A stretch of 64,000 nt of DNA, taken from NCBI RefSeq assembly GCF_014489635.1, contig NZ_CP060828.1, positions 5,760,501 through 5,824,500 on the forward strand. The letters are read 5' to 3'. Below, in pieces: positions 1-64,000 of this stretch. Both the position numbers and the translations under genes were made by a program. Every line of letters begins with the position of its first letter. The first letter of the stretch is position 1. The notes beneath the pieces were generated by a model. It saw nothing but the letters and a program-made list of their open reading frames with translations. It was not told the origin of the DNA and did no database searches. This DNA is from Streptomyces roseirectus. GTDB taxonomy: Bacteria; Actinomycetota; Actinomycetes; Streptomycetales; Streptomycetaceae.

Positions 1-1903
1 TCACCGTGAGCTTCTGGTCCTTGCCGTCCTCGTAGTGGACGGTGAACACCGAACCCGGCTTCCAGTCGTGCAGCCCGGCCGTGGACTTGTCGACGACGAC
101 GTTCGTGCCCCCGACCTCGAAGCGCCCCTCCTCGACCTTCGGGCCGACCAGGTCGCCGATGACCGCGCCGGTGACACCCGTCAGGTACTCGGTGTCGCCG
201 TCGATCCTGGACGGCGCGTTGCGCAGCGGGCTGGTCGCCTCGACGCCCGGCGTCTCCTTCAGCTTGCGCTCCACGTCGAGCGAGAGGGCGTTGCCGTTGG
301 CCATGGAGACGACGTAGTCGGCGCGGATCGAGTCGGACGCCATCTTCTCGATCGCCTTCTGGAGGCTCCCCGCGATCACCGTCATGCCCGTGATCAGCGT
401 CAGCCCGATCATCAGCGCGGACGCCGTCGCGGCCGTCCGGCGCGGGTTGCGCACCGAGTTCTGGCGGGCCAGCTTGCCGGAGATCCCGAACCCCCGCATC
501 AGCGGCCCGGCCGCCGCGATCAGCGGGCGCGACAGCAGCGGCGTCAGGATGAAGACCCCGATGATCAGCAGGACCGCGCCGATGCCCATGGCCGTGCGCG
601 CCTCGGTGCCCTGCATCGTCGTGGCCGCCAGGACCGTCCCCGCGCCCGCGGCCGAGACCAGCGAGCCGAGCGTGTTGCGCACGACGAGGGAGCGCGTCGT
701 CGCCTGGGCGTGCACGCTGCTCATCGCGGCGACCGGCGGGATCTTCGCGGCGCGCCGGCCCGGCAGCCAGGCGGCGAGCATGGTGATGACGACGCCGACG
801 GCGAGCGCGGAGGCGATCGTGCCGGACGAGACGACCAGCGGGCCGTCCGGGAGGATCGCGCCCGTCATCCCCAGCAGGGCGCGCAGGCCCGCGCCGATGC
901 CGATGCCCGCGACGAGGCCGCTCACCCCGGCGACCAGGCCGACCACGAACGCCTCGATCAGCACCGACCGCGTCACCTGCCGGCGCGAGGCGCCGACCGC
1001 GCGCAGCAGCGCCAGTTCCTTGGTGCGCTGGGCGACCAGCATCGTGAAGGTGTTGGCGATGATGAAGGTGCCGACGAAGAGGGCGATCCCGGCGAAGACC
1101 AGCAGGCCCTGCTTGAGGCCGCTCATCGACGCGGAGATCACCTCGGCCTGGTCGGCGGCGAGCTGGTCGCGCGTCGTCGTCTCGACCTTGTCCGTCGGGA
1201 GCGCCTTGTCGAGGGCCGACTTGAGGGCCGTCTGCGAGACGCCGGCGGCGGCCTTGACGTCGATCTCGTCGTACGTGCCGGTCTTGCCGAAGAGCTTCTG
1301 CGCGGTGGCCGTGTCGAAGAGGGTGAGGCTGCCGCCCGCCGCGACGTTGCCGTCGTTCGTGGTGAAGATGCCGGTGACCTTCGGGGTCAGGACGGGGCCG
1401 TCGACCGAGAGGCGGACGGTGTCGCCGACCCGGTAGCCGGCGCGCTTGGCCGTCTCGGCGTCCAGGGCGATCTCGTCCGCGCCCTTCGGGGCCGTGCCGC
1501 TGGTCAGCGGGTAGCGCGGGTCCTGGGCGCCCCAGTAGTTGCCGCCCTGGGAGTCGAAGCCCTCGCCGATGAGTTCGCCGTCCTTGTCGGCGAGGGCGGT
1601 GAAGCCGGTGACCACGCCGGTCGCCGAGGCCGCGCCGTCGACCGAGGCGGCGCGCTTCAGCAGGGCGTCGGTCAGCTCGGGCCGCTTGGCGACCTCGTCG
1701 GCCCTGGCCTTCTGGGCCTTGGGCTGGACGGCGACATCGACCTGGTCGAAGCCCTTCGCGGAGCTGTTCTCCAGGGCGCCCGAGAGGGTGTTGGTGAAGA
1801 CGAGGGTCCCCGAGACGAACGCGACGCCGAGCATGACCGCGAGGACGGTCATCAGCAAGCGGGCCTTGTGCGCGAGGACGTTGCGCAGGGCGGTGCGGAA
1901 CAT
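1..1903 (-). CDS. ABC transporter permease, FtsX/MacB type (3' end outside window)
   Basis: Membrane subunit of an ABC exporter of the MacB/FtsX class. The protein starts MFRTALRNVLAHKARLLM and runs straight into a first membrane helix (about residues 14-34). An extracytoplasmic MacB-like domain of about 200 residues follows, then three helices around the QRTKELALLRAVGASRRQV stretch. A second FtsX-like half begins near residue 430 (KLARQNSVRNPRRTAATAS). At least 634 residues are visible; relatives of this two-unit type run to roughly 840. The start codon shares a base with the stop of the upstream ATPase gene (TGATG), so the two are translationally coupled. The substrate cannot be told from sequence; lipids, peptides or drugs are all known for this class. 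Confidence 0.9.
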   Translation of the reverse strand, partial: MFRTALRNVLAHKARLLMTVLAVMLGVAFVSGTLVFTNTLSGALENSSAKGFDQVDVAVQPKAQKARADEVAKRPELTDALLKRAASVDGAASATGVVTGFTALADKDGELIGEGFDSQGGNYWGAQDPRYPLTSGTAPKGADEIALDAETAKRAGYRVGDTVRLSVDGPVLTPKVTGIFTTNDGNVAAGGSLTLFDTATAQKLFGKTGTYDEIDVKAAAGVSQTALKSALDKALPTDKVETTTRDQLAADQAEVISASMSGLKQGLLVFAGIALFVGTFIIANTFTMLVAQRTKELALLRAVGASRRQVTRSVLIEAFVVGLVAGVSGLVAGIGIGAGLRALLGMTGAILPDGPLVVSSGTIASALAVGVVITMLAAWLPGRRAAKIPPVAAMSSVHAQATTRSLVVRNTLGSLVSAAGAGTVLAATTMQGTEARTAMGIGAVLLIIGVFILTPLLSRPLIAAAGPLMRGFGISGKLARQNSVRNPRRTAATASALMIGLTLITGMTVIAGSLQKAIEKMASDSIRADYVVSMANGNALSLDVERKLKETPGVEATSPLRNAPSRIDGDTEYLTGVTGAVIGDLVGPKVEEGRFEVGGTNVVVDKSTAGLHDWKPGSVFTVHYEDGKDQKLTV

Positions 1904-2676
1904 CAGCTCGTACGGCCCTTCGCGTCGAACTGCTTCATCAGGTCGAGGACGGAGTCCGCCGTGGGGTTGTGGACCTCGTCGACCACGCGGCCGTCCGCCA
2001 GGAAGATCACGCGGTCCGCGTACGACGCGGCGACCGGATCGTGGGTCACCATCACGACCGTCTGGCCGAGCTCCCTTACGGAATTACGCAAAAATCCGAG
2101 GACTTCCGCGCCGGAGCGGGAATCGAGGTTACCGGTCGGTTCGTCACCGAAGACGATGTCCGGACGGGAGGCCAGCGCCCGCGCCACCGCGACGCGCTGC
2201 TGCTGGCCGCCGGAGAGCTGGGAGGGGCGGTGGCTGAGCCGGCCCGACAGGCCGACCATGCCGATGACGGTGTCGAGCCACTGCTTGTCGGGTTTACGGC
2301 CGGCGATGTCCATCGGCAGCGTGATGTTCTCCAGTGCCGTCAGCGTCGGCAGGAGGTTGAACGCCTGGAAGATGAAGCCGATCTTGTCCCGGCGGAGCTT
2401 GGTGAGCTGCTTGTCCTTCAGGCTGCCCAGCTCCGTGTCCCCGATGCGGACCGAGCCGGAGGAGAAGGTGTCGAGGCCGGCCACGCAGTGCATGAGCGTC
2501 GACTTGCCGGAGCCCGAGGGGCCCATGATCGCCGTGAACTGGGCCTGGTGGAAGTCCACGGAGACGCGGTCCAGGGCGACCACCCGGGTTTCTCCCTGGC
2601 CGTAGATCTTCGAAAGATCCGTGGCTCGGGCGGCCACGGCGGCGGTGGGCCGAGCTGCGAGAGGGCTGGTGGTCAC
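1903..2676 (-). CDS. ABC transporter ATP-binding protein (LolD/MacB type)
   Basis: Cytoplasmic ATPase partner of the adjoining permease. About 257 residues from the chosen GTG start (VTTSPLAARP), which has AGGAG 8 nt upstream; a longer frame to 2745 lacks such a site. Visible motifs: Walker A GPSGSGKS (about 52-59), Q-loop in FIFQAFNLLP, signature LSGGQQQR (about 154-161), Walker B IVFGDEPTGNLDS (about 174-186) and switch histidine in VMVTHDP (about 212). The FNLLP and DEPTGNLDS wording is typical of the LolD/MacB exporter branch. A short A/T-rich codon run (TTT, AAT, GTA) lies near 2077-2095 but the frame is intact. No regulator lies beside the pair in the window. Confidence 0.93.
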   Translation of the reverse strand: MTTSPLAARPTAAVAARATDLSKIYGQGETRVVALDRVSVDFHQAQFTAIMGPSGSGKSTLMHCVAGLDTFSSGSVRIGDTELGSLKDKQLTKLRRDKIGFIFQAFNLLPTLTALENITLPMDIAGRKPDKQWLDTVIGMVGLSGRLSHRPSQLSGGQQQRVAVARALASRPDIVFGDEPTGNLDSRSGAEVLGFLRNSVRELGQTVVMVTHDPVAASYADRVIFLADGRVVDEVHNPTADSVLDLMKQFDAKGRTS

Positions 2677-3094
2677 GGGATGCGCTCCTGAGGACGGGGG
2701 CTGGACTCGTCCATCGTCGACGGCGCACCCCGTCGTTGTAGTCACTCTTCAGTTCAATCTGGAGATGCCCTCTCGGGTCTGACACAAGGCGCTCTTGTCA
2801 TACCTGGGGAGGAGCCGTGACCCTGACACCGGAGGTGACGGTGGGAACACGGTGTGCGGCGGGGGCGGTTGTCGAGAACCGGTGGAGCGCCCTTGTTCAG
2901 GCGGTGAAATTCCGTCATTCCGCGTACACGCGCGGTGATCGCCCGTAAGGCTACTGGCAAGTGCGTATGGCCTGTTCCGCGGCCTGATGCTCCCTCAGAC
3001 ATCAATAAAATAAGACAACATCGGTTCCCCCGCCCACTGTTGGGGGGGAGGGCCCCGATAGGCTCGGGACGCGACGTCGCGGAGCCCTTGGCCA
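2677..3094. other. Intergenic region between ABC operon and bldA
   Basis: No convincing gene in these 418 bases. It must hold the leftward promoter of the ABC operon and the rightward promoter of bldA. A short A/T-rich patch (about 3001-3020) stands out from the GC-rich surroundings. A TAGGCT hexamer at 3059-3064 looks like a Streptomyces -10 box, 30 bases before the mature tRNA 5' end. The only TTG-type -35 candidate (3040-3045) is too close (13 nt), so the promoter call is tentative. Confidence 0.4.
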
Positions 3095-3178
3095 GCCCAG
3101 ATGGTGGAATGCAGACACGGCGAGCTTAAACCTCGCTGCCCCGAAGCGGGCGTGCCGGTTCAAGTCCGGCTCTGGGCA
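3095..3178 (+). tRNA. bldA: tRNA-Leu (anticodon UAA), bldA
   Basis: Leucyl tRNA reading UUA, the rarest codon in Streptomyces. The cloverleaf can be drawn by eye: acceptor stem GCCCAGA (3095-3101) with TCTGGGC (3171-3177), discriminator A3178, anticodon stem GCGAG/CTCGC (3120-3124/3132-3136), loop CTTAAAC with anticodon TAA at 3127-3129, a long class II variable arm, and T arm GCCGG-TTCAAGT-CCGGC (3154-3170). The next bases are CCT, so the 3' CCA is only partly encoded. bldA is the only UUA-reading tRNA known in Streptomyces and controls aerial growth and antibiotic production through TTA-containing genes. Two TTA genes lie in the Roadblock operon of this window (16804-16806 and 18092-18094). 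Confidence 0.97.
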
Positions 3179-3370
3179 CCTCCGCCCCCTTCGGCGAACG
3201 TATGACCCTTTTGTTCGACCGCGCCGACCACCGTGCCGGCCGCCGCGGCGACCGTTGCGCCGACCGCGCTCCCCGAACCCGTTGACACTGCCTGATGGCG
3301 GGCGCAGACTCATGGGCAGAGGTTGGTGAAGGAAACTTCACTACGCGAACACCCTTGAAGGGAACGCTCG

Positions 3371-4543
3371 ATGCGCACCACCGTCGGCATCATCGGCGCC
3401 GGCCCCGCCGGCCTCCTCCTCGCACGCCTGCTCCACGACGCCGGCATCGACTCCGTAGTACTGGAGAGCCACGACCGGGAGTACGTCGAGCACCGCCAGC
3501 GGGCCGGGATCCTGGAACAGGGGACGGCGGACGTCCTCCGGGCGGCCGGAGCGGGGGTACGGCTCGACAAGGAGGGACTGCGGCACGACGGGATCGAGCT
3601 GCGGTACGAGCGGCGCCGGCACCGCGTCGACTTCCCCGGCCTCACCGGCGGACGGTCCGTCACCGTGTACGCCCAGACCGAGGTCTGCAAGGACCTCATA
3701 GCGCTCCAGCTCGCCGACGGGGGGCCGCTGTTGTTCGAGGCGGAGGCCCTTGCCGTCGAAGGCGTCGAGGGGGAGCGGCCCCGGGTGCGGTTCCGGCACG
3801 CGGGCGCCGAGGACGTGCTGGAGTGCTCGTACGTCGTCGGCTGCGACGGGTTCTGGGGGATCGCCCGGCAGGCCGTGCCCCCCGAGGTGTCCCGCACCTT
3901 CGAGCGCGCCTACCCCTTCGCCTGGCTCGGCATCCTCGCGGACGTGCCGCCGTCCCACGACGAACTCGTCTACGCCCGCCACGACCGCGGCTTCGCCCTC
4001 CTGTCCATGCGCTCCCCGTCCGTCTCCCGCCTCTACCTCCAGGTCCCGGCGGGCACCGACGCGGACGACTGGACCGACGACGAGATCTGGGACGAACTCG
4101 ACCGCCGCCTCGAAACGGACGACGGCTGGACGCTCCGGCGCGGGCCCATCACCCAGAAGTCCGTCACCCCCATGCGCTCCTACGTCCACGAGCCCATGCG
4201 CCACGGCCGCCTCTTCCTCGCCGGCGACGCCGCGCACATCGTCCCGCCCACCGGCGCGAAAGGACTCAACCTCGCGGTCGGCGACGTCGTGACCCTCGCG
4301 CGGGCCCTCGCGCACGAGAAGGAGACCGGCTCACCGGAACTCCTCGACACCTATTCGGCGGACTGCCTCCACCGGATCTGGCAGGCCGAACGCTTCTCCT
4401 ACGACATGACGACGATGCTCCACCGCGCACCCGACGCGGACCCCTTCGACAGCCGCCTCCAGCTCGCGCGCCTGGAGCGGATCGCGGGGTCGCGGGCGGC
4501 GAGTGCGGAGCTGGCGGAGGGGTACACGGGGTTCTCGTACTGA
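3371..4543 (+). CDS. pobA: 4-hydroxybenzoate 3-monooxygenase
   Basis: FAD-dependent aromatic hydroxylase turning 4-hydroxybenzoate into protocatechuate with NADPH and O2, the entry to the beta-ketoadipate route; cytoplasmic. 390 residues, close to the 394 of the Pseudomonas enzyme. Visible motifs: dinucleotide fold GAGPAG (9-14), the PobA signature HRQRAGILEQG (about 41-51), a GCDGFWG stretch (about 157), and the second FAD motif GDAAHIVPPTGAKGLNLA (about 284-301). GAAGGGA about 10 nt before the ATG serves as ribosome binding site. It stands alone just after bldA, and no pca genes or PobR-type regulator are seen nearby. Confidence 0.93.
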   Translation: MRTTVGIIGAGPAGLLLARLLHDAGIDSVVLESHDREYVEHRQRAGILEQGTADVLRAAGAGVRLDKEGLRHDGIELRYERRRHRVDFPGLTGGRSVTVYAQTEVCKDLIALQLADGGPLLFEAEALAVEGVEGERPRVRFRHAGAEDVLECSYVVGCDGFWGIARQAVPPEVSRTFERAYPFAWLGILADVPPSHDELVYARHDRGFALLSMRSPSVSRLYLQVPAGTDADDWTDDEIWDELDRRLETDDGWTLRRGPITQKSVTPMRSYVHEPMRHGRLFLAGDAAHIVPPTGAKGLNLAVGDVVTLARALAHEKETGSPELLDTYSADCLHRIWQAERFSYDMTTMLHRAPDADPFDSRLQLARLERIAGSRAASAELAEGYTGFSY

Positions 4544-4761
4544 AGGTGTACGGGGCGGATAAGCGGACGGTCTCCCCCCGGTTCCGGACGTGTCGCGACT
4601 TGGTCATGAATGGGTTCCGACCGGCCAGGGAATCAACAAGCCGCGTAGCGTGTTGGCGCAACCACGGCGGAGAAAGATCCTCCTCAAGCACTAGGGTCAT
4701 TCCTTTGCCGTTCCATTACTCTTGATGCCAAGGCCACGCGAGGTGGCCATGGAGGAGTGAA

Positions 4762-5649
4762 ATGAGGAGCAGAAACCCGGTCTTCTCGCGACGGGGCTTC
4801 AGCCGCGACAACGGCTACGCGGGCTTCAACGCCACGCCGCAGGCCGGGGGACCCGCTGTCGCCACGCAGGCGAACCCGTATGCCCAGCAGGCGGGTAACC
4901 CCTACGCGACGAACCCGTACGCCCAGCAGACCCAGCAAGGTGCCCCGCCGCAGGCCGCCTCCGGCGCGATGACGATCGACGACGTCGTCTCGCGCACCGC
5001 GATGACGCTCGGCACGGTCATCGTGACCGCGGTCCTCTCCTGGCTCCTGCTGCCGGTCGACGAGGCCAACCTCGGCAAGTCCTACGGCATCGCCATCGGC
5101 GCCGGCCTGGTCGCGATGGTGCTGGCGCTCGTCCAGTCCTTCAAGCAGCGTCCGGCCCCCGCGCTGATCCTCGGCTACGCCGCCTTCGAGGGCGTCTTCC
5201 TCGGGGTGATCTCCGCCGCGGTGTCGACGTACATCTCGGCCGGCGTCGTCACCCAGGCCGTGCTCGGCACGATGGCGGTCTCCGCCGGTGTCCTGGTCGC
5301 CTACAAGGCCGGCTGGATCCGCGTCAACCGCCGCTTCTACGGCTTCGTGATGGCCGCCGCGCTCGGCTTCGTGCTGCTCATGGCGATCAACATGCTGTTC
5401 GCCGTCTTCGGCGGCGGGGACGGCCTCGGCTTCCGCAGCGGCGGCCTCGGCATCGTCTTCGGCATCATCGGCATCCTGCTCGGCGCGTGCTTCCTCGCGC
5501 TGGACTTCAAGCAGGTCGAGGACGGGATCGCCTACGGCGCGCCCCGCGAGGAGGCGTGGCTCGCGGCCTTCGGGCTCACCATGACCCTCGTCTGGATCTA
5601 CATGGAGTTCCTGCGGCTCCTGGCGATCCTCCAGGGCGGGGACGACTAG
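4762..5649 (+). CDS. Bax inhibitor-1/YccA family membrane protein
   Basis: Integral membrane protein of 295 residues. A polar N-terminal region of about 70 residues, rich in Asn, Pro, Tyr and Gln with repeated NPYA units, precedes seven likely helices between about residues 80 and 290. The C-terminal half (CFLALDFKQVEDGIAYGAPREEAWLAAFGL) is the conserved part of this family, whose acidic residues take part in pH-dependent calcium leak in characterised members. In actinobacteria the role is unknown. GGAGGAG lies just before the ATG. A strong terminator follows at 5688-5720, so the gene is monocistronic. Confidence 0.85.
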   Translation: MRSRNPVFSRRGFSRDNGYAGFNATPQAGGPAVATQANPYAQQAGNPYATNPYAQQTQQGAPPQAASGAMTIDDVVSRTAMTLGTVIVTAVLSWLLLPVDEANLGKSYGIAIGAGLVAMVLALVQSFKQRPAPALILGYAAFEGVFLGVISAAVSTYISAGVVTQAVLGTMAVSAGVLVAYKAGWIRVNRRFYGFVMAAALGFVLLMAINMLFAVFGGGDGLGFRSGGLGIVFGIIGILLGACFLALDFKQVEDGIAYGAPREEAWLAAFGLTMTLVWIYMEFLRLLAILQGGDD

Positions 5650-5687
5650 TACCCCGTAGTACCTGAGCGGTACCCGTAGTACCTGAG

Positions 5688-5720
5688 AGGGCCCCGCGGT
5701 TCGCGCCGCGGGGCCCTTTC
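5688..5720 (+). terminator. Rho-independent terminator after the Bax inhibitor gene
   Basis: Perfect 12-bp stem AGGGCCCCGCGG (5688-5699) and CCGCGGGGCCCT (5706-5717), loop TTCGCG, then TTT. Just upstream, 5650-5690 holds two near-identical copies of TACC(C)CGTAGTACCTGAG. Confidence 0.8.
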
Positions 5721-5750
5721 GTGTGCGGGGGCAGCTACCTTGCGCGCGGG

Positions 5751-5978
5751 CTACCGGAGTTTGCGCGCGGCCCTCCTCAGGTCGTACTCGTGGATGAGGG
5801 CTTTCGCGTGGCCGTAGGCCAGGTTGTGCTCGTGACGGAGCCAGCTGACCTTCTCCTCGAAGCGGAGAGCGGGGCCTTCGTCGACGGTGCGCAGCCAGTC
5901 GGAGACTTCACGACCGGTGCAGTGGGGGATGCGGGCGAGCAGGTTGCGATGGGTCTCCTCGGAGAAGACTTGGGACAT
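5751..5978 (-). CDS. Small DUF4287-like protein
   Basis: 75 residues, all helical in character, with HCTGREVSDWLRTVDEG and EKVSWLRHEHNLAYGHAKALIHEYDL. The last stretch matches the DUF4287 pattern, in which a helix ends in HGLGHGHANALV-like residues. Function unknown. The ATG has GGAGGCG 4 nt upstream. It converges with the Bax inhibitor gene and is divergent from the next hypothetical. Confidence 0.75.
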   Translation of the reverse strand: MSQVFSEETHRNLLARIPHCTGREVSDWLRTVDEGPALRFEEKVSWLRHEHNLAYGHAKALIHEYDLRRAARKLR

Positions 5979-6078
5979 CGGCGCCTCCGGACGCGATGGG
6001 GTGTGAGCCGGTCCTTCAAGTCACCGTGCCTGAGGGTTCGCCCGTTGGCAACAGCCCCGTCCCGGAGGAGTCGTGGGG

Positions 6079-6414
6079 GTGTGGTGGCGTAGTCTCGCGG
6101 GCGTGGTGGATACGACGCCGTTGTTGCGCGCGGTTGATTTGTTTGCGGATCGGTTGAGGGCGGCACCGCAGAGCCGTCTCCAGCGGGGCGCTGCCGCTGA
6201 GGCGCTGCGGCTCGCTCAGGATCTGGCCCGGTGGGCGCAGGAGGTGGAGACGCCGGGGGACGAGGTCCGGGTGATGCCGGACGCCGGGATGTTCGCCGTC
6301 GCCGATCAGATCACCGTCGCCGCGCATGACCTCGCGGTGGTCCTGCGGAGCGTGGGTGAGGTCGAGGAGGCGGTGCGGGTGGTGGAAGACGCGCGCAAGA
6401 GGGCGGGGGTCTGA
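6079..6414 (+). CDS. Conserved hypothetical protein, about 111 aa
   Basis: Unrecognised small helical protein (VVDTTPLLRAVDLFADRLR ... DQITVAAHDLAVVLRSVGEVEEAVRVVEDARKRAGV). No membrane segment or signal peptide. A GTG at 6079 is chosen because GGAGGAG (6064-6070) lies 8 nt before it; a GTG at 6073 is too close to that site, and starts at 6103 or 6106 would give the tidier N-terminus VVDTTPLL. It looks like a streptomycete-conserved protein of unknown role. Confidence 0.65.
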   Translation: MWWRSLAGVVDTTPLLRAVDLFADRLRAAPQSRLQRGAAAEALRLAQDLARWAQEVETPGDEVRVMPDAGMFAVADQITVAAHDLAVVLRSVGEVEEAVRVVEDARKRAGV

Positions 6415-6437
6415 GGAGCGTTGGCGGCTTTCCCGCC

Positions 6438-6498
6438 GTCGTGGTTGTTCGCGCCCACGCGGCGGAGCCGCATATCGATACAGCCCCGCGCCCCTGAA
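6438..6498 (-). repeat. Streptomyces dispersed intergenic repeat, copy 1
   Basis: About 60 bases downstream of the 111-aa hypothetical match, in reverse complement, the element at 58745-58806. Shared parts include GTCGTGGTTGTTCGCGCCC, GCGGCGG-AGCCGCA, and CAGCCCCGCGCCCCT. Elements of this type are scattered between Streptomyces genes. It contains short inverted segments and may mark a 3' end. Confidence 0.75.
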
Positions 6499-6528
6499 AA
6501 CCACAAGCGCCCGCCCCTGCATCGCCCC

Positions 6529-7311
6529 CTACAAGCTCGCTATCACCCTGTCCGCCAGGATGTAGACCGTCTCCTCGCCGCACTCGAACGTCAGGGTGTA
6601 CGCGCCCGAGATGCCGGAGCCGCCCAGCAGGATCGGGGCGTGGCCGGCGGTGAGGGCGGAGGCGAGGCGTTCGGCGGTCTCGCGGTGGCCCGGGGTCATG
6701 CAGAGGGTCGTGCCGTCGGCGAAGACGTAGACGTCGAGGGTGCCGAGCGGGCCCGGACGGACGTCCGTCAGTTCCACGCGCCCGGCGGCCAGCTCCTCCA
6801 GCGTGCTCACCGTGCGCTCGTGGTCGCCCATGACGGGAGACTGGACGGGGACGAAGTCGGGGTGGGAGGGGTGGCGGCGGCGGGCCGCGGCCAGCTCGGG
6901 GGAGTCACCGGCCGTCAACTCGTCCGCGTCCGAGGGGAGTTCGCCCACCGGCTCCAGGCCGGCGAAGTCGGCCTGGCGGGGGAGGTACAGCTCGCTGTCG
7001 GGCAGCCCGAGGAAGGAGGGCGCCTCGGAGACGTCACGGGCCTCCTGGGCCGCCCAGAACGCCCGCGCCTCGGCCAGCTCGCGCTCCCGCTCCTCCGCCA
7101 GCGCCTCCGCGACGGCGGCGCGTATCCCGTCGGTGTCGGAGCTGCGCGCGGCGGGTACGAGACCGTGCGCCAGGGCGGCGTGGTCCTCGGCGAGCTGGGT
7201 GCTCAGCGCCGTCACCTGGCGGCGCAGCGCCAGCAGGGTGCGCAGGACGGCGACACCCACGGCGCCGGTGGCGGCCGTGGTGACCAGCAGGGCGATCGGC
7301 AAGGCGCTCAC
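6529..7311 (-). CDS. Membrane-anchored hypothetical protein, 260 aa
   Basis: Function not recognised. One N-terminal membrane helix (about residues 4-26) is followed by a possible coiled coil (RRQVTALSTQLAEDHAALA, about 30-48, then a Glu/Arg/Ala-rich helix near 66-90). A globular C-terminal part (about 165-260) reads as alternating strands (TLDVYVFADGTTLCMTPGH and YTLTFECGEETVYILADRV). The layout suggests a bitopic protein with a cytoplasmic domain. It lies downstream of the thiolase on the same strand but is separated from it by 300 bases and two hairpins, so it is probably transcribed separately. Confidence 0.7.
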   Translation of the reverse strand: MSALPIALLVTTAATGAVGVAVLRTLLALRRQVTALSTQLAEDHAALAHGLVPAARSSDTDGIRAAVAEALAEERERELAEARAFWAAQEARDVSEAPSFLGLPDSELYLPRQADFAGLEPVGELPSDADELTAGDSPELAAARRRHPSHPDFVPVQSPVMGDHERTVSTLEELAAGRVELTDVRPGPLGTLDVYVFADGTTLCMTPGHRETAERLASALTAGHAPILLGGSGISGAYTLTFECGEETVYILADRVIASL

Positions 7312-7614
7312 TGACGTACTCCCGGTTCAAAGTCGACCCCCGACTTCCTACCTCAGCTTGGCGGGCGGACTCGCCCACTGTCAGTGCGTAACGTCACGAA
7401 ACGGACAGGACTTTGGGCCCGGAGACAGTGGGTGGAACGGCCCTGAGCTGGGGAATTGCGGTGGTCAGGGAGATAGGTCACATCCTGGGGGAGATTGGAT
7501 CACAAATCGGCCCGGAGTTCGGGGGAATCCCTCACTCCGGGCCGACCGGTGACTTCGGGTGCCACAGCGGTCACGGACGGCCGTCAAAAGGCCGTCCACG
7601 GGCCGCCGTCCGGC
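7312..7614. other. Intergenic region with two strong hairpins
   Basis: No gene seen. Two stem-loops lie downstream of the leftward thiolase: GGACGGCC/GGCCGTCC (7575-7582/7590-7597) and GGCCCGGAGT/ACTCCGGGCC (7509-7518/7534-7543) enclosing GGGAATCCC. Both can act as thiolase terminators, although neither has a T tract. The left half should hold the promoter of the 260-aa membrane protein. Confidence 0.5.
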
Positions 7615-8835
7615 TCAGCTCAGCCGCTCGATCACCATCGCCATGCCCTGCCCGCCGCCCACGCACATCGTCTCCAGGCCGAACTGCTTGTCGTGGAACT
7701 GGAGGGAGTTGATCAGCGTGCCCGTGATGCGCGCGCCGGTCATGCCGAAGGGGTGGCCGACGGCGATGGCGCCGCCGTTCACGTTCAGCCGGTCCAGGTC
7801 GATGCCGAGGTCGCGGTAGGAGGGGATCACCTGCGCCGCGAACGCCTCGTTGATCTCGACGAGGTCGATGTCGCCGACCGTCAGCCCCGCCCGCTTCAGC
7901 GCCTGCTTGCTCGCCTCGACCGGGCCGAGGCCCATGATCTCGGGGGAGAGGCCGGAGACGCCGGTGGAGACGATCCGCGCGAGCGGGGTGAGGCCCAGCT
8001 CGCGGGCCTTCGTGTCCGACATGATGACGACGGCGGCGGCGCCGTCGTTCAGCGGGCAGCAGTTGCCCGCCGTCACCAGGCCGTCGGGGCGGAACACCGG
8101 CTTCAGGCCCTCCACGCCCTCCAGCGTCACGCCGGGGCGCGGGCCGTCGTCCTTCGAGACGACCGTGCCGTCCGGCAGGGTGACCGGGGTGATCTCGCGC
8201 TCCCAGAAGCCCTTCTTGATGGCTTCCTCGGCGAGGTTCTGGGAGCGGACGCCGAACTCGTCCATGTCCCGGCGGGTCACGCCCTTCACGCGGGCCAGGT
8301 TCTCCGCGGTCTGGCCCATCGCGATGTACGGGTCGGGGACGAGGCCGTCCTCGCGCGGGTCGTGCCACGTCGAGCCGGTCGACTGGGCGACCTCCGCCGT
8401 GCGGGCCTGGGCCTCGGCGAACAGGGGGTTCGTGGTGTCCGGGAGGCCGTCCGAGCTGCCCTTCGCGTACCGGGAGACCATCTCGACGCCGGCCGAGATG
8501 AAGACATCGCCCTCGCCCGCCTTGATCGCGTGCAGGGCCATGCGGCTCGTCTGGAGCGACGACGAGCAGTAGCGGGTGACCGTGCAGCCCGGGAGGTGGT
8601 CCATGCCCATCTGGACGGCGACGATGCGGCCCAGGTTGTAGCCCTGCTCGCCGCCGGGCAGGCCACAGCCCAGCATCAGGTCGTCGATGTCCCTCGGGTC
8701 CAGCTCCGGGATCTTCGCGAGGGCCGCCTGGATGATCGTCGCGGTCAGGTCGTCCGGGCGCAGGTCCTTCAGGGAGCCCTTGTTGGCACGGCCGATGGGG
8801 GAGCGGGCGGTCGAGACGATCACGGCTTCGGGCAT
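7615..8835 (-). CDS. Acetyl-CoA acetyltransferase (thiolase)
   Basis: Thiolase condensing or cleaving acyl-CoA, in fatty-acid breakdown or acetoacetyl-CoA formation; cytoplasmic. About 406 residues from the ATG at 8835 ([17 protein letters not shown]), which has GGAG 6 nt upstream; a start at 8856 adds seven residues without support. The three catalytic segments are visible: acyl-accepting Cys in RYCSSSLQ (about 90), His in GHPFGMTG (about 361), and Cys in [11 protein letters not shown] (about 391). No hydratase/dehydrogenase partner is adjacent. A perfect inverted repeat about 100 bp upstream (8934-8953) is a likely operator. Confidence 0.93.
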
Positions 8836-8933
8836 CACGGCTCCATTGACGTTCACGGATCAGCTGGTGCTTGGAAGTTACCCGGACGTATGGGGTTGGT
8901 CACGGGGGTTGTGGTGTGACCCTGACCGCAATT

Positions 8934-8953
8934 GTCCAAGCGCTTGCTTGGAC
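8934..8953. promoter_or_regulatory. Perfect 8-bp inverted repeat, candidate TetR-type operator
   Basis: Arms GTCCAAGC and GCTTGGAC with spacer GCTT, a 20-bp perfect palindromic site between the leftward thiolase and the rightward acetyltransferase. The size and the AAGC...GCTT core resemble operators of TetR-family regulators of acyl-CoA metabolism in actinobacteria. No TetR gene lies beside it, so the regulator would act in trans. Confidence 0.6.
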
Positions 8954-9000
8954 GGGTGGGGAGGGGGCGAGGCTCGCTGCTATGGTGTCGATCACCAGCG

Positions 9001-9040
9001 AGCCTTCACGGCGGGACTTCCCCGCCGCGGAGGCTTTTTT
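9001..9040 (+). terminator. Intrinsic terminator in the leader of the GNAT gene
   Basis: Stem AGCCT/AGGCT (9001-9005/9031-9035) stacked on CGGCGGG/CCCGCCG (9009-9015/9021-9027), loop ACTTC, followed by six T. It sits 43 bases before the acetyltransferase ATG and points into the gene. That makes it either the end of a short untranslated RNA or an attenuator. A second small hairpin GCCCG/CGGGC lies at about 9044-9058. Confidence 0.7.
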
Positions 9041-9082
9041 CGTGCCCGTTTCCCGGGCGCGGACCACGCTGAAAGGCTCGCC

Positions 9083-9586
9083 ATGCAGATACGTACCGCC
9101 GTGCCCGCCGACCGGGGTGTCGTCGACCGGCTCTGGCTCATGTTCCGCCACGACCTCTCCGAATTCTCCGGGACCCTCCCCTTCCCCGACGGCTCCTTCC
9201 GCAGCGAACGCGTCGACTCCGCGTTCGGCGAACCCGGCTGGGCCCCCTACCTCCTCCTTCTCGACGACCGCCCCATCGGCCTCTCCTTCATCCGCGGCCT
9301 TGACGGCCCCTCCGCCATCATGAACACCTTCTTCATCACCCGCGCCACCCGCCGCCGTGGCCTCGGCCTCACCGCCGCCCGCACCCTCATCTCCCACCAC
9401 CCCGGCCCCTGGCAGATCCCCTTCCAGGACACCAACCCCACCGCCGCCCCCTTCTGGCGCCGCGTCGCCACGGAGGTGGCCGGCGAGGCATGGACAGAGG
9501 AACACCGTGCGGTACCGGGACGGCCTGACTTGACGCCGGACACGTGGATCTCGTTCGACACGGGGAGTGGGACGGGCGGCAGGTAG
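9083..9586 (+). CDS. GNAT family N-acetyltransferase
   Basis: 167-residue acetyl-CoA-dependent acetyltransferase, substrate unknown. The GNAT core is readable: helix 1 in DRGVVDRLWLMFRHDLSEF, strand IGLSFIRG, strand 4 AIMNTFFITRATRRRGLGLTAARTLI holding the acetyl-CoA loop (RRRGLG, about 93-98), and the C-terminal strand after NPTAAPFWRRV. The ATG at 9083 is chosen because family members start with MQIRTAVPAD and GAAAGG lies upstream; the open frame extends further 5' but crosses the terminator at 9001-9040. Confidence 0.85.
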   Translation: MQIRTAVPADRGVVDRLWLMFRHDLSEFSGTLPFPDGSFRSERVDSAFGEPGWAPYLLLLDDRPIGLSFIRGLDGPSAIMNTFFITRATRRRGLGLTAARTLISHHPGPWQIPFQDTNPTAAPFWRRVATEVAGEAWTEEHRAVPGRPDLTPDTWISFDTGSGTGGR

Positions 9587-9811
9587 AGGCCGGGGGGCTG
9601 GAAGCGGGGGCGGGGGCGAGAGGGGCCGAGGCCGGCGGAGGTGGGGTGCGGCGGGCCGGGGCCGGGGTGGGGAAGCTCCCGGCCGACGTGGTCTCCTCGC
9701 CGATGCGGCGTCCCACCCGTCTGTGCCTGCGCCGGTTCCCGCTTCCGCGTTTCCTCCCCCCCGGTGCTCCCGCTCAGCTCCGTCGCCGGCTCACCTCGTG
9801 TCACGGCTTGG

Positions 9812-10987
9812 TCAGGGGGTGCCCGTCGGCTCGGGGAGTCTTCTGCGGCGGCGTTTGAGGAGGGCCCAGGGGCCTCGGGGGCCGGTGGGGAGGGCGGCGG
9901 TGACCTCGGTGCCGGGTTCTGCCGCCGCTTCGGCTGCCGCGCGGGCGACGGGGAGGAAGCCTTCGTGGCGGGAGGTGTCGGGGCGGTCCTCTTCCGCCGG
10001 CCAGAGGGAGAGGGCGGCGCAGAGGGTGGGGAGGACGGCCATGGCGGCGGTCGCGTAGCCCTCGGCGGACGGGTGGTAGTGGTCGGGGCCGAACAGCTCC
10101 CGGGGATTCGCCTCGAACTCGGGGCCCAGGAGGTCGCCCAGGGAGACCGTCCGCCCGCCCTGCTCCACCGTCCCGATCGTCTGCGCCGCCGCCAGTTGGC
10201 GGGACGCCCTGCGGGCCAGCCAGCGCAGGGGCTGGCCCACCGGTTCGATCGTGCCGAGGTCGGGACACGTGCCGACGACCACCTCCGCGCCCGCCGTCCG
10301 CAGCCGCCGCACCGCCGCGGAGAGGTGCCGCACGGACCGGGTCGGCGGCATGCGGTGTGTGACGTCGTTCGCGCCGACGATGATCACGCAGATGTCCGGC
10401 ACGGGTTCGCCGGCGCCGAGGACGAGGGAGACCTGCCGGTCGAGGTCGTCGGACTGCGCCCCGGGGAGAGCGACGTTGCGCAGGCGCACGGGACGCTCCG
10501 CCACCGCGGCGAGCCCCGACGCGAGCAGTGCACCCGGCGTCTGCGAGGCCCGGTGCACCCCCTGCCCGGCAGCCGTGGAATCACCCAGAAGCACGAGCCG
10601 CAACGGGGGTTCGGCAGAGCCCGACGCGGACGCCGTGCCCTCGCTGGACGCCGAGGACGATGCCGAGGCCGGCCCCGAGTCCGACGCCGAGCCGGAGACC
10701 GCCGAGCCGGAGACCGCCGGGCCCGAGCCCGGTGCCGCGCCCGAGGACGCCGTCAACCCCGACGGCGTCGTCACCCCCGCCCCCACCCCCGCGTACACGC
10801 TCCCGTACACCCCGTCCGCCTGCGGCACCCGGGCCGACGTCACGTTCTCCACGTGCCGGCGGGCCCACTGGGCCTCCGCGAGGAGGAGTCCCACCGCCGC
10901 TGCCCCGGCGAGCCCGATTCCGCCGCCGCCGTACGCGGCGCCCGCCGCGATGCGCCGGGCCACCCGTGCCCTCGACATGCTGGTCAT
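9812..10987 (-). CDS. SGNH/GDSL hydrolase with N-terminal membrane anchor
   Basis: Putative extracytoplasmic esterase or lipase of the SGNH fold, about 391 residues from the ATG at 10987. An N-terminal helix (about 15-38) acts as signal anchor. A low-complexity Ser/Ala/Gly/Pro linker follows (about 73-125), then the catalytic domain: block I LLGDSTAAGQG (nucleophile Ser about 137), block III GAND (about 205-208), and block V DHYHPS (about 300). The polar linker suggests the domain crosses or sits in the wall. The C-terminus ends in a basic Arg-rich tail. A GTG or ATG a few codons later (10978) is an equally possible start. Confidence 0.85.
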   Translation of the reverse strand: MTSMSRARVARRIAAGAAYGGGGIGLAGAAAVGLLLAEAQWARRHVENVTSARVPQADGVYGSVYAGVGAGVTTPSGLTASSGAAPGSGPAVSGSAVSGSASDSGPASASSSASSEGTASASGSAEPPLRLVLLGDSTAAGQGVHRASQTPGALLASGLAAVAERPVRLRNVALPGAQSDDLDRQVSLVLGAGEPVPDICVIIVGANDVTHRMPPTRSVRHLSAAVRRLRTAGAEVVVGTCPDLGTIEPVGQPLRWLARRASRQLAAAQTIGTVEQGGRTVSLGDLLGPEFEANPRELFGPDHYHPSAEGYATAAMAVLPTLCAALSLWPAEEDRPDTSRHEGFLPVARAAAEAAAEPGTEVTAALPTGPRGPWALLKRRRRRLPEPTGTP

Positions 10988-11156
10988 ACCTCGCCGCCAC
11001 CTCCCTCGTCGCCGTACAACCTCTCCTTGCCCCGCGGACCCCGCCACCCAATCTCCCGGGGGCCCGCGACTCTCGCCGTCCGGCACCGCCCCCGGTCAGG
11101 GCTTTAGGCTGGCGGCACCATCACGACCAACCTTTTGCAAGTGACCGGAGACAACG

Positions 11157-12545
11157 GTGCAATTCCACGACTCGATGATCAGCCTCATCGGCAACACCCC
11201 GCTGGTGAAGCTCAACAGCGTGACCCAGGGCATTCAGGCGACCGTCCTGGCGAAAGTGGAGTACTTCAACCCGGGCGGCTCGGTGAAGGACCGCATCGCC
11301 GTACGCATGATCGAGGCGGCGGAGAAGAGCGGTGAGCTCAAGCCCGGGGGCACGATCGTCGAGCCGACCAGCGGAAACACCGGCGTGGGGCTGGCGATCG
11401 TGGCCCAGCAGAAGGGGTACAAGTGCATCTTCGTGTGCCCCGACAAGGTCAGCCTGGACAAGATCAACGTGCTGCGCGCGTACGGCGCCGAGGTCGTCGT
11501 CTGCCCGACGGCCGTCGCCCCGGAGCACCCGGACTCGTACTACAACGTCTCGGACCGCCTCGTACGGGAGACCCCCGGCGCGTGGAAGCCCGACCAGTAC
11601 TCGAACCCGAACAACGTCCTGTCGCACTACGAGTCCACGGGCCCGGAGATCTGGACGCAGACGGAGGGGCGGATCACCCACTTCGTCACCGGCGTCGGCA
11701 CGGGCGGCACGATCTCCGGCACCGGCCGCTACCTGAAGGACGCGAGCGACGGCCGGGTCAAGGTCATCGGCGCCGACCCGGAGGGCTCCGTGTACTCGGG
11801 CGGCTCGGGACGCCCGTACCTCGTCGAGGGCGTCGGTGAGGACTTCTGGCCGAGCGCGTACGACCGCGGCGTGGCCGACGAGATCGTCGCCGTCTCGGAC
11901 AAGGACACCTTCCAGATGACCCGCCGCCTCGCGAAGGAGGAGGGCCTGCTGGTCGGCGGCTCCTGCGGGATGGCCGTCGTCGCGGCGCTGCGGGTCGCGG
12001 AACGCCTCGGCCCGGACGACGTCGTCGTCGTCCTGCTGCCGGACAGCGGGCGCGGGTACATGTCGAAGATCTTCAACGACGAGTGGATGAAGGACTACGG
12101 CTTCCTGGAGGACGAGGGCCTGAGCGCGCGCGTCAGCGACGTCCTCGACGACAAGGAGCACGGCGCGATCCCCTCGCTCGTGCACATGCACCCCGACGAG
12201 ACCGTCGGCCAGGCGATCGAGGTGCTGCGCGAGTACGGCGTCTCGCAGATGCCGGTCGTCAAGCCGGGCGCCGGGCACCCGGACGTGATGGCGGCGGAGA
12301 TCGTCGGCTCGGTCGTCGAGCGGGAGCTGCTGGACGCGCTGTTCTCCAACCGGGCGTCGCTCGTCGACCCGCTGGAGAAGCACCTGTCGGCGCCGCTGCC
12401 GCAGGTCGGCTCCGGGGAGCCCGTCGAGGACCTGATGTCGGTGCTGGGCGAGGCGGACGCGGCGATCGTGCTGGTCGAGGGGAAGCCGAAGGGGGTCGTG
12501 AGCCGGCAGGACCTGCTCGCGTTCCTCGCGAAGAACGGCAAGTGA
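11157..12545 (+). CDS. Cystathionine beta-synthase
   Basis: PLP enzyme joining serine and homocysteine to cystathionine in reverse transsulfuration. 462 residues, GTG start with GGAG 9 nt upstream. The catalytic part is a cysteine-synthase fold: PLP lysine in NPGGSVKDRIA (K44), TSGNTGVGLA (71-80), phosphate loop GVGTGGTISGTG (about 180). It is followed by a pair of CBS domains from about 345 to the end (MHPDETVGQAIEVLREYGV ... EDLMSVLGEADAAIVLVEG), a usual regulatory tail of this enzyme. It is followed by a long non-coding stretch with hairpins and is monocistronic. Confidence 0.93.
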   Translation: MQFHDSMISLIGNTPLVKLNSVTQGIQATVLAKVEYFNPGGSVKDRIAVRMIEAAEKSGELKPGGTIVEPTSGNTGVGLAIVAQQKGYKCIFVCPDKVSLDKINVLRAYGAEVVVCPTAVAPEHPDSYYNVSDRLVRETPGAWKPDQYSNPNNVLSHYESTGPEIWTQTEGRITHFVTGVGTGGTISGTGRYLKDASDGRVKVIGADPEGSVYSGGSGRPYLVEGVGEDFWPSAYDRGVADEIVAVSDKDTFQMTRRLAKEEGLLVGGSCGMAVVAALRVAERLGPDDVVVVLLPDSGRGYMSKIFNDEWMKDYGFLEDEGLSARVSDVLDDKEHGAIPSLVHMHPDETVGQAIEVLREYGVSQMPVVKPGAGHPDVMAAEIVGSVVERELLDALFSNRASLVDPLEKHLSAPLPQVGSGEPVEDLMSVLGEADAAIVLVEGKPKGVVSRQDLLAFLAKNGK

Positions 12546-12956
12546 GCGGCGCGTAAGTCGACCGGCGCTCGGGGTGTACGGCGGGGAAACCTGCGGTGCC
12601 CCCCGGGTTCCACCGTTGAACATCCTTTTACCCACCGAAACGATGGACTTCGCGGAAGTGGTACGAGCGCGTCACGTCCGCGCAGCACTCGCTTAACACG
12701 AGTCCGGCACATTGGTGGGTGTCGGCAGGCGGGAGCGGCTCCCCGCCGAACCGGCGAACCGAACGGCGTCACGGACCTCCGGAGCGGCTCCCGGACCTCC
12801 ACAGACGCCTAGGACGCAGGGTTCAGCCCGCGTCCCTCGCGGGGACCGCCGTCGTCCCGCCCCCCTCACAGGGGGTGCGGCGGTCCCCGCGCATATCTCT
12901 TTCCGGGGACCCTCAGCGGTACTACGGGTACTACGGCGGCTGCGAGGATGTGCCGT
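12546..12956. other. Intergenic region with overlapping hairpins
   Basis: No gene supported. The striking feature is a long hairpin: GGGGACCGCC (12841-12850) pairs with GGCGGTCCCC (12879-12888), with CCCCCT/AGGGGG nested inside. The right arm can instead pair with GGGGACC at 12906-12912, giving two mutually exclusive structures before the DUF6924-like gene. It could end cystathionine beta-synthase transcription or act as a leader. Confidence 0.45.
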
Positions 12957-13397
12957 ATGCCGCTTCCCCAGCCCAACGGTCTGACCTCGCTCGTCGTGCG
13001 TACCGACTTCTCCGACGACACCGCGTGGGACGCGCTGTGCGCGGTGCTGGGGACCGCGGCGACGTGTGTGAACGACCCCGGGTACGACGGGGTCGAGATC
13101 GGTGAGCTGCTGGGGGAGGACCTGCACCACGTCTTCCTCGCGGACGCCCGCGCCCAGCGCGAGCACCTGCTGCTGGCGCTGGACCTGGCGGACCTGGTGG
13201 GGGCGGTGCTGCGGGTGCCGGTCGACCGCTTCGCGGAGGTGTCGGCGCACCTGTCGTCCGGCGCCGTCGACCTGGAGGACTACCTGTGCGCCGGGTTCAG
13301 TCCTCCCAGCGGTCGTCCTTCCGGGACTTCCCCCGGCGGCGGCTCAGCAGGGCCTCGACGAGGCCGGGGGATCCTCGGAAGGCGTGGACCGCGTTGA
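12957..13397 (+). CDS. DUF6924-like hypothetical protein
   Basis: About 146 residues starting MPLPQPNGLTSLVVRTDFSD. The pattern (RTDFSDDTAWDALCAVL, then the HHVFLADARAQREHLLLALDLADLVGAVLRVPV core) fits a small Streptomyces family I know as DUF6924. Function unknown. The last 100 bases overlap the convergent membrane gene, and the final 35 residues (PPSGRPSGTSPGGG...) look unlike the family, which suggests a frameshifted or lost natural C-terminus. GAGGAT ends 7 nt before the ATG and could be a -10 box of a leaderless message or part of a Shine-Dalgarno site. Confidence 0.65.
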   Translation: MPLPQPNGLTSLVVRTDFSDDTAWDALCAVLGTAATCVNDPGYDGVEIGELLGEDLHHVFLADARAQREHLLLALDLADLVGAVLRVPVDRFAEVSAHLSSGAVDLEDYLCAGFSPPSGRPSGTSPGGGSAGPRRGRGILGRRGPR

Positions 13398-13740
13398 CGC
13401 CCACGATGCCGGCCCAGGCGACGAAGAGGCCGGGGAGGTCGGCGTTGACGACGGCGATCGCCGAGAGGGGGATCGCGAGGACGAGAGAGACGATCCCGAA
13501 GCCGAAGCGCTCGCCCCAGGAGTCGGCCGGGCCGGGCGTACGGGCGTCCCGGGCCGCCGACATCTGCTGCTCGGCGAACTGCCGGCGCACCCGGCGCTCC
13601 ACCGCCCCGTCGATGCGCTGGTCCACCTTCTCCAGGAACGACTCGACCAGCGCCGAGTCGTACTCCTCGCCCAGCTCCCTGCGCGCGTGCAGCGTCGCGT
13701 CGAGTTCCTTCTTCAGTTCGGTGTCCCGGCCGGCCGTCAT
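13297..13740 (-). CDS. Small membrane protein, 147 aa
   Basis: Unrecognised family. A cytoplasmic N-terminal helical region of about 70 residues (KKELDATLHARRELGEEYDSALVESFLEKVDQRIDGAVERR) may form a coiled coil. Two closely spaced membrane helices follow (about 80-120), then a basic tail ending in SRRRGKSRKDDRWED. The 3' end overlaps the convergent DUF6924-like gene. ATG start at 13740, with GAGGAGACG upstream on the minus strand. Confidence 0.75.
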   Translation of the reverse strand: MTAGRDTELKKELDATLHARRELGEEYDSALVESFLEKVDQRIDGAVERRVRRQFAEQQMSAARDARTPGPADSWGERFGFGIVSLVLAIPLSAIAVVNADLPGLFVAWAGIVGVNAVHAFRGSPGLVEALLSRRRGKSRKDDRWED

Positions 13741-13869
13741 CGTCGTCTCCTCAATCCCCTGGAACCTCCTCCAGGCTAGGGAGCGTGGCGCGGCGCCGCA
13801 CGGGGGGTAGCCCCCCTCTTGGGGCGGGGGACGCCGGGAGGGCGGCGCGGGTGCCGGCGTCCCGAGCGG

Positions 13870-14556
13870 CTACGGCAGGACGGTCACCAGGCCCGTGTCG
13901 AGGTCGAAGCGGGCGGCGGTCACCTGGGCGCCGGAGAACGCCGGGTCGTGGCGGAGGGTGTCGCGGACGCGGACCGTGTGGGCGGTCATGGTGTGCTCGG
14001 CCCAGTCGCCGGGGACGGCGCGGGTGCGGTGCGCGGCGGGGGCGATCTCCTCGACGAGGAGTTCGAGGTGGCCGGGGGCGTCGGCGCCGGACCGCAGGTG
14101 GTCGAGGGTCGCGGCGACCGCGCCGCAGCGCTCGTGGCCGAGGACCAGGACGAGGGGGATGCGCAGCTCCGCCACGCCGTACTGGACGGACGCGAGGACG
14201 GCCTCGTCCAGCACCTGCCCCGCCGTTCTCAGGCACAGCACGTCGCCGAGGCCCTGGTCGAAGATCAGCTCCGGCGGCACACGGGAGTCGACGCAGCCGA
14301 GGACGACGGCGTACGGGTGCTGGCCGCCCGCGAGGGCGTGGCGCAGGCGCCGGTCCTCGTGCGGGTGGCTGGGGCGGCCGGCCGCGTAACGCCGGTTGCC
14401 GGCGAGGAGTTCGGCCAGGGCCTCGGCGGCGGTGGCCGGAGGGCCGGTGCGGTGCGGACGGCGGCTGCGCGGGGCGCGGGTCGCGGCGGCGGCGGGGGCG
14501 GTGGCCAGGGCGGCGACGGCACTGGCCGTCAGGAAAGCCCGGCGGTTGGAGGGCAT
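13870..14556 (-). CDS. Beta-class carbonic anhydrase with Tat signal
   Basis: Zinc enzyme interconverting CO2 and bicarbonate, predicted to be exported folded. 228 residues from the ATG at 14556, preceded by GAGGAAG. A twin-arginine motif SNRRAFLTAS (3-12) and an Ala-rich hydrophobic stretch form the signal. Zinc and catalytic residues are in place: Cys88, Asp90 and Arg92 in GCVDSRVPPE, then His141 and Cys144 in GHERCGAV. A start at 14589 would bury the Tat motif. It is divergent from the RpiR regulator gene. Confidence 0.9.
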   Translation of the reverse strand: MPSNRRAFLTASAVAALATAPAAAATRAPRSRRPHRTGPPATAAEALAELLAGNRRYAAGRPSHPHEDRRLRHALAGGQHPYAVVLGCVDSRVPPELIFDQGLGDVLCLRTAGQVLDEAVLASVQYGVAELRIPLVLVLGHERCGAVAATLDHLRSGADAPGHLELLVEEIAPAAHRTRAVPGDWAEHTMTAHTVRVRDTLRHDPAFSGAQVTAARFDLDTGLVTVLP

Positions 14557-14737
14557 GACGCTTCCTCGGGGTCGTACGTGGATCCTCACGGGAGGGATGA
14601 ATCACCGTACGCGCGCAGTCACTTACTCTGCGTGCCTGTTTAACGATCCTTTGCCGGGCGGTGGTGCGGGGGAGCGGTGCGGCCTGTATGACAACATGCA
14701 GGGACGTCGCAGCCTGAATAGCCAGGGGGAGCACAAG

Positions 14738-15580
14738 ATGAGCGTGTCCGAGGGTCCCGCCGCGCGGCTTCAGGCGCTCTTCGAGGGGCACCGGCTCACG
14801 CCGACGCAGCGGCGGATCGCCCACAGCATGGTGCGGCGGGCCGCCGACGTGCCGTTCCTGTCCAGCGTCGAGCTGGCGGAGCTGGCGGGGGTGAGCCAGC
14901 CGTCCGTCACCCGGTTCGCCGTGGCCCTCGGGTTCGACGGGTATCCCGCGCTGCGGCGCCACCTGCGGGAGGTCGCGCCCGTCGAGTCGGCGGCGGCCTC
15001 CCGGCCGTTCAACGCGTACCAGCAGGCCGTCGAGGCCGAGATCTCCAATCTCCGGCATCTCGCGGAGGCGCTGGCGGACGACGGGCCCGTCCGGCGGGCC
15101 GGGCGGCTGCTCGCCGCGTCCCGGCCGCTGCCGGTGCTGGGGCTGCGGGCCGCGGCGTCCCAGGCGTACGGGTTCTCGTACTTCGCGGCGAAGGTGCACC
15201 CCGATGTGCGGCTGCTCGACGAAGGGGGGTCCATGCTGCGGGACCGGATCGACGCGGTCGTCCGTGCCGGGGCCTCCGCGCTGCTCTGTTTCGCGCTGCC
15301 CCGGCATCCCCGGGAGGTCGTGGAGGCGCTGGGGTACGCGAAGGGGGTGGGGCTGACGGTCGTGACCGTCGCCGACTCCGCGTTCGCGCCGGTCGCCAAG
15401 GTGTCCGACCTGATGCTGCCCGCGGCTGTGGGGACGGGGCTCGCCTTTGATACCGCCTGTGCGCCGATGCTGCTCGGGCGGGTGTTGCTGGAGGCGATGT
15501 GTGATGACTTGCCGGAGGCGCAGGCTTGGTTGGAGGAGTTCGACGCGGGGGCTGCGGCTCGGGGGTTGTTCGTGGAGTGA
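14738..15580 (+). CDS. MurR/RpiR family transcriptional regulator
   Basis: 280 residues: an N-terminal helix-turn-helix of the HTH_6 type (about 10-75, LSSVELAELAGVSQPSVTRFAVALGFDGYPALRRHL) and a C-terminal SIS sugar-phosphate-binding domain (about 105-245). The ATG follows GGGGGAG by 8 nt. Family members sense phosphosugars or related ligands and mostly repress. The target is unclear: the nearest genes are a carbonic anhydrase and a membrane protein, and related regulators are also found near hut genes, which here start 6 kb away. Confidence 0.88.
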   Translation: MSVSEGPAARLQALFEGHRLTPTQRRIAHSMVRRAADVPFLSSVELAELAGVSQPSVTRFAVALGFDGYPALRRHLREVAPVESAAASRPFNAYQQAVEAEISNLRHLAEALADDGPVRRAGRLLAASRPLPVLGLRAAASQAYGFSYFAAKVHPDVRLLDEGGSMLRDRIDAVVRAGASALLCFALPRHPREVVEALGYAKGVGLTVVTVADSAFAPVAKVSDLMLPAAVGTGLAFDTACAPMLLGRVLLEAMCDDLPEAQAWLEEFDAGAAARGLFVE

Positions 15581-15687
15581 GGGGGCGTCAGGGGGGGGCG
15601 GGGCTTTCTCAGGTTCGTTTCACGTTCGGTCGGTAGGTTTCCCGGCGAAGTCCGGACCGGAGGATCGGCTTGGGGAGGCGAGGCGTC

Positions 15688-16269
15688 GTGCGCGGTGGGC
15701 AAGGGTTGGTTCGGGTGGCTGTTGTGGTGCGGGCCGCTGCTGTGGGCTGGTGGTGGTGCGGGGTGTTGGGGGCGGGGGTCGGGGTGTTGGTGCCGGGGGT
15801 GACTGGGCGGCGGATCGGGGTGCTCGCGGGGGCCGCGGGGTTCCTCGTGGCGGCGTTCGTTGTCGCGTGGGCGCGGCGTCGGCGGTACGAGGCGCTGGCG
15901 CGGGGGGCCGTGCGGGCGGGGAAGCACGACCTGCTCCAGGACCGGGGCGTCAGCGTGCGGAACTGGCGGCGGGGGCATCGGTGGGGGCTGGCCGGGGCGT
16001 TCCTTGTGGCGGTGGGGAGTTCGTTCGTGGTGCCCGCGGGGGTGGGGATGCTGATCGCCGGGTGCGGGGTGGGGCTGTGGTGGAAGGCCGTCCGGCTCGG
16101 GCGGTGGGAGCGGGGGGCCGGGGAACTGCTGTGGGTGCGGGTGGACTGGCTGGGGCGGCGTGGGGGCGGGGTGGTCGGCAAGGGGGTCAAGGGGTTCCGG
16201 AGTACCGGGATCGCGGCGGGCGATGCGGCTCCTGGGGGAGCGCGCCGACGGGCTGGGGCTTCGGCGTGA
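15688..16269 (+). CDS. Hypothetical membrane protein, 193 aa
   Basis: No known domain. Two hydrophobic pairs are visible (about residues 15-55 and 95-125), separated by a basic stretch (WARRRRYEALARGAVRAGKHDLLQDRG), suggesting four helices or two hairpins. The C-terminal 60 residues are basic and Gly-rich. The GTG at 15688 has GGAGG about 10 nt upstream; a TTG at 15670 is possible. It converges with the Roadblock operon, 97 bp away. Confidence 0.65.
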   Translation: MRGGQGLVRVAVVVRAAAVGWWWCGVLGAGVGVLVPGVTGRRIGVLAGAAGFLVAAFVVAWARRRRYEALARGAVRAGKHDLLQDRGVSVRNWRRGHRWGLAGAFLVAVGSSFVVPAGVGMLIAGCGVGLWWKAVRLGRWERGAGELLWVRVDWLGRRGGGVVGKGVKGFRSTGIAAGDAAPGGARRRAGASA

Positions 16270-16366
16270 GCGGGCGGTGGCCCGGGTTTTCGGGTCGGCC
16301 GTGATGTGACGCGGGCCGGGCGGGTGTGGGGCCCCGCCCGGGGACCGGCGTTCGTCCTGAAGGGCC

Positions 16367-16741
16367 TCAGACCTCCAGCTCCTCCTCGATCCGCTTCAAC
16401 TGGTGGCGCGCCATCGCCAGGTTGGAGCGCTTGGAGTCCAGGACGAGGTACAGGAAGAGGCCGTTGCCGCTGCGACCGCTGAGCAGCCGCAGCAGGTGGT
16501 ACTGGTCGCTGAGGGTGATGAGGATGTCCTCGATCTGGCCCTTCAGGCCCAGGTGCTCCATCGTGCGCATCTTCGCGCGGACGACGTCCGTGTTGCCGGC
16601 GGCGGCGACGTTCAGGTCGAAGCTCTTGCTGCCGCCGAGCGTGCCGAGGGCCATGCCGCTGGTGTAGTCCACGAGGGCGACGGCGGTGGCCCCCTCGATC
16701 GAGGCGAGGGCTTCCTTCAAGGCGGTCTCGGTGTTGGCCAT
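16367..16741 (-). CDS. Roadblock/LC7 domain protein, 124 aa
   Basis: Last gene of the leftward Roadblock operon. The whole 124-residue protein is one Roadblock-like domain: ATAVALVDYTSGMALG, VVRAKMRTMEHLGLKGQIEDILITLSDQYHLLRLL, then NGLFLYLVLDSKRSNLAMARHQLKRIEEELEV. It is a paralogue of the first gene of the operon (19464-19865; DWTSGLALG, LIITNPDSYHLLHFL, NLALTRIRLEEL). Family members bind and regulate small GTPases, but no GTPase is encoded here. The ATG at 16741 has GAAAGGAA upstream and lies 14 nt after the preceding stop. Confidence 0.85.
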   Translation of the reverse strand: MANTETALKEALASIEGATAVALVDYTSGMALGTLGGSKSFDLNVAAAGNTDVVRAKMRTMEHLGLKGQIEDILITLSDQYHLLRLLSGRSGNGLFLYLVLDSKRSNLAMARHQLKRIEEELEV

Positions 16742-16755
16742 GACGGTGGTTCCTT

Positions 16756-17295
16756 TCAACTCTCTTCGGTGGAGCGCGCGTTGTTGGATGGAGTGCGCGC
16801 GGGTAAGGGGGGAAGCGTGGGGAGGGGGACGCCGTCGGAGGCGCCGGGGGCGGGGGGAGAGGTGGGCTTGGCGGGAGTGGACGGTTTTCTCGTCGCGGTG
16901 CCCTTTCGCGCCGTTCTCTCCTTGGCCGCCGCGTCGACCAACTCCCCTATCCGCGTGCTGGTCCGGCGTCCTTCGAGGTGCAGGCGGCCCACGTTCACGC
17001 GGTCCTGGGCGAGCAGCGTGAGGACGGCCGCGTCGCCGGCGGCGTACGTCGCGACGTACCCGTCGACTCCCCGGACCAGCAGTTCCCGGAGTTCGCCCTG
17101 CCCGGTCGCCTCCGCCAGGCGGACGGCCACGCCGAGCGCGGCGGCGGTCAGGGCGGCGACGCCCTCCGGTTCGACGCCGGGGGTGTCCGCCGCGAGGACG
17201 AGTCCGTCGACGCTGGCCGCCAACACGCCCGTGAGCTGCGGGACTCCTACCCGAAGCCGCCTCAACTCGTCGAGTATCTCGGCCTCGTGAGCCAT
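16756..17295 (-). CDS. Roadblock/LC7 domain protein with a TTA codon, 179 aa
   Basis: Roadblock domain (about 10-115: LTGVLAASVDGLVLAAD ... GVDGYVATYAAGDAAVLTLLAQDRVNVGRLHLEGR), the type found in CvnB proteins of conservons, followed by a Lys/Pro/Thr-rich tail. Codon 164 (plus-strand 16804-16806) is TTA, checked codon by codon from the TGA at 16756-16758, so full-length synthesis needs bldA tRNA. The ATG at 17295 follows a GGAGAG site. Its partner GTPase and DUF742 genes, normal in conservons, are missing. Confidence 0.85.
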   Translation of the reverse strand: MAHEAEILDELRRLRVGVPQLTGVLAASVDGLVLAADTPGVEPEGVAALTAAALGVAVRLAEATGQGELRELLVRGVDGYVATYAAGDAAVLTLLAQDRVNVGRLHLEGRRTSTRIGELVDAAAKERTARKGTATRKPSTPAKPTSPPAPGASDGVPLPTLPPLPARTPSNNARSTEES

Positions 17296-17329
17296 CAGGT
17301 CTCTCCTCTCGGCCTGCGGCCGATACCGC

Positions 17330-18367
17330 TCAAAGGGCTTCCAGCGCATCTCTGAGCCTTCTCAGCAGGTTGATGTGAGGGTCGTCATCGGGGCCCACCT
17401 CGTCCGGAGGGGGCGGGGCGGGGGTGGTTGGGGAAGTGGTGGCGGTCGGGGGAGGTTCGGCAGGCGGCGCGGATGTGGACGTCGGGGAGATGGCAGCCGG
17501 GGAAGGATCAACAGGCGGCGCGGATGCGGAAGTTGGGGAAGGGATGGCGGGCGGTGCGGATGCGGCAGCCAGGGAAGGGCCAACAGGCTGCGCGGATGCG
17601 GCAGTTGACGTGGATCCGGCGGCCGGTGCGAGGGTTGTGGACGGGGTGGGGCCAACGGCCCTGTGGCTGGCGTCAGTTGGCGGAGCCTGCGGCCTCGCCG
17701 TCACCAACCCCGCCGCGGCCAGCCGGCGGACGTCGAGCAGGACCGGGAAACCCCGGCGTCCGAGCCGGCGTGCGATGTCGGAGGCCGTGCGCTCGCCGTC
17801 GACCTCGTCGAGCACCGCGCGTCGCCGTGCGGGGAGTTGTGGCGGCGGACGGGAGTCGGCGCGCACGAGGGGCGCCTCGTCGACGCGGCCGTCCGGCCAG
17901 GCCCGCTCCAGCAGGGCCCGGCGTCGAACCGTCTCCCGCTCCAGCGCGCCGGCCTCGACGGGGCGGACGACGCCGGGGACGTCCCCGGCGTCGTCATACC
18001 GGAACCGGGCGGGCGCATCGGCGGGCGTCAGGGTGAAGTACGCGGCGTCGTAGAGGGCCCCGAGCAGACAGACCTCCGCGGCGCCGCGAGGTAAATACCC
18101 CTCGTCGACGAGAACCCGCACCGCGTCCCCCCGACCGACAGCACTCCGCCACACATCACGCTCCAGCACACCACCGGAAGCCAACAACGCTCCCACCCCC
18201 GGCACCGACGAACTCTCCGCACCCACCACCCTCCCCCGCACCACCCACAACACCCCACCCGCCCGACTCAACACCCCACTCGCCCCTTCCCCCGCAACCC
18301 GAGCCAACAACCCCGAAACCTCCCCCACAAGATGAGCCCGAACGGGCAGAGCCTCCACGACCACCAT
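17330..18367 (-). CDS. Probable DUF4388-like regulatory protein with a TTA codon
   Basis: 345 residues. The N-terminal half (LVGEVSGLLARVAGEGASGVL ... VVRGRVVGAES) resembles DUF4388/PATAN-type domains of two-component systems. A winged-helix-like segment near 195-235 (RRAVLDEVDGERTASDIARRLGRRGFPVLLDVRRLAAAGLV) follows, then a low-complexity Ser/Ala/Pro tail (about 250-320) built from DNA repeats at 17460-17610, and a terminal helix HINLLRRLRDALEAL. Leu92 is encoded by TTA (18092-18094, frame checked against the start at 18367). The ATG overlaps the stop of the upstream gene (TGATG). Domain names are my reading of short patterns. Confidence 0.7.
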   Translation of the reverse strand: MVVVEALPVRAHLVGEVSGLLARVAGEGASGVLSRAGGVLWVVRGRVVGAESSSVPGVGALLASGGVLERDVWRSAVGRGDAVRVLVDEGYLPRGAAEVCLLGALYDAAYFTLTPADAPARFRYDDAGDVPGVVRPVEAGALERETVRRRALLERAWPDGRVDEAPLVRADSRPPPQLPARRRAVLDEVDGERTASDIARRLGRRGFPVLLDVRRLAAAGLVTARPQAPPTDASHRAVGPTPSTTLAPAAGSTSTAASAQPVGPSLAAASAPPAIPSPTSASAPPVDPSPAAISPTSTSAPPAEPPPTATTSPTTPAPPPPDEVGPDDDPHINLLRRLRDALEAL

Positions 18368-19467
18368 CACCACCCCCTCACAGGGAGGTTGAGGGCGAGG
18401 GCGGGAACGAGGACGTGGGTGAGAGGGAGGGCGTGGGCAAGGGCGAAGGCGTGTGCGGGAACGAGGACGTGGGTGAGGGGGAGGGCGTGGGCGAGAGCGA
18501 AGGCCGGGGCGAGGACAAGGGCGGAAGTGAAGTCGTGGACGTGGACGAAGGCGAGGCGTTGGCCCCCACGCTCCCACCGCCCAGCACCAGCCACCTCTCC
18601 GCCGTTCTCCCCCCAACTTCCCCGGCCCTCGTCGCCGGCCGCCCAACTCGCCGTGTCACCCTCGACGTTCAGGCCGCCGGCCTCGAAGCCGACCGCTCGA
18701 CTCCCGACCCAGGCGCCGCCCCGGCAGCCCGCACCGGCTGCCCAACTCACGGCACCGCACTGGGTACTCCGGACACGGACCGCAGCCCCGGTCGCCCGGC
18801 ACCGCGCCCCGCCTCCTCGGCCGTCGCCCCCACGCTCCCACCGCCCAGCACCAGCCACCTCTCCGCCGTTCTCCCCCCAACTTCCCCGACCCTTGCCGCC
18901 AACCCCCCAACTCACCGCGTCACCCTCGACGTTCAGGCCGCCGGCCTCGAAGCCGACCGCTCGACTCCCCACCCCGGCGTCAGCCGCCCAACTCGCGGGG
19001 CCGGGCTCGGAGTCAGGGCTGCGGCCCTCGAAGCCGTCCGTTCGACTGGCCCCGCCCTCGGCCGCTCGACCGCCGGGGCCCTTCGCCCAACTCGCGCTAT
19101 CAGCACCAGAGTTCCGGTGGTCGCACCCGGACCGGGCGGTCAGACCCTGCGCCCCGCCCTCGCCTCCCCGGCCTCCGGCCCCGATCCCCTGGCCGGCGCC
19201 CCCGACGCCTGTCGACCAACTCGCGGAGCCGGTCTCGGGGTTCAGGCCATCGCCCCCGTCGATCCCCGCCCCGCCGTCCCCGGCACGCCGGCACCCGCTC
19301 TCCAGCTCAGCCTTCCAACCCGCGAAGTCGTGCCCGGAGTCAAGGGCATCGCTCCCGCAGATCTCCACCCCGCCGCCCCCGGCGTGCCGGCCTCCACCCC
19401 CCAATCCCGCCCTCCAACTCCCCACGCCACCCAAGCCGTTCAGCACCCCAACCTCCCGCCCCCTCAC
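18367..19467 (-). CDS. Gly-rich repeat protein in the Roadblock operon, 366 aa
   Basis: No recognisable family. Evidence that it is translated: its GTG overlaps the upstream Roadblock stop (GTGA, 19467-19464), its TGA overlaps the next ATG (TGATG at 18367), and this frame has high third-position G/C throughout, near 90% at the 3' end. The protein is mostly Gly/Ala/Ser/Glu with recurring SWAAG and SRAVGFEAGGLNVEG units. A 264-bp (88-codon) offset repeat covers 18563-18708 and 18827-18972. The C-terminus has 18-residue repeats (ALPLTHVLVPAHAFALAH) from a 54-bp DNA repeat. Role unknown, possibly a spacer or scaffold for the Roadblock proteins. The bottom-strand Ser/Pro/Thr frame at 18378-18659 is the main alternative. 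Confidence 0.55.
   Translation of the reverse strand: MRGREVGVLNGLGGVGSWRAGLGGGGRHAGGGGVEICGSDALDSGHDFAGWKAELESGCRRAGDGGAGIDGGDGLNPETGSASWSTGVGGAGQGIGAGGRGGEGGAQGLTARSGCDHRNSGADSASWAKGPGGRAAEGGASRTDGFEGRSPDSEPGPASWAADAGVGSRAVGFEAGGLNVEGDAVSWGVGGKGRGSWGENGGEVAGAGRWERGGDGRGGGARCRATGAAVRVRSTQCGAVSWAAGAGCRGGAWVGSRAVGFEAGGLNVEGDTASWAAGDEGRGSWGENGGEVAGAGRWERGGQRLAFVHVHDFTSALVLAPAFALAHALPLTHVLVPAHAFALAHALPLTHVLVPALALNLPVRGW
18401..18972. repeat. In-frame DNA repeats inside the Gly-rich gene
   Basis: Two kinds. A 54-bp unit begins at 18401 and 18455 (GCGGGAACGAGGACGTGGGT start), with a diverged third part. A roughly 145-bp block at 18563-18708 recurs at 18827-18972, offset exactly 264 bp. Both periods are multiples of three, so expansion keeps the reading frame. 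Confidence 0.75.
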
Positions 19468-19865
19468 GCCAGCACCAGCTTCCTCGCCAGTTCCTCCAGG
19501 CGGATCCGCGTGAGGGCGAGGTTGCCCTCGTGGCGGGTGAGGCAGATGTGGAGGAAGGCGGTGGTGTCGAGGGAGGTGGGGAGGAAGTGGAGGAGGTGGT
19601 AGCTGTCGGGGTTGGTGATGATGAGGTCGGTGATGGGAGGGGCGTCGGAGGGGGAGGGGGTCGAGGAGGGGTCCGGGGTGAATGCGCGTTGTTCCGTGGC
19701 CAGTCGGGCGAGTTCGGCGGATTCCGTCGCCGCGATCTCGGGATCCCCGCCGGGAAACTCCCCGACGATCCCGAGGGCGAGCCCGCTGGTCCAGTCGACC
19801 AGGGCGGCACCCCGGGCGCCGGGCAGGCGCATGGCCTCCAGCAGACACTCGTCGATTCCGGGCAC
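19464..19865 (-). CDS. Roadblock/LC7 domain protein, first gene of operon
   Basis: 133 residues from the GTG at 19865, which has GGGAGGGAG 8 nt upstream. Roadblock-like fold: ARGAALVDWTSGLALGIVGEF, a helix with ATESAELARLATEQ, then ITDLIITNPDSYHLLHFL and TTAFLHICLTRHEGNLALTRIRLEELARKLVLA. A short Pro/Ser insert (about 75-86) is unlike its paralogue at 16367-16741. It heads a five-gene leftward operon whose promoter must lie within 19866-20005, where a 27-bp inverted repeat is found. The stop codon overlaps the GTG of the next gene. Confidence 0.82.
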   Translation of the reverse strand: MPGIDECLLEAMRLPGARGAALVDWTSGLALGIVGEFPGGDPEIAATESAELARLATEQRAFTPDPSSTPSPSDAPPITDLIITNPDSYHLLHFLPTSLDTTAFLHICLTRHEGNLALTRIRLEELARKLVLA

Positions 19866-19939
19866 CAGTGACTCCCTCCCCCTGTGGTACGGCTGAGTGA
19901 GAGAGACGCTACAGACCGTGTGTGCGACGGGTGAGGGCT

Positions 19940-19980
19940 TTGGCAATTTCACTTGGAAAATGCCAACGGCAAGCTAGAGT
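19940..19980. promoter_or_regulatory. Inverted repeat and rightward promoter upstream of Roadblock operon
   Basis: TTGGCAATTTC (19940-19950) and GAAAATGCCAA (19956-19966) form 11-bp arms with one mismatch and a 5-bp spacer, 75 bp upstream of the operon start. Overlapping it on the plus strand is TTGGAA (19953-19958), 16 bp, TAGAGT (19975-19980), a good promoter that points right, into the 3' end of the decarboxylase gene, with no rightward gene behind it. Confidence 0.55.
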
Positions 19981-20005
19981 AGGCGAGTTTGCCTGGTTTT
20001 CGGGG

Positions 20006-21403
20006 CTATCGGGGACCCAGAGAAGTGAGCGCGTCCGCGTACGCCCCGCCCGCCTCCGCGACGATCGACTCGACCGACTGGGCCGCACGGACCAACGCGA
20101 ACTCGACCCGCCCGTCCGCACCGGGCGCGTACCCGTAGACGGCGGGCCGGGGAAGGGAGTTGTAGGCGTAGTGGTGGATGAAACAGTACGCGCCGGTGTC
20201 CAACGCGGCGGCGTAGTCCCCCTGTTCGAGCAACGGCAGACTCCGCCCCCGAGCGAGTAGATCCCCGGAGAAACAGGCGGGCCCGGCGACGTCCTGGACG
20301 ACTTCGGGCCCGCCCTTGACCCGCCCCTTCGCGTCGTACGCGGCGATCCGCAGCGGCCAGGCCGCCGGCGCGTACACGGTCCGCGTGGCGACCTGGACGC
20401 CCGCGTGGGTGACGGCGATCCGCCGCCCGCCCGCGTGCTTGGCGTACTCGACGCGCGCCACCAGCGTCCCCTGCTTCGCCAGCAGCGACCGCCCGAACTC
20501 GGTGACCAGCCCGTACCGCCCGTCGAACAGCCCCGGCACGGCCTCCCGGAGCAGACCGGCGTACTGCGCGTACGTCGGCGTCGTCTCGTCGGAGGCGTAG
20601 TGGACCGGCAGACCGCCGCCGATGTCGACGGTGTCGATCTGCCGGCGCCCGACGCGCCGGTTGATCTCCTCGGCGAGTGCGTACGCCTCGGCCACTCCGC
20701 GCGCCATCAGCGTCAGTGGCACCCCCTGCGAGCCGGTGTGCGCGTGCAGCCGGGTCAGCCACGGGCGCTCGGCGTACGCCCCGATCACCCACTCCCGCGC
20801 GCCCTCGTCCCGCAGGGCCACCCCGAACTTGGAGGTCGCCGTCGCCGTGGACGTCGACTCGATCGTCCCGCCCCCTACCTGGGGGTTAATCCTGATACCC
20901 AGGGGTGACGTGCTCGGCGCCGACCGCATCAGGGCGTCGATCCGCGCCAGCTCCTGCGGATTGTCGGCGTTGACGGCGATCCCCAGCGCCAGCGCCTCCC
21001 GCAGCTCGGCCGGGGTCTTCGCGGGGGAGTCGAGGACGGTCGCCCGGGGCCCGAAGCCGGCCGCCCGCGCCAGCGCCAGCTCGCCGGGGCTCGCGACCTC
21101 CGCGCCGAGACCGGCGTCCCCCAGGAGTCGTAGTACCCCTACCAGAGGGGCAGCCTTCACGGCGAACGCGTGCAGGACCGGGGTGCCCGCGGGGACGACG
21201 GCGTCGAACGCGGCCCGCAGCTCCCGCGCCGACTCCCTGATCCCCACCGCGTCCAGCAGCCCCACGACCGGGACGTCCGCCCCGAGCAGGCCCTGTTCCA
21301 CCGCCGCGCGCACCGCGTCGTCCCGGCGCGCCGCCCGCGCCTCGTCCGCCGTCTGCCGCACATCAGCCCCCGTCGAGGTCGTCCGGTATCGCGAGCGGAG
21401 CAT
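20006..21403 (-). CDS. PLP-dependent decarboxylase, DapDC/ODC fold
   Basis: Fold-type III enzyme like diaminopimelate decarboxylase, 465 residues. PLP lysine in HAFAVKAAPL (K83), glycine loop DIGGGLPVHY (about 260), and the C-terminal CFSGDLLARG (about 385) plus DTGAYCFIHHYAYNS that close the active site across the dimer. It differs from true LysA in the region after the lysine and in having no linked lysine genes, so the substrate could be another amino acid or a carboxylated polyamine precursor. It lies between the Roadblock operon and hutU and is divergent from hutU by 151 bp. Confidence 0.82.
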   Translation of the reverse strand: MLRSRYRTTSTGADVRQTADEARAARRDDAVRAAVEQGLLGADVPVVGLLDAVGIRESARELRAAFDAVVPAGTPVLHAFAVKAAPLVGVLRLLGDAGLGAEVASPGELALARAAGFGPRATVLDSPAKTPAELREALALGIAVNADNPQELARIDALMRSAPSTSPLGIRINPQVGGGTIESTSTATATSKFGVALRDEGAREWVIGAYAERPWLTRLHAHTGSQGVPLTLMARGVAEAYALAEEINRRVGRRQIDTVDIGGGLPVHYASDETTPTYAQYAGLLREAVPGLFDGRYGLVTEFGRSLLAKQGTLVARVEYAKHAGGRRIAVTHAGVQVATRTVYAPAAWPLRIAAYDAKGRVKGGPEVVQDVAGPACFSGDLLARGRSLPLLEQGDYAAALDTGAYCFIHHYAYNSLPRPAVYGYAPGADGRVEFALVRAAQSVESIVAEAGGAYADALTSLGPR

Positions 21404-21554
21404 GCCCCGTCCGTCGGCCGGGTGTGCTCCTCCTTCCAGCCAAACACCCGTACGGCGTGCGTGTCGGTTCCGCGCGCTATTGACTAGTTCTATTCACCTG
21501 GCCAGGATGTGAATACAAGCGGAATATCGGCGACGTGCCCCCAGGAGGCAGCCC

Positions 21555-23219
21555 ATGTCAGGACCCCGGCCCGTGCGAGCCCCCCGCGGAACCGAACTGA
21601 GCGCCCTGGGCTGGCAGCAGGAGGCGGCCCTGCGGATGCTCCAGAACAACCTCGACCCCGAGGTCGCCGAGCACCCCGACAAGCTCGTCGTCTACGGCGG
21701 CACCGGCAAGGCCGCCCGCGACTGGCGCTCCTTCGACGCGATGGTCCGCACCCTGCGCACGCTCAAGCAGGACGAGACCATGCTCGTCCAGTCCGGGCGT
21801 CCCGTCGGCGTCATGCAGACGCACGAGTGGGCGCCGCGCGTCCTCATCGCCAACTCCAACCTCGTCGGCGACTGGGCCAACTGGGAGGAGTTCCGCCGCC
21901 TCGAAGCGCTCGGGCTGACCATGTACGGCCAGATGACCGCCGGGTCCTGGATCTACATCGGCACGCAGGGGATCCTCCAGGGCACCTACGAGACGTTCGC
22001 CGCCGTCGCCGCGAAGAAGTTCGGCGGCTCCCTCGCCGGAACGATCACCCTCACCGCCGGGCTCGGCGGGATGGGCGGCGCCCAGCCGCTCGCCGTCACC
22101 ATGAACGACGGCGTCGCGATCTGCATCGACTGCGACCCGCGCGCCATCGAACGCCGCATCGAGCACCGCTACCTCGACGTCAGGGCCGACAACCTCGCCC
22201 ACGCGCTCCAGCTCGCCACCGAGGCCCGCGACGCCCGTCGGCCGCTCTCCATCGGCCTCCTCGGCAACGCCGCCGAGCTGCTTCCGCAGATGCTCGCCGA
22301 GGGCGCCCCCATCGACATCGTCACCGACCAGACGTCCGCCCACGACCCGCTGTCCTACCTGCCGGTCGGCGTCGCCTTCGAGGACATGGCCGACGCGGCG
22401 GCGAAGGACCCGGCCGGGTTCACCACGCGGGCCCGCGAGTCCATGGCCCGGCACGTCGAGGCGATGGTCGGCTTCATGGACGCCGGCGCGGAGGTCTTCG
22501 ACTACGGCAACTCCATCCGGGGCGAGGCCCAACTCGCCGGTTACGACCGGGCGTTCGCGTTCCCCGGGTTCGTCCCCGCCTACATCCGCCCGCTGTTCTG
22601 CGAGGGCAAGGGCCCCTTCCGCTGGGCCGCGCTCTCCGGTGAGGCGTCCGACATCGCCAAGACCGACAAGGCGATCCTCGACCTCTTCCCCGAGAACGAA
22701 TCGCTGCACCGCTGGATCAAGATGGCCGGTGAGCGCGTCCACTTCCAGGGCCTGCCCGCCCGCATCTGCTGGCTCGGCTACGGCGAGCGCGACAAGGCCG
22801 GCGAACGCTTCAACGACATGGTCGCGAGCGGCGAGCTGGCCGCGCCGCTGGCCATCGGCCGCGACCACCTCGACGCCGGTTCCGTCGCCTCCCCCTACCG
22901 CGAGACCGAGGCCATGCTCGACGGCTCCGACGCGATCGCCGACTGGCCGCTGCTGAACGCCATGGTCAACGTCGCCTCCGGCGCCTCCTGGGTCTCCATC
23001 CACCACGGCGGCGGCGTCGGCATGGGCCGCTCCATCCACGCCGGCCAGGTCACCGTCGCCGACGGCACTCAGCTCGCCGGCGAGAAGATCCGCCGCGTCC
23101 TCACCAACGACCCCGGCATGGGCGTCATCCGCCACGTCGACGCCGGCTACGACATCGCCGAGACGGCGGCCGACGAACGGGGCGTACGGGTGCCGATGCG
23201 CGAGGGCGGCGCCGCGTGA
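21555..23219 (+). CDS. hutU: Urocanate hydratase
   Basis: Second enzyme of histidine degradation, converting urocanate to imidazolone propionate with tightly bound NAD; cytoplasmic. 554 residues, normal length. The family signature [16 protein letters not shown] with its catalytic-region Cys is at about 396-411, and the NAD-binding [18 protein letters not shown] stretch near 171-188. The ATG follows AGGAGGCAG. It begins a four-gene operon: the stop overlaps the GTG of the amidohydrolase by 4 bp. hutH (histidase) is not in the window. Confidence 0.97.
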
Positions 23220-25222
23220 GCGACGACACCACTGCGGCGGGGAACCGGAGCACGCCCCCGCCGCCCACCCCGGCCCACCCCGCCCAGCCCCCGTCCCCGG
23301 CCCCGAAACCCCCGGCTCGGCCCTCGGCGTCGGTCCCGGAACCCCCGGCTCGGTCCTCGGCGTCGGTCCCGGAACCCCCGGCTCGGTCCTCGGCGTCGGT
23401 CCCGGAACCCCCGGCTCGGTCCTCGGCGTCGGTCCCGGAACCCCCGGCTCGGTCCTCGGCGTCGGTCCCGGAACCCCCGGCTCGGTCCTCGGCGTCGGTC
23501 CCGGAACCCCCGGCTCGGTCCTCGGCGTCGACCTCGGAGCACCCGGCTCGGCCCTTGTCCCCGGCCCCGGAACCCCCGGCTCGGCCCTCGGCGTCGGTCC
23601 CGGAGCGCCCCGCCCGGCTCTCGGCGTCGGCCTCGGGTCACCCCGTCCAACCCCCGTCACAGACTCCGGGCCGCCTCGTCCAGCCCTCGGCGTCGGCCTC
23701 GGGTCACCCCGTCCAACCCCCGTCACAGACCCCGGGCCGCCTCGTCCAGCCCTCGGCGTCGGCCTCGGGTCACCCCGTCCAACCCCCGTCACAAACCCCG
23801 GGCCGCCCCGTCCAGCCCTCGGCGTCGGCCTCGGGTCACCCCGTCCAACCCCCGTCACAAACCCCGGGCCGCCCCGTCCAGCTCTCGGCGTCCGCCCCGG
23901 GCCACCCCGCTCGGCCCTCGGCGTCCGCCCCGGGCCACCCCGCCCGGCCCTCGTCCCCGGCCCCGGAACCCCCCGTCCACCCCCCGTCGCCCACGCCCCC
24001 CACCTTCCAGGAGATGTGGCGGGAGCTGCGCCCCCTCGGCCGGCACCCCGACTCCGGTGGCTACCGGCGTTTCGCCTGGACCCCGGCCGACGCCGAGTGC
24101 CGGGGCTGGTTCGAGGGGCAGGCGCGGTTGCGGGGGCTTGTGTACGAGGTCGACCGGAACGGGAACCAGTGGGCCTGGGTGGGCGACCCGGGCGCGGGGG
24201 ACGCTGTCGTCATCGGGTCGCACCTCGACTCCGTGCCCGACGGGGGCGCTTTCGACGGCCCCCTCGGGGTCGTGTCGTCGTTCGCCGCGCTCGACGAACT
24301 CCGCGCCCGGGGCGTCGAGTTCACCAGACCCCTCGCCATCGTCAACTTCGGCGACGAGGAGGGCGCCCGCTTCGGCCTCGCCTGCGTCGGATCGAGGCTC
24401 ACCGCGGGGCAGCTCACCAAGGAGCAGGCGCACCGGCTGACCGACGGGGACGGCATCACCCTCCCGAGGGCGATGGAGACCGCCGGGTACGACCCGGACG
24501 CGATCGGCGTCGACAGCGACCGCCTCGACCGGATCGGCGCGTTCGTCGAACTCCACGTCGAGCAGGGCCGCGCCCTCGACCTGAGCGGCGACCGGGTCGG
24601 CATCGCCAGCGCCATCTGGCCCCACGGCCGCTGGCGGTTCGACTTCCGCGGCGAGGCCAACCACGCGGGGACGACCCGGCTCGTGGACCGGCGTGACCCG
24701 ATGCTGTCGTACGCGGAGACCGTCCTCGCCGCCCGCAGGGAGGCCCGGCTCGCCGGCGCCGTCGCGACGTTCGGGAAGATCGCCGTCGAGCCGAACGGCG
24801 TCAACGCGATCCCCTCGCTCGTGCGGGGCTGGCTGGACTCCCGCGCCGCCGACCAGGAGAGCCTGGACGCGGTCGTCACCGGCGTCGAGCAGGCCGCGCA
24901 CGCGTACGCGCGGGAGCACGGCGTCGAACTGGACGTCGTGCGCGAGTCGTTCACGCCGGTCGTGGAGTTCGACCACGCCCTGCGGGACGAACTCGCCCGC
25001 ATCCTCGGCAAGGAGAAGGACCCCGCCCTCGCGGTCCCCGTGCTCGGCACCGGCGCCGGACACGACGCCGGGATCCTGTCGGGGCGCGTCCCGACCGCCA
25101 TGCTGTTCGTGCGCAACCCCACAGGCGTCTCGCACTCCCCGGCGGAGTTCGCGGCCGAGGACGACTGCGTCGCCGGGGTGCGGGCGCTCGCCGACGTAGT
25201 GGAAGGGCTGGCCGGCAAGTGA
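23216..25222 (+). CDS. M20 amidohydrolase (allantoate amidohydrolase-like) with repeat extension
   Basis: Zinc amidase of the M20 allantoate amidohydrolase/N-carbamoyl amino acid hydrolase group. The enzyme proper starts near residue 263 ([20 protein letters not shown]). Metal and substrate motifs follow in order: [65 protein letters not shown]. The first 262 residues are Pro/Ser/Ala tandem repeats, absent from usual members of about 400 residues. The GTG overlaps hutU's stop (GTGA), and the stop overlaps hutF's GTG. Between hutU and hutF it could deformylate N-formylglutamate, taking the place of HutG; that is inference. The ATG at 24013 lacks a properly spaced ribosome site, so the repeats are probably translated. 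Confidence 0.85.
23296..23990 (+). repeat. Coding minisatellite: 33-bp and 66-bp tandem repeats
   Basis: Inside the amidohydrolase gene. First, about six near-identical 33-bp units encode [11 protein letters not shown]. Then four 66-bp units encode [20 protein letters not shown] plus QP, and shorter [11 protein letters not shown] units follow. Unit lengths are multiples of three and copies differ by few bases, which points to recent slippage or unequal exchange. Confidence 0.9.
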
Positions 25223-26559
25223 CAACCGCACAGACGTACTGGCTGGAGCACGCCTGGCTGGATCCGGTCGTCGAACCCGGCGTCGCCCTCGACGTCGCCG
25301 ACGGCAGGATCACCGCCGTCCGCACAGGCGTCGACACCCCGCCCCCCGGCGCCGAGGTGCTGCGCGGCCTGACCCTCCCCGGCCTGGCGAACGCCCACTC
25401 CCACGCCTTCCACCGCGCCCTGCGCGGCACGGTCCAGGTCGGCAGCGGCACCTTCTGGACCTGGCGCGAGGTGATGTACGGCGTCGCCGCCCGCCTCACC
25501 CCCGAGAGCTACCACGCCCTGGCCCGCGCGGTGTACGCCGAGATGGCGCTGGCCGGCGTCACGGCCGTCGGCGAGTTCCACTACGTCCACCACAACCCGG
25601 ACGGCACCCCCTACGCCGACCCCAACGCGATGGGCGAGGCGCTGATCCAGGCGGCGGCGGACGCCGGGATCCGGATCACCCTGCTGGACGCCTGCTACCT
25701 GTCGGCCGGGTTCGGCGAGGCACCCAACGCCCACCAGCGGCGCTTCTCCGACGGCGACGCCGACGCCTGGGCCACACGCTGTTCAGGACTCAAGGAACGG
25801 GATCACGCACGGATCGGCGCCGCGATCCACTCGGTACGGGCGGTCCCCGCCGACCAGCTCGCGACCGTCGCGCGGTGGGCCCAGGACCGCCGGGCCCCCC
25901 TGCACGTCCACCTCTCGGAACAGACCGCCGAGAACGACGCCTGCCGGGCCGCCCACGGCCGCACACCCACGCGGCTCCTGGCCGACCACGGCGTCCTCGG
26001 CGCCCGCACCACCGGCGTCCACAACACCCACCTGACGGACGAGGACATCGCCCTCATCGGCGGCTCGGGCACCGGCACCTGCATGTGCCCGACGACGGAA
26101 CGGGACCTCGCCGACGGCATCGGACCCGCCGTCGCCCTCCAGCGGGCCGGCTCCCCGCTCTCCCTCGGTTCCGACAGCCACGCCGTCATCGACCTCTTCG
26201 AGGAGGCTCGCGCGATGGAGCTGAACGAGCGCCTGCGCACCCGCACCCGGGGCCACTGGACGGCCGCCGCCCTCCTGCGGGCCGCCTCGGCGGACGGCCA
26301 CGCCGCACTCGGCTGGGACGACGCCGGCACCCTCGCGCCGGGCGCCCTCGCCGACTTCACGACCGTCGCCCTGGACTCCGTCAGAACCGCGGGCCCGCTG
26401 CCGCGGCTGGGCGCCGAGACGGCCGTATTCGCGGCGTCGGCGGCAGATGTCCGCCATACGGTCGTGGGCGGCCGGCACGTCGTACGGGACGGGGCCCACA
26501 CAGCCGTGCCGGACGCGCCGCGAGCCCTTGCCGAGGCCGTCGCCGCGCTGCGGTCCTGA
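25219..26559 (+). CDS. hutF: Formimidoylglutamate deiminase
   Basis: Amidohydrolase-superfamily metalloenzyme removing ammonia from N-formimino-L-glutamate to give N-formylglutamate. 446 residues, starting at a GTG that overlaps the upstream stop (GTGA). Metal ligands are visible in [13 protein letters not shown] (about 55-67), HVHLSEQ (about 230), and the Asp in [15 protein letters not shown] (about 315). HutF shows that this organism uses the deiminase branch of the pathway, which requires a deformylase next, a role open to the upstream M20 enzyme. Confidence 0.94.
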
Positions 26560-26582
26560 CCTTCGCCACCCACGAGGACGCC

Positions 26583-27815
26583 ATGAACACGCCCACCACG
26601 CCGAGCAGCCCCGCCGGGCCGAACCAGGCGAACAGCACGACCGGCACGACGACCGTCATCACGAACATCGGCACCCTTGTCACCAACGACCCCTCCCTGG
26701 GCGACCACTCCCCACTCGGACTGATCCAGGACGCGGCCGTCGTCATCGAAGGCGACCGCGTCGTGTGGACCGGTGAATCAAGCAAAGCACCCACCACTGA
26801 CAACGCCCTCGACGCGGGCGGCCGGGCCGTCCTGCCCGGCTTCGTCGACTCCCACTCCCACCTCGTCTTCGCGGGCGACCGCACCGCCGAGTTCAACGCC
26901 CGCATGTCCGGCCGCCCCTACACGGCCGGCGGCATCCGCACCACCGTCGCCGCCACCCGCGCCGCGAGCGACCGGGAACTCGAGGCGAACCTCACCCGTT
27001 ACCTGGACGAAGCCCTCCGCCAGGGCACGACGACCATGGAGACCAAGTCCGGCTACGGCCTCACGGTCGCCGACGAGGCCCGCGCCCTGCGCCTCGCCGC
27101 CCGCCACACCGACGAGACCACCTACCTCGGCGCCCACATCGTCGCCCCCGACCACGCCGACGACCCGGCCGCGTACGTGGCCCTGGTCACCGGCGAGATG
27201 CTGGACGCCTGCGCGCCCCACGCCCGCTGGATCGACGTCTTCTGCGAGAAGGGCGCCTTCGACGGCGACCAGGCGCGCGCGATCCTCACCGCGGGCCGGG
27301 CCAAGGGCCTGCACCCCCGCATCCACGCCAACCAGCTCACCCACGGCCCCGGCGTCCAGCTCGCCGTCGAACTCGACGCGGCCAGCGCCGACCACTGCAC
27401 GCACCTGACGGACGCCGACGTCGACGCCCTCGCGAGCGGTGACACCGTCGCGACTCTGCTGCCGGGGGCGGAGTTCTCGACGCGCGCCCCGTGGCCCGAC
27501 GCCCGGCGGCTGCTGGACGCGGGCGTCACCGTCGCCCTGTCCACCGACTGCAACCCGGGCTCGTCGTTCACGTCCTCGGTGCCGTTCTGCATCGCCCTCG
27601 CGGTGCGGGACATGGGCATGACGCCGGACGAGGCCGTGTGGGCGGCGACGGCGGGGGGCGCGGCGGCGCTGCGGCGCACGGACGTGGGGCGCGTGGCCCC
27701 GGGCGCCCAGGCGGATCTGGTCCTGCTGGACGCCCCGAGCCACGTGCACCTGGCCTACCGGCCGGGCGTGCCGCTGGTGACGGGGGTGTGGCGCAAGGGC
27801 GTACGGGAGGTGTGA
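26583..27815 (+). CDS. hutI: Imidazolonepropionase
   Basis: Zinc or iron amidohydrolase opening 4-imidazolone-5-propionate to N-formimino-L-glutamate, the step between HutU and HutF. 410 residues from the ATG at 26583 with GAGG upstream. Motifs: metal pair HSH in [12 protein letters not shown] (about 80-91), [23 protein letters not shown] (about 251), and [13 protein letters not shown] (about 320). The N-terminal 25 residues are Thr/Ser/Pro-rich and probably disordered. Last gene of the hut operon; its end is 6 bp from the convergent sigma factor gene. Confidence 0.96.
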
Positions 27816-27821
27816 CCGGGG

Positions 27822-28730
27822 TCACTCCTCCACGGTCAGCCCCTTCCGCAGCCGCACCAGCGTCCTGGCCAGCAGCCGCGACACATGCATCTGCGAGATG
27901 CCCAGCTCCTCGCCGATCTCGGACTGGGTGAGCCCGGCGACGAACCGCAGCGACAGGATCCGCCGCTCGCGGGGCGGAAGCGCGGCGATCAGGGGCTTGA
28001 GGGATTCGACGTACTCGATCCCCTCAAGCCCGTGGTCCTCGTACCCGATCCGGTCCGCGAGCGCGCCCTCGGTCTCGTCCTCGTCCGGCTGGGCGTCGAG
28101 GGAGGAGGCCGTGTACGCGTTGGACGCGGCCATCCCCTCCACGACCTCCTCGGCCGAGATCCCCAGCCGCTCGGACAGCTCCGCGACGGTGGGGGAGCGG
28201 TCGAGGCGCTGCGACAACTCGTCGCCCGCCTTGGCGAGTTCGAGCCGCAGCTCCTGGAGGCGTCGGGGGACGCGCACGGACCAGGAGGTGTCGCGGAAGA
28301 ACCGCTTGATCTCGCCGACGATCGTCGGCATCGCGAAGGTCGGGAACTCGACGCCTCTGCTCAGCTCGAAGCGGTCGATCGCCTTGATCAGCCCGATCGT
28401 GCCGACCTGGACGATGTCCTCCATCGGCTCGCTGCGGGAGCGGAAGCGCGCCGCCGCGAACTTGACGAGCGCGAGGTTCAGCTCGACGAGCGTGTTGCGG
28501 ACGTAGGCGTGCTCGTGGGTGCCCTCTTCGAGGGATTCGAGCCGGGCGAAGAGCGTCTTGGACAGTGCGCGCGCGTCGACGGCGCCGATCTCGTCGTACG
28601 GGGGGATCTCGGGGAGATCCGCCAGCGGATCCAGAGGATCCGCGAAGTCTTCGTGGTGGGGATCAAGCTGTTCCGGTGGGGGTGTCGACGCCGCCGTCGG
28701 GGGCCGGGATGCGTCGAGCCGGGGTGACAT
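27822..28730 (-). CDS. SigB/SigF-family RNA polymerase sigma factor
   Basis: Group 3 sigma factor of about 302 residues. Region 2 (EDIVQVGTIGLIKAIDRFELSRGVEFPTFAMPTIVGEIKRFFRDTSWSV shape), region 3 (LSQRLDRSPTVAELSERLGISAEEV) and region 4 (LPPRERRILSLRF ... SEIGEELGISQMHVSRLLART) are complete. The ATG at 28730 has GGAGG at a proper distance, better than the ATG at 28742. An acidic Pro-rich leader of about 40 residues precedes region 1.2. Divergent anti-anti-sigma and anti-sigma genes sit beside it, a partner-switching layout like the SigI module of S. coelicolor. Confidence 0.92.
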   Translation of the reverse strand: MSPRLDASRPPTAASTPPPEQLDPHHEDFADPLDPLADLPEIPPYDEIGAVDARALSKTLFARLESLEEGTHEHAYVRNTLVELNLALVKFAAARFRSRSEPMEDIVQVGTIGLIKAIDRFELSRGVEFPTFAMPTIVGEIKRFFRDTSWSVRVPRRLQELRLELAKAGDELSQRLDRSPTVAELSERLGISAEEVVEGMAASNAYTASSLDAQPDEDETEGALADRIGYEDHGLEGIEYVESLKPLIAALPPRERRILSLRFVAGLTQSEIGEELGISQMHVSRLLARTLVRLRKGLTVEE

Positions 28731-29014
28731 GTCGTCCTCCATCGTTCTCGGCAGGTGTGGCGAATGGCTGCCGAAGCCAGTACCTGTGGACTGCGGTGTG
28801 CGGCGCCTCCGAGGCCGTCCGGTCGTTCCCCCGGGAATCGGGGCTTCCTACTAGCCCTACCTGCTTCCGCGACCCGACCGCAAGTCCGATTCGCCCCATT
28901 TTTCAAGCCGTGTACGGTTGTTCGGCTGTTCGGACTCGGTGGAGGAGCGGAGGGAGGGGGCGTAATGTTCGAGAGCATCGGTACACGGCGGACTACCTCG
29001 GGAGAGATGACGGC
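28731..29014. promoter_or_regulatory. Divergent promoter region of the sigma/anti-sigma module
   Basis: 284 bases between the leftward sigma gene and the rightward antagonist gene. It contains the small repeat GTTGTTCGG/CTGTTCGG around 28917-28934 and several short inverted segments near 28840-28860. I see no convincing SigB-type promoter (GTTT...GGGTA) by eye. Confidence 0.35.
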
Positions 29015-29398
29015 ATGGACCACGGGACGGTCGGCAGCGCACAGTCGGGCCGGCTGCTGGTGGAGGTGCGGGAAGAGGGGGCCAGCGCGGTCGTGACCCC
29101 CGCGGGTGAGCTGGACCACCACACCGCGGACCTGCTGCGCGAACCTCTGGAAGGCTGCCTGGCCAAGGGCCTCAGCCGCCTCGTCATCGACTGCTCGCGC
29201 CTGGAGTTCTGCGACTCCACCGGCCTCAACGTGCTGCTCGGGGCCCGGCTCAAGGCGGAGGCGGCCGGGGGCGGCGTCCATCTCGTCGCGATGCAGCCCG
29301 TCGTCGCCCGCGTCTTCGAGATCACCGGCGCGGAGGCCGTCTTCACCGTCCACGACACGGTCGCCGAGGCGCTTCCGGGGCCCGGCACTGACGGCTGA
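29015..29398 (+). CDS. Anti-sigma factor antagonist (STAS domain)
   Basis: 127-residue SpoIIAA-like protein. Unphosphorylated antagonists bind the anti-sigma kinase and free the sigma factor. The STAS domain is complete: TPAGELDHHTADLLREPL, VIDCSRLEFCDSTGLNVLLGARL with the phosphorylatable Ser68 in DSTGL, and HLVAMQPVVARVFEITGAEAVF. The ATG at 29015 has GGGAGAG 8 nt upstream. The anti-sigma kinase follows 156 bp downstream on the same strand. Confidence 0.93.
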   Translation: MDHGTVGSAQSGRLLVEVREEGASAVVTPAGELDHHTADLLREPLEGCLAKGLSRLVIDCSRLEFCDSTGLNVLLGARLKAEAAGGGVHLVAMQPVVARVFEITGAEAVFTVHDTVAEALPGPGTDG

Positions 29399-29554
29399 GC
29401 CACCATCGGCCCGCCGGGGTGTGTTCCCCACGCCGCGCCGGGCAGGAGACTTCGTGAACATGTCGACGGCACGTGTCCCTGCGGGAGGGGCGCCGTCGAT
29501 CCCTAGAGGGACCTGGTACTTCTGGCCCCGGTGAACTGGTGAGGTGAAGCGCTG

Positions 29555-30019
29555 ATGAGCACCACGCGGCCCCCTGTGCCGAGCGACCGCGGCCCGGAGC
29601 CCGTGCCGTCCGGCGGGGTCCGCCGACTGCGGCTCGACGGAGCCAGTGGGGTCGTGCCGCTCGCCCGCGACTTCGCCCGGCAGGCGCTGTACGCCTGGGG
29701 GTGGCTTCCAGCGGTCGGCGCGGACCGGCGGGCCGCCGCCGAGGACGTCCTCCTCGTCGTCTCCGAACTCGTCACCAACGCCTGCCTGCACGCCGGGGGG
29801 CCCGACGAGATCCGCATCTCCTGCGACAACAAGGTGATCCGCGTCGAGGTCGAGGACCGCGGCGCCGGCCAGCCGTCCCCCCGCACCCCCCACCGCGCCG
29901 GCCGCCCCGGCGGCCACGGCATGTTCATCGTGCAACGCCTGTGCCTCGACTGGGGGGTCGTCCGGACGCCGGGGATGACTGGGAAGACGGTCTGGGCGGA
30001 GGTGGGCGCGCCAGCGTGA
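29555..30019 (+). CDS. Anti-sigma regulatory factor (SpoIIAB-like ATPase)
   Basis: 154-residue serine kinase of the HATPase_c fold that sequesters a sigma factor and phosphorylates its antagonist. N box in SELVTNACLHAG (about 70-81), G1 box EDRGAGQP (about 100-107), G2 box GGHGMFIVQRL (about 119-129). A GAGGTGAAG site precedes the ATG. With the adjoining STAS protein and divergent sigma factor it makes a full partner-switching set. A decayed relative of its N box lies downstream at 30168-30368. Confidence 0.92.
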   Translation: MSTTRPPVPSDRGPEPVPSGGVRRLRLDGASGVVPLARDFARQALYAWGWLPAVGADRRAAAEDVLLVVSELVTNACLHAGGPDEIRISCDNKVIRVEVEDRGAGQPSPRTPHRAGRPGGHGMFIVQRLCLDWGVVRTPGMTGKTVWAEVGAPA

Positions 30020-30167
30020 CGCGGAGCACGCCCGGTCCACCGGGGACCGGGCGCGCCCCAACTCGCCCACGACCGCTTGGCGCCGCCCGTGAAGACCACG
30101 GCGGGGCCGTCCACTTGCTCGGCTCCTTCACCGGTGCTCGGGAAGCGCACGAGGACGAACGACCGGA

Positions 30168-30368
30168 CGTCATCCCCTGGTCGGCCATGAGCTCGTACAC
30201 CTTCACCTTGCACATGGCCTCGACGTCGAGGCCGCCCGGCGCGCAGAGGAGGGCGACGTCCTCCTCGTCGTCTCCGAACTCGTCACGGACGCCGTCCGAT
30301 CCGACGCGCACGCCTGTTCGCCCGGGTCGCCCCCACGGGAGCGTTCCGGCACCGCGGGATGCGGGTGA
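30168..30368 (+). pseudogene. Remnant of an anti-sigma kinase-like gene
   Basis: In one frame this stretch reads HGLDVEAARRAEEGDVLLVV then SELVTDAV, matching the N-box region of HATPase anti-sigma factors (compare EDVLLVVSELVTNA at about 29735-29776). The invariant Asn of the N box is Asp here. No start codon, G1 or G2 box is found, and a TGA ends it at 30366-30368. Probably a degraded copy of the upstream gene or of a similar one. Confidence 0.45.
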
Positions 30369-30376
30369 ATCGCCGG

Positions 30377-30406
30377 GTCCCTGCCGTCGTCTCCGTCGGC
30401 AGGGAC
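30377..30406 (-). terminator. Terminator of the surface-protein operon
   Basis: Perfect 10-bp stem GTCCCTGCCG (30377-30386) and CGGCAGGGAC (30397-30406) with a 10-base loop, just beyond the stop of the LAxTG protein gene. No T tract. Confidence 0.65.
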
Positions 30407-30419
30407 GCCCTCGCTCTGT

Positions 30420-31706
30420 CTACCGCGTCCGCCGCTTCGGCAGGAACGTGAACACCGCCCCGCCCAGCAGGATCGCCGTCCCGGCGACGAGGCCCAGTGC
30501 CTTCAGCCCGCCGTGGTTCTCGGCGCCGGTGTCGGCGAGGCCGCCGCTCGTGCCGGTGCCGCCGGCGGCGGACCCGCCGCCCGTGGACGTCCCGCCCGAG
30601 GCGCCCCCTTCCTGTTCCTGCGTCTTGAGCGTCAGGGAGACCAGGCTCTGGTCCGGCGTGCAGGTCGTCTTCGTGCCCAGCGCCTCGATGAGCAGCACCC
30701 CGGGCGCGAGGGTGGACTCACCGGTCGCCCCCGGTTTGTAGGTGCCCTTGAGGTCGGGGATCTCGATGGGGTCGTTCGTCTTGATCGGGGCGGAGTTGAG
30801 GGGCCCCTCGACGTGGACGGTGCCGGTGTCCGCGCCGCCGAGCTTCACCTCCATGGACGGTTTGACCGACCCGGCGGGGATGTCGGCCGGGCTGTTCATC
30901 ACCGATTTCTTGAACTGGACGGTGAGGGCGTAACTCCCGCCGCTCTTGGTGGCGTTGATCTGCACCGGCGAGGTCGCCTTCTTCTCCCCGAGCGGCGACT
31001 GGCAGGTGTACGGCACCTCGACGACCTTGCCGGTGAAGTCGGTCGGCTCCGGAGAGCCGGTGACGGACGGCGAAGGGGACGGCGAGGGCGACTGCGACAC
31101 CGAGGGGGACGGCGAGGGGGAGAGGGAGGGAGACGGCGACGGCGACGAAGAGCCGCTGGGGCTCGGCGAGTCGGAGGACCCGCCCGTCACGGTGATCGTC
31201 GCCGCCTGCGCCACCGCCTGCGTCGGCGCGCACTCCGTGTTCGTCCCCATCGCGTTGACGACATACGCGTCCGGCGTCAGCTTCACCTCCCCCGGCGCGG
31301 TCAGTTTCAGCGAGCCCTTCATGTCGGCCAGCACCATCGCGCCGCCCTTGGGGATCGCCGGGTTCTCGCGCGGCCCGGTCATCGCGAGGTCCCCGCTCTG
31401 CGCCCCGGAGACCTTCAACGTCCCCGACGGCTGAACGGAGTTGGCGGGCAGGTCGATGATGTCGGGGTTCTTGGACGCGGCCTGGACGAACTTCCAGACG
31501 ACGTCCACGGTGTCGCCGACCTTCGCGGTGGCGGGCGCGGTGACGGCGACCTTGGTGGTCCCGTCGACGGGGGGAATCCCGGCCGGGGGGACGCAGTGGG
31601 TGGTGTACGACACCTCGGCGGCCATGGCGGGGACGGCCGTGAGCCCGAGCAGGGCGCCCGTCCCGACCGCGACCACTGCGACGGCCGCTCTCCTGGTGGC
31701 TCTCAC
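30420..31706 (-). CDS. Secreted LAxTG-anchored cell-wall protein
   Basis: 428 residues from the GTG at 31706 with GGAAGGG 8 nt upstream. Signal peptide (about 1-29, ending AMAAEVSY), first beta-rich domain (about 30-155), a Ser/Pro linker (about 158-205), and a second, related domain (KVVEVPYTCQSPLGEKKATSP onward). A Gly/Ser spacer and a sorting signal close it: LADTG (about 390-394), hydrophobic helix and KRRTR tail. LAxTG is the motif of class E sortases of streptomycetes. Its two domains are related to that of the first gene of the operon (PIGDKSAVSP, TTTCTP). No sortase gene is in the window. Function unknown, probably surface adhesion or wall structure. Confidence 0.85.
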   Translation of the reverse strand: MRATRRAAVAVVAVGTGALLGLTAVPAMAAEVSYTTHCVPPAGIPPVDGTTKVAVTAPATAKVGDTVDVVWKFVQAASKNPDIIDLPANSVQPSGTLKVSGAQSGDLAMTGPRENPAIPKGGAMVLADMKGSLKLTAPGEVKLTPDAYVVNAMGTNTECAPTQAVAQAATITVTGGSSDSPSPSGSSSPSPSPSLSPSPSPSVSQSPSPSPSPSVTGSPEPTDFTGKVVEVPYTCQSPLGEKKATSPVQINATKSGGSYALTVQFKKSVMNSPADIPAGSVKPSMEVKLGGADTGTVHVEGPLNSAPIKTNDPIEIPDLKGTYKPGATGESTLAPGVLLIEALGTKTTCTPDQSLVSLTLKTQEQEGGASGGTSTGGGSAAGGTGTSGGLADTGAENHGGLKALGLVAGTAILLGGAVFTFLPKRRTR

Positions 31707-32746
31707 GTCATGCCCTTCCTGCTGGGGGTCGTTCGGTCGTCGTGCGGTGCGGAGAGGCGGCCCTGGGTGTCCGGGGCGAACCAGGGCAGGGTCCGTTCGA
31801 CGGCCGGTGCCGGTTCCTCCCGCTTCCGGTAACGGCCGTGCAGGGGACGCCACGTGCGGTGGTGCGGGCGCGGGCGCACCCGGTCGACGATCGCCATGCC
31901 GATCCGGAACAGCGCGGAGGGGACGACGACGGCGACGAGCGCCCAGAACAGGACGACGCCCCAGGGCCGGCCGACGTCCCAGTCCCGGTCGGCGAGGACC
32001 TTGCCGCCGTATCTCAGGGAGACCGTGTAGTCGCCGTGCGCCCCGCTGCCCAGCTCGAACGGCAGCTCCAGGCGGGCGCGTTGACCGGGGGCGAGGGTGC
32101 CGTCCCACTGGTGGTCGTCCCACTGGGGCGCGAACACCCCGTGGGCGGTGCCGACTTGGAAGACGGGGTTCGTGACGGGGGTGGTGCCGGCGTTGCCGAC
32201 GGTCACCGTGAACGTGCGGGCGGGCGGCGCCCCGAACCAGGTCAACAGGCCGCTGGAACCCTTGAGTCGAGGGTCCGTCAGGACGCGGATCTCGCCGGCC
32301 CCGGAGATCTCCGGGAGCGGTTTCTCCTCGTGTCCGGCGACCTTCAGCGCGGCGTCGGCCTGTGCCTTGGGTCCGGTCGCCGTCGCGGCGTGGACCACGC
32401 ACGGGCAGGGCACCGGCGGTCCCACGACGGGGAGTTCGCGGGTGAAGCGTCCGCGCGCGTCGGTCGTGACGGCGCGGCCGTCCGCGTTGGCGCAGGAGTT
32501 GGTGCCGCCGAGGACTCCGCGCTCGGGGCTGGACCGGCCGCACAGCAGCAGGGTCAGCAGGGATTTCGCGGGCCAGCCGGTGCCGGTCACGGTGAGGGAA
32601 CTGCCCTTGCCCGCCTCGGATTTGGCGAGTTTCAGGGTTGGTTGCGGTGCGGCGTCGGCTATCCCTGCCACCGTCGCCGTCAGCAGCAGTGTGAGGGCGG
32701 CCAGCAGGGCGGCGACCCTCCTGACAGGCACGGCGCTAACGGGCAC
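31703..32746 (-). CDS. Exported membrane-anchored protein, 347 aa
   Basis: Signal peptide (about 1-32, ending ADAAPQ), a first domain resembling neocarzinostatin/Ig-like folds (LKLAKSEAGKGSSLTVTGTGW ... CGRSS), a second beta domain (about 170-260), a membrane helix (about 265-290, VVLFWALVAVVVPSALF) and a basic cytoplasmic tail of about 55 residues. The stop overlaps the start of the LAxTG gene (GTGA), and its start overlaps the end of the LPxTG gene by 11 bp, so the three are co-translated. It may anchor or present the two wall proteins; that is inference. Confidence 0.82.
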   Translation of the reverse strand: MPVSAVPVRRVAALLAALTLLLTATVAGIADAAPQPTLKLAKSEAGKGSSLTVTGTGWPAKSLLTLLLCGRSSPERGVLGGTNSCANADGRAVTTDARGRFTRELPVVGPPVPCPCVVHAATATGPKAQADAALKVAGHEEKPLPEISGAGEIRVLTDPRLKGSSGLLTWFGAPPARTFTVTVGNAGTTPVTNPVFQVGTAHGVFAPQWDDHQWDGTLAPGQRARLELPFELGSGAHGDYTVSLRYGGKVLADRDWDVGRPWGVVLFWALVAVVVPSALFRIGMAIVDRVRPRPHHRTWRPLHGRYRKREEPAPAVERTLPWFAPDTQGRLSAPHDDRTTPSRKGMT

Positions 32747-33389
32747 GGCGTGTCAGCCACAGGGCGCCCGCCGCGCCGGCCAGCAGGACCGTGCCCCCGA
32801 GGGTGCCGAGCGCGACGAAGGAGTCCTCGGGGCCGGTCTGCGGGAGCTGGGGCGTGGCGGCCGGCGGGGAGTCGGAGTCGCCCGCGGTCACGTCCAACGT
32901 CAGTGACGCGCCCGGGGAGTTGGTCGGCGTGCAGGTCGTCGTCGTGCCGAGCGCCACGATCGTCAGCGTCCCGGCGGTGAACGTCACCTTCCCGGCCGCC
33001 TTCGGCGTGTAGGTCCCGCTCAAGTCGCTGATTTTTATGGGGGTGTTGGCGGGGATCTTCGCCTGGTTGGCGGCCCCGGTGACGGTGAGCGTCCCGCTGT
33101 CGGCCCCGCCCACCTTGACGGTCGCCGAGGGCTTCATCGCGCCGGCCCCGAGTTCGACGGGGCTGGACGACACGCCCTTCTGCCACGACATGGTGATCCG
33201 GTAACCGCTGCCGCTCTTCACGCCCTTGATGTCGATCGGCGAGACCGCGCTCTTGTCCCCGATCGGCGTCTTGCAGGCGTAGTTGACGTCGACGACGGCT
33301 GCCCGCGCGCCCGGCGCCACCACCAGCACCCCCGCCCCGGCCAGGACCGCGCCCGACGCGAGCACGACACTCCGCTTCCGCTTGGCCAC
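32736..33389 (-). CDS. Secreted LPxTG-anchored cell-wall protein
   Basis: 217 residues: signal peptide (about 1-30, ending GARAA), one beta-rich domain (VDVNYACKTPIGDKSAVSPI ... TTTTCTP) related to the domains of the LAxTG protein, a short linker, and a sorting signal LPQTG (182-186), helix, and RRAR tail. First gene of the three-gene operon. Having both an LPxTG and an LAxTG substrate side by side suggests two sortase classes act on one assembly. The domain may belong to a DUF6801-like family; I am unsure of the name. Confidence 0.85.
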   Translation of the reverse strand: MAKRKRSVVLASGAVLAGAGVLVVAPGARAAVVDVNYACKTPIGDKSAVSPIDIKGVKSGSGYRITMSWQKGVSSSPVELGAGAMKPSATVKVGGADSGTLTVTGAANQAKIPANTPIKISDLSGTYTPKAAGKVTFTAGTLTIVALGTTTTCTPTNSPGASLTLDVTAGDSDSPPAATPQLPQTGPEDSFVALGTLGGTVLLAGAAGALWLTRRAR

Positions 33390-33485
33390 GATCCCTCACC
33401 CCTGACGCCTCATCAGATTTGGTGCGCCAAGGTACGCCGGGGAGCGTGAGGAGGGAAGGGAAACGACGGCACGCGGTGGACACGG

Positions 33486-33521
33486 CGAGGGCCGCCCCGG
33501 TTCCCACCAGGACGGCCCTCG
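33486..33521 (-). terminator. Terminator after the peptide transporter gene
   Basis: Stem CGAGGGCCG (33486-33494) and CGGCCCTCG (33513-33521), 18-base loop, downstream of the leftward POT gene. Between it and the stop codon lie three to four tandem copies of ACGCGCGAG (33531-33558). Confidence 0.6.
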
Positions 33522-33530
33522 ACACGCGAG

Positions 33531-33559
33531 ACGCGCGAGACGCGCGAGACGCGCGAGAC
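33531..33559. repeat. 9-bp tandem repeat
   Basis: ACGCGCGAG repeated with period 9 (about 3.5 copies) between the transporter stop codon and its terminator. No function seen. Confidence 0.7.
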
Positions 33560-33560
33560 G

Positions 33561-35066
33561 TCAGCGCACGTCGCCCATCATGGAGTTGACCTTCTTGCGG
33601 TACATCCACACGGCGACACCGGCGATGACGGCGAGGACGGCTTCGAGGGCGACGAAGCCCATCCGGTCCAGGTCGACCCCGCCCACCGCGGGGTTCGACA
33701 GCAGCGCCGTGACGGAGTCACCGGCGGTCACCGCGAGGAACCAGACGCCCATCATCTGGGACGCGTACTTCGCGGGCGCCATCTTCGTCGTGACGGAGAG
33801 CCCGACGGGGGAGAGGGTCAGCTCACCCACCGTCTGCACGAAGTAGATCCCGGCGAGCCACAGCGCGGCGGCCTTGTGACCGCCCTCGGCGATCGACAGC
33901 GGCGCGAGGAAGAGGAAGAACGACGCGCCGACCAGCACGAGACCGGTCGCGAACTTCACGATCGTGCTCGGCTCCTGGCCACGCCGGTTCAGCCACAGCC
34001 ACAGCCACGCGAAGACCGGCGCGAGCGCCATGATCATGACGGGGTTGACCGACTGGTACCAGGAGACCGGGAACTCCCAGCCGAACACCGTGTTGTCGGC
34101 CTTGCCCTCGGCGAACAGCGACAGCGTCGAGCCGCCCTGGTCGTAGATCATCCAGAAGACGGCGGCGGCGAGGAAGAACCAGATGTACGCCGACACCTTG
34201 GACTGCTCGGCCGCGTCCAGGTCCTTGTCCCGCTTGATCCGCCCGAGCACGAGGACCGGCACGACGAGCCCGATGACCGTCAGCGGGATCAGCACCCAGT
34301 TCAGCGTGTAGTGCCCGGTGAAGCCGACGACGGAGTAGAACACCGCCGCGATCGCGAGCCAGATCAGCCCCTTGCGGAGCGTGGCCGCCTTCTCGGCGGC
34401 GGACAGCGGGGTCGGCACGACGTCGCTGCGCTCGCTCAGGTGACGCGTCCCCAGCAGGAACTGGCCGAGGCCCAGCGCCATGCCGACGGCCGCGAGCGCG
34501 AAGCCGAGGTGCCAGTCGACGTTCTCGCCGATCGTGCCGATGACCAGCGGCGCGAAGAACCCGCCCAGGTTGATGCCGATGTAGAAGAGTGTGAAGCCGG
34601 CGTCGCGGCGCGGGTCGTCCGGGCCGTCGTAGAGGTGGCCGACCATCGTCGAGATGTTGGCCTTCAGCAGGCCGGAGCCGAGCGCGACGAGGGCGAGGCC
34701 GCCGTAGAAGGAGCCGGAGAACGGCACGGCGAGGCACGCGTGGCCGACCATGATGACCAGACCGGCGGCGGCCACTGTCTTGCGCGGGCCGAGCACCCGG
34801 TCCGCGAACCAGCCGCCGGGCAGGGCGAGCAGGTACACCAGCGAGACGTAGACGGAGTAGATCGCCGTCGCCGTCCCCGCACTCAGGTGCATACCCCCCG
34901 GTGCCACCAGGTACAGCGGCAGCAGAGCCCGCATGCCGTAGTACGAGAACCTCTCCCACATCTCCGTCAGGAAGAGGGTGGCCAGACCGCGCGGGTGGCC
35001 GAAGAAGGTACCGGCGGAGCCGGGGTTCACCGGCCGGGCCGAGTCCTTCGTCAGGCTGGACGCCAT
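33561..35066 (-). CDS. POT family proton-dependent oligopeptide transporter
   Basis: Membrane importer of di- and tripeptides driven by protons, 501 residues with about 14 helices. The POT signature is clear: FFGHPRGLATLFLTEMWERFSYYGMRALLPLYL (residues about 20-52) with the ExxER-type E-R-F-S-Y-Y-G motif, GGWFADRVLGPRKTV, and the second PTR2 signature FTLFYIGINLGGFFAPLV (about 155). Monocistronic and divergent from the response regulator gene. Peptide uptake fits the two M19 dipeptidase genes 5 kb to the right. Confidence 0.93.
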   Translation of the reverse strand: MASSLTKDSARPVNPGSAGTFFGHPRGLATLFLTEMWERFSYYGMRALLPLYLVAPGGMHLSAGTATAIYSVYVSLVYLLALPGGWFADRVLGPRKTVAAAGLVIMVGHACLAVPFSGSFYGGLALVALGSGLLKANISTMVGHLYDGPDDPRRDAGFTLFYIGINLGGFFAPLVIGTIGENVDWHLGFALAAVGMALGLGQFLLGTRHLSERSDVVPTPLSAAEKAATLRKGLIWLAIAAVFYSVVGFTGHYTLNWVLIPLTVIGLVVPVLVLGRIKRDKDLDAAEQSKVSAYIWFFLAAAVFWMIYDQGGSTLSLFAEGKADNTVFGWEFPVSWYQSVNPVMIMALAPVFAWLWLWLNRRGQEPSTIVKFATGLVLVGASFFLFLAPLSIAEGGHKAAALWLAGIYFVQTVGELTLSPVGLSVTTKMAPAKYASQMMGVWFLAVTAGDSVTALLSNPAVGGVDLDRMGFVALEAVLAVIAGVAVWMYRKKVNSMMGDVR

Positions 35067-35355
35067 GATGGATCCTTGCTGCTGTTTACGGGTCGCTTAC
35101 ACCGCTACGCACGAAAAAGGACCCCCGGCTCCCTCGCCGACGGTCCCCACAGTGCAACAGGCGTCCGGCCACCCTACGGCAGGGTAGGGGGCGAAATGGA
35201 AGGGTTTGAGGCATGGATCACAAGGTCCATACCAAGAATCCGTACGACGGACACGCCCCCCGGACCGCCCGAGTTGCCCCCACTTGCCCCTTGGTAAGAA
35301 ACAGGCGTGCCGATCACACCCCTGGCCACCCCTCGTGCGGACTACCATCAGCCTC
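35067..35355. promoter_or_regulatory. Divergent promoter region, transporter / two-component system
   Basis: 289 bases without a gene. Visible elements: CCCTAC/GTAGGG inverted repeat near 35172-35190, ATGGA/TCCAT arms near 35213-35232, and TACCAT at 35343-35348, a -10-like hexamer ending 7 nt before the response regulator ATG, which suggests a leaderless message. Confidence 0.4.
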
Positions 35356-36033
35356 ATGACCCGTGTACTGCTAGCCGAGGACGACGCGTCCATCTCGGAA
35401 CCGCTGGCCCGCGCCCTGCGCCGGGAAGGGTACGAGGTCGAGGTGCGGGAGGACGGACCGACCGCGCTCGACGCCGGGATGCAGGGCGGCATCGACCTGG
35501 TCGTGCTCGACCTCGGGCTGCCCGGTATGGACGGGCTCGAAGTGGCCCGCCGGCTGCGCTCCGAGGGACATGCCGTGCCCATCCTCATCCTCACCGCCCG
35601 CGCGGACGAGGTCGACACGGTCGTGGGGCTCGACGCGGGTGCCGATGACTACGTCACCAAGCCGTTCCGCCTCGCCGAACTGCTCGCCCGCGTCCGGGCG
35701 CTGCTGCGGCGCGGCGCCGCCGAACCCGCGCAGCCGCCGGCCACGCACGGCGTGCGGATCGACGTCGAGTCGCACCGGGCGTGGATGGGCGACGAGGAGC
35801 TTCAGCTCACCGCCAAGGAGTTCGACCTGCTCCGCGTGCTCGTCCGGGACGCCGGGCGCGTGGTCACCCGCGACCAGCTCATGCGCGAGGTGTGGGACAC
35901 CACCTGGTGGTCGTCCACCAAGACGCTCGACATGCACATCTCGTGGCTGCGCAAGAAGCTCGGGGACGACGCGGCGAACCCCCGGTACATCGCCACCGTC
36001 CGGGGCGTCGGCTTCCGGTTCGAGAAGAGCTAG
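35356..36033 (+). CDS. OmpR-family response regulator (DraR-like)
   Basis: 225 residues: receiver domain with Asp9/Asp10, phospho-acceptor Asp52 (VVLDLGLPGMDG), Thr80 and Lys102 (TKPF), then a winged-helix DNA-binding domain (about 130-225, ending NPRYIATVRGVGFRFEKS). No ribosome site precedes the ATG; a TACCAT box lies 7 nt upstream. The sensor kinase gene follows 77 bp downstream. Position next to a POT transporter and near purK-purE is what I recall for draR-draK of S. coelicolor, a pair that differentially controls antibiotics; the identity rests on synteny only. Confidence 0.92.
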   Translation: MTRVLLAEDDASISEPLARALRREGYEVEVREDGPTALDAGMQGGIDLVVLDLGLPGMDGLEVARRLRSEGHAVPILILTARADEVDTVVGLDAGADDYVTKPFRLAELLARVRALLRRGAAEPAQPPATHGVRIDVESHRAWMGDEELQLTAKEFDLLRVLVRDAGRVVTRDQLMREVWDTTWWSSTKTLDMHISWLRKKLGDDAANPRYIATVRGVGFRFEKS

Positions 36034-36110
36034 GCGCTACGCGCGTCATGCCGTGCGGGGCGTGGATCGTGGCTGGTCACAGCTCGCCGGGCCCCTGAAA
36101 GAGTGGGAAC

Positions 36111-37385
36111 GTGCGCCGTCGTCTGATCCAGTCCACCCTCGCTGTCGTCCTCGTCGTCATCGCCGTGTTCGGGGTCTCCCTCGTCATCGTCGAGAGCCGG
36201 ACCATCAGCACCAGCGCGCAGGAGCGCGTCGACTCCGAGGCCGTGCGGCTCGTGGGGATCGTCGACAGCCGGCTGCTCGGCTCGGAGGACGTGACCGCCG
36301 AGATACTGCGGGACCAGGTCACGCAGGACCGTTACGCCGTGATCCGGATCCCGGGGCGGGCGCCGATCGAGATCGGGCAGAAGCCCGAGGGCGAGGTCAT
36401 CCACGCGGAGGAACTGGGCGAGGGCCGGGAGAGCGTCCGCGTCGAGGAGCCCAAGTCCGCGGTGACCCGCGAGGTCGGGCGGACGCTGCTGATCATCGGC
36501 CTCGTCGCGCTGCTCGCCGTCGTCGCGGCCGTCCTCCTCGCCGTGCGCCAGGCCAACAAGCTGGCGTCCCCCCTCACCGACCTCGCGGAGACCGCCGAAC
36601 GCCTCGGCTCCGGCGACCCCCGCCCCCGGCACAAGCGGTACGGGGTCCCCGAGCTGGACCGGGTCGCCGACGTCCTCGACTCCTCCGCCGAGCGGATCGG
36701 CCGCATGCTCACCGCCGAACGCCGCCTCGCCGCCGACGCCTCCCACCAGCTCCGCACGCCGCTGACGGCCCTGTCGATGCGCCTCGAGGAGATCACCCTC
36801 ACCGACGATCTGGCGACGGTGAAGGAGGAGGCGAACGTCGCGCTGACCCAGGTGGAGCGGCTGACGGACGTCGTGGAACGCCTCCTCACCAACTCCCGCG
36901 ACCCCCGCACCGGCAACGCCGTCTCCTTCGACCTCGACGAGGTCATCCAGCAGCAGCTCGCCGAATGGCGCCCCGCCTACCGCTCCGCCGGCCGCGCGAT
37001 CGTCAGCTCCGGCAAACGCCACCTCCAGGCCGTCGGCACCCCCGGCGCCGTCGCCCAGGTCCTCGCGGCCCTCATCGAGAACTCCCTCATGCACGGCGGC
37101 GGCACCGTCGCCCTCCGCACCCGCGTCACCGGCAACCAGTCGGTCATCGAAGTGACGGACGAGGGCCCGGGCGTCCCCGGAGAACTCGGCGCCCGCATCT
37201 TCGAACGAGCGATCAGCGGCCGCAACTCGACGGGCATCGGCCTCGCGGTAGCCCGAGACCTGGCGGAAGCGGACGGCGGCCGCCTGGAGATGCTCCAGGC
37301 GCAACCGCCGGTCTTCGGCCTGTTCCTGTCCCGCACGGCTCCCCTGAAGAAGTCAACGGAAACGGACGAACCGACGGTCAGGTGA
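36111..37385 (+). CDS. Sensor histidine kinase (DraK-like)
   Basis: 424 residues, partner of the response regulator. First helix (about 7-27), extracytoplasmic sensor loop of about 95 residues with many acidic residues (about 29-123), second helix (124-145), HAMP-type linker (147-200), dimerisation helix with the phospho-accepting His212 in DASHQLRTPLTAL, and HATPase boxes: N box LIENSLMHGGG (about 321-331), G1 DEGPGVPGE (about 347), G2 STGIGLAVARDLAEADGG (about 370). GTG start with a weak upstream site. An acidic sensor loop could respond to pH, as reported for DraK. Confidence 0.92.
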   Translation: MRRRLIQSTLAVVLVVIAVFGVSLVIVESRTISTSAQERVDSEAVRLVGIVDSRLLGSEDVTAEILRDQVTQDRYAVIRIPGRAPIEIGQKPEGEVIHAEELGEGRESVRVEEPKSAVTREVGRTLLIIGLVALLAVVAAVLLAVRQANKLASPLTDLAETAERLGSGDPRPRHKRYGVPELDRVADVLDSSAERIGRMLTAERRLAADASHQLRTPLTALSMRLEEITLTDDLATVKEEANVALTQVERLTDVVERLLTNSRDPRTGNAVSFDLDEVIQQQLAEWRPAYRSAGRAIVSSGKRHLQAVGTPGAVAQVLAALIENSLMHGGGTVALRTRVTGNQSVIEVTDEGPGVPGELGARIFERAISGRNSTGIGLAVARDLAEADGGRLEMLQAQPPVFGLFLSRTAPLKKSTETDEPTVR

Positions 37386-37405
37386 GGGTTTTGCTCTTTA
37401 GGGGC

Positions 37406-37921
37406 TCAGGCCCGTTCGCTGACCCGCCCCACCGCCGGAGACCGCTGCTCCAGGATCGCCTCGGCCCCGGCCACAGCCTCCCCCGCCGGCATCGCCTTGA
37501 ACACCCAGGTCCGGTACGACCAGAACCGGAACAACGTCGCGACCCCGATGCCCACGAACTTGAAGATGTTGCTCTGCAGCGGGCTGTCCCAGTGGAACGA
37601 GTACGTGGCGACGTAGAGCACCCCGTTCTCGATGACCATCCCGATGACCGAGAAGAAGAGGAAGAGCGTCAGCTCCTTGGTCCGCCCGCTCTTGTCGCGA
37701 TCACGGTAGGTGAAGTACCGGAACCCGACGTAGTTGAAGACAATGGAGACGACGGTGGCGATGACGCTGGCCCGGACCACCTGAAGGTCGGTGACATGCC
37801 GGACGAGGTTGAAGACGGCGAGGTTGACCAGCAACCCCGCCCCACCCACCGCACCGAACTTGGCCACCTCGCGAAGGATGCGGCGCAAACCGGAAGCATG
37901 CCCCGTGGAACCGTGTTCCAT
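37406..37921 (-). CDS. GtrA family membrane protein
   Basis: 171 residues, four hydrophobic segments (about 23-43, 51-71, 87-107, 115-137). The opening KFGAVGGAGLLVNLAVFNLV and the VATLFRFWSYRTWVFK end are typical of GtrA. Family members help move polyprenyl-linked sugars for cell-surface glycans, fitting the glycosyltransferase and LCP genes further right. It converges with the sensor kinase gene (20 bp gap) and is divergent from purK. Confidence 0.88.
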   Translation of the reverse strand: MEHGSTGHASGLRRILREVAKFGAVGGAGLLVNLAVFNLVRHVTDLQVVRASVIATVVSIVFNYVGFRYFTYRDRDKSGRTKELTLFLFFSVIGMVIENGVLYVATYSFHWDSPLQSNIFKFVGIGVATLFRFWSYRTWVFKAMPAGEAVAGAEAILEQRSPAVGRVSERA

Positions 37922-38013
37922 GCTCGTACAAGCCCCCGTCCGGGTTCGGTTTCGTCAACCCAGCCATGCTAACCACCCCCGATGGAGGTTTCCTGTGGTC
38001 GACCTCACGGGTT

Positions 38014-38087
38014 GGAAACAGCTCGGGAAGCAGGGGGGAAACTCCCGGTATGAGTGAGGGAAACCCGCAGTAAGAGCGGGCGGAAAC
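38014..38087 (+). promoter_or_regulatory. Phased array of four GGAAAC motifs upstream of purK
   Basis: GGAAAC occurs at 38014, 38037, 38059 and 38082, spaced 23, 22 and 23 bp, i.e. about two helical turns, so all face the same side of the DNA. The flanking bases differ, so it is not a simple tandem repeat. It sits directly before the -10-like TACCCT (38107-38112) of purK and could be an activator or repressor array. Confidence 0.5.
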
Positions 38088-38118
38088 CGGCCGGACGGCG
38101 TGCCGATACCCTAGGGGT

Positions 38119-39258
38119 GTGACGTTTCCGGTAGTCGGCATGGTCGGCGGTGGCCAGCTCGCGCGTATGACGCACGAAGCGGGCATCCCGTTGGGCATCA
38201 GGTTCAAGCTTCTCAGTGACACCCCTCAGGACTCGGCGGCCCAGGTCGTGAGCGACGTCGTCATCGGCGACTACCGCGACCTGGAGACGCTGCGCGCCTT
38301 CGCGAGGGGCTGCGACGTGATCACCTTCGATCACGAACACGTCCCCACCGAACACCTCCGCGCCCTGGAGGCGGACGGCATCCCGGTCCGCCCCGGCCCG
38401 GACGCCCTCGTGCACGCCCAGGACAAGGGCGTGATGCGCGCGAAGCTCACGGAGATCGGCGTCCCCTGCCCGCGGCACCGCATCGTGACGGACCCGGCGG
38501 ACGTCGCCGCGTTCGCGGCGGAGGGTACGGGTTTCCCCGTAGTACTCAAGACCGTCAGGGGCGGCTACGACGGCAAGGGCGTCTGGGTCGTCGACGGCCC
38601 CGAGGACGCCGAGGACCCCTTCCGCGCCGGCGTCCCGGTCCTCGCGGAGGAGAAGGTCGACTACGTCCGCGAGCTGGCCGCAAACGTCGTCCGCTCCCCG
38701 CACGGCCAGGCCGTCGCCTACCCGGTCGTCGAGTCGCAGCAGGTGAACGGCGTCTGCGACACCGTGATAGCCCCCGCCCCCGGTCTCGACGAGGAACTGG
38801 CGCTCAAGGCCGAGGAGATGGCCCTGACGATCGCCAAGGAACTCGGCGTCGTCGGCCACCTCGCCGTCGAACTCTTCCAGACCCGCGACGGCCGCATCCT
38901 GGTCAACGAACTCGCGATGCGCCCCCACAACTCGGGCCACTGGACCCAGGACGGCGCGATCACGTCCCAGTTCGCCAACCACGTGAGGGCCGTCCTCGAC
39001 CTCCCCCTGGGGGACCCCCGCCCCCGCGCCAAGTGGACCGTCATGGTCAACGTCCTCGGCGGCGACTACCCCGACATGTACTCCGCGTACCTGCACTGCA
39101 TGGCCCGCGACCCCCAGCTCAAGATCCACATGTACGGCAAGGACGTCAAGCCCGGCCGCAAGGTCGGCCACGTCAACACCTACGGCAACGACCTCGACGA
39201 CGCGCTCGACCGCGCCCGTCACGCGGCCGGCTACCTGAGAGGCACGATCACCGAATGA
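38119..39258 (+). CDS. purK: 5-(carboxyamino)imidazole ribonucleotide synthase
   Basis: ATP-grasp enzyme carboxylating AIR to N5-CAIR in purine synthesis. 379 residues. N-terminal [11 protein letters not shown] (8-18), ATP-grasp core [17 protein letters not shown] (about 142-158), [12 protein letters not shown], and [18 protein letters not shown] (about 275-292). GTG start without a separate ribosome site; TACCCT ends 6 nt upstream, suggesting a leaderless message. Stop overlaps purE's ATG (ATGA). Operon continues into purE and a dipeptidase gene. Confidence 0.96.
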
Positions 39259-39779
39259 GCCCTGTCGTAGGCATCGTCATGGGGTCGGATTCCGACTGGC
39301 CCGTCATGGAGGCCGCAGCCCAGGCGCTGGACGAGTTCGAGGTCGCCTACGAGGTGGACGTCGTCTCCGCGCACCGCATGCCGCACGAGATGATCGCGTA
39401 CGGGGAGCGGGCGGCGGAGCGCGGGCTGAAGGTGATCATCGCCGGGGCCGGGGGAGCGGCGCACCTGCCGGGGATGCTGGCGTCGGTGACGCCGCTGCCG
39501 GTCATCGGGGTACCCGTACCCCTCAAGTACCTGGACGGCATGGACTCGCTGCTGTCGATCGTGCAGATGCCGGCCGGCGTGCCGGTGGCGACCGTCTCCG
39601 TCGGCGGCGCCCGCAACGCCGGTCTCCTCGCCGCCCGGATCCTCGCCGCGCACGACGACGAACTCCTCGCGCGCATGCGGGACTTCCAGCAGGAGCTGAA
39701 CGACCAGGCCACCGAGAAGGGCAAGCGGCTGCGCGCCAAGGTCGAGGGGGCCAAGGGGTCCTTCGGGTTCGGCAAGTGA
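39255..39779 (+). CDS. purE: N5-CAIR mutase
   Basis: Converts N5-CAIR to CAIR, the step after PurK. 174 residues, class I Pur[14 protein letters not shown] (6-18), SAHRMPHEM (about 41-49), [27 protein letters not shown] (about 70-96), and [19 protein letters not shown] overlaps the purK stop, and its own stop overlaps the GTG of the dipeptidase (GTGA). Confidence 0.97.
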
Positions 39780-40969
39780 ACGCCGCCGCGCGCGACCGGG
39801 TCCGGGAACTCCTCGCCGAGTTCCCGGTCGTCGACGGCCACAACGATCTCCCCTGGGCGCTGCGCGAGCAGGTCCGCTACGACCTCGGCGCGCGCGACAT
39901 CGCCGTACGCCAGGACGCCCACCTGCACACCGACCTGCCGCGCCTGCGCGAGGGCGGCGTCGGGGCGCAGTACTGGTCCGTGTACGTACGCTCCGACCAG
40001 CCCGACGCGGTCCCGGCGACGCTCGAACAGATCGACTGCGTACGGCAGTTGATCGACCGTCACCCGGGCGCCCTGCGCGCCGCGTTCACCGCCGCCGACA
40101 TGGAGGCGGCACGCGGAGAGGGCCGCATCGCGTCGCTGATGGGCGCCGAGGGAGGCCACTCGATCGCCAACTCCCTCGGCACGCTCCGGGGGTTGTACGC
40201 GCTCGGCGTTCGCTACATGACGCTCACCCACAACGACAACATCGCGTGGGCCGACTCCGCGACGGACGTCCCGAACGTCGGCGGGCTGACCGCGTTCGGC
40301 CGCGAGGTCGTCCGCGAGATGAACCGGCTCGGCATGCTCGTCGACCTCTCGCACGTCGCGCCGACGACGATGCGGGCGGCGCTCGACACGTCGTCCGCGC
40401 CGGTGATCTTCTCGCACTCCTCGTCCCGCGCGGTCTGCGACCACCCCCGCAACATCCCCGACGACGTCCTCGAACGCCTCCCCGCGAACGGCGGCATGGC
40501 GATGGTGACGTTCGTCCCGAAGTTCGTCCTCCAGGCGGCGGTCGACTGGACGGCCGCGGCCGACGACAACATGCGTGCCCACGGCTTCCACCACCTCGCC
40601 ACCACCCCCGAGGCGATGGCCGTCCACCGCGCCTTCGAGGCGGCCCACCCCCGCCCCGTCGCGACGGTCGCCACGGTCGCCGATCACCTCGACCACATGC
40701 GCGAGGTCGCCGGTGTCGACCACCTCGGCATCGGCGGCGACTACGACGGCACCGCCTTCACGCCGGACGGCCTCAGCGACGTCTCCGGCTACCCCAACCT
40801 CCTCGCCGAACTCCTCGACCGCGGCTGGTCCCGCACCGACCTCGCCAAGCTGACCTGGCAGAACGCGGTCCGGGTGCTCGGCGCGGCGGAGGACGTGGCA
40901 CGCGGGATCCAGGGGACGCGCGGACCGTCGTCGGCGCGGATCGAGGACCTCGACGGCGTCGTCGGCTGA
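39776..40969 (+). CDS. M19 membrane-type dipeptidase
   Basis: Zinc dipeptidase of the renal dipeptidase family, 397 residues. Binuclear zinc ligands are present: His22 and Asp24 in DGHNDLPW, bridging Glu (about 125) in LMGAEGGHS, and later His residues in [16 protein letters not shown] and the GIGGDYDGT block (about 320-328). The GTG overlaps the purE stop, so it is co-translated with purine genes, a common but unexplained arrangement in streptomycetes. No signal peptide is seen, so it is probably cytoplasmic and could finish peptides taken up by the POT transporter. Confidence 0.93.
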
Positions 40970-41107
40970 GGACATACGGGCCTCGGGGGACGTGAAACAG
41001 GTCGCGTACCCCCGAACGCCCCGTCCGCCGGGTGACCCGCCGTACCCCGTGCGACGGTGGACCGTACCGCTGATCACGACCCGGATCACGACGTACGGAG
41101 CCCCCTC

Positions 41108-42232
41108 ATGGCAGACCTCCAGAACGAACTGCACCCCACGGCCGAGGCCGGCGAGCTGCCGCTGGAGGCACCCTTCGAGGAGACCCCGTACGCCTGCGAC
41201 CCCCTCGAACGCGCCCGCGAACTCCTCACCGACCACCCCGTCGCCGACGGCTACGGCACCCTCCCCTGGGTCCTGCGCGGCCTCCCCTGGTACGACCTCG
41301 AACTCGGCGAGAGCGCGGTCGACACGGACATCCCCCGCCTGCGCGAGGGCCAGGTGGGCGCGGTGCTGTGGGCACTGCGGCTACCGGGGGACACGGCCGA
41401 GGGGGCCGGCGGGGACGCCGGGCGGCGGGCCGTCGCCGTCACCCTCGAACAGATCGACCTCGTCCGCGCGGTCGTCGACGCGCACCCCGAGGGCCTGCGG
41501 GCCGCGCGCACCGCGGGCCAGGTCATCGACGCGCGCAACTGCGGACGCGTCGCCGTCCTCCTCGGCCCCGCCGGGGCGCCCGCGCTCGACGACTCCCTCG
41601 GCGTCCTGCGGATCCTGCACTCGCTCGGGCTGCGCGTCCTGACCCTGGCCGGCACGAGCTGGGCCAGCGAGGCGGGGCTCAGCAGGTTCGGCGAGGAGGT
41701 CGTGCGCGAGATGAACCGGCTCGGCGTCGTCGCCGACCTCTCCGGCGCCTCCGACGCGACGATCGTCCGCACGCTGACGCTCTCCAAGGCGCCGGTCCTG
41801 TGCACGCGTTCGGCCGCCCGCGCCCTGCGGCCCCACCCCGACAACCTCTCCGACGAGCTGCTGTCCGCGCTCGGCCGCGCCAAGGGCGTCTGCATGGTCC
41901 CGCTGACGGCGGACCAGACCGGGCCCGCGCTGACGGACGTCGCCGATCACCTCGACCACATCCGCGCCGTCGCCGGTCCGCACGCCGTCGCCCTCTCCGG
42001 CGTCTACGACTCGCCCGCCGCCCACCCCGAGGGCCTGCCCGACCCCTCCGCGTACCCCCACCTCGTCACCGAACTCCTGCGCCGGGGCTGGCCCGACACC
42101 GACCTCACCCTCCTCACCTGGGACAACCTCCAACGCGTCCTGCGCAACGCGGACTTCCTCTCCCGCGCCGCCCGGTCCCGCCGCGAACCGTCGACGGCGA
42201 GACTGACGGAACTGGACGGCGGCCGGGGCTGA
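41108..42232 (+). CDS. Degenerate M19 dipeptidase paralogue (probably inactive)
   Basis: 374 residues, clearly related to the preceding gene (RARELLTDHPVADGYGTLPW against [20 protein letters not shown]; shared DIPRLREG-VGA, LEQIDLVR, VADHLDHIRAVAG). The metal ligands are gone: His-x-Asp is Tyr49-x-Thr51, the bridging Glu region LMGAEGG is LLGPAGA, LTHNDN is LAGTSW, and SHSS is TRSA. The frame is intact with high third-position GC, so it is kept as a protein, perhaps structural or regulatory. ATG with ACGGAG about 10 nt upstream. The start at 41057 has no support. Confidence 0.85.
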   Translation: MADLQNELHPTAEAGELPLEAPFEETPYACDPLERARELLTDHPVADGYGTLPWVLRGLPWYDLELGESAVDTDIPRLREGQVGAVLWALRLPGDTAEGAGGDAGRRAVAVTLEQIDLVRAVVDAHPEGLRAARTAGQVIDARNCGRVAVLLGPAGAPALDDSLGVLRILHSLGLRVLTLAGTSWASEAGLSRFGEEVVREMNRLGVVADLSGASDATIVRTLTLSKAPVLCTRSAARALRPHPDNLSDELLSALGRAKGVCMVPLTADQTGPALTDVADHLDHIRAVAGPHAVALSGVYDSPAAHPEGLPDPSAYPHLVTELLRRGWPDTDLTLLTWDNLQRVLRNADFLSRAARSRREPSTARLTELDGGRG

Positions 42233-42268
42233 GGCTCACCCGCTGGGCCTGAGGCTCACCCTTTGGGC
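42229..42268 (+). repeat. 20-bp tandem duplication across the stop codon
   Basis: CTGAGGCTCACC begins at 42229 and 42249; the two 20-base units differ by three bases. The first unit contains the TGA of the M19 paralogue. Confidence 0.7.
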
Positions 42269-42290
42269 CGGTGTTTTCCCGCACCGGCCC
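42265..42290 (+). terminator. Terminator between M19 paralogue and 82-aa gene
   Basis: Stem GGGCCGGTG (42265-42273) and CACCGGCCC (42282-42290), loop TTTTCCCG. No T tract after the stem. Confidence 0.6.
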
Positions 42291-42323
42291 CCCGCCGCCC
42301 CGCGGTTGGCTAGCGTGTCCCCC

Positions 42324-42572
42324 ATGACCGAGATGGACCATGACGCCCTGGTCGCGGACCTGCGCGTACGCACCAAGGAAGCGCTCATCCGCATCGCCAG
42401 CCTGGTCACCCAGACGGGCATCCCCTTCACCTTCGGCGAGGTCGTCTCCCTGGTCGAGGAGGGCCTGCCGCCCGACTACCCGCACCCCACCCGGGGCCTG
42501 CTGTCCCGCGAGAACATGATCACGGACATGGCCTACACGATGTTCAAGGGCCAGGCCCCGAAGGAGTACTGA
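42324..42572 (+). CDS. Conserved hypothetical protein, 82 aa
   Basis: Small, mostly helical, acidic-basic protein (MTEMDHDALVADLRVRTKEALIRIASLVTQ ... FTFGEVVSLVEEGL ... GLLSRENMITDMAYTMFKGQAPKEY). No known domain. ATG chosen at 42324, where TAGCGT (42311-42316) ends 7 nt upstream and no ribosome site is visible, so the mRNA may be leaderless. It converges with the UDP-glucose dehydrogenase gene. Confidence 0.75.
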   Translation: MTEMDHDALVADLRVRTKEALIRIASLVTQTGIPFTFGEVVSLVEEGLPPDYPHPTRGLLSRENMITDMAYTMFKGQAPKEY

Positions 42573-42573
42573 C

Positions 42574-43917
42574 TCAGGCGGTAGGCCGTCCCATCCCCCG
42601 GTAGACCCACCCCGCCTTGCGCCACACCGCGGGATCCAGCGCGTTGCGCCCGTCCAGGATCACCCGGCCCCGGGCGACCTCCCCCAGCGCCGCCGGGTCC
42701 AGCTCCCGGAACTCCCGCCACTCCGTGAGGTGCAGGACGACATCGGCGCCGCGCACGGCGTCCAGCGCCGAGTCGGCGTACCCGAGCGTGGGGAAGAGGC
42801 GGCGCGCGTTGTCCATCCCCTTGGGGTCGTAGACGGTCACCTGCCCGCCCTGGAGATGGATCTGCCCGGCGACGTTGAGCGCGGGCGAGTCACGGACGTC
42901 GTCGGAGTCGGGCTTGAACGCCGCGCCCAGCACGGCCACCCGCTTGCCCAGGAACGCCCCGCCCCCCAGCGCCTCCCGGGCCATCTCCACCATCTGTCCC
43001 CGCCGGCGCATGTTGATGGAGTCGATCTCCCGCAGGAACGTGAGCGCCTGGTCCGCCCCCAGCTCCCCGGCACGGGCCATGAACGCCCGGATGTCCTTGG
43101 GCAGACACCCGCCCCCGAACCCGATCCCGGCCCGCAGGAACTTGTGCCCGATCCGGTCGTCGTACCCGATCGCCTCGGCGAGCTTCGCGACGTCCCCCCC
43201 GGCCGCCTCGCACACCTCGGCCATCGCGTTGATGAAGGAGATCTTCGTCGCGAGGAACGAGTTCGCGGAGGTCTTGACCAACTCGGCGGTGGGGAAGTCG
43301 GTGACGACGAACGGCGTCCCGGCGGCGATCGGCATCGCGTACACCTCGCGCAGCAGCCCCTCGGCCCGCTCGCTGCGCACCCCGACGACGACCCGGTCCG
43401 GCCGCAGCGTGTCCTGCACGGCGAACCCCTCCCGCAGGAACTCGGGGTTCCAGGCCAGCTCGGCCCCGGCCCCGGCGGGCGCGTGCTCGGCGAGGTAGGC
43501 CGCGAGCCGCGCCGCCGACCCGACGGGCACCGTCGACTTCCCGACGACGAGCGTGGGCCGGTCGAGGTGCGGCGCGAGCGAGGCGATCGCGGCGTCGACG
43601 TACGACATGTCCGCGGCGTACTCACCGTGCCGCTGCGGGGTGTTGACGCACACGAAGTGGACGTCCCCGAAGGCGGCGGCCTCCGCGAAGTCGAGCGTGA
43701 ACCTGAGCCGCCCGGACGACCCCTCGATCCCGGCGACGTGCTGCCTCAGCAGCTCTTCGAGGCCGGGCTCGTACATCGGGACCTCGCCCCGCTGGAGCAT
43801 CTCGACCTTCTCCGGCACGACGTCGAGCCCCAGCACCTCGAACCCCAGCTCGGCCATGGCCGCCGCGTGCGTCGCGCCGAGGTAACCGGTGCCGATCACG
43901 GTGATCTTGAGGCTCAT
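42574..43917 (-). CDS. UDP-glucose 6-dehydrogenase
   Basis: NAD enzyme oxidising UDP-glucose to UDP-glucuronate for surface glycans. 447 residues. Rossmann motif GTGYLG (9-14), VCVNTPQ, VGKSTVPVGSAARL, WNPEFLREGFAVQD, KTSANSFLATKISF (about 212-225), catalytic Cys in GFGGGCLPKD (about 270), and the C-terminal domain GAAFKPDSDDVRDSPAL (about 330). No linked glycosyltransferase is adjacent, but GT2, GtrA and LCP genes lie within 15 kb. Start ATG at 43917. Confidence 0.95.
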   Translation of the reverse strand: MSLKITVIGTGYLGATHAAAMAELGFEVLGLDVVPEKVEMLQRGEVPMYEPGLEELLRQHVAGIEGSSGRLRFTLDFAEAAAFGDVHFVCVNTPQRHGEYAADMSYVDAAIASLAPHLDRPTLVVGKSTVPVGSAARLAAYLAEHAPAGAGAELAWNPEFLREGFAVQDTLRPDRVVVGVRSERAEGLLREVYAMPIAAGTPFVVTDFPTAELVKTSANSFLATKISFINAMAEVCEAAGGDVAKLAEAIGYDDRIGHKFLRAGIGFGGGCLPKDIRAFMARAGELGADQALTFLREIDSINMRRRGQMVEMAREALGGGAFLGKRVAVLGAAFKPDSDDVRDSPALNVAGQIHLQGGQVTVYDPKGMDNARRLFPTLGYADSALDAVRGADVVLHLTEWREFRELDPAALGEVARGRVILDGRNALDPAVWRKAGWVYRGMGRPTA

Positions 43918-44053
43918 GAACGCTCCACAGGGGTACGGCCGGACGTGCGCTGCCTGAGCATAGTCGGGGCGTGCGCGGGCCCCTCACCGGGCAGATTCCT
44001 CCTTGTCGCGTAGCTCACGTATCCGTCCCGGGGGCGGGCCCCTAAACTTTGAG

Positions 44054-44067
44054 TTACTTAACGGTAA
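44054..44067. promoter_or_regulatory. Short inverted repeat before the acyl-CoA dehydrogenase gene
   Basis: TTAC-TTAACG-GTAA, a short palindromic site in an unusually A/T-rich patch 20 bp before the ATG. It resembles TetR-type operators of fatty-acid genes, but the arms are only 4 bp. Confidence 0.35.
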
Positions 44068-44086
44068 TTAGCGTCGTCTGGAGTGA

Positions 44087-45250
44087 ATGACCTTGGCCGG
44101 ATCGGCTGATTTCGACCTGTACCGCCCGTCCGAGGAGCACGACATGCTCCGCGACGCGGTCCGCGCACTCTCCGAGGCCAAGATCGCGCCCTTCGCCGCC
44201 GCGGTCGACGAGGAGGCCCGCTTCCCCCAGGAGGCGCTGGACGCCCTCGTCGCGAACGACCTGCACGCCGTGCACGTCCCGGAGGAGTACGGCGGCGCCG
44301 GCGCCGACGCGCTCGCCACCGTCATCGTCATCGAGGAGGTGGCCCGCGCCTGCGTCTCCTCCTCCCTCATCCCGGCGGTCAACAAGCTCGGCTCGCTCCC
44401 GGTGATCCTCTCCGGCTCCGAGGAGCTGAAGAAGAAGTACCTGGGCCCGCTGGCCAAGGGCGACGCGATGTTCTCCTACTGCCTCTCCGAGCCCGAGGCC
44501 GGCTCCGACGCGGCCGGCATGAAGACCCGCGCCGTGCGCGACGGCGACCACTGGATCCTCAACGGCGTCAAGCGCTGGATCACCAACGCGGGCGTCTCCG
44601 AGTACTACACGGTCCTCGCGGTCACCGACCCCGAGAAGCGCTCCAAGGGGATCTCCGCGTTCGTCGTCGAGAAGTCCGACGAGGGCGTCTCCTTCGGCGC
44701 CCCCGAGAAGAAGCTCGGCATCAAGGGCTCCCCGACCCGCGAGGTCTACTTCGACAACGTCCGCATCCCCGCGGACCGCATGATCGGCGCCGAGGGCACC
44801 GGCTTCGCCACCGCGATGAAGACCCTCGACCACACCCGCATCACCATCGCCGCCCAGGCCCTCGGCGTCGCCCAGGGCGCCTTCGACTACGCCAAGGGCT
44901 ACGTGCGCGAGCGCAAGCAGTTCGGCAAGCCGATCGCCGACTTCCAGGGCATCCAGTTCATGCTCGCGGACATGGCCATGAAGATCTCCGCCGCCCGCGC
45001 CCTGACCTACCAGGCCGCCGCCGCCTCCGAACGCGTCGACGCCGACCTCACCTACCAGGGCGCCGCCGCCAAGTGCTTCGCCTCGGACGTCGCCATGGAG
45101 GTCACCACCGACGCCGTCCAGCTCCTCGGCGGGTACGGGTACACCCGTGACTACCCGGTCGAGCGGATGATGCGGGACGCGAAGATCACGCAGATCTACG
45201 AAGGCACGAACCAGGTCCAGCGGATCGTCATGGCCCGCAACCTGCCGTAA
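44087..45250 (+). CDS. Acyl-CoA dehydrogenase
   Basis: FAD enzyme introducing the alpha-beta double bond into acyl-CoA. 387 residues, normal for the short/medium-chain group. Signature 1 YCLSEPEAGSDAAGMKT (about 124-140), WITNAGVSEYYTVLAVT, signature 2 QLLGGYGYTRDYPVERMMRDAKITQIYEGTN shape (about 345-375) with the catalytic Glu in YEGTNQ (about 375). GGAG 4 nt before the ATG. No electron-transfer flavoprotein genes nearby. Confidence 0.95.
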   Translation: MTLAGSADFDLYRPSEEHDMLRDAVRALSEAKIAPFAAAVDEEARFPQEALDALVANDLHAVHVPEEYGGAGADALATVIVIEEVARACVSSSLIPAVNKLGSLPVILSGSEELKKKYLGPLAKGDAMFSYCLSEPEAGSDAAGMKTRAVRDGDHWILNGVKRWITNAGVSEYYTVLAVTDPEKRSKGISAFVVEKSDEGVSFGAPEKKLGIKGSPTREVYFDNVRIPADRMIGAEGTGFATAMKTLDHTRITIAAQALGVAQGAFDYAKGYVRERKQFGKPIADFQGIQFMLADMAMKISAARALTYQAAAASERVDADLTYQGAAAKCFASDVAMEVTTDAVQLLGGYGYTRDYPVERMMRDAKITQIYEGTNQVQRIVMARNLP

Positions 45251-45338
45251 ATCCGGTTCCGCTGTCCGGCCCCGGCGTCGATGATGCCGGGGGCCGCGCC
45301 CTGTCCGGGGCCGGTGGGGCACGGGAACAGAGGGACCG

Positions 45339-45737
45339 ATGAGACTGACCGCCGTGACGCTGGACTGCGCCGACCCGCTTGCCCTCGCGGCCTTCTACCG
45401 CGAGGCGGCCGGCTGGGAGCCGCACCCCCGCTCCGACGACGGGTTCGCGGGGCTGACGACGTCCGACGGCCTGTTCGTCGGGTTCCAGAAGGTGGCCGGT
45501 TACCGCGCGCCCACCTGGCCCGACCAGTCGGGCGTCCCCCAGCAGGCGCACCTGGACTTCGACGTGGACGACCTCGCGCAGACGGAGGCCCGCCTGCTGG
45601 CCCTCGGCGCCACGAGACCCCCGCACGTCCCGCACGTCCCGGACGAACCCCGCTGGAGGGTTCTGCTGGACCCTGAGGGGCACCCGTTCTGCCTGACCGA
45701 GCGCAGAGCAAGCGCCGAGCCTGAACGCCGAGTCTGA
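45339..45737 (+). CDS. VOC family protein, copy A1
   Basis: 132-residue vicinal-oxygen-chelate protein (glyoxalase/bleomycin resistance fold, two beta-alpha-beta-beta-beta modules: LTAVTLDCADPLALAAFYREAAGW ... AHLDFDVDDLAQTEARLLALGA ... RVLLDPEGHPFCL). Metal-binding His and Glu positions appear kept; substrate unknown. GAGGGA before the ATG. With the next gene it forms a cassette repeated, inverted, at 53212-53979; this copy is complete. Confidence 0.88.
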   Translation: MRLTAVTLDCADPLALAAFYREAAGWEPHPRSDDGFAGLTTSDGLFVGFQKVAGYRAPTWPDQSGVPQQAHLDFDVDDLAQTEARLLALGATRPPHVPHVPDEPRWRVLLDPEGHPFCLTERRASAEPERRV

Positions 45738-46134
45738 GGGAGCCGCCCATGTCCGCCGTCGGCCGATTCCACTCCGTCGTCGTCGAATGCCCCGACCCGC
45801 ACGCCCTCGCCGAGTTCTACGCGGCGCTCCTCGGCGGCAAACCGGACGCGGAGAACGACGACTGGGTCGTCCTGCACACCCCCGGCGGCCCCCGCCTCGC
45901 CTTCAACCACGCCCCCGACCACGTCCCCCCGGTCTGGCCCTCCCAGCCCCACGACCAGCAGCAGTTCCACATCGACATCGACGCCGGCACCACCTGGGAC
46001 GAGATCGACACCGCCGAACACCGCGTCCTCGAACTCGGCGCACGCCCCGCACACCGGGCCGACGAGAACGACTTCCGGGTCTACCTCGACCCGGCCGGAC
46101 ACCCCTTCTGCTTGTGCAGGATCACCGACTGACG
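45367..46134 (+). repeat. Left arm of a 768-bp inverted duplication
   Basis: Covers most of VOC gene A1 and all of A2. Its reverse complement, with scattered point differences and no indel (both 768 bp), is at 53212-53979. Similarity stops just after the A2 stop codon and about 28 bp inside A1. Confidence 0.88.
45749..46132 (+). CDS. VOC family protein, copy A2
   Basis: 127-residue VOC protein (VVVECPDPHALAEFYAALLGGKPD ... QFHIDIDAGTTWDEIDTAEHRVLELGARPA ... VYLDPAGHPFCLCRITD). Eleven bases after copy A1, with GGAGCC before the ATG. The other copy at 53214-53597 differs at only two residues (H/R at 8, N/S at 36). Function unknown; such pairs often act on small reactive metabolites or drugs. 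Confidence 0.88.
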   Translation: MSAVGRFHSVVVECPDPHALAEFYAALLGGKPDAENDDWVVLHTPGGPRLAFNHAPDHVPPVWPSQPHDQQQFHIDIDAGTTWDEIDTAEHRVLELGARPAHRADENDFRVYLDPAGHPFCLCRITD

Positions 46135-46293
46135 CCACTTCGGCCTCACTCGCACCATCCGAACCGAATGTCACGTTGACCCCCGTATGGGGATGTGAAC
46201 GAAGCGGGACTTTGTGTCGGCTTGGCAACAGGGGGGATCGGATTTTCCGACGGGTCTTGTATAGGGGACGGGCGCGACCGGCACACTGTGCGC

Positions 46294-47607
46294 ATGAACG
46301 ATTGGCCCGAGGGATGGTCCGGCGACAACCGAGGCGGCCGCGGCAACGCAGGCGGCGGCCACGGCTACGGCAGCGCGAACGCGCAGCCCGAGGGCGCGCA
46401 GGTGATGCGCCAGGTACGGCGCGGCCCGACGGCCCCGCCTCCGCAGGGGTACGGCGTTCCGCCGCAACAAGGCCAGTACCAGGGGCAGGGGCAGTACCAG
46501 GGTCAGCCCCAGTATCTGGACCAGGGTGCCGGCCCCCAGAGCAGCGGCTACGACGGCTACAACACCGGCCAGGTCTACGGCGGTGGCGGCGGCCAGAGCG
46601 TCGGCCGTACCGGCGGCGACCGCCCCGCCCCGAACTGGCGCAGGCGCATCAAGTGGACGGCGATCGCGGTCGCCGGCGTCCTGGTCGTCACGACCGTCGG
46701 CACGTATTTCTGGGCCGACGGCAAGCTCCGCCGCGAGGTCGACCTCTCGAAGGTCATCGACCGCCCCGACGGCGGCGACGGCACCAACTACCTGATCGTC
46801 GGCTCGGACAGCCGTGAGGGCATGTCCGCCGAGGAGAAGAAGAAGCTGCACACCGGCTCCGCCGAGGGCAAGCGCACCGACTCGATGATGATCCTGCACG
46901 TCGGCGGCAACGGCGACACGCTGATCTCGCTGCCGCGCGACTCGGACGTCGAACTGCCCTCCTTCGTCGGCTCCGAGTCCGGCAAGCGCTACGAGGGCAC
47001 CGGCCGGCACATCAAGCTGAACGCCGCCTATGCCACCGACGGCCCCGAACTCCTCGTCCGTACCGTCGAGTTCAACACCGGTCTGCGGATCGACCACTAC
47101 GTCGAGATCGGGTTCGCCGGGTTCGCGAACATCGTCGACGCGGTCGGCGGTGTGGAGATCGACATCGACAAGGCGTTCAAGGACAAGTACTCCGGCGCCG
47201 ACTTCCAGGCGGGCAAGCAGACGCTGAACGGCGAGGAGGCGCTGGCGTTCGTCCGCACCCGGCACGCGTTCGCCGCGTCCGACCTCCAGCGGACGAAGAA
47301 CCAGCAGAAGTTCCTGGCCGCGCTGGCGCACGAGGTCGCGACGCCGGGCACGGTCCTGAACCCGTTCGCGCTGTACCCGACGATGGGCGCGGGCCTCGAC
47401 TCCCTGATCGTCGACAAGGACATGGGCCTGTGGGACCTGGGCTCGATGTTCTTCGCGATGAAGGGCGTCAACGGCGGTGACGGCACCTCGATGAACATGC
47501 CGATCTCCGGCACCTCGGGCGGCAACCTCGTCTGGGACAAGTCGAAGGTCAAACAGCTCGTCAAGGAGCTCAACAACGACGAGAAGGTCACCGTCACCGG
47601 TCAGTGA
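46294..47607 (+). CDS. LytR-CpsA-Psr (LCP) family protein 1
   Basis: Membrane-anchored phosphotransferase attaching glycopolymers to peptidoglycan. 437 residues: cytoplasmic Gly/Gln/Pro/Tyr-rich leader (about 1-105), one helix (about 125-147), then the LCP domain with LIVGSDSREGM, DSMMILHVGG, SLPRDSDVELP (catalytic Arg/Asp), and FAGFANIVDAVGGVEIDI with LAFVRTRHAFAASDLQRTKNQQ shape. No LytR_C tail. ATG at 46294; CACACT lies 6 nt upstream and no clear ribosome site. One of five LCP genes in the window. Confidence 0.92.
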   Translation: MNDWPEGWSGDNRGGRGNAGGGHGYGSANAQPEGAQVMRQVRRGPTAPPPQGYGVPPQQGQYQGQGQYQGQPQYLDQGAGPQSSGYDGYNTGQVYGGGGGQSVGRTGGDRPAPNWRRRIKWTAIAVAGVLVVTTVGTYFWADGKLRREVDLSKVIDRPDGGDGTNYLIVGSDSREGMSAEEKKKLHTGSAEGKRTDSMMILHVGGNGDTLISLPRDSDVELPSFVGSESGKRYEGTGRHIKLNAAYATDGPELLVRTVEFNTGLRIDHYVEIGFAGFANIVDAVGGVEIDIDKAFKDKYSGADFQAGKQTLNGEEALAFVRTRHAFAASDLQRTKNQQKFLAALAHEVATPGTVLNPFALYPTMGAGLDSLIVDKDMGLWDLGSMFFAMKGVNGGDGTSMNMPISGTSGGNLVWDKSKVKQLVKELNNDEKVTVTGQ

Positions 47608-47621
47608 CCCCCGCCCCACCG

Positions 47622-47653
47622 GGCTCCCGGCGGCCGCCCCGGCCCCGGGAGCC
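47622..47653 (+). terminator. Hairpin after LCP gene 1
   Basis: Stem GGCTCCCGG (47622-47630) and CCGGGAGCC (47645-47653), 14-base loop, before the HAD gene. Confidence 0.5.
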
Positions 47654-47700
47654 GTCCCGCGTCCGGGAACCCCCCGCCTCCAGAGAGCCGTTCGACCGCC

Positions 47701-48324
47701 GTGACCCACCCCACCCCCCGCCCCTTCGACGCCGTCCTGTGCGACGTCGACAACGTCGTCCGCCGTTTCGACAGCTCCGGCGTCCACGCCCTGGAGCGCG
47801 CGGCCGGCCTCGCCGAAGGCACCACCCACAAGGTCGCGTTCGCCCGCGAGGCGATCCTCCCGGCGCTGCTGGGCCGCATCACCGGCCAGGAGTGGGCCGC
47901 GGCGATCGCCGCCGAACTCACCGGCCCGGTCGACGAGTCCACGGCCTGGGACCTCGGCCGGACCCTGCTGGAGTCCCCGTTCCACGCGGACGACGCCGTC
48001 GTCACCCTCCTGCGCCGCGCCCGCGTCCACGTCCCCCTGGTCCTCGTCACCAACGCGACCCTGGACCTCGAAGCGGACCTCGCGGCGCTGCACCTCACCG
48101 ACCTCGCGGACGACGTCGTCAGCAGCGCGCGCGTGGGCCTCGCCAAGCCCGACCCGCGGATCTACCAGCTCGCCGCCGAGCGGGCCGGCGTCCGGGCGGA
48201 ACGGTGCCTGTTCGTGGACGACATGCTGGAGAACGTCGAGGCGGCGGGGGCCCTCGGGATGACGACGGCGCACTTCCGCGAGGCGGCCGACCTGGAGCGC
48301 GCGCTGCGACCGCTGCTCGGCTGA
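47701..48324 (+). CDS. HAD family hydrolase
   Basis: 207-residue haloacid-dehalogenase-like phosphatase. Motif I FDAVLCDVDNVV (nucleophile Asp15, second Asp17), motif II VLVTNATLDL (about 116-125), motif III Lys in GLAKPDPRIYQ (about 148), motif IV FVDDMLENVEAA (about 170-181). GTG start at 47701. The cap region is small and helical, as in HAD-IA phosphatases. Substrate unknown. Confidence 0.9.
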   Translation: MTHPTPRPFDAVLCDVDNVVRRFDSSGVHALERAAGLAEGTTHKVAFAREAILPALLGRITGQEWAAAIAAELTGPVDESTAWDLGRTLLESPFHADDAVVTLLRRARVHVPLVLVTNATLDLEADLAALHLTDLADDVVSSARVGLAKPDPRIYQLAAERAGVRAERCLFVDDMLENVEAAGALGMTTAHFREAADLERALRPLLG

Positions 48325-48364
48325 GGAGAACGCACGGCGACATCCGTGAAGCTGCTGTGAATTT

Positions 48365-48378
48365 CTTGAGTTCTCAAG
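48365..48378. promoter_or_regulatory. Perfect palindrome upstream of the subtilase gene
   Basis: CTTGAG-TT-CTCAAG in an A/T-rich patch 112 bp before the subtilase start, a plausible operator. No adjacent regulator. Confidence 0.4.
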
Positions 48379-48489
48379 GGAATGGGGTTTCCCCGGCGGT
48401 CCCCCGAGTAACAAGATGATCCCTTCATCGGGGGATTCGACCACTCCATTCGCGATCGTCATGCGCATGCCCCCACCCCGTGGGCCGGC

Positions 48490-51400
48490 ATGCGCGGGGG
48501 AAGGCCCACCTTGTCCCAGCACCACCCCGGCCGGCGTCGCACCGCCGGCCGCAGAGCGGCCGCTCTGCTCGCTCCCGCCCTCGCGGGCAGCCTCGTCCTG
48601 GCCGCCGCCACGCCCGTCCTCGCCGCCCCGGCCCAGACCGCCGCCGGCGCGCAGCAGCAGACCTACCAGGCCGGCATCTACTTCGTGCAGCTCGCCGACC
48701 AGCCCGTCGCCACCGACCCGGCGACGGCGCCCACGCCCGGCACCCGGCTGAACACCGCGACCGACGCCGTCCGCGACCACGTCCGCCACCTCAAGCAGGA
48801 GCGCGACAAGGTCCTCGACTCGGTCGACGGCGTCAAGCCCCTCTACAGCTACCAACTCCTGCTCAACGGCTTCGCCGCCAAGCTGACGGCGAGCCAGGCG
48901 AACGAGCTGGCGGGCACCCCGGGCGTCCTGTCCCTGACCCGGAACGTGATGAGCCACCCCATGGCCACCACGAGGACCGCCACCGCGACGGCCGCCGCCA
49001 AGGCAGCCGCCGGCCTCCCCGCCGCCGACACCGCCGACTTCCTCGGCCTGAAGAAGCCCGGCGGCCTCTACTCCAAGATCCCCGGCGGCATCAAGCAGGC
49101 CGGCGCCGGCATGATCCTCGGCGACCTCGACACGGGCATCGACCCGAGCAACCCGTCCTTCGCGCCGCTCCCCGCGGAGAGCCTGGCGCAGGCGACGGTG
49201 AACCGGAAGTGGAAGGGCACCTGCGACCCGGGCCAGGACCCGGCGCACCGCGTCACCTGCAACAACAAGGTGATCGGCGCCCAGTACTTCAACAAGAGCA
49301 TCACGGACCCGAAGCCCGACGACTGGCCCTCGCCGCTGGACGGCGAGTCGCACGGCTCGCACACCGCGAGCACCGCCGCCGGCAACGCGAACATCTCCGC
49401 GCGCGTCCCGGACAGCGGGATAGCCGACACCTCGATATCCGGCATCGCCCCGGCCGCCCGGATCGCCGCCTACCGCATCTGCTACACGGACGGCTGCGGG
49501 ACCGTCGACATCGTCGCCGCCCTGGAGAAGGCCGTGGCCGACGGGGTCGACGTCATCAACTACTCGCTCGGCGGCTCGAACACCGACCAGGCGAACCGCC
49601 CCGAGTACCTGGCGATGCTGAACGCGGCCCGCGCCGGCGTCTTCGTCTCCGCCTCGGCCGGCAACTCCGGTCCGGGCACCGCCTCCAACGGCGTCCCCTG
49701 GGTGACGACCGTCGCCGCCTCCAGCCACAGCATCGGCTACCAGGGCACCGTGACCCTCGGCAACGGCAAGGCGTACAGCGGCGTCAGCATCGCCGGCGCC
49801 GGCGTGCCCTCCGGCCCGCTCGTCGACGCCGCCAAGGCCGCCAAGAGCGGCGCCAAGGCCGAGGACGCGGCCCTGTGCATGCCCGACACCCTCGACCCGG
49901 CGAAGGTCAAGGGCGCGATCGTGGTCTGCGCGCGCGGCGGCAACGCCCGCACCGACAAGAGCGCCCAGGTCAAGGCCGCCGGCGGTACCGGCATGGTGCT
50001 CTACAACACCCTCGCCACCGACGAGGAGATCGCCGACGCCCACACCATCCCGAGCGTCCACCTCGCCAAGGCGGACGGCGAGGCCGTGAAGGCGTACGCG
50101 GACGGCTCCGGCGCGACGGCGACGCTCGCCCCCGCGCGTGCCGTCAAGCAGGAGGCCCCGGTGGTCGCCGGGTTCTCCTCCTCCGGCCCCGACGTCAACA
50201 GCAACGGCGACCAGCTCAAGCCCGACATCACCGCCCCCGGCGTCGACGTCGTCGCGGCCGTCGCCCCCGGCACCCCGGGCTTCACGGGGCAGCAGGGCAT
50301 CATGTCCGGCACGTCCATGTCCGCCCCGCACGTCTCCGGGCTCGCCCTGCTGCTGCGCCAGCTGCACCCCAAGTGGACGCCGATGGAGGTCAAGTCGGCG
50401 CTCATGACGACCGCGACCACCAAGGACAGCGCGGGCAAGCCGATCAAGCGCGCCGGCGGCAGCGTCGCCACGCCGCTCGACTTCGGCGCCGGGCACGTCG
50501 TCCCCACCAGCGCGGCCGACCCCGGGCTGGTCTACAACTCGACGGCCGTGGACTGGGTCGCCTACCTCTGCTCCATCGGGCAGGCGCCGGTGATGAGCGA
50601 CGGCAGCGACATCTGCGCGCGGGTCAAGAAGATCGACCCGAGCGACCTCAACACCCCCTCGATCGCCGTCGGTGACCTCGCGGGCAGCCAGACCGTCACC
50701 CGTACGGTCACCAACGTCGCCGCCACGCGCGGTGTCTACACCGCCTCCGTTCAGACCCCGGCCGGCTACAAGGCGACCGTGTCCCCGAAGACGCTGACCG
50801 TGCTGCCGGGCCGCTCGGCCACCTACAAGGTGACCTTCACCCGCACCAGCGCCGCGTTCGGCACGTGGGCCTACGGCGCCGTCAACTGGACCGACAAGAC
50901 CCACACGGTGCGCTCCGTCGTCGCGCTGCGCGCCGCCCAGGTGAGCGCGCCCGTCGAGGCCGCCGGAAAGGGCGCCACCGGCTCCGCCGCCCTCGCCCCG
51001 AAGGCGGGCTACACCGGCACCTTCACCACCTCGGTGAACGGGCTCTACGCCGGTACGACGAAGACGGGCACCCTCAAGGGGGCCGGTCTCCTCGACCCGA
51101 CGAAGCCCTCGGACCACACCGCCGCGAGCACGCTGACCGTCCCGGCGGGCACCACGCTCGCGCGGGTCGCGATCGTGTCGTCCGAGTTCAAGGCCGGCAG
51201 CGAGGTCGACCTGTGGGTCTTCGGCGAGGACGGCAACCCCGTCGTCCAGCCCGGTGAAGGCAACAACGAGCACGTCGACCTGAAGCCGGGCACCTACAGC
51301 GTGTTCGTCAACCAGGCGCTCGCGCCGACCGGGTCCGCGAGCCAGCGGTACGTGCTGCACACCTGGCTGATCGGCAAGAACGGCAAGCCGACCGTGAAGG

Positions 51401-51561
51401 CGACGGCCACGCCGGCGTCCCAGAAGGTGAAGTCGGCGGCGCTCGCCAAGAGCAAGGTCTCCTGGAAGGGCCTCAAGGCCGGGCAGGTGTACCTCGGGCT
51501 CGTCTCCTACGGGGACGGCAAGCGCGGCATCGGCACGACGGTCCTGACCGTCAAGCCGTAG
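48490..51561 (+). CDS. Secreted S8 family serine peptidase (subtilase)
   Basis: 1023-residue exported protease. Signal peptide (about 20-45, ending VLAAPAQ), inhibitor I9-like propeptide (about 60-165, YFVQLADQPVATDP ... YSYQLLLNGFAAKLTASQANELAGTPGVLSLT). Catalytic triad: Asp in GDLDTGIDPSNPSF (about 214), His in GESHGSHTAST (about 288), Ser in GTSMSAPHVSG (about 609), with a PA domain inserted at about 460-550. Fibronectin III-like domain (about 720-815) and a further beta domain close it. An ATG at 48490 is given, but a TTG at 48511 has GGGGGAAGG 6 nt upstream and may be the true start. A terminator follows. Confidence 0.93.
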   Translation: MRGGRPTLSQHHPGRRRTAGRRAAALLAPALAGSLVLAAATPVLAAPAQTAAGAQQQTYQAGIYFVQLADQPVATDPATAPTPGTRLNTATDAVRDHVRHLKQERDKVLDSVDGVKPLYSYQLLLNGFAAKLTASQANELAGTPGVLSLTRNVMSHPMATTRTATATAAAKAAAGLPAADTADFLGLKKPGGLYSKIPGGIKQAGAGMILGDLDTGIDPSNPSFAPLPAESLAQATVNRKWKGTCDPGQDPAHRVTCNNKVIGAQYFNKSITDPKPDDWPSPLDGESHGSHTASTAAGNANISARVPDSGIADTSISGIAPAARIAAYRICYTDGCGTVDIVAALEKAVADGVDVINYSLGGSNTDQANRPEYLAMLNAARAGVFVSASAGNSGPGTASNGVPWVTTVAASSHSIGYQGTVTLGNGKAYSGVSIAGAGVPSGPLVDAAKAAKSGAKAEDAALCMPDTLDPAKVKGAIVVCARGGNARTDKSAQVKAAGGTGMVLYNTLATDEEIADAHTIPSVHLAKADGEAVKAYADGSGATATLAPARAVKQEAPVVAGFSSSGPDVNSNGDQLKPDITAPGVDVVAAVAPGTPGFTGQQGIMSGTSMSAPHVSGLALLLRQLHPKWTPMEVKSALMTTATTKDSAGKPIKRAGGSVATPLDFGAGHVVPTSAADPGLVYNSTAVDWVAYLCSIGQAPVMSDGSDICARVKKIDPSDLNTPSIAVGDLAGSQTVTRTVTNVAATRGVYTASVQTPAGYKATVSPKTLTVLPGRSATYKVTFTRTSAAFGTWAYGAVNWTDKTHTVRSVVALRAAQVSAPVEAAGKGATGSAALAPKAGYTGTFTTSVNGLYAGTTKTGTLKGAGLLDPTKPSDHTAASTLTVPAGTTLARVAIVSSEFKAGSEVDLWVFGEDGNPVVQPGEGNNEHVDLKPGTYSVFVNQALAPTGSASQRYVLHTWLIGKNGKPTVKATATPASQKVKSAALAKSKVSWKGLKAGQVYLGLVSYGDGKRGIGTTVLTVKP

Positions 51562-51584
51562 CACCCTTTGCCACCACGGCACTC

Positions 51585-51622
51585 GGGGCGGGCGTCCGGA
51601 CACGGTTCCGGGGGCCCGCCCC
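51585..51622. terminator. Bidirectional terminator between subtilase and lectin genes
   Basis: GGGGCGGGC (51585-51593) with GCCCGCCCC (51614-51622), 20-base loop, in the convergent gap of 68 bases. Confidence 0.65.
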
Positions 51623-51629
51623 TTCGCCG

Positions 51630-52148
51630 TCACACGGGGAGGTGCCGCCACCAGCATCGGATGTCTCCGTACCGGAAGTCGCCGCGGGCCGTGACGTACG
51701 AGGTGCCCGCCACGTACGGGGTGCTCAGCGCCCTCTGGTCGTCCACCGAGCCGTAGTGCCACTCGCCGTTGCCGTTGATCGACGAGTCCCAGATCTGGTC
51801 GCGGTCGGCGCGGTCACAGGTGCCGAGCCAGGCCAGGCCCCAGCCCGCGACGTCCGCCAGGCACTGGCGGGTCGCGTGGTTCACGATCATCACGTCGCCC
51901 GTGCTCAGCAGGTCCCAGTACCACCACTGCCGGGTGTCGCCCGCGTCGCACGGCGCGAACGTCGCCGTCCCGACGAAGGCGTTCGCCGGGTCGTCGGCCG
52001 AGGTCATGCACAGGTTGTTGCCCACGTTGCGCCACAGCTCCCACCTCTCGGCGGCCTCCGCCCTGCCGGTCCCCGCGATCCCCGTCACCCCGGCGAGCGC
52101 CAGCACGACCGCCGCCCACAGCACCCTCACTCCACGCCTTGCCCCCAT
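51630..52148 (-). CDS. Secreted ricin-type lectin-like protein
   Basis: 172 residues: signal peptide (about 1-32, WAAVVLALAGVTGIAGTGRAEAAE), then one beta-trefoil-like unit with the QxW-type repeats (NNLCMTSADDPAN, DTRQWWYWDLLSTGDVMIVNHATRQCLADVAG, and CDRADRDQIWDSSINGNGEW). Four Cys could form two disulfides. Probable carbohydrate-binding or cell-surface role. The ATG at 52148 has GGGGGAAAG upstream; a start at 52289 would put 47 residues before the signal peptide. Confidence 0.82.
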   Translation of the reverse strand: MGARRGVRVLWAAVVLALAGVTGIAGTGRAEAAERWELWRNVGNNLCMTSADDPANAFVGTATFAPCDAGDTRQWWYWDLLSTGDVMIVNHATRQCLADVAGWGLAWLGTCDRADRDQIWDSSINGNGEWHYGSVDDQRALSTPYVAGTSYVTARGDFRYGDIRCWWRHLPV

Positions 52149-52339
52149 CGCTTTCCCCCGTCCTCGATCGGCCCCGCGGTGCCGGTCCGCATCCGCGTCT
52201 CGCCCCACCAGCATGAAAGCGAACGCACGTCCCGCACCATCCCTCGAACGAGTGGCGGACCCCCTAGGGGAGATCCCGGGGTTGCTCAAGGGCTGGCCAT
52301 CACCGCAGCTCAGCCGCGTTCACCGCCCCCGTCCACCCC

Positions 52340-53131
52340 TCACCGCTTCCTCCCCACCCCCGCGAAATGCGTCACCGCCCCGATATCCGCCCCCACCCCC
52401 TCCGGCCGCCACCGCGTGCACGTCACCACCCCCGGCTCCAGCAGTTCCGCACCCTCGAACAGGCGGATCAGCTCGGCGCGGGAGCGCAGGGTCATCGGGG
52501 ACGACCCCTGGGCGTTCCAGTAGGTGACGGCCTCGGACATGGCGGCTCCGTCGACCTCGGTCGTCGGGTGGGAGATGACGATGTGGCTCCCGGAGGGCAC
52601 CGCGTCGAGGAAGCGCCGGACGATCGAGGCGGCCTCGTCGGTGTCGAGGACGAAGTTGAGGATCCCGAGGAGCGTGATGGCGACCGGCCGGCTCAGGTCG
52701 AGCGTCGCGGACGCCTTGCGCAGGATCGCCTCGGGATCGTGGACGTCCCCCTCGACGAAGACGGCCGCCCCCTCCGGCGTACTCGTCAGCAAAGCGTGCG
52801 CGTGCGCGAAGACGAGCGGGTCGTTGTCGACGCAGACGACCCGGCACGCGGGGTTCACCCGCTGCGCGATCTCATGCGTGTTGTCCGTGATGGGCAGCCC
52901 AGTCCCGATGTCCAGAAACTGCCGGATGCCGACGTCCCCGGCGAGGTGCCGCACCGCCCGCGCGAGGAACCGCCGGTCCGCGACCGCCGAGCGCGGCAAC
53001 GCCGGGACCAGCGCGACTATCCGGTCGCCGACCTCGGCGTCGACCGGATAGTGCCCCATCCCGCCGAGCCAGTAGTTCCATATCCGGGCGGAGTGCGACA
53101 CATCGGACCGGAAGTGAGAAGCGCCGAGCAT
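52340..53131 (-). CDS. SAM-dependent methyltransferase (DUF574 type)
   Basis: 263 residues of the actinobacterial SAM methyltransferase group typified by SARIWNYWLGGMGHYPVDAEVGD near the N-terminus, then QFLDIGTGLPITDNTHEIAQ (SAM loop, about 88-107), VVCVDNDPLVFAHAHALL, and VDGAAMSEAVTYWNAQGSSPMTLRSRAELIRLFEGAELLEPGVV shape. Target unknown. ATG at 53131 preferred; 53140 also possible. A 43-base remnant of its 3' end is found again at 54353-54395. Confidence 0.9.
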   Translation of the reverse strand: MLGASHFRSDVSHSARIWNYWLGGMGHYPVDAEVGDRIVALVPALPRSAVADRRFLARAVRHLAGDVGIRQFLDIGTGLPITDNTHEIAQRVNPACRVVCVDNDPLVFAHAHALLTSTPEGAAVFVEGDVHDPEAILRKASATLDLSRPVAITLLGILNFVLDTDEAASIVRRFLDAVPSGSHIVISHPTTEVDGAAMSEAVTYWNAQGSSPMTLRSRAELIRLFEGAELLEPGVVTCTRWRPEGVGADIGAVTHFAGVGRKR

Positions 53132-53213
53132 GGGGACCAAGGTAAATCCGGAATCACCCTTCCGGGGTCAACTTTCGGACACTTGTTTCCAACTCCTGAC
53201 CCCCGGCGGGCGG

Positions 53214-53597
53214 TCAGTCGGTGATCCTGCACAAGCAGAAGGGGTGTCCGGCCGGGTCGAGGTAGACCCGGAAGTCGTTCTCGTCGGCCCGGTGTGCGGG
53301 GCGTGCGCCGAGTTCGAGGACGCGGTGTTCGGCGGTGTCGATCTCGTCCCAGGTGGTGCCGGCGTCGATGTCGATGTGGAACTGCTGCTGGTCGTGGGGC
53401 TGGGAGGGCCAGACCGGGGGGACGTGGTCGGGGGCGTGGTTGAAGGCGAGGCGGGGGCCGCCGGGGGTGTGCAGGACGACCCAGTCGTCGCTCTCCGCGT
53501 CCGGTTTGCCGCCGAGGAGCGCCGCGTAGAACTCGGCGAGGGCGTGCGGGTCGGGGCATTCGACGACGACGGAACGGAATCGGCCGACGGCGGACAT
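53214..53597 (-). CDS. VOC family protein, copy B2
   Basis: 127 residues, identical to copy A2 (45749-46132) except Arg8 for His and Ser36 for Asn. Intact, with GGAGCC before the ATG as in copy A2. Its former operon partner B1 lies just upstream and has lost its start, so expression may depend on new upstream sequence. Confidence 0.85.
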   Translation of the reverse strand: MSAVGRFRSVVVECPDPHALAEFYAALLGGKPDAESDDWVVLHTPGGPRLAFNHAPDHVPPVWPSQPHDQQQFHIDIDAGTTWDEIDTAEHRVLELGARPAHRADENDFRVYLDPAGHPFCLCRITD

Positions 53598-53608
53598 GGG
53601 CGGCTCCC

Positions 53609-53979
53609 TCAGACTCGGCGTTCAGGCTCGGCGCTTGCTCTGCGCTCGGTCAGGCAGAACGGGTGCCCCTCAGGGTCCAGGAGAACCCTCCAGCGGGGTT
53701 CGTCCGGGGCGTGCGGGGCGTGCGGGGGTCTCGTGGCGCCGAGGGCCAGCAGGCGGGCCTCCGTCTGCGCGAGGTCGTCCACGTCGAAGTCCAGGTGCGC
53801 CTGCTGGGGGACGCCCGACTGGTCGGGCCAGGTGGGCGCGCGGTAACCGGGCACCTTCTGGAAGCCGACGAACAGGCCGTCGGGCGTCGTCAGTCCCGCG
53901 AACCCGTCGTCGGAGCGGGGGTACGGCTCCCAGCCGGTCGCCGCGCGGTAGAAGGCGGCGAGGGCGAGCGGATCGGCGC
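53609..53979 (-). pseudogene. 5'-truncated VOC gene, copy B1
   Basis: Matches copy A1 from residue 11 onward (ADPLALAAFYRAATGWEPYPRSDDG ... CLTERRASAEPERRV shape), with about ten substitutions. The first ten residues of A1 (MRLTAVTLDC) and its ribosome site are replaced by unrelated sequence. No start codon with a ribosome site is found just upstream, although the frame stays open to 54310. Either a pseudogene or a fusion with a new N-terminus. Confidence 0.7.
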
Positions 53980-54400
53980 GGTACCTGCGGCAGCCTCCCC
54001 GACCGGCCGGAGGAGCGGCAGGCTCCGGGGAGGTTACGCGGTTTCCCGTTCCGTCAACTGTGATCGCTTGACCCGCGCGCCCCGGCCTCGGGAGCATCAA
54101 CCCAGATGCGGGGTACTGGCAGCACGGGAGAGGGGAACCCAGTTCAGGGGGAGACTCCGACCGACCACGGGCTTCGGATTCCCGCTCACGAAACCCTGGT
54201 CGAGATTCCGATGGAACTGATCCAGAAGGCCATCGGTGACAACCTCCCAACCGTCGCCGCAGCTCAGCCACGTTCCCCACCCTCGGCCCAGCTCCACCCC
54301 GGCTCCCCACCGCCGAGTGCCCTCACCTCACCCCCCGTCCGCCCTCGTCCCCTCACCGCTTCCTCCCCACCCCTGCGAAACGCGTCACCACCCCGGCCCC
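53980..54400. other. Gap with hairpin, methyltransferase remnant and junk frames
   Basis: No intact gene. It holds CCTCCCCG/CGGGGAGG arms (53994-54001/54026-54033), a stretch at 54110-54260 that is open on both strands but matches nothing I know, a 24-base match (54255-54278) to sequence 3' of the methyltransferase gene (about 52302-52326), and the methyltransferase 3' remnant (54353-54395). Confidence 0.45.
54353..54395 (-). pseudogene. Remnant of a methyltransferase gene 3' end
   Basis: 43 bases match 52340-52382 with three differences. They encode VVTRFAGVGRKR-stop against AVTHFAGVGRKR-stop at the end of the intact methyltransferase. It lies in the same orientation, on the far side of the inverted VOC copy. 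Confidence 0.6.
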
Positions 54401-55822
54401 CTACCCCTCGCACCCCACCTCATCCCCCCGGACCACCCCACCCCCCGCCCCGTCCTGCCCCCGTACCTTCCGCACATCCCCGAACCCCGCCCCCACGATC
54501 ACCTTGAGCGTCGCCCCCAGCCCCTTGACGGCCCGCAGCTCGCTGCCGGGCAGCGCGGCGGCGAGGGAGCGGGCGGACCGGTCCCACCGGGGGTCGTACT
54601 GGACCACCGTCCGGGACACCCGCAGCGCGGAGGTCACCGGCTTCCCGGACGTACGGAACCCGGCCCCGGCGAGAGCCGTGTCGGCCCGCCGCCCCAGCCC
54701 GTCCGTCCCGGACCCGTTCTCGACCTGGACATGGATCGCGGCCGGCGCCACCTCGACGACCGGCACGGCGGCGGCCCGCGGCTTCGCGGAGGACAGCGGC
54801 CTGTCGTCCCGCAGCGCCTGGAAGACCCGCGCGGACCGCACCGGATCCCACTTCAGCGTCGACCCGATCCCCTTCACGGCGAACCCCATCTGCCCGATGG
54901 GCACGGTCATGAACTCGGACGACGACGGCGAGAAGTTCCGCATCGCCCGCCCCAGGTCGATCAGCTCGTCGGTCCCGAACCCCCGGTCGGCCCGCACGGA
55001 CCCGAGCACCGCACGCGTCACGTCCCGGAACCGCAGCGGGTTGAAGAGGATCCCGGAGGACGTGGTCCGCTCCACCAGCGCCGCCAGGAACCGCTGCTGC
55101 CGCTTCATCCGCCCGAGGTCGGACGACGCGTCGGCGTGCCGCGACCGCACGTACTGCAACGCCTCACCCCCGTGCAGCGTGTGCGTACCGGCGGCGAGGT
55201 TCAGCCCCGTGTAGGCGTCCCGCAACGGCTGGGCCGTGCAGATCTTGACCCCGCCGAGCACGTCCACCGTCTTCATGAAGCTGGTGAAGTCGACTTCGAG
55301 GTAGTGGTCGATCTTCACCCGCGTCATGTGCTCGACGGTCCGCACGGTCAGCCGCGGCCCGCCCTCCGCGTACGCCGCGTTGATCCGCACCGGATGCCCC
55401 CGGTGGTGCTCCCCGGTCGTGTCGTCGGTGTGCGGCGGCGTGTCGGCGTAGCTGTCGCGCGGCAGACTGACGACGCTGGCCCGCTCCCGGTCCTCGGAGA
55501 TGTGGACGATCATGATCGTGTCGGTGCAGTGACACGGCGCCCCGCCGAGCCGGTAGCGCTGCCGCTCCGCCTCGCCGATCCGGTCCCGCCCGTCCGTCCC
55601 GACCAGCAGCACGTTCATGCCGTGCCCCGCGCGCGGCCGGTTCTTCATGTCCTTGAAGGGGTCCACGCGCGCGATGTCCGCGTCCAGCGTCGTGACGACG
55701 GAGTGCCCGATCCCGGCGGACGCGAGGACGACGACGGAGAGGGTGGTCGCCAGCCGCAGCGCCCAGCGCGGGCGCGTACGACGGCGTGACGGGCGGCGGC
55801 GCGGGTGCGGGGAACGGGGCAT
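54401..55822 (-). CDS. LytR-CpsA-Psr (LCP) family protein 2
   Basis: 473 residues: basic cytoplasmic start ([15 protein letters not shown]), one helix (about 22-45), LCP domain (NVLLVGTDGRDRIGEAE, DTIMIVHISED, SLPRDSYADTP, VDFTSFMKTVDVLGGV, LQYVRSRHADASSDLGRMKRQQ), and a LytR_C domain (about 365-455, IHVQVENGSGTDGLGRRAD). The ATG at 55822 follows GGAGGTC by 10 nt. An acidic/Gly tail closes it. Divergent from the GT2 glycosyltransferase gene, 120 bp away. Confidence 0.92.
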   Translation of the reverse strand: MPRSPHPRRRPSRRRTRPRWALRLATTLSVVVLASAGIGHSVVTTLDADIARVDPFKDMKNRPRAGHGMNVLLVGTDGRDRIGEAERQRYRLGGAPCHCTDTIMIVHISEDRERASVVSLPRDSYADTPPHTDDTTGEHHRGHPVRINAAYAEGGPRLTVRTVEHMTRVKIDHYLEVDFTSFMKTVDVLGGVKICTAQPLRDAYTGLNLAAGTHTLHGGEALQYVRSRHADASSDLGRMKRQQRFLAALVERTTSSGILFNPLRFRDVTRAVLGSVRADRGFGTDELIDLGRAMRNFSPSSSEFMTVPIGQMGFAVKGIGSTLKWDPVRSARVFQALRDDRPLSSAKPRAAAVPVVEVAPAAIHVQVENGSGTDGLGRRADTALAGAGFRTSGKPVTSALRVSRTVVQYDPRWDRSARSLAAALPGSELRAVKGLGATLKVIVGAGFGDVRKVRGQDGAGGGVVRGDEVGCEG

Positions 55823-55942
55823 GTGGGGGAGACCTCCGGCGGCGGCCGTACAGGGGGAGCCGTGAGCACCGTAGGTCCATACGATCTTCGGACGACGGCG
55901 GCGCGCATCGCTGTCCCCCGTTCGCGGTAACGTGAGCCTCCT

Positions 55943-56968
55943 ATGAACGCCAAGCCCCCCGCTGTGTCCGTGATCATGCCGGTCCTCGACGAGGAGCGGC
56001 ACCTGCGCGGCGCCGTCCAGGCGATCCTCGCGCAGGCGTACGAAGGCGAGATGGAGGTCGTCATCGCCCTCGGTCCCTCCAAGGACCGCACGGACGAGAT
56101 CGCGGCCCAGCTCGTCGCCGAAGACCCCCGTGTGCACACGGTCCCGAACCCGACCGGCCGCACCCCCGCCGCCCTCAACGCCGCGATCAAGGCGTCCCGC
56201 CACCCGATCGTCGTCCGCGTCGACGGCCACGGCATGCTCTCCCCGAACTACATCGCCACCGCCGTGCGCCTCCTGGAGGAGACCGGCGCGCAGAACGTCG
56301 GCGGGATCATGCACGCCGAGGGCGAGAACGACTGGGAGCGGGCCGTCGCCGCCGCGATGACGTCGAAGATCGGCGTGGGCAACGCGGCCTTCCACACGGG
56401 CGGCGAGGCGGCCCCCGCCGAGACGGTCTACCTCGGTGTCTTCCGCCGCGAGGCCCTGGAGCAACAGGGCGGCTACAACGAGGAGTTCATCCGCGCCCAG
56501 GACTGGGAGCTGAACTTCCGCATCCGCGAGGCGGGCGGCCTGATCTGGTTCTCGCCGGAGCTGAAGGTGTCCTACCGGCCCCGCCCGTCGGTGCGGGCGC
56601 TGGCCAAGCAGTACAAGGACTACGGCCGCTGGCGGCACGTCGTCGCCCGCTACCACGCCGGTTCGATCAACCTCCGCTACCTGGCCCCGCCGACGGCCGT
56701 CTGCGCGATCGCCCTCGGCATCGTGCTGGGCGCCCTGGTCACCCCGTACGCGTTCGTCGTCCCCGCCGGCTACCTGGCGGCGATCGTCGCCGGTTCGATC
56801 CCCGCGGGCAAGGGCCTCGGCCTGAAGGCGCGCGCGCAGATCCCCGTCGCCCTCGCGACCATGCACATGTGCTGGGGGTTCGGCTTCCTGACCAGCCCCA
56901 AGTCGCTGGCCAGGAAGGTCATCGCGTCCCGCAGGCCGGCGGTCCTCACCGCCGCCGACCAGAAGTGA
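55943..56968 (+). CDS. GT2 family glycosyltransferase
   Basis: 341 residues. GT-A domain with VSVIMPVLDEERHLRGAVQAI (8-28), GPSKDRTDEIA, NPTGRTPAALNAAIKASRHPIVVRVDGHGMLSP (DxD-like VDGHG, about 92-97), and RAQDWELNFRIREAGGLIW (about 190-208). Two or three C-terminal membrane helices (about 248-315) place it at the membrane, probably building a polyprenyl-linked glycan. Among LCP genes it fits wall-glycopolymer synthesis. Its stop abuts that of the convergent LCP gene 3 (TGATCA). Confidence 0.92.
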   Translation: MNAKPPAVSVIMPVLDEERHLRGAVQAILAQAYEGEMEVVIALGPSKDRTDEIAAQLVAEDPRVHTVPNPTGRTPAALNAAIKASRHPIVVRVDGHGMLSPNYIATAVRLLEETGAQNVGGIMHAEGENDWERAVAAAMTSKIGVGNAAFHTGGEAAPAETVYLGVFRREALEQQGGYNEEFIRAQDWELNFRIREAGGLIWFSPELKVSYRPRPSVRALAKQYKDYGRWRHVVARYHAGSINLRYLAPPTAVCAIALGIVLGALVTPYAFVVPAGYLAAIVAGSIPAGKGLGLKARAQIPVALATMHMCWGFGFLTSPKSLARKVIASRRPAVLTAADQK

Positions 56969-58579
56969 TCACCAGGTGTACGCCGGATCCACGTGCATGC
57001 ACTGGCTGGTGTCCGCCGCGTTGATCGCCTGAGCCGTGTCCGGGGCCTTGTCGTCCCCGGGCACGGCCTTCGGCACCTGGTACGCCGTCCCCGTCCGCCA
57101 GTCCGCGCCGACGACCAGCGTGACCCCGGAGACGTCCGTGGACCTGTGGACGGCGCTCGCCGGGATGCCCAGCACCTTCGCGACGCGCAGGGCGTTGCCC
57201 TCCAGGTCGGCGCTCGGGTAGCGGACGACGGTCGTCGCCTCGGACGTCGCGGGGGAGGGGTCCGCCACGGCCTGCGTGAACCCCTTCGCCGTCAGCACCC
57301 CGGCCACCGCCGACGCCCGCCCCCGCGCGGAGCCCCGCGTGTCGGTACGGGTCCCGTTGTGGACCTGGACGGCGATCTGCCCGTCCGGCGAGGCGACCGG
57401 CGCGAGGACCGGCGACGCGGACGGCGTGGGCGACGCCGACGCCTTCTCCTTGTCCTTGCCGTCCAGCGCGATGTCCTCGCGGACCAGGCGGAACAGCTTG
57501 TCGGCGTCCTCGGTGGGCTCGACGCGGACGCCGACGTACCGGTTCGGCATCGTCGTCATCGTGATCCGGTCCGTCGGGACGCGCTGCAACTCGGTCGCCA
57601 GGTCGTACATCTTCGTGATGCTGTCGAGCCCGTTGTCGACGGTGATCGCCGTCGTCGCCGCCTCGGCCAGCTTGCGCAGCTTGTTCGGGCTGGTCAGCTT
57701 GGCGTTCGAGCGCAGCTCGCGGACCATCGAGTTCATGTACATGTGCTGGGCCTTCGCCCGGCCCAGGTCACTGCCGTCCTCGAACCCGTACCGGGTGCGC
57801 AGCCACTGCAACGCCTGCTCGCCCTTGATCGAGTGCGTGCCCTTCGGGAGCCGCAGCCCCGAGCCCTTGCCGGTCGACGTGTGCGAGTACACGTTCGCGT
57901 CCACGCAGACGGGGACGCCGCCGACGGCGTCCGCCATCGACACGACCCCCGCGAAGTCGATCATCATGAAGTGGTCGATGTGGATGTCGGTCAGCTTCTC
58001 CCAGGTGGCCACCGTGCACCCCGGACCACCGCGCCCCAGCGACTCGTTGGTCATCGCCCGGGTGCTGGCGGCGTACGTCTTGCCGGTGTCGGGGTCGGTG
58101 CACTTGGGGATGGAGAGCAGCGTGTCGCGGGGCATGCTCACCACCGACATGTTGCTCCGGTCCGCCGACACGTGCAGCAGCATCTGCACGTCCGCGAGCG
58201 GCGGCCCCCCGAACGTGTCCTTCGCGCCGCCCAGCTTCTGGTTCTCCTCGGTGTCCCGGGCATCGGACCCGATCAGCAGGATGTTCAACGCCCGCTGCCC
58301 GGCCGCGTTCGCCTTCGTCGTGGCCGCCCGGTCCTTCGCGTCCCCCAGGTTCAGGTCATCACTGCGGATGTTCCCGTTCAGATGCCGGTAGTACAGATAC
58401 CCCGCCCCGGCGGTCCCGAGTATCACCACCGCCAGCACACTCGCCGACCACCGCAGAATCCGCCGCCGCCGAGTACGCCGTCCGGCAGGAGGCGACACGG
58501 CCACAGAACCGGCGTCAACAGCCTCCCCCTCAGCCCTCGTTGCGGACGCCTCCCCCTCAACCGCACTGCTCTGCGCCAT
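56969..58579 (-). CDS. LytR-CpsA-Psr (LCP) family protein 3
   Basis: 536 residues from the ATG at 58579 with GGAGGGC upstream; an earlier ATG at 58657 is less likely. Basic leader RRTRRRRILRW, helix (about 38-58), LCP domain with LNILLIGSDARDTEENQK, DVQMLLHVSAD, SMPRDTLLSIPKC, IDFAGVVSMADAVGGVPVCV and LQWLRTRYGFEDGSDLGRAKAQ, then a Ser/Pro spacer and a LytR_C domain (about 400-490, IAVQVHNGTRTDTRGSAR). It carries a Cys pair insert typical of streptomycete LCPs. Confidence 0.92.
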   Translation of the reverse strand: MAQSSAVEGEASATRAEGEAVDAGSVAVSPPAGRRTRRRRILRWSASVLAVVILGTAGAGYLYYRHLNGNIRSDDLNLGDAKDRAATTKANAAGQRALNILLIGSDARDTEENQKLGGAKDTFGGPPLADVQMLLHVSADRSNMSVVSMPRDTLLSIPKCTDPDTGKTYAASTRAMTNESLGRGGPGCTVATWEKLTDIHIDHFMMIDFAGVVSMADAVGGVPVCVDANVYSHTSTGKGSGLRLPKGTHSIKGEQALQWLRTRYGFEDGSDLGRAKAQHMYMNSMVRELRSNAKLTSPNKLRKLAEAATTAITVDNGLDSITKMYDLATELQRVPTDRITMTTMPNRYVGVRVEPTEDADKLFRLVREDIALDGKDKEKASASPTPSASPVLAPVASPDGQIAVQVHNGTRTDTRGSARGRASAVAGVLTAKGFTQAVADPSPATSEATTVVRYPSADLEGNALRVAKVLGIPASAVHRSTDVSGVTLVVGADWRTGTAYQVPKAVPGDDKAPDTAQAINAADTSQCMHVDPAYTW

Positions 58580-58744
58580 CCCCTGCCCTCCCCGGCCCGG
58601 GACCACCCCGCGCCTGCCCGACCCGGTGCCCATAGCCCGCGTCACCTTCTGAGACACACGGAAGAGCCCGCGCGTTGTATAAGACGGCCCAGAGCATCAA
58701 GGGTTCACTGCCCATCTCCGGGCAACACCCATGTCTTTGAGGCT

Positions 58745-58806
58745 TTTAGGGGCGCGGGGCTGTGTCTATGTGCGGCTACCGCCGCGCGGGCGCGAACAAC
58801 CACGAC
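58745..58806 (+). repeat. Streptomyces dispersed intergenic repeat, copy 2
   Basis: TTTAGGGGCGCGGGGCTGTG ... GCGGCTACCGCCGCGCGGG ... CGCGAACAACCACGAC matches the reverse complement of 6438-6498. Lies between LCP genes 3 and 4 in a 284-base gap with no gene. Confidence 0.75.
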
Positions 58807-58863
58807 GCACCCGCACCCCGCAACGCACACAGCCCCCCACCCCGAACCCGGCCCCGCCGCCCC

Positions 58864-60645
58864 CTACTTCGCGCACTGCACCTTGTCCGCAGTCGACTTG
58901 TTCACCGAGGACGGCACCTTCGCGGGCGCGGTCATGGAAACCCCCGCCCCCTTGAAGTCCTTCCCCAGCGTGAGCGTCATCGTCGGCAGCCCCTGGGAGT
59001 TCGTCACACTCTTCCCCGGCTTCAACGCACTCCCCGACAACCCCATGATCGCCGCCAACTTCCGCGCCTGATCGGCCTGCTCAGGCGCGTACTCAAGCGT
59101 CGTATTGGCCAACTCCGCAGGCGCGTTCCCCGCGTTCTCGGACTTCGTCACCCCTTCTTCGTTCTGCAACCAGCTCAACGTCTCCTGAGCACTCCCGGCC
59201 ACCGCCCCCCCGTTCATGACCTGCACCCGCACCTCGGACGCGGCGGCCTGAGTCCCCTTGAGCCGGGCGGCAGCCTCAGCAGCAGCGGCCGACTTGGACT
59301 CCTTGGCCTGCTGAGCGACCTCCGTGAACGACACGTCGTCCCGGATCATCTGGAACACGGTGGGCGCGGCCGACTGATCCAGCACGACGGTCGCCTTGAC
59401 CTTCTCGGCCGGATTGTCGACGACGGGAATCGTCGTGAACGTGAGGTTCTTGACGTTCAGCTTGCCCAGTTCCAGCCCGAGATCCTTGAGCTTGCCGATG
59501 CTGTCGAGCTGGCTGTCGACGGTGAGCGCCTTCGTCCCCGCCTCGGCCAGCTTTATCATCTTCGTCGGATCGGTCAGCGTGTCGTTGGACTTCAGCTTCC
59601 GCATGAGCGCGCTGAGGAACTGCTGCTGGATCTGGATCCGGCTCAGATCCCCGCCGAACCCCACGGAGTGCCGCGTCCGCACGAACGCGAGCGCCTGCTC
59701 GCCCTCGATGAGATGCGTCCCCTTGGACAGCTTGAGGTGCGAGTCCTTGTCGTCGATGTCCTTGGCGAGGCACACCTCGACCCCGCCCACGGCCGACGTC
59801 AGCGTCTTGACCGCGTTGAAGTCGGCGACCATGAAGTTGTCCGGCGTGATCCCGGTCAGCTCGGTCACGGTCCGCATGGTGCAGCTCGGCGTCCGCCCGT
59901 CCTGCCCGAGGCTCGTGTTGAACCGGGCCCCCTCGCTGCCGGGGACGACCTTGGAGGTGCCGTCCGCCTGCTCGGTGGGGCAGTCGGGGATGTCGACGAT
60001 CAGGTCACGGGGGATGGACAGCGCGGTCGCGTTGGTCCGGTCCTTGGAGACGTGCAGCAGGATCGTCGTGTCGGCGTGCCCGACGCTCCCGGCGTCCCCG
60101 TACCCCTCGTTGCCCGCCCCGGTGCGCTTGTCGGTGCCGATCAGCAGGAGGTTGATCGCCTTGTCCTTGCTGAACCCGCCGGTCCCGGCGCCGTCGGTGG
60201 AGGAGGAGGAGATGTTGCCGTTCAGGTGCTCGATGTAGAGGTAGGCGGCACCGGCCGTCCCCACCAGCAGGAACGCCATGGTCCCGCCGGTCCACACGAG
60301 GATCTTCCTGCCCTTGGACTTCTTCTTGACGGGCTTGCGCCCCCGGCGTCCGGGCAGCGGTTCCTCGACGGGCGCGCCCTTGCGCCGCCGTGGCCCCGGC
60401 ACGTCCCGTCCGGGCTCCCCGGGCAGCGAACCACGGCCGGGCGCGGGCGCGTCGACGGCGGACGCCGCGCGGGACGCCGCTCTGCGGGGGCCGGGCACGG
60501 AAGAGGCCCCGGGCGGTGGCGCCGCGACGGCCGACTGCGCTGCGGCAGTACCCAGTTGCAGTTCGTATTCGCCGGTGTTCGGATTGAGCACCCACTGGTC
60601 TGCGGGATCGATGTTGTCCGCCCGCCCACGGCCTTGCGCGTCCAC
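58864..60645 (-). CDS. LytR-CpsA-Psr (LCP) family protein 4
   Basis: 593 residues, GTG start with GGAGG 13-14 nt upstream. Long cytoplasmic Pro/Ala/Arg-rich leader (about 1-115) opening DAQGRGRADNIDPADQWVLN, helix (about 118-140), LCP domain (INLLLIGTDKRTGAGNEGYG, DTTILLHVSKD, SIPRDLIVDIPDC, ADFNAVKTLTSAVGGVEVCL, LAFVRTRHSVGFGGDLSRIQIQQ) and LytR_C domain (about 465-560, VRVQVMNGGAVAGSAQETL). The DPADQWVLNPNTGEYEL leader is a recurring motif of streptomycete LCPs. Confidence 0.92.
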   Translation of the reverse strand: MDAQGRGRADNIDPADQWVLNPNTGEYELQLGTAAAQSAVAAPPPGASSVPGPRRAASRAASAVDAPAPGRGSLPGEPGRDVPGPRRRKGAPVEEPLPGRRGRKPVKKKSKGRKILVWTGGTMAFLLVGTAGAAYLYIEHLNGNISSSSTDGAGTGGFSKDKAINLLLIGTDKRTGAGNEGYGDAGSVGHADTTILLHVSKDRTNATALSIPRDLIVDIPDCPTEQADGTSKVVPGSEGARFNTSLGQDGRTPSCTMRTVTELTGITPDNFMVADFNAVKTLTSAVGGVEVCLAKDIDDKDSHLKLSKGTHLIEGEQALAFVRTRHSVGFGGDLSRIQIQQQFLSALMRKLKSNDTLTDPTKMIKLAEAGTKALTVDSQLDSIGKLKDLGLELGKLNVKNLTFTTIPVVDNPAEKVKATVVLDQSAAPTVFQMIRDDVSFTEVAQQAKESKSAAAAEAAARLKGTQAAASEVRVQVMNGGAVAGSAQETLSWLQNEEGVTKSENAGNAPAELANTTLEYAPEQADQARKLAAIMGLSGSALKPGKSVTNSQGLPTMTLTLGKDFKGAGVSMTAPAKVPSSVNKSTADKVQCAK

Positions 60646-60889
60646 GGTTGTCCGAATCCTCCGTCGGGGCCACGCGGCGCCCTTTTCCCCCGTAAAGGCG
60701 CTCAGGTCTCGGTCTTCGGTGCCACGGCCCCGGGGAAGGAGTCGCGGCCGAGTGCTATGGAGCGCTCACACTATCCGCCCGCTCGGGTGTCAAGCGACGG
60801 CGGTGACAAATTACACGTCCCTACATCGGGCAATCCGGCGCAATTCCTGGAACTGGAGTTCGTTAAATCTTGGGTACGCGGCGGTTGCC

Positions 60890-61969
60890 TCACTCACATC
60901 GCTGTGCGGCGGCTGTGCTGCCCCGGAACCCGGGGTTCGCAGGCGTGTGCGGACCGTGGCCGTACGACTGCGCGGAGGTGACGGTGACGGGGAGATCGGC
61001 CCGCAGCCGTTCGAAGAGTTTCCCGGCGGCGGGCTGCAGGAGCTGGTCGCGATTGGTGTTATAGATGTACGACTCTCTCGGTACCGTAAGGAATTGCACC
61101 CGATCGGTGGGAATCTCGCGCAGACCGCGGACGAGTTCGTACATCCCGCGCAGCCCCGCGAGTTCCGGATCCGCCGTCACGGACGAAGTCGCCGCGTCCA
61201 GCACGGGATACAGCTTCACCGGATTGAGCAGCACGCCATTGCTCCACACCTTCTCCACCAGAGCCGCGAGAAACGTCTGCTGACGTTCCATCCGGTCCGT
61301 GTCGCTGCCGCCCCCGAGCGTCTTGCGTGCCCGCACGAACCCGAGCGCCCGCTCCCCGTCCAGCGTGACCTTCCCGGCGGGCAGCCTGAGCCCCGCGTCC
61401 GGATCGTCGACGGGCCGCGCGAGGCACACCTGGACGCCGTCCACCGCGTCGACCATCTCCTTGAACCCCTGGAAGTCGACGACGACGTGGTGGTCGACCC
61501 GGATCCCGGTCAGCTCCTCCACCGTCCGGATCGCGCACGCCGAACCGCCCTCCTGGAAGGCGTGGTTGAGCATCCCGAGCGTGGGCGAGGTGCGCGTCCC
61601 GTCGGCCTTCAGACACGCCGGCGTCTCGACCATCAGGTCCCGGGGCAGCGAGACGGCCGTGGCGCTGCGCCGCCCCGCCGCGAGGTGCAGCAGGATCATG
61701 CTGTCCGCCCGCTCGGTCCCCGAGTCCCGCCCGTACGCCCCGTTCCCCTCCCCGGCCCGCGTGTCCGACCCGATCAGCAACACGTTCCGCGCGTCCTTGA
61801 CCAGCGCGGACGGTCGTTCCCGCGCGAACCGCGCGAGTTCGGCGGCGGCCGCCTCGTCCGGCGTGATGTTCCCGTCCAGCCGCGCGTACACGACGCTCCC
61901 GCCCACCCCGGCGACCAGGGCGCACGCGAGCAGCCCACCCCCGATCCACCACCACCGCGTCCGCCGCAT
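60890..61969 (-). CDS. LytR-CpsA-Psr (LCP) family protein 5
   Basis: 359 residues from the ATG at 61969 (MRRTRWWWIGGGLLACALV), with GGAGGGGG about 12 nt upstream. N-terminal helix (about 7-29) with almost no cytoplasmic leader, then LCP domain: NVLLIGSDTRAGEGNGAYG, DSMILLHLAAG, SLPRDLMVETPAC, VDFQGFKEMVDAVDGVQVCL, LGFVRARKTLGGGSDTDRMERQQ. No LytR_C domain; the end (GFRGSTAAAQRCE) is short. Followed by 240 bases before LCP gene 4, so the genes are probably transcribed separately. Confidence 0.92.
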   Translation of the reverse strand: MRRTRWWWIGGGLLACALVAGVGGSVVYARLDGNITPDEAAAAELARFARERPSALVKDARNVLLIGSDTRAGEGNGAYGRDSGTERADSMILLHLAAGRRSATAVSLPRDLMVETPACLKADGTRTSPTLGMLNHAFQEGGSACAIRTVEELTGIRVDHHVVVDFQGFKEMVDAVDGVQVCLARPVDDPDAGLRLPAGKVTLDGERALGFVRARKTLGGGSDTDRMERQQTFLAALVEKVWSNGVLLNPVKLYPVLDAATSSVTADPELAGLRGMYELVRGLREIPTDRVQFLTVPRESYIYNTNRDQLLQPAAGKLFERLRADLPVTVTSAQSYGHGPHTPANPGFRGSTAAAQRCE

Positions 61970-62160
61970 CCCGAGTGGACCCCCTCCTGTGCCGGTTTCC
62001 CTGTCCCTGTGACGCCTGTCCCTACGACGATGGCGCGCCCGGCAGGGGGGTGCGGCGCGGTGGTGGGCCGAACGGGGGAGGGGCGGGCGGGGGAGAGGTG
62101 AGAGGAGGAGGGGCGGGCGGACACCTTCGCCCGCGGCACGTCGGCCGCCCGGCACGCCCC

Positions 62161-62919
62161 TCAGCGCGCTGTCGCCGTCACCTTCTCGCTCTCCACCCGC
62201 TTCGCCACCGTCTCCGCGCCCGCCAGCTCCAGGTTCCGGCACAGCACCACCGAACCCCCGCTGGCGAGCGGCGCGTACAGCCCGGCGCTGAGGCCGTCCC
62301 ACGTGTCGTACGGCAGCCCGCTCAGCAGCCGCCCCGAAGGGCCGGTCAGCCCGAGCCGCCCGGCGTCCGCGCGGGCCCGCTCGACGACCTCGGCGCCGCT
62401 CAGCTCGGCCCCGGCGACGACGAGCGCGGGCTCCTCGGGGTCCACGGGGGCGTACGGGGTGAAGCGGTCGCCGTAGGTCGGGACCTCGACGGCGTAGTCG
62501 GTGTAGCCCTCGGGCGGCGCGGGCAGGAACCGGCGCCCGAGCGGCGCGAGGGACAGCGCGTACCGCTCGCCCCGGCAGGCGCGCCCGGCGTCCAGCGCGT
62601 CCGGCCCGGCGACGACGACGTCCGCGCGCGCGGGATCGCCGTCCACGTCGGCGACGGCGCCCACGGAGGCGCAGGCGAGCAGCCAGACGGCCGTCTGCCA
62701 GTGGGCGGGCAGCAGGAGGGCGACGCGGTCGCCGGGTTCGACGGAGAGGCCGTCCTGGAGGAGGTTGGAGGTCTTGGCCACCCAATTGGCGAAGGTGGCG
62801 ACGGAGAGTTCGACGCGTTCGCCGGTGGCGTCGTCGTAGAAGGTCACCAGGGGGCGGGCCGGGTCCGCGGCGAGCGCGGAACGCAGCAGGTCGGCGGGGG
62901 TGCGGTCGGTGGCGTTCAC
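62161..62919 (-). CDS. TIGR03089-type protein (acyl-AMP ligase-like fragment family)
   Basis: 252 residues resembling the N-terminal part of AMP-forming acyl-CoA ligases (TFYDDATGERVELSVATFANWVAKTSNLLQDGLSVEPGDRVALLLPAHWQTAVWLLACASVGAVADV pattern) but without the ATP-binding and hinge motifs. This matches the actinobacterial family TIGR03089, of unknown function. GTG at 62919; TACGCT (62932-62927 on the minus strand) ends 7 nt upstream with no ribosome site, suggesting a leaderless message. Divergent from the amidase gene. Confidence 0.85.
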   Translation of the reverse strand: MNATDRTPADLLRSALAADPARPLVTFYDDATGERVELSVATFANWVAKTSNLLQDGLSVEPGDRVALLLPAHWQTAVWLLACASVGAVADVDGDPARADVVVAGPDALDAGRACRGERYALSLAPLGRRFLPAPPEGYTDYAVEVPTYGDRFTPYAPVDPEEPALVVAGAELSGAEVVERARADAGRLGLTGPSGRLLSGLPYDTWDGLSAGLYAPLASGGSVVLCRNLELAGAETVAKRVESEKVTATAR

Positions 62920-63048
62920 CCGCGCAAGCGTATCGGGGCGCCACGCGCGCGTGGTGGGCGCGGCGCTCACCGGTTCGGCCGAACGCATCCGACGGTCCGT
63001 CAGCTCCCCGATGGACAGATATGTCGGACTATGTTCAATATCGTCGGT

Positions 63049-64000
63049 ATGCGTGGATTGCTAGCTGTCTCGATCGGCGTCACCCTCTCCCTGACCCCCC
63101 TCCCGCCCGCCGCAGCGGCGCCGACCGTCCAGCCGGCGCCCGTCGTGTCGGGCAGCACCCAGTCGCTCCCCCTCACCCCCCTCACCCCCCGCACCCGCGC
63201 CGTCGGCGCCGCCCCCGGCCTGCCCCGCCGCGACGTCCGCCCCTTCTCCCTCCTCGGCGTCGTCTGGGACGACCCCGCCGCCCACCTCGACGCCGCCGTC
63301 CAGGCCCGCACCCGCGCCGCCGGCACCGACACCTGGTCCGACTGGCAGGACCTGGAGACCCACGCCGACGACCACGGCGCCGACCCCGGCACCCCCGAAC
63401 ACGACACCGCCCGCCTCCACGGCGGCACGGCCCCCCTGTGGGTCGGCGACTCGGACGGCGTCGAGGTCAGGATCCAGCCCGGGACGGCCGTCCCGGCGGG
63501 CCTGCGCGCCGAACTGGTCGACCCCGGCACCACCGACGCCCCCGTCGTCGGCCCCCCTCGCGCACGCGCGCGCCTGAACGCGCCGGCCGCCGGGACCGTC
63601 GTCCCCGAACTCGCCCGGACCCTGCCGCACGGCGGGCCCCGGCCGCGCATCGTCACGCGCAAGGGATGGGGGGCCGACGAGAAGCTGAGGGAGAAGAAGT
63701 TTTCCTATACGAAGAGCGTCAAGGCGGCCTTCGTTCACCACACGGCCACCGGGAACCGGTACCGATGCTCCCAGGCGGCGTCCGTCATTCGCGGTATCTA
63801 CCGCTACCACGTCAAGAGCATGGGCTGGAAAGACATTGGCTACAACTTCCTCGTCGACAAGTGCGGAAACATCTACGAGGGCCGCGCCGGGGGAGTGACC
63901 AGGCCGGTCCTCGGCGCCCACACCCTCGGCTTCAACGGCAACAGCGTGGGTATCGCGGTGATCGGCACGTACGGCGCGGCCCGGCCCGCGGCCGCCGCGG
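63049..64000 (+). CDS. Exported N-acetylmuramoyl-L-alanine amidase/PGRP (3' end outside window)
   Basis: Starts MRGLLAVSIGVTLSLTPLPP with a signal peptide (about 1-22). A beta-rich N-terminal domain (about 55-165, FSLLGVVWDDPAAHLDAAVQAR ... LWVGDSDGVEVRI) follows. Then comes the amidase_2/PGRP domain from about 200: IVTRKGWGADEKLREKKFSY, zinc His in FVHHTATGN (about 226), IGYNFLVDKCGNIYEGRAGG, and second zinc His in GAHTLGFNGNSVGIAVIG. At least 317 residues are visible. CAATAT ends 7 nt before the ATG; an in-frame ATG at 63031 is the alternative. Cleaves peptide stems from peptidoglycan outside the cell. Confidence 0.9.
   Translation, partial: MRGLLAVSIGVTLSLTPLPPAAAAPTVQPAPVVSGSTQSLPLTPLTPRTRAVGAAPGLPRRDVRPFSLLGVVWDDPAAHLDAAVQARTRAAGTDTWSDWQDLETHADDHGADPGTPEHDTARLHGGTAPLWVGDSDGVEVRIQPGTAVPAGLRAELVDPGTTDAPVVGPPRARARLNAPAAGTVVPELARTLPHGGPRPRIVTRKGWGADEKLREKKFSYTKSVKAAFVHHTATGNRYRCSQAASVIRGIYRYHVKSMGWKDIGYNFLVDKCGNIYEGRAGGVTRPVLGAHTLGFNGNSVGIAVIGTYGAARPAAAA

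Follow-up and report, generated by a model that had tools for sequence, protein, structure and literature searches.

The locus studied here lies within a 64,000-nucleotide stretch of the Streptomyces roseirectus genome (the window) and is a module of four genes in the order RB1 – D4388 – RB2 – RB3 (Table 1), whose products are three small Roadblock proteins and one scaffold-like protein, D4388. Our best explanation of the locus as a whole, which we hold tentatively, is that it represents a PATAN-Roadblock regulatory module, conserved in actinobacteria, that has no GTPase of its own. The original prediction counted five genes, the fifth being a Gly-rich ORF that we have dropped as a gene. Its account of the remaining members, three Roadblock proteins of which two are paralogues and one is CvnB-like, together with a DUF4388-like protein, agreed with our results, as did its statement that the cluster has no kinase, DUF742 or GTPase gene.

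Table 1. Features of the locus; coordinates refer to the window.
Feature	Coordinates	Strand	Remarks
RB3, 124 aa, Roadblock fold	16367..16741	-	most conserved module member
RB2, 179 aa, MglB/CvnB-type Roadblock	16756..17295	-	Robl_LC7 match
TTA codon in RB2	16804-16806		
D4388, 345 aa, DUF4388/PATAN-like	17330..18367	-	hhalign to DUF4388 proteins
TTA codon in D4388	18092-18094		
GC-rich repeat insert, ~1.1 kb	18370..19463		earlier "Gly-rich repeat protein"; probably non-coding
RB1, 133 aa, GTG start	19464..19865	-	Roadblock-like paralogue of RB3
Operator-like palindrome GGCATTTTCCAAGTGAAATTGCC	19942..19964		77-99 bp upstream of RB1

Conservation of the gene order

The gene order is kept in Streptomyces, where 80 related loci provided 75 usable complete clusters. 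Outside these counts are L066, whose RB1 frame was mis-extended, and L068, L099, L109 and L116, which are incomplete at contig ends. Of 40 RB3 loci from outside Streptomyces, hand-picked among search matches for variety, 10 showed the identical order (L145, L174, L178, L179, L181, L182, L184, L195, L201, and L202). The genome under study has a second, rearranged module (L133), in which RB3' is divergent from RB1'-D4388'-RB2'. No GTPase was identified at the modules of other families or at L133.

No paper on the four-gene module and no published phenotype for the locus were found in the open-licence literature, and the same literature returned no papers for SCO3074-SCO3079, which we guess to be the S. 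coelicolor tags for the locus. To that extent the locus is undescribed, as had been claimed, but passages of PMC4316618 already describe PATAN(DUF4388) genes near MglA/MglB genes, as well as an actinobacterial MglB clade made up of orphans only, whose genes have no conservon neighbors.

The three Roadblock proteins

RB2 had a clear match to Robl_LC7 in Pfam (E 1.4e-16, 60.4 bits against a curated cut-off of 23), and its sequence relatives in the PDB include an Asgard Roadblock protein (2.8e-10) and Rv3364c (1.2e-4). An alternative upstream start, an ATG at 17349, is possible. In a tree from which L014 was omitted as a short match, RB2 was separate from the genome's own 11 CvnBs, at a point where the program warns that long branches meet, and its kinship to CvnB therefore does not imply shared targets.

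RB3, whose family was matched in 131 of 150 genomes of the same genus, has no assigned Pfam family, and a sequence-profile search of the PDB produced weak matches only, mostly to ubiquitin-like proteins (best E 0.064). Its identity was consequently settled by fold comparison. The AF2 model (pLDDT 92.1) has the Roadblock topology, helix-2 strands-helix-3 strands-helix, and Foldseek and VIA matched it to MglB, MglC and Ragulator, so that we are confident in predicting a Roadblock fold for RB3. RB1, which is kept in the 75 related clusters, had no Pfam match and nothing at E<=1 among PDB sequences; its assignment to the Roadblock family comes through its homology to RB3 (hhalign 99.4%). The GC3 values of RB1 and RB3 are 0.90 and 0.98, respectively. 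No sequence kinship between RB2 and RB3 was detectable, and sequence and model comparisons together show that RB1 and RB3 form a family separate from the MglB/CvnB type of RB2.

Paralogues of RB3 were observed near a conservon at five of 26 Streptomyces paralogue loci (L158, L161, L205, L209, and L210, in a scan of L157-L162 and L205-L224). We suspect that these reflect one shared event and have not counted them as evidence.

D4388 as a candidate PATAN-like scaffold

Homology of D4388 to DUF4388 proteins was identified by hhalign (probability 98.2%, E 5.8e-14, 207 columns). The window protein falls below the Pfam cut-off for DUF4388, with no match at E<=1, and the family had no matches at E<=0.001 in the whole genome; one orthologue (P0318) reaches 25.1 bits against the cut-off of 25, and PF14332 is carried by three of the 120 orthologues listed. 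D4388 consists of a PATAN-like domain, a winged helix, a Pro/Ala-rich linker and an amphipathic C-terminal segment, DPHINLLRRLRDALEAL. This architecture is unchanged between GTPase-less and GTPase-linked forms, and the hhalign match to the GTPase-linked DUF4388 proteins spans both the PATAN domain and the winged helix.

The C-terminal motif was present in all 76 Streptomyces copies and in all ten of the non-Streptomyces four-gene modules, and the linker ahead of it ranged from 14 to 114 residues in the 47 of 76 Streptomyces copies whose linker start could be anchored. A similar short amphipathic terminal sequence occurs in the GTPase-linked DUF4388 proteins with a complete end (n=3, leaving out the off-frame L149 6210 and L149 6867 and the contig-cut L150 6599). 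The motif is missing from D4388 in five rearranged modules (L188, L189, L191, L198, and L200) and likewise from the D4388' reading frame in L133. In the AF2 model of D4388 the C-terminal helix (329-343) has low confidence, about 50-58, and pLDDT is 82-94 in the blocks covering residues 161-230.

GTPases in the genome and in distant relatives

Pfam searches of the cluster's five ORFs identified neither a CvnA kinase nor a DUF742 CvnC at E<=1. No GTPase was found in the transcript, none of the 11 CvnD-like matches in the genome lies inside the window, and the absence extends to all 80 related loci scanned. The genome encodes 14 Robl_LC7 proteins in addition to its 11 CvnD-like GTPases, and 12 of the 14 are within 1 kb of such a GTPase, the exceptions being RB2 and RB2'. 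Every GTPase found has an adjoining Roadblock protein, and none is visibly awaiting the module.

The RB3 family was clustered with a GTPase in four of the 40 hand-picked non-Streptomyces loci (L148, L149, L150, and L152), which gives the module GTPase-bearing relatives in other Actinomycetota. The GTPases of L148 and L149 match ATP_bind_1/Ras and the CvnD profile, and the GTPase and Roadblock protein of L152 are under the Pfam cut-offs; L149 and L150 are from draft genomes that are 89% and 81% complete. Based on these four loci, loss of the GTPase in the Streptomyces line is likely, with gain elsewhere as the alternative.

In a survey of 49 genomes, a strong GTPase match (best E <=1e-50, the threshold having been chosen once a gap showed in the list) was present in 22 of the 22 genomes whose RB3 locus adds RB2 or D4388, or 19 of 19 when the three known beforehand (G363, G373, and G388) are set aside, and in 17 of the remaining 27, a co-occurrence for which genome size and ancestry are confounding factors. 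Four RB3-positive genomes (G684, G379, G154, and G276) had only weak GTPase matches, 5.5e-11 to 4e-7, and at the loci seen their RB3 had no partners, which indicates that RB3 alone can occur without a CvnD-class GTPase.

Proposed mechanism and comparison with known systems

With some hesitation, we favor a mechanism in which the module's products form a complex resembling that of RomR, MglC and MglB and act in trans on conservon GTPases. The module would once have included its GTPase, since lost in the Streptomyces line. By analogy with the docking of the RomR helix on MglC, the C-terminal helix of D4388 would dock onto an RB1/RB3 pair, which would in turn join RB2 as MglC does MglB. The assembly would then act on at least one of the 11 conservon-type GTPases, adjusting GTP hydrolysis or location according to something that D4388 senses. 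In addition, D4388 may use its winged helix to bind the unique palindrome that precedes RB1, and so control its own operon.

The precedents are that the C-terminal helix of RomR binds the Roadblock protein MglC with a KD of 2.6 nM (PMC12719032), that MglB and MglC form a complex (PMC7949163), that MglB/RomY is a bipartite GAP (PMC9481161) and that MfpD, a CvnB homologue, is a GAP (PMC13343842). The resemblance of D4388 to Myxococcus RomR is one of architecture, not of homology. Compared with the MglA-MglB-MglC-RomR/RomY system, the module has a PATAN-like domain in place of the receiver domain, lacks a GTPase gene and has all four genes clustered.

The module resembles conservons in having an MglB-type Roadblock protein, RB2, and in that the GTPases of its GTPase-linked relatives L148 and L149 match the CvnD profile. 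It differs in that CvnA kinase, DUF742 and GTPase are missing from its ORFs, in the addition of two Roadblock paralogues and a PATAN-like protein, and in the position of RB2 apart from the genome's own CvnBs. It likewise shares with the neighborhoods in PMC4316618 the placement of PATAN beside Roadblock genes and an orphan MglB outside conservons, whereas the four-gene module, the RB1/RB3 family and the C-terminal helix do not appear in the passages of that paper. The same passages state that no orphan MglB-type protein had been experimentally characterized by the 2014 survey, and the module supplies a concrete hypothesis for such proteins.

The wiring of conservon GTPases, of which a Streptomyces has a dozen or so (11 here; S. 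coelicolor has 13 conservons, according to PMC13343842), is poorly understood, and a module of the GTPase-regulator type with GTPase-bearing relatives offers a direct route to asking about co-regulation in trans. A broader proposal, that the module is a widespread GTPase-less Roadblock hub, a shared trans regulator of many conservon GTPases after losing its dedicated one, appears doubtful to us. If true, it would add a cross-talk control layer over Streptomyces G-protein signaling, of which we found no description.

A transcriptome study reports that three "dynein regulation protein LC7" genes respond to acid stress (PMC7317143); these could not be linked to the module. Another paper, PMC2367054, was rejected as its passages use "roadblock" in another sense.

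The palindrome upstream of RB1

Of 76 close Streptomyces copies, 74 have a counterpart of the palindrome ahead of RB1, as judged against a shuffled control, and its zero-mismatch pattern has a single site in the genome. These observations, and the absence of a GTPase from the related loci, are compatible with a GTPase-independent transcription switch in which D4388 would bind the palindrome and RB1, RB2 and RB3 would affect how it binds DNA or oligomerizes. We consider this rather unlikely. The winged-helix region is the best-confidence part of the D4388 model, D4388 has a weak HTH_20 match (E 0.0034, under the cut-off) and many of the orthologues listed carry the NCBI names "transcriptional regulator" or MarR family; however, GTPase-linked DUF4388 proteins show similar weak winged-helix matches, so the region may be a protein-interaction domain, and Foldseek returned nothing for D4388 at E<=0.001 (best E 0.4, the leading rows including SEA/GATOR1 parts). 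By eye, moreover, the palindrome was not intact in L133, in six other-family loci or in two more loci of the genus, one of which, L203, keeps one half. With up to two mismatches there were nine genome sites, the module's own counted twice, versus eight in a reversed control, and no wider regulon is therefore apparent.

TTA codons

The original prediction took the complex to be possibly bldA-dependent. The window strain does have TTA codons in D4388 and RB2, and a tRNA-Leu with anticodon TAA, which we take to be bldA, lies 13 kb from the cluster in the same window. Among the 75 related clusters, TTA was found in only 17; the codons are spread over three genes and lie at varying positions, never in RB3. 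The relatives had 20 TTA among 54,886 cluster codons, whereas the 90,432 matched codons taken from three flanking genes included none, as raw counts uncorrected for leucine content or constraint. The idea that TTA codons time the synthesis of a developmental signaling complex would fit this excess but not the scarcity and scatter of the codons, and we regard it as improbable for the module. What remains of the claim is that bldA dependence is possible in the window strain, judging from its codons, and is not a core feature of the module.

The insert between RB1 and D4388

In relatives RB1 and D4388 usually meet at a tight junction, which in the window is replaced by the GC-rich insert. The Gly-rich ORF was rejected as a gene based on its lack of a coding signature and of a match in related loci: the positional GC signature is absent, ORFs are open on both strands, and tblastn found no counterpart in 80 related loci, although both RB1 and D4388 are present in 76 of these. 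The insert is probably non-coding.

The window copies of RB1 and D4388 are the most diverged of 76 (mean identity 68.3% vs a median of 83.0%, and 53.3% vs 65.9%, respectively), unlike RB3, whose identity is unremarkable (89.9% vs 90.2%). One reading is decay or relaxed selection in the operon's front half, with RB1 and D4388 drifting after the repeat insert parted them. This seems quite unlikely given that both frames are open and that D4388 still has its C-terminal motif and RB1 its upstream palindrome; the window strain may simply represent a less sampled lineage.

Elsewhere in the genome and in 60 relatives the insert sequence was matched by short pieces only, and a long dispersed repeat was rejected, the other three matches in the genome being just 36, 55 and 119 bases. 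Within the insert itself there is a direct repeat of 178 nt, 88% identical.

The locus comprises four genes and a repeat insert

Leftwards on the minus strand from position 19865, the locus encodes RB1, about 1.1 kb of GC-rich repeats, D4388, RB2 and RB3, where RB1, RB2 and RB3 are Roadblock-type proteins and D4388 is a DUF4388/PATAN-like protein. The original prediction was an operon of five genes that included a gene for a Gly-rich repeat protein. We revise this to a four-gene module plus an insert, because the repeat stretch lacks the positional GC signature of a coding region, has open frames on both strands and had no tblastn match across 80 loci from Streptomyces and related bacteria. 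The stretch contains a 178-nt direct duplication. RB1 and D4388 were both present in 76 of the 80 related loci, and their spacing was -4 to 77 bp in the 75 usable complete clusters. Comparison of the repeat-stretch DNA with 60 relatives identified pieces of up to ~130 bases in 37 and no match in 23. Among the loci compared, an insert between RB1 and D4388 is, by sequence, seen in the window strain only. The RB1 and D4388 that flank it are the most diverged of the 76 copies, and RB3 is ordinary.

Features of the module and its surroundings (window positions)
Feature	Position	Strand	Details
tRNA-Leu, anticodon TAA	3095-3180	+	
RB3	last gene leftwards	-	124 aa; third-position GC 0.98
RB2	ATG at 17295	-	179 aa counted from that ATG
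D4388	between repeat stretch and RB2	-	345 aa
RB1	right end 19865	-	133 aa; third-position GC 0.90
Candidate operator palindrome	19942-19964		upstream of RB1; basis: conservation and unique zero-mismatch site

ARAGORN also called a tRNA-Ser(CGA) antisense within RB2 (17104-17191, plus strand). This call is likely false; nothing in 14000-24000 reached the Rfam gathering threshold, and six related loci gave no tRNA call either.

Roadblock and DUF4388-like proteins

Judged by its match to Robl_LC7 (E 1.4e-16), RB2 is an MglB/CvnB-type Roadblock protein; its sequence relatives in the PDB were an Asgard Roadblock (2.8e-10), mycobacterial Rv3364c (1.2e-4) and, weakly, CvnB5 (0.003). RB3 matched no Pfam family. 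Its AlphaFold2 model was confident (pLDDT 92.1, pTM 0.87), and the solved structures closest to it were MglB, MglC, Ragulator and other Roadblock proteins. RB1 is a paralogue of RB3 on sequence grounds.

D4388 itself was beneath Pfam detection for DUF4388, and the match of its family profile to recognised DUF4388 proteins spanned the PATAN and winged-helix regions (98.2%). An amphipathic C-terminal motif follows a Pro/Ala-rich linker in all 76 Streptomyces copies; the linker has 14-114 residues in the 47 copies with an anchorable start, and 105 in the window. The D4388 model was partly confident (mean pLDDT 65.2), with the predicted C-terminal helix falling in low-confidence blocks. The motif was also found in ten non-Streptomyces four-gene modules and at the end of three complete GTPase-linked DUF4388 proteins, and was missing from five rearranged modules. 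In a second module of the same genome (L133:9830-10851), the D4388' frame terminates within the linker and helix-like sequence ending HRVRDLLAALP runs on in another frame, which may represent a frameshift, a sequencing error or chance.

Distribution of the module

Of 150 genomes sampled from the same genus, 131 had matches to the RB3 protein, and a profile of the RB1/RB3 family had matches in 106/394 class-level and 18/296 phylum-level genomes, both samples containing some Streptomyces. The genome itself has the second, rearranged module (L133), in which RB3' is divergent from RB1'–D4388'–RB2', and a solitary RB3 (L134). Outside Streptomyces, 40 loci in 32 genomes (L145-L155, L174-L202) were hand-picked from the matches for variety, and their counts are not prevalences: ten had RB1–D4388–RB2–RB3 on one strand, two had RB3 divergent from RB1–D4388–RB2, seven had RB1 and RB3 only, five had RB3 with RB2 and/or D4388 and no RB1, four had a GTPase in the RB3 cluster, and twelve had RB3 alone. 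In 17 of 17 Streptomyces loci with a solitary RB3 (L206-L208, L211-L224), profiles for RB1, D4388, RB2 and the GTPase were unmatched in the fetched stretch. RB3 may also serve a function of its own.

Of the 26 Streptomyces paralogue loci scanned, five (L158, L161, L205, L209, L210) have a solitary RB3 paralogue at a distance of ~4-5 kb from a conservon GTPase; the paralogue lies upstream of the conservon kinase gene and shares its strand.

GTPase-bearing relatives and GTPase co-occurrence

L148 is a run of four overlapping or almost adjoining genes: RB3 is followed by a GTPase of Ras type (Ras E 1.6e-9), a Robl_LC7 protein and a protein of 382 aa that matched no Pfam family. L149 and L150 group DUF4388, a GTPase, a 219-222-aa protein, RB2 and RB3, and L152 has RB3 with a GTPase-like protein and a Roadblock protein, both under Pfam cut-offs. 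The 219-222-aa protein (L149:8335-8994, L150:2237-2905) sits between the GTPase and RB2 and had no significant Pfam match.

In a tree of RB2 proteins, the 11 CvnBs (conservon Roadblocks) of the genome formed one side of a branch (98/96); module RB2s clustered with that of L148 and the RB3-adjacent RB2s of L149 and L150 (100/99), whose second RB2s grouped with the CvnBs. Our reading is that the GTPase was lost in the Streptomyces line; it stays a reading because the program warns that long branches meet at the CvnB/module split, the L148 branch is itself long and the tree is rooted at its midpoint only.

In the genome, a Robl_LC7 protein lies no more than 1 kb from each of the 11 CvnD-like GTPases, and the only two Robl_LC7 proteins placed elsewhere are RB2 and RB2'. 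We surveyed 49 genomes (35 with RB3, 14 without) for a strong GTPase match (best E <=1e-50, a threshold chosen after a gap in the list was seen). All 22 genomes whose RB3 locus also holds RB2 or D4388 had one, as did 19/19 once G363, G373 and G388 were left out, these being known beforehand and two of them (G363 and G388) having also given rows to the query profile. The remaining genomes had one in 17/27 cases, made up of 9/13 with RB3 whose inspected loci matched neither the RB2 nor the D4388 profile (among them G285, the source of L152) and 8/14 without RB3. This co-occurrence is confounded by ancestry and genome size.

Orphan MglBs and PATAN–MglB neighbourhoods are already published (PMC4316618). 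In the open-licence literature searched, which leaves most subscription journals outside, we found no account of a module of four genes in which two more Roadblock paralogues take part, of its GTPase-bearing relatives or of the shared C-terminal motif.

Proposed mechanism

Among the Myxococcus polarity proteins, the C-terminal helix of RomR is reported to bind the Roadblock protein MglC by itself with a KD of 2.6 nM (PMC12719032), MglC to bind MglB (PMC7949163), and the MglB/RomY pair to form a bipartite GAP (PMC9481161); MfpD, a CvnB homologue, is described as a GAP and MfpC as a likely GEF (PMC13343842). The architecture of D4388, with a folded N-terminal part, a Pro-rich linker and a C-terminal helix, resembles that of RomR. 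By analogy, we propose that the D4388 helix would tether an RB1/RB3 pair, that RB2 would supply an MglB-like surface, and that the assembly would act in trans on conservon GTPases.

Alternatively, the module could be a GTPase-free transcription switch, as D4388 has a winged helix and the palindrome upstream of RB1 is retained in 74/76 close Streptomyces copies. Palindromes of equal quality arise rarely when the upstream sequences are shuffled, and the zero-mismatch site occurs once in the genome; however, sites with <=2 mismatches are no commoner there than in the control, and neither the paralogous module nor the more distant loci inspected have the palindrome intact.

TTA codons

D4388 and RB2 of the window each contain one TTA codon, and the tRNA-Leu with anticodon TAA, which we take to be bldA, lies 13 kb from this cluster. 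TTA was present in 17 of 75 related clusters (20 of 54,886 codons, with RB1 codon 8 accounting for seven). The lysA, hutU and rpiR genes of the same loci had no TTA among 90,432 matched codons. This suggests that TTA may be a recurrent yet optional translational brake on the module.
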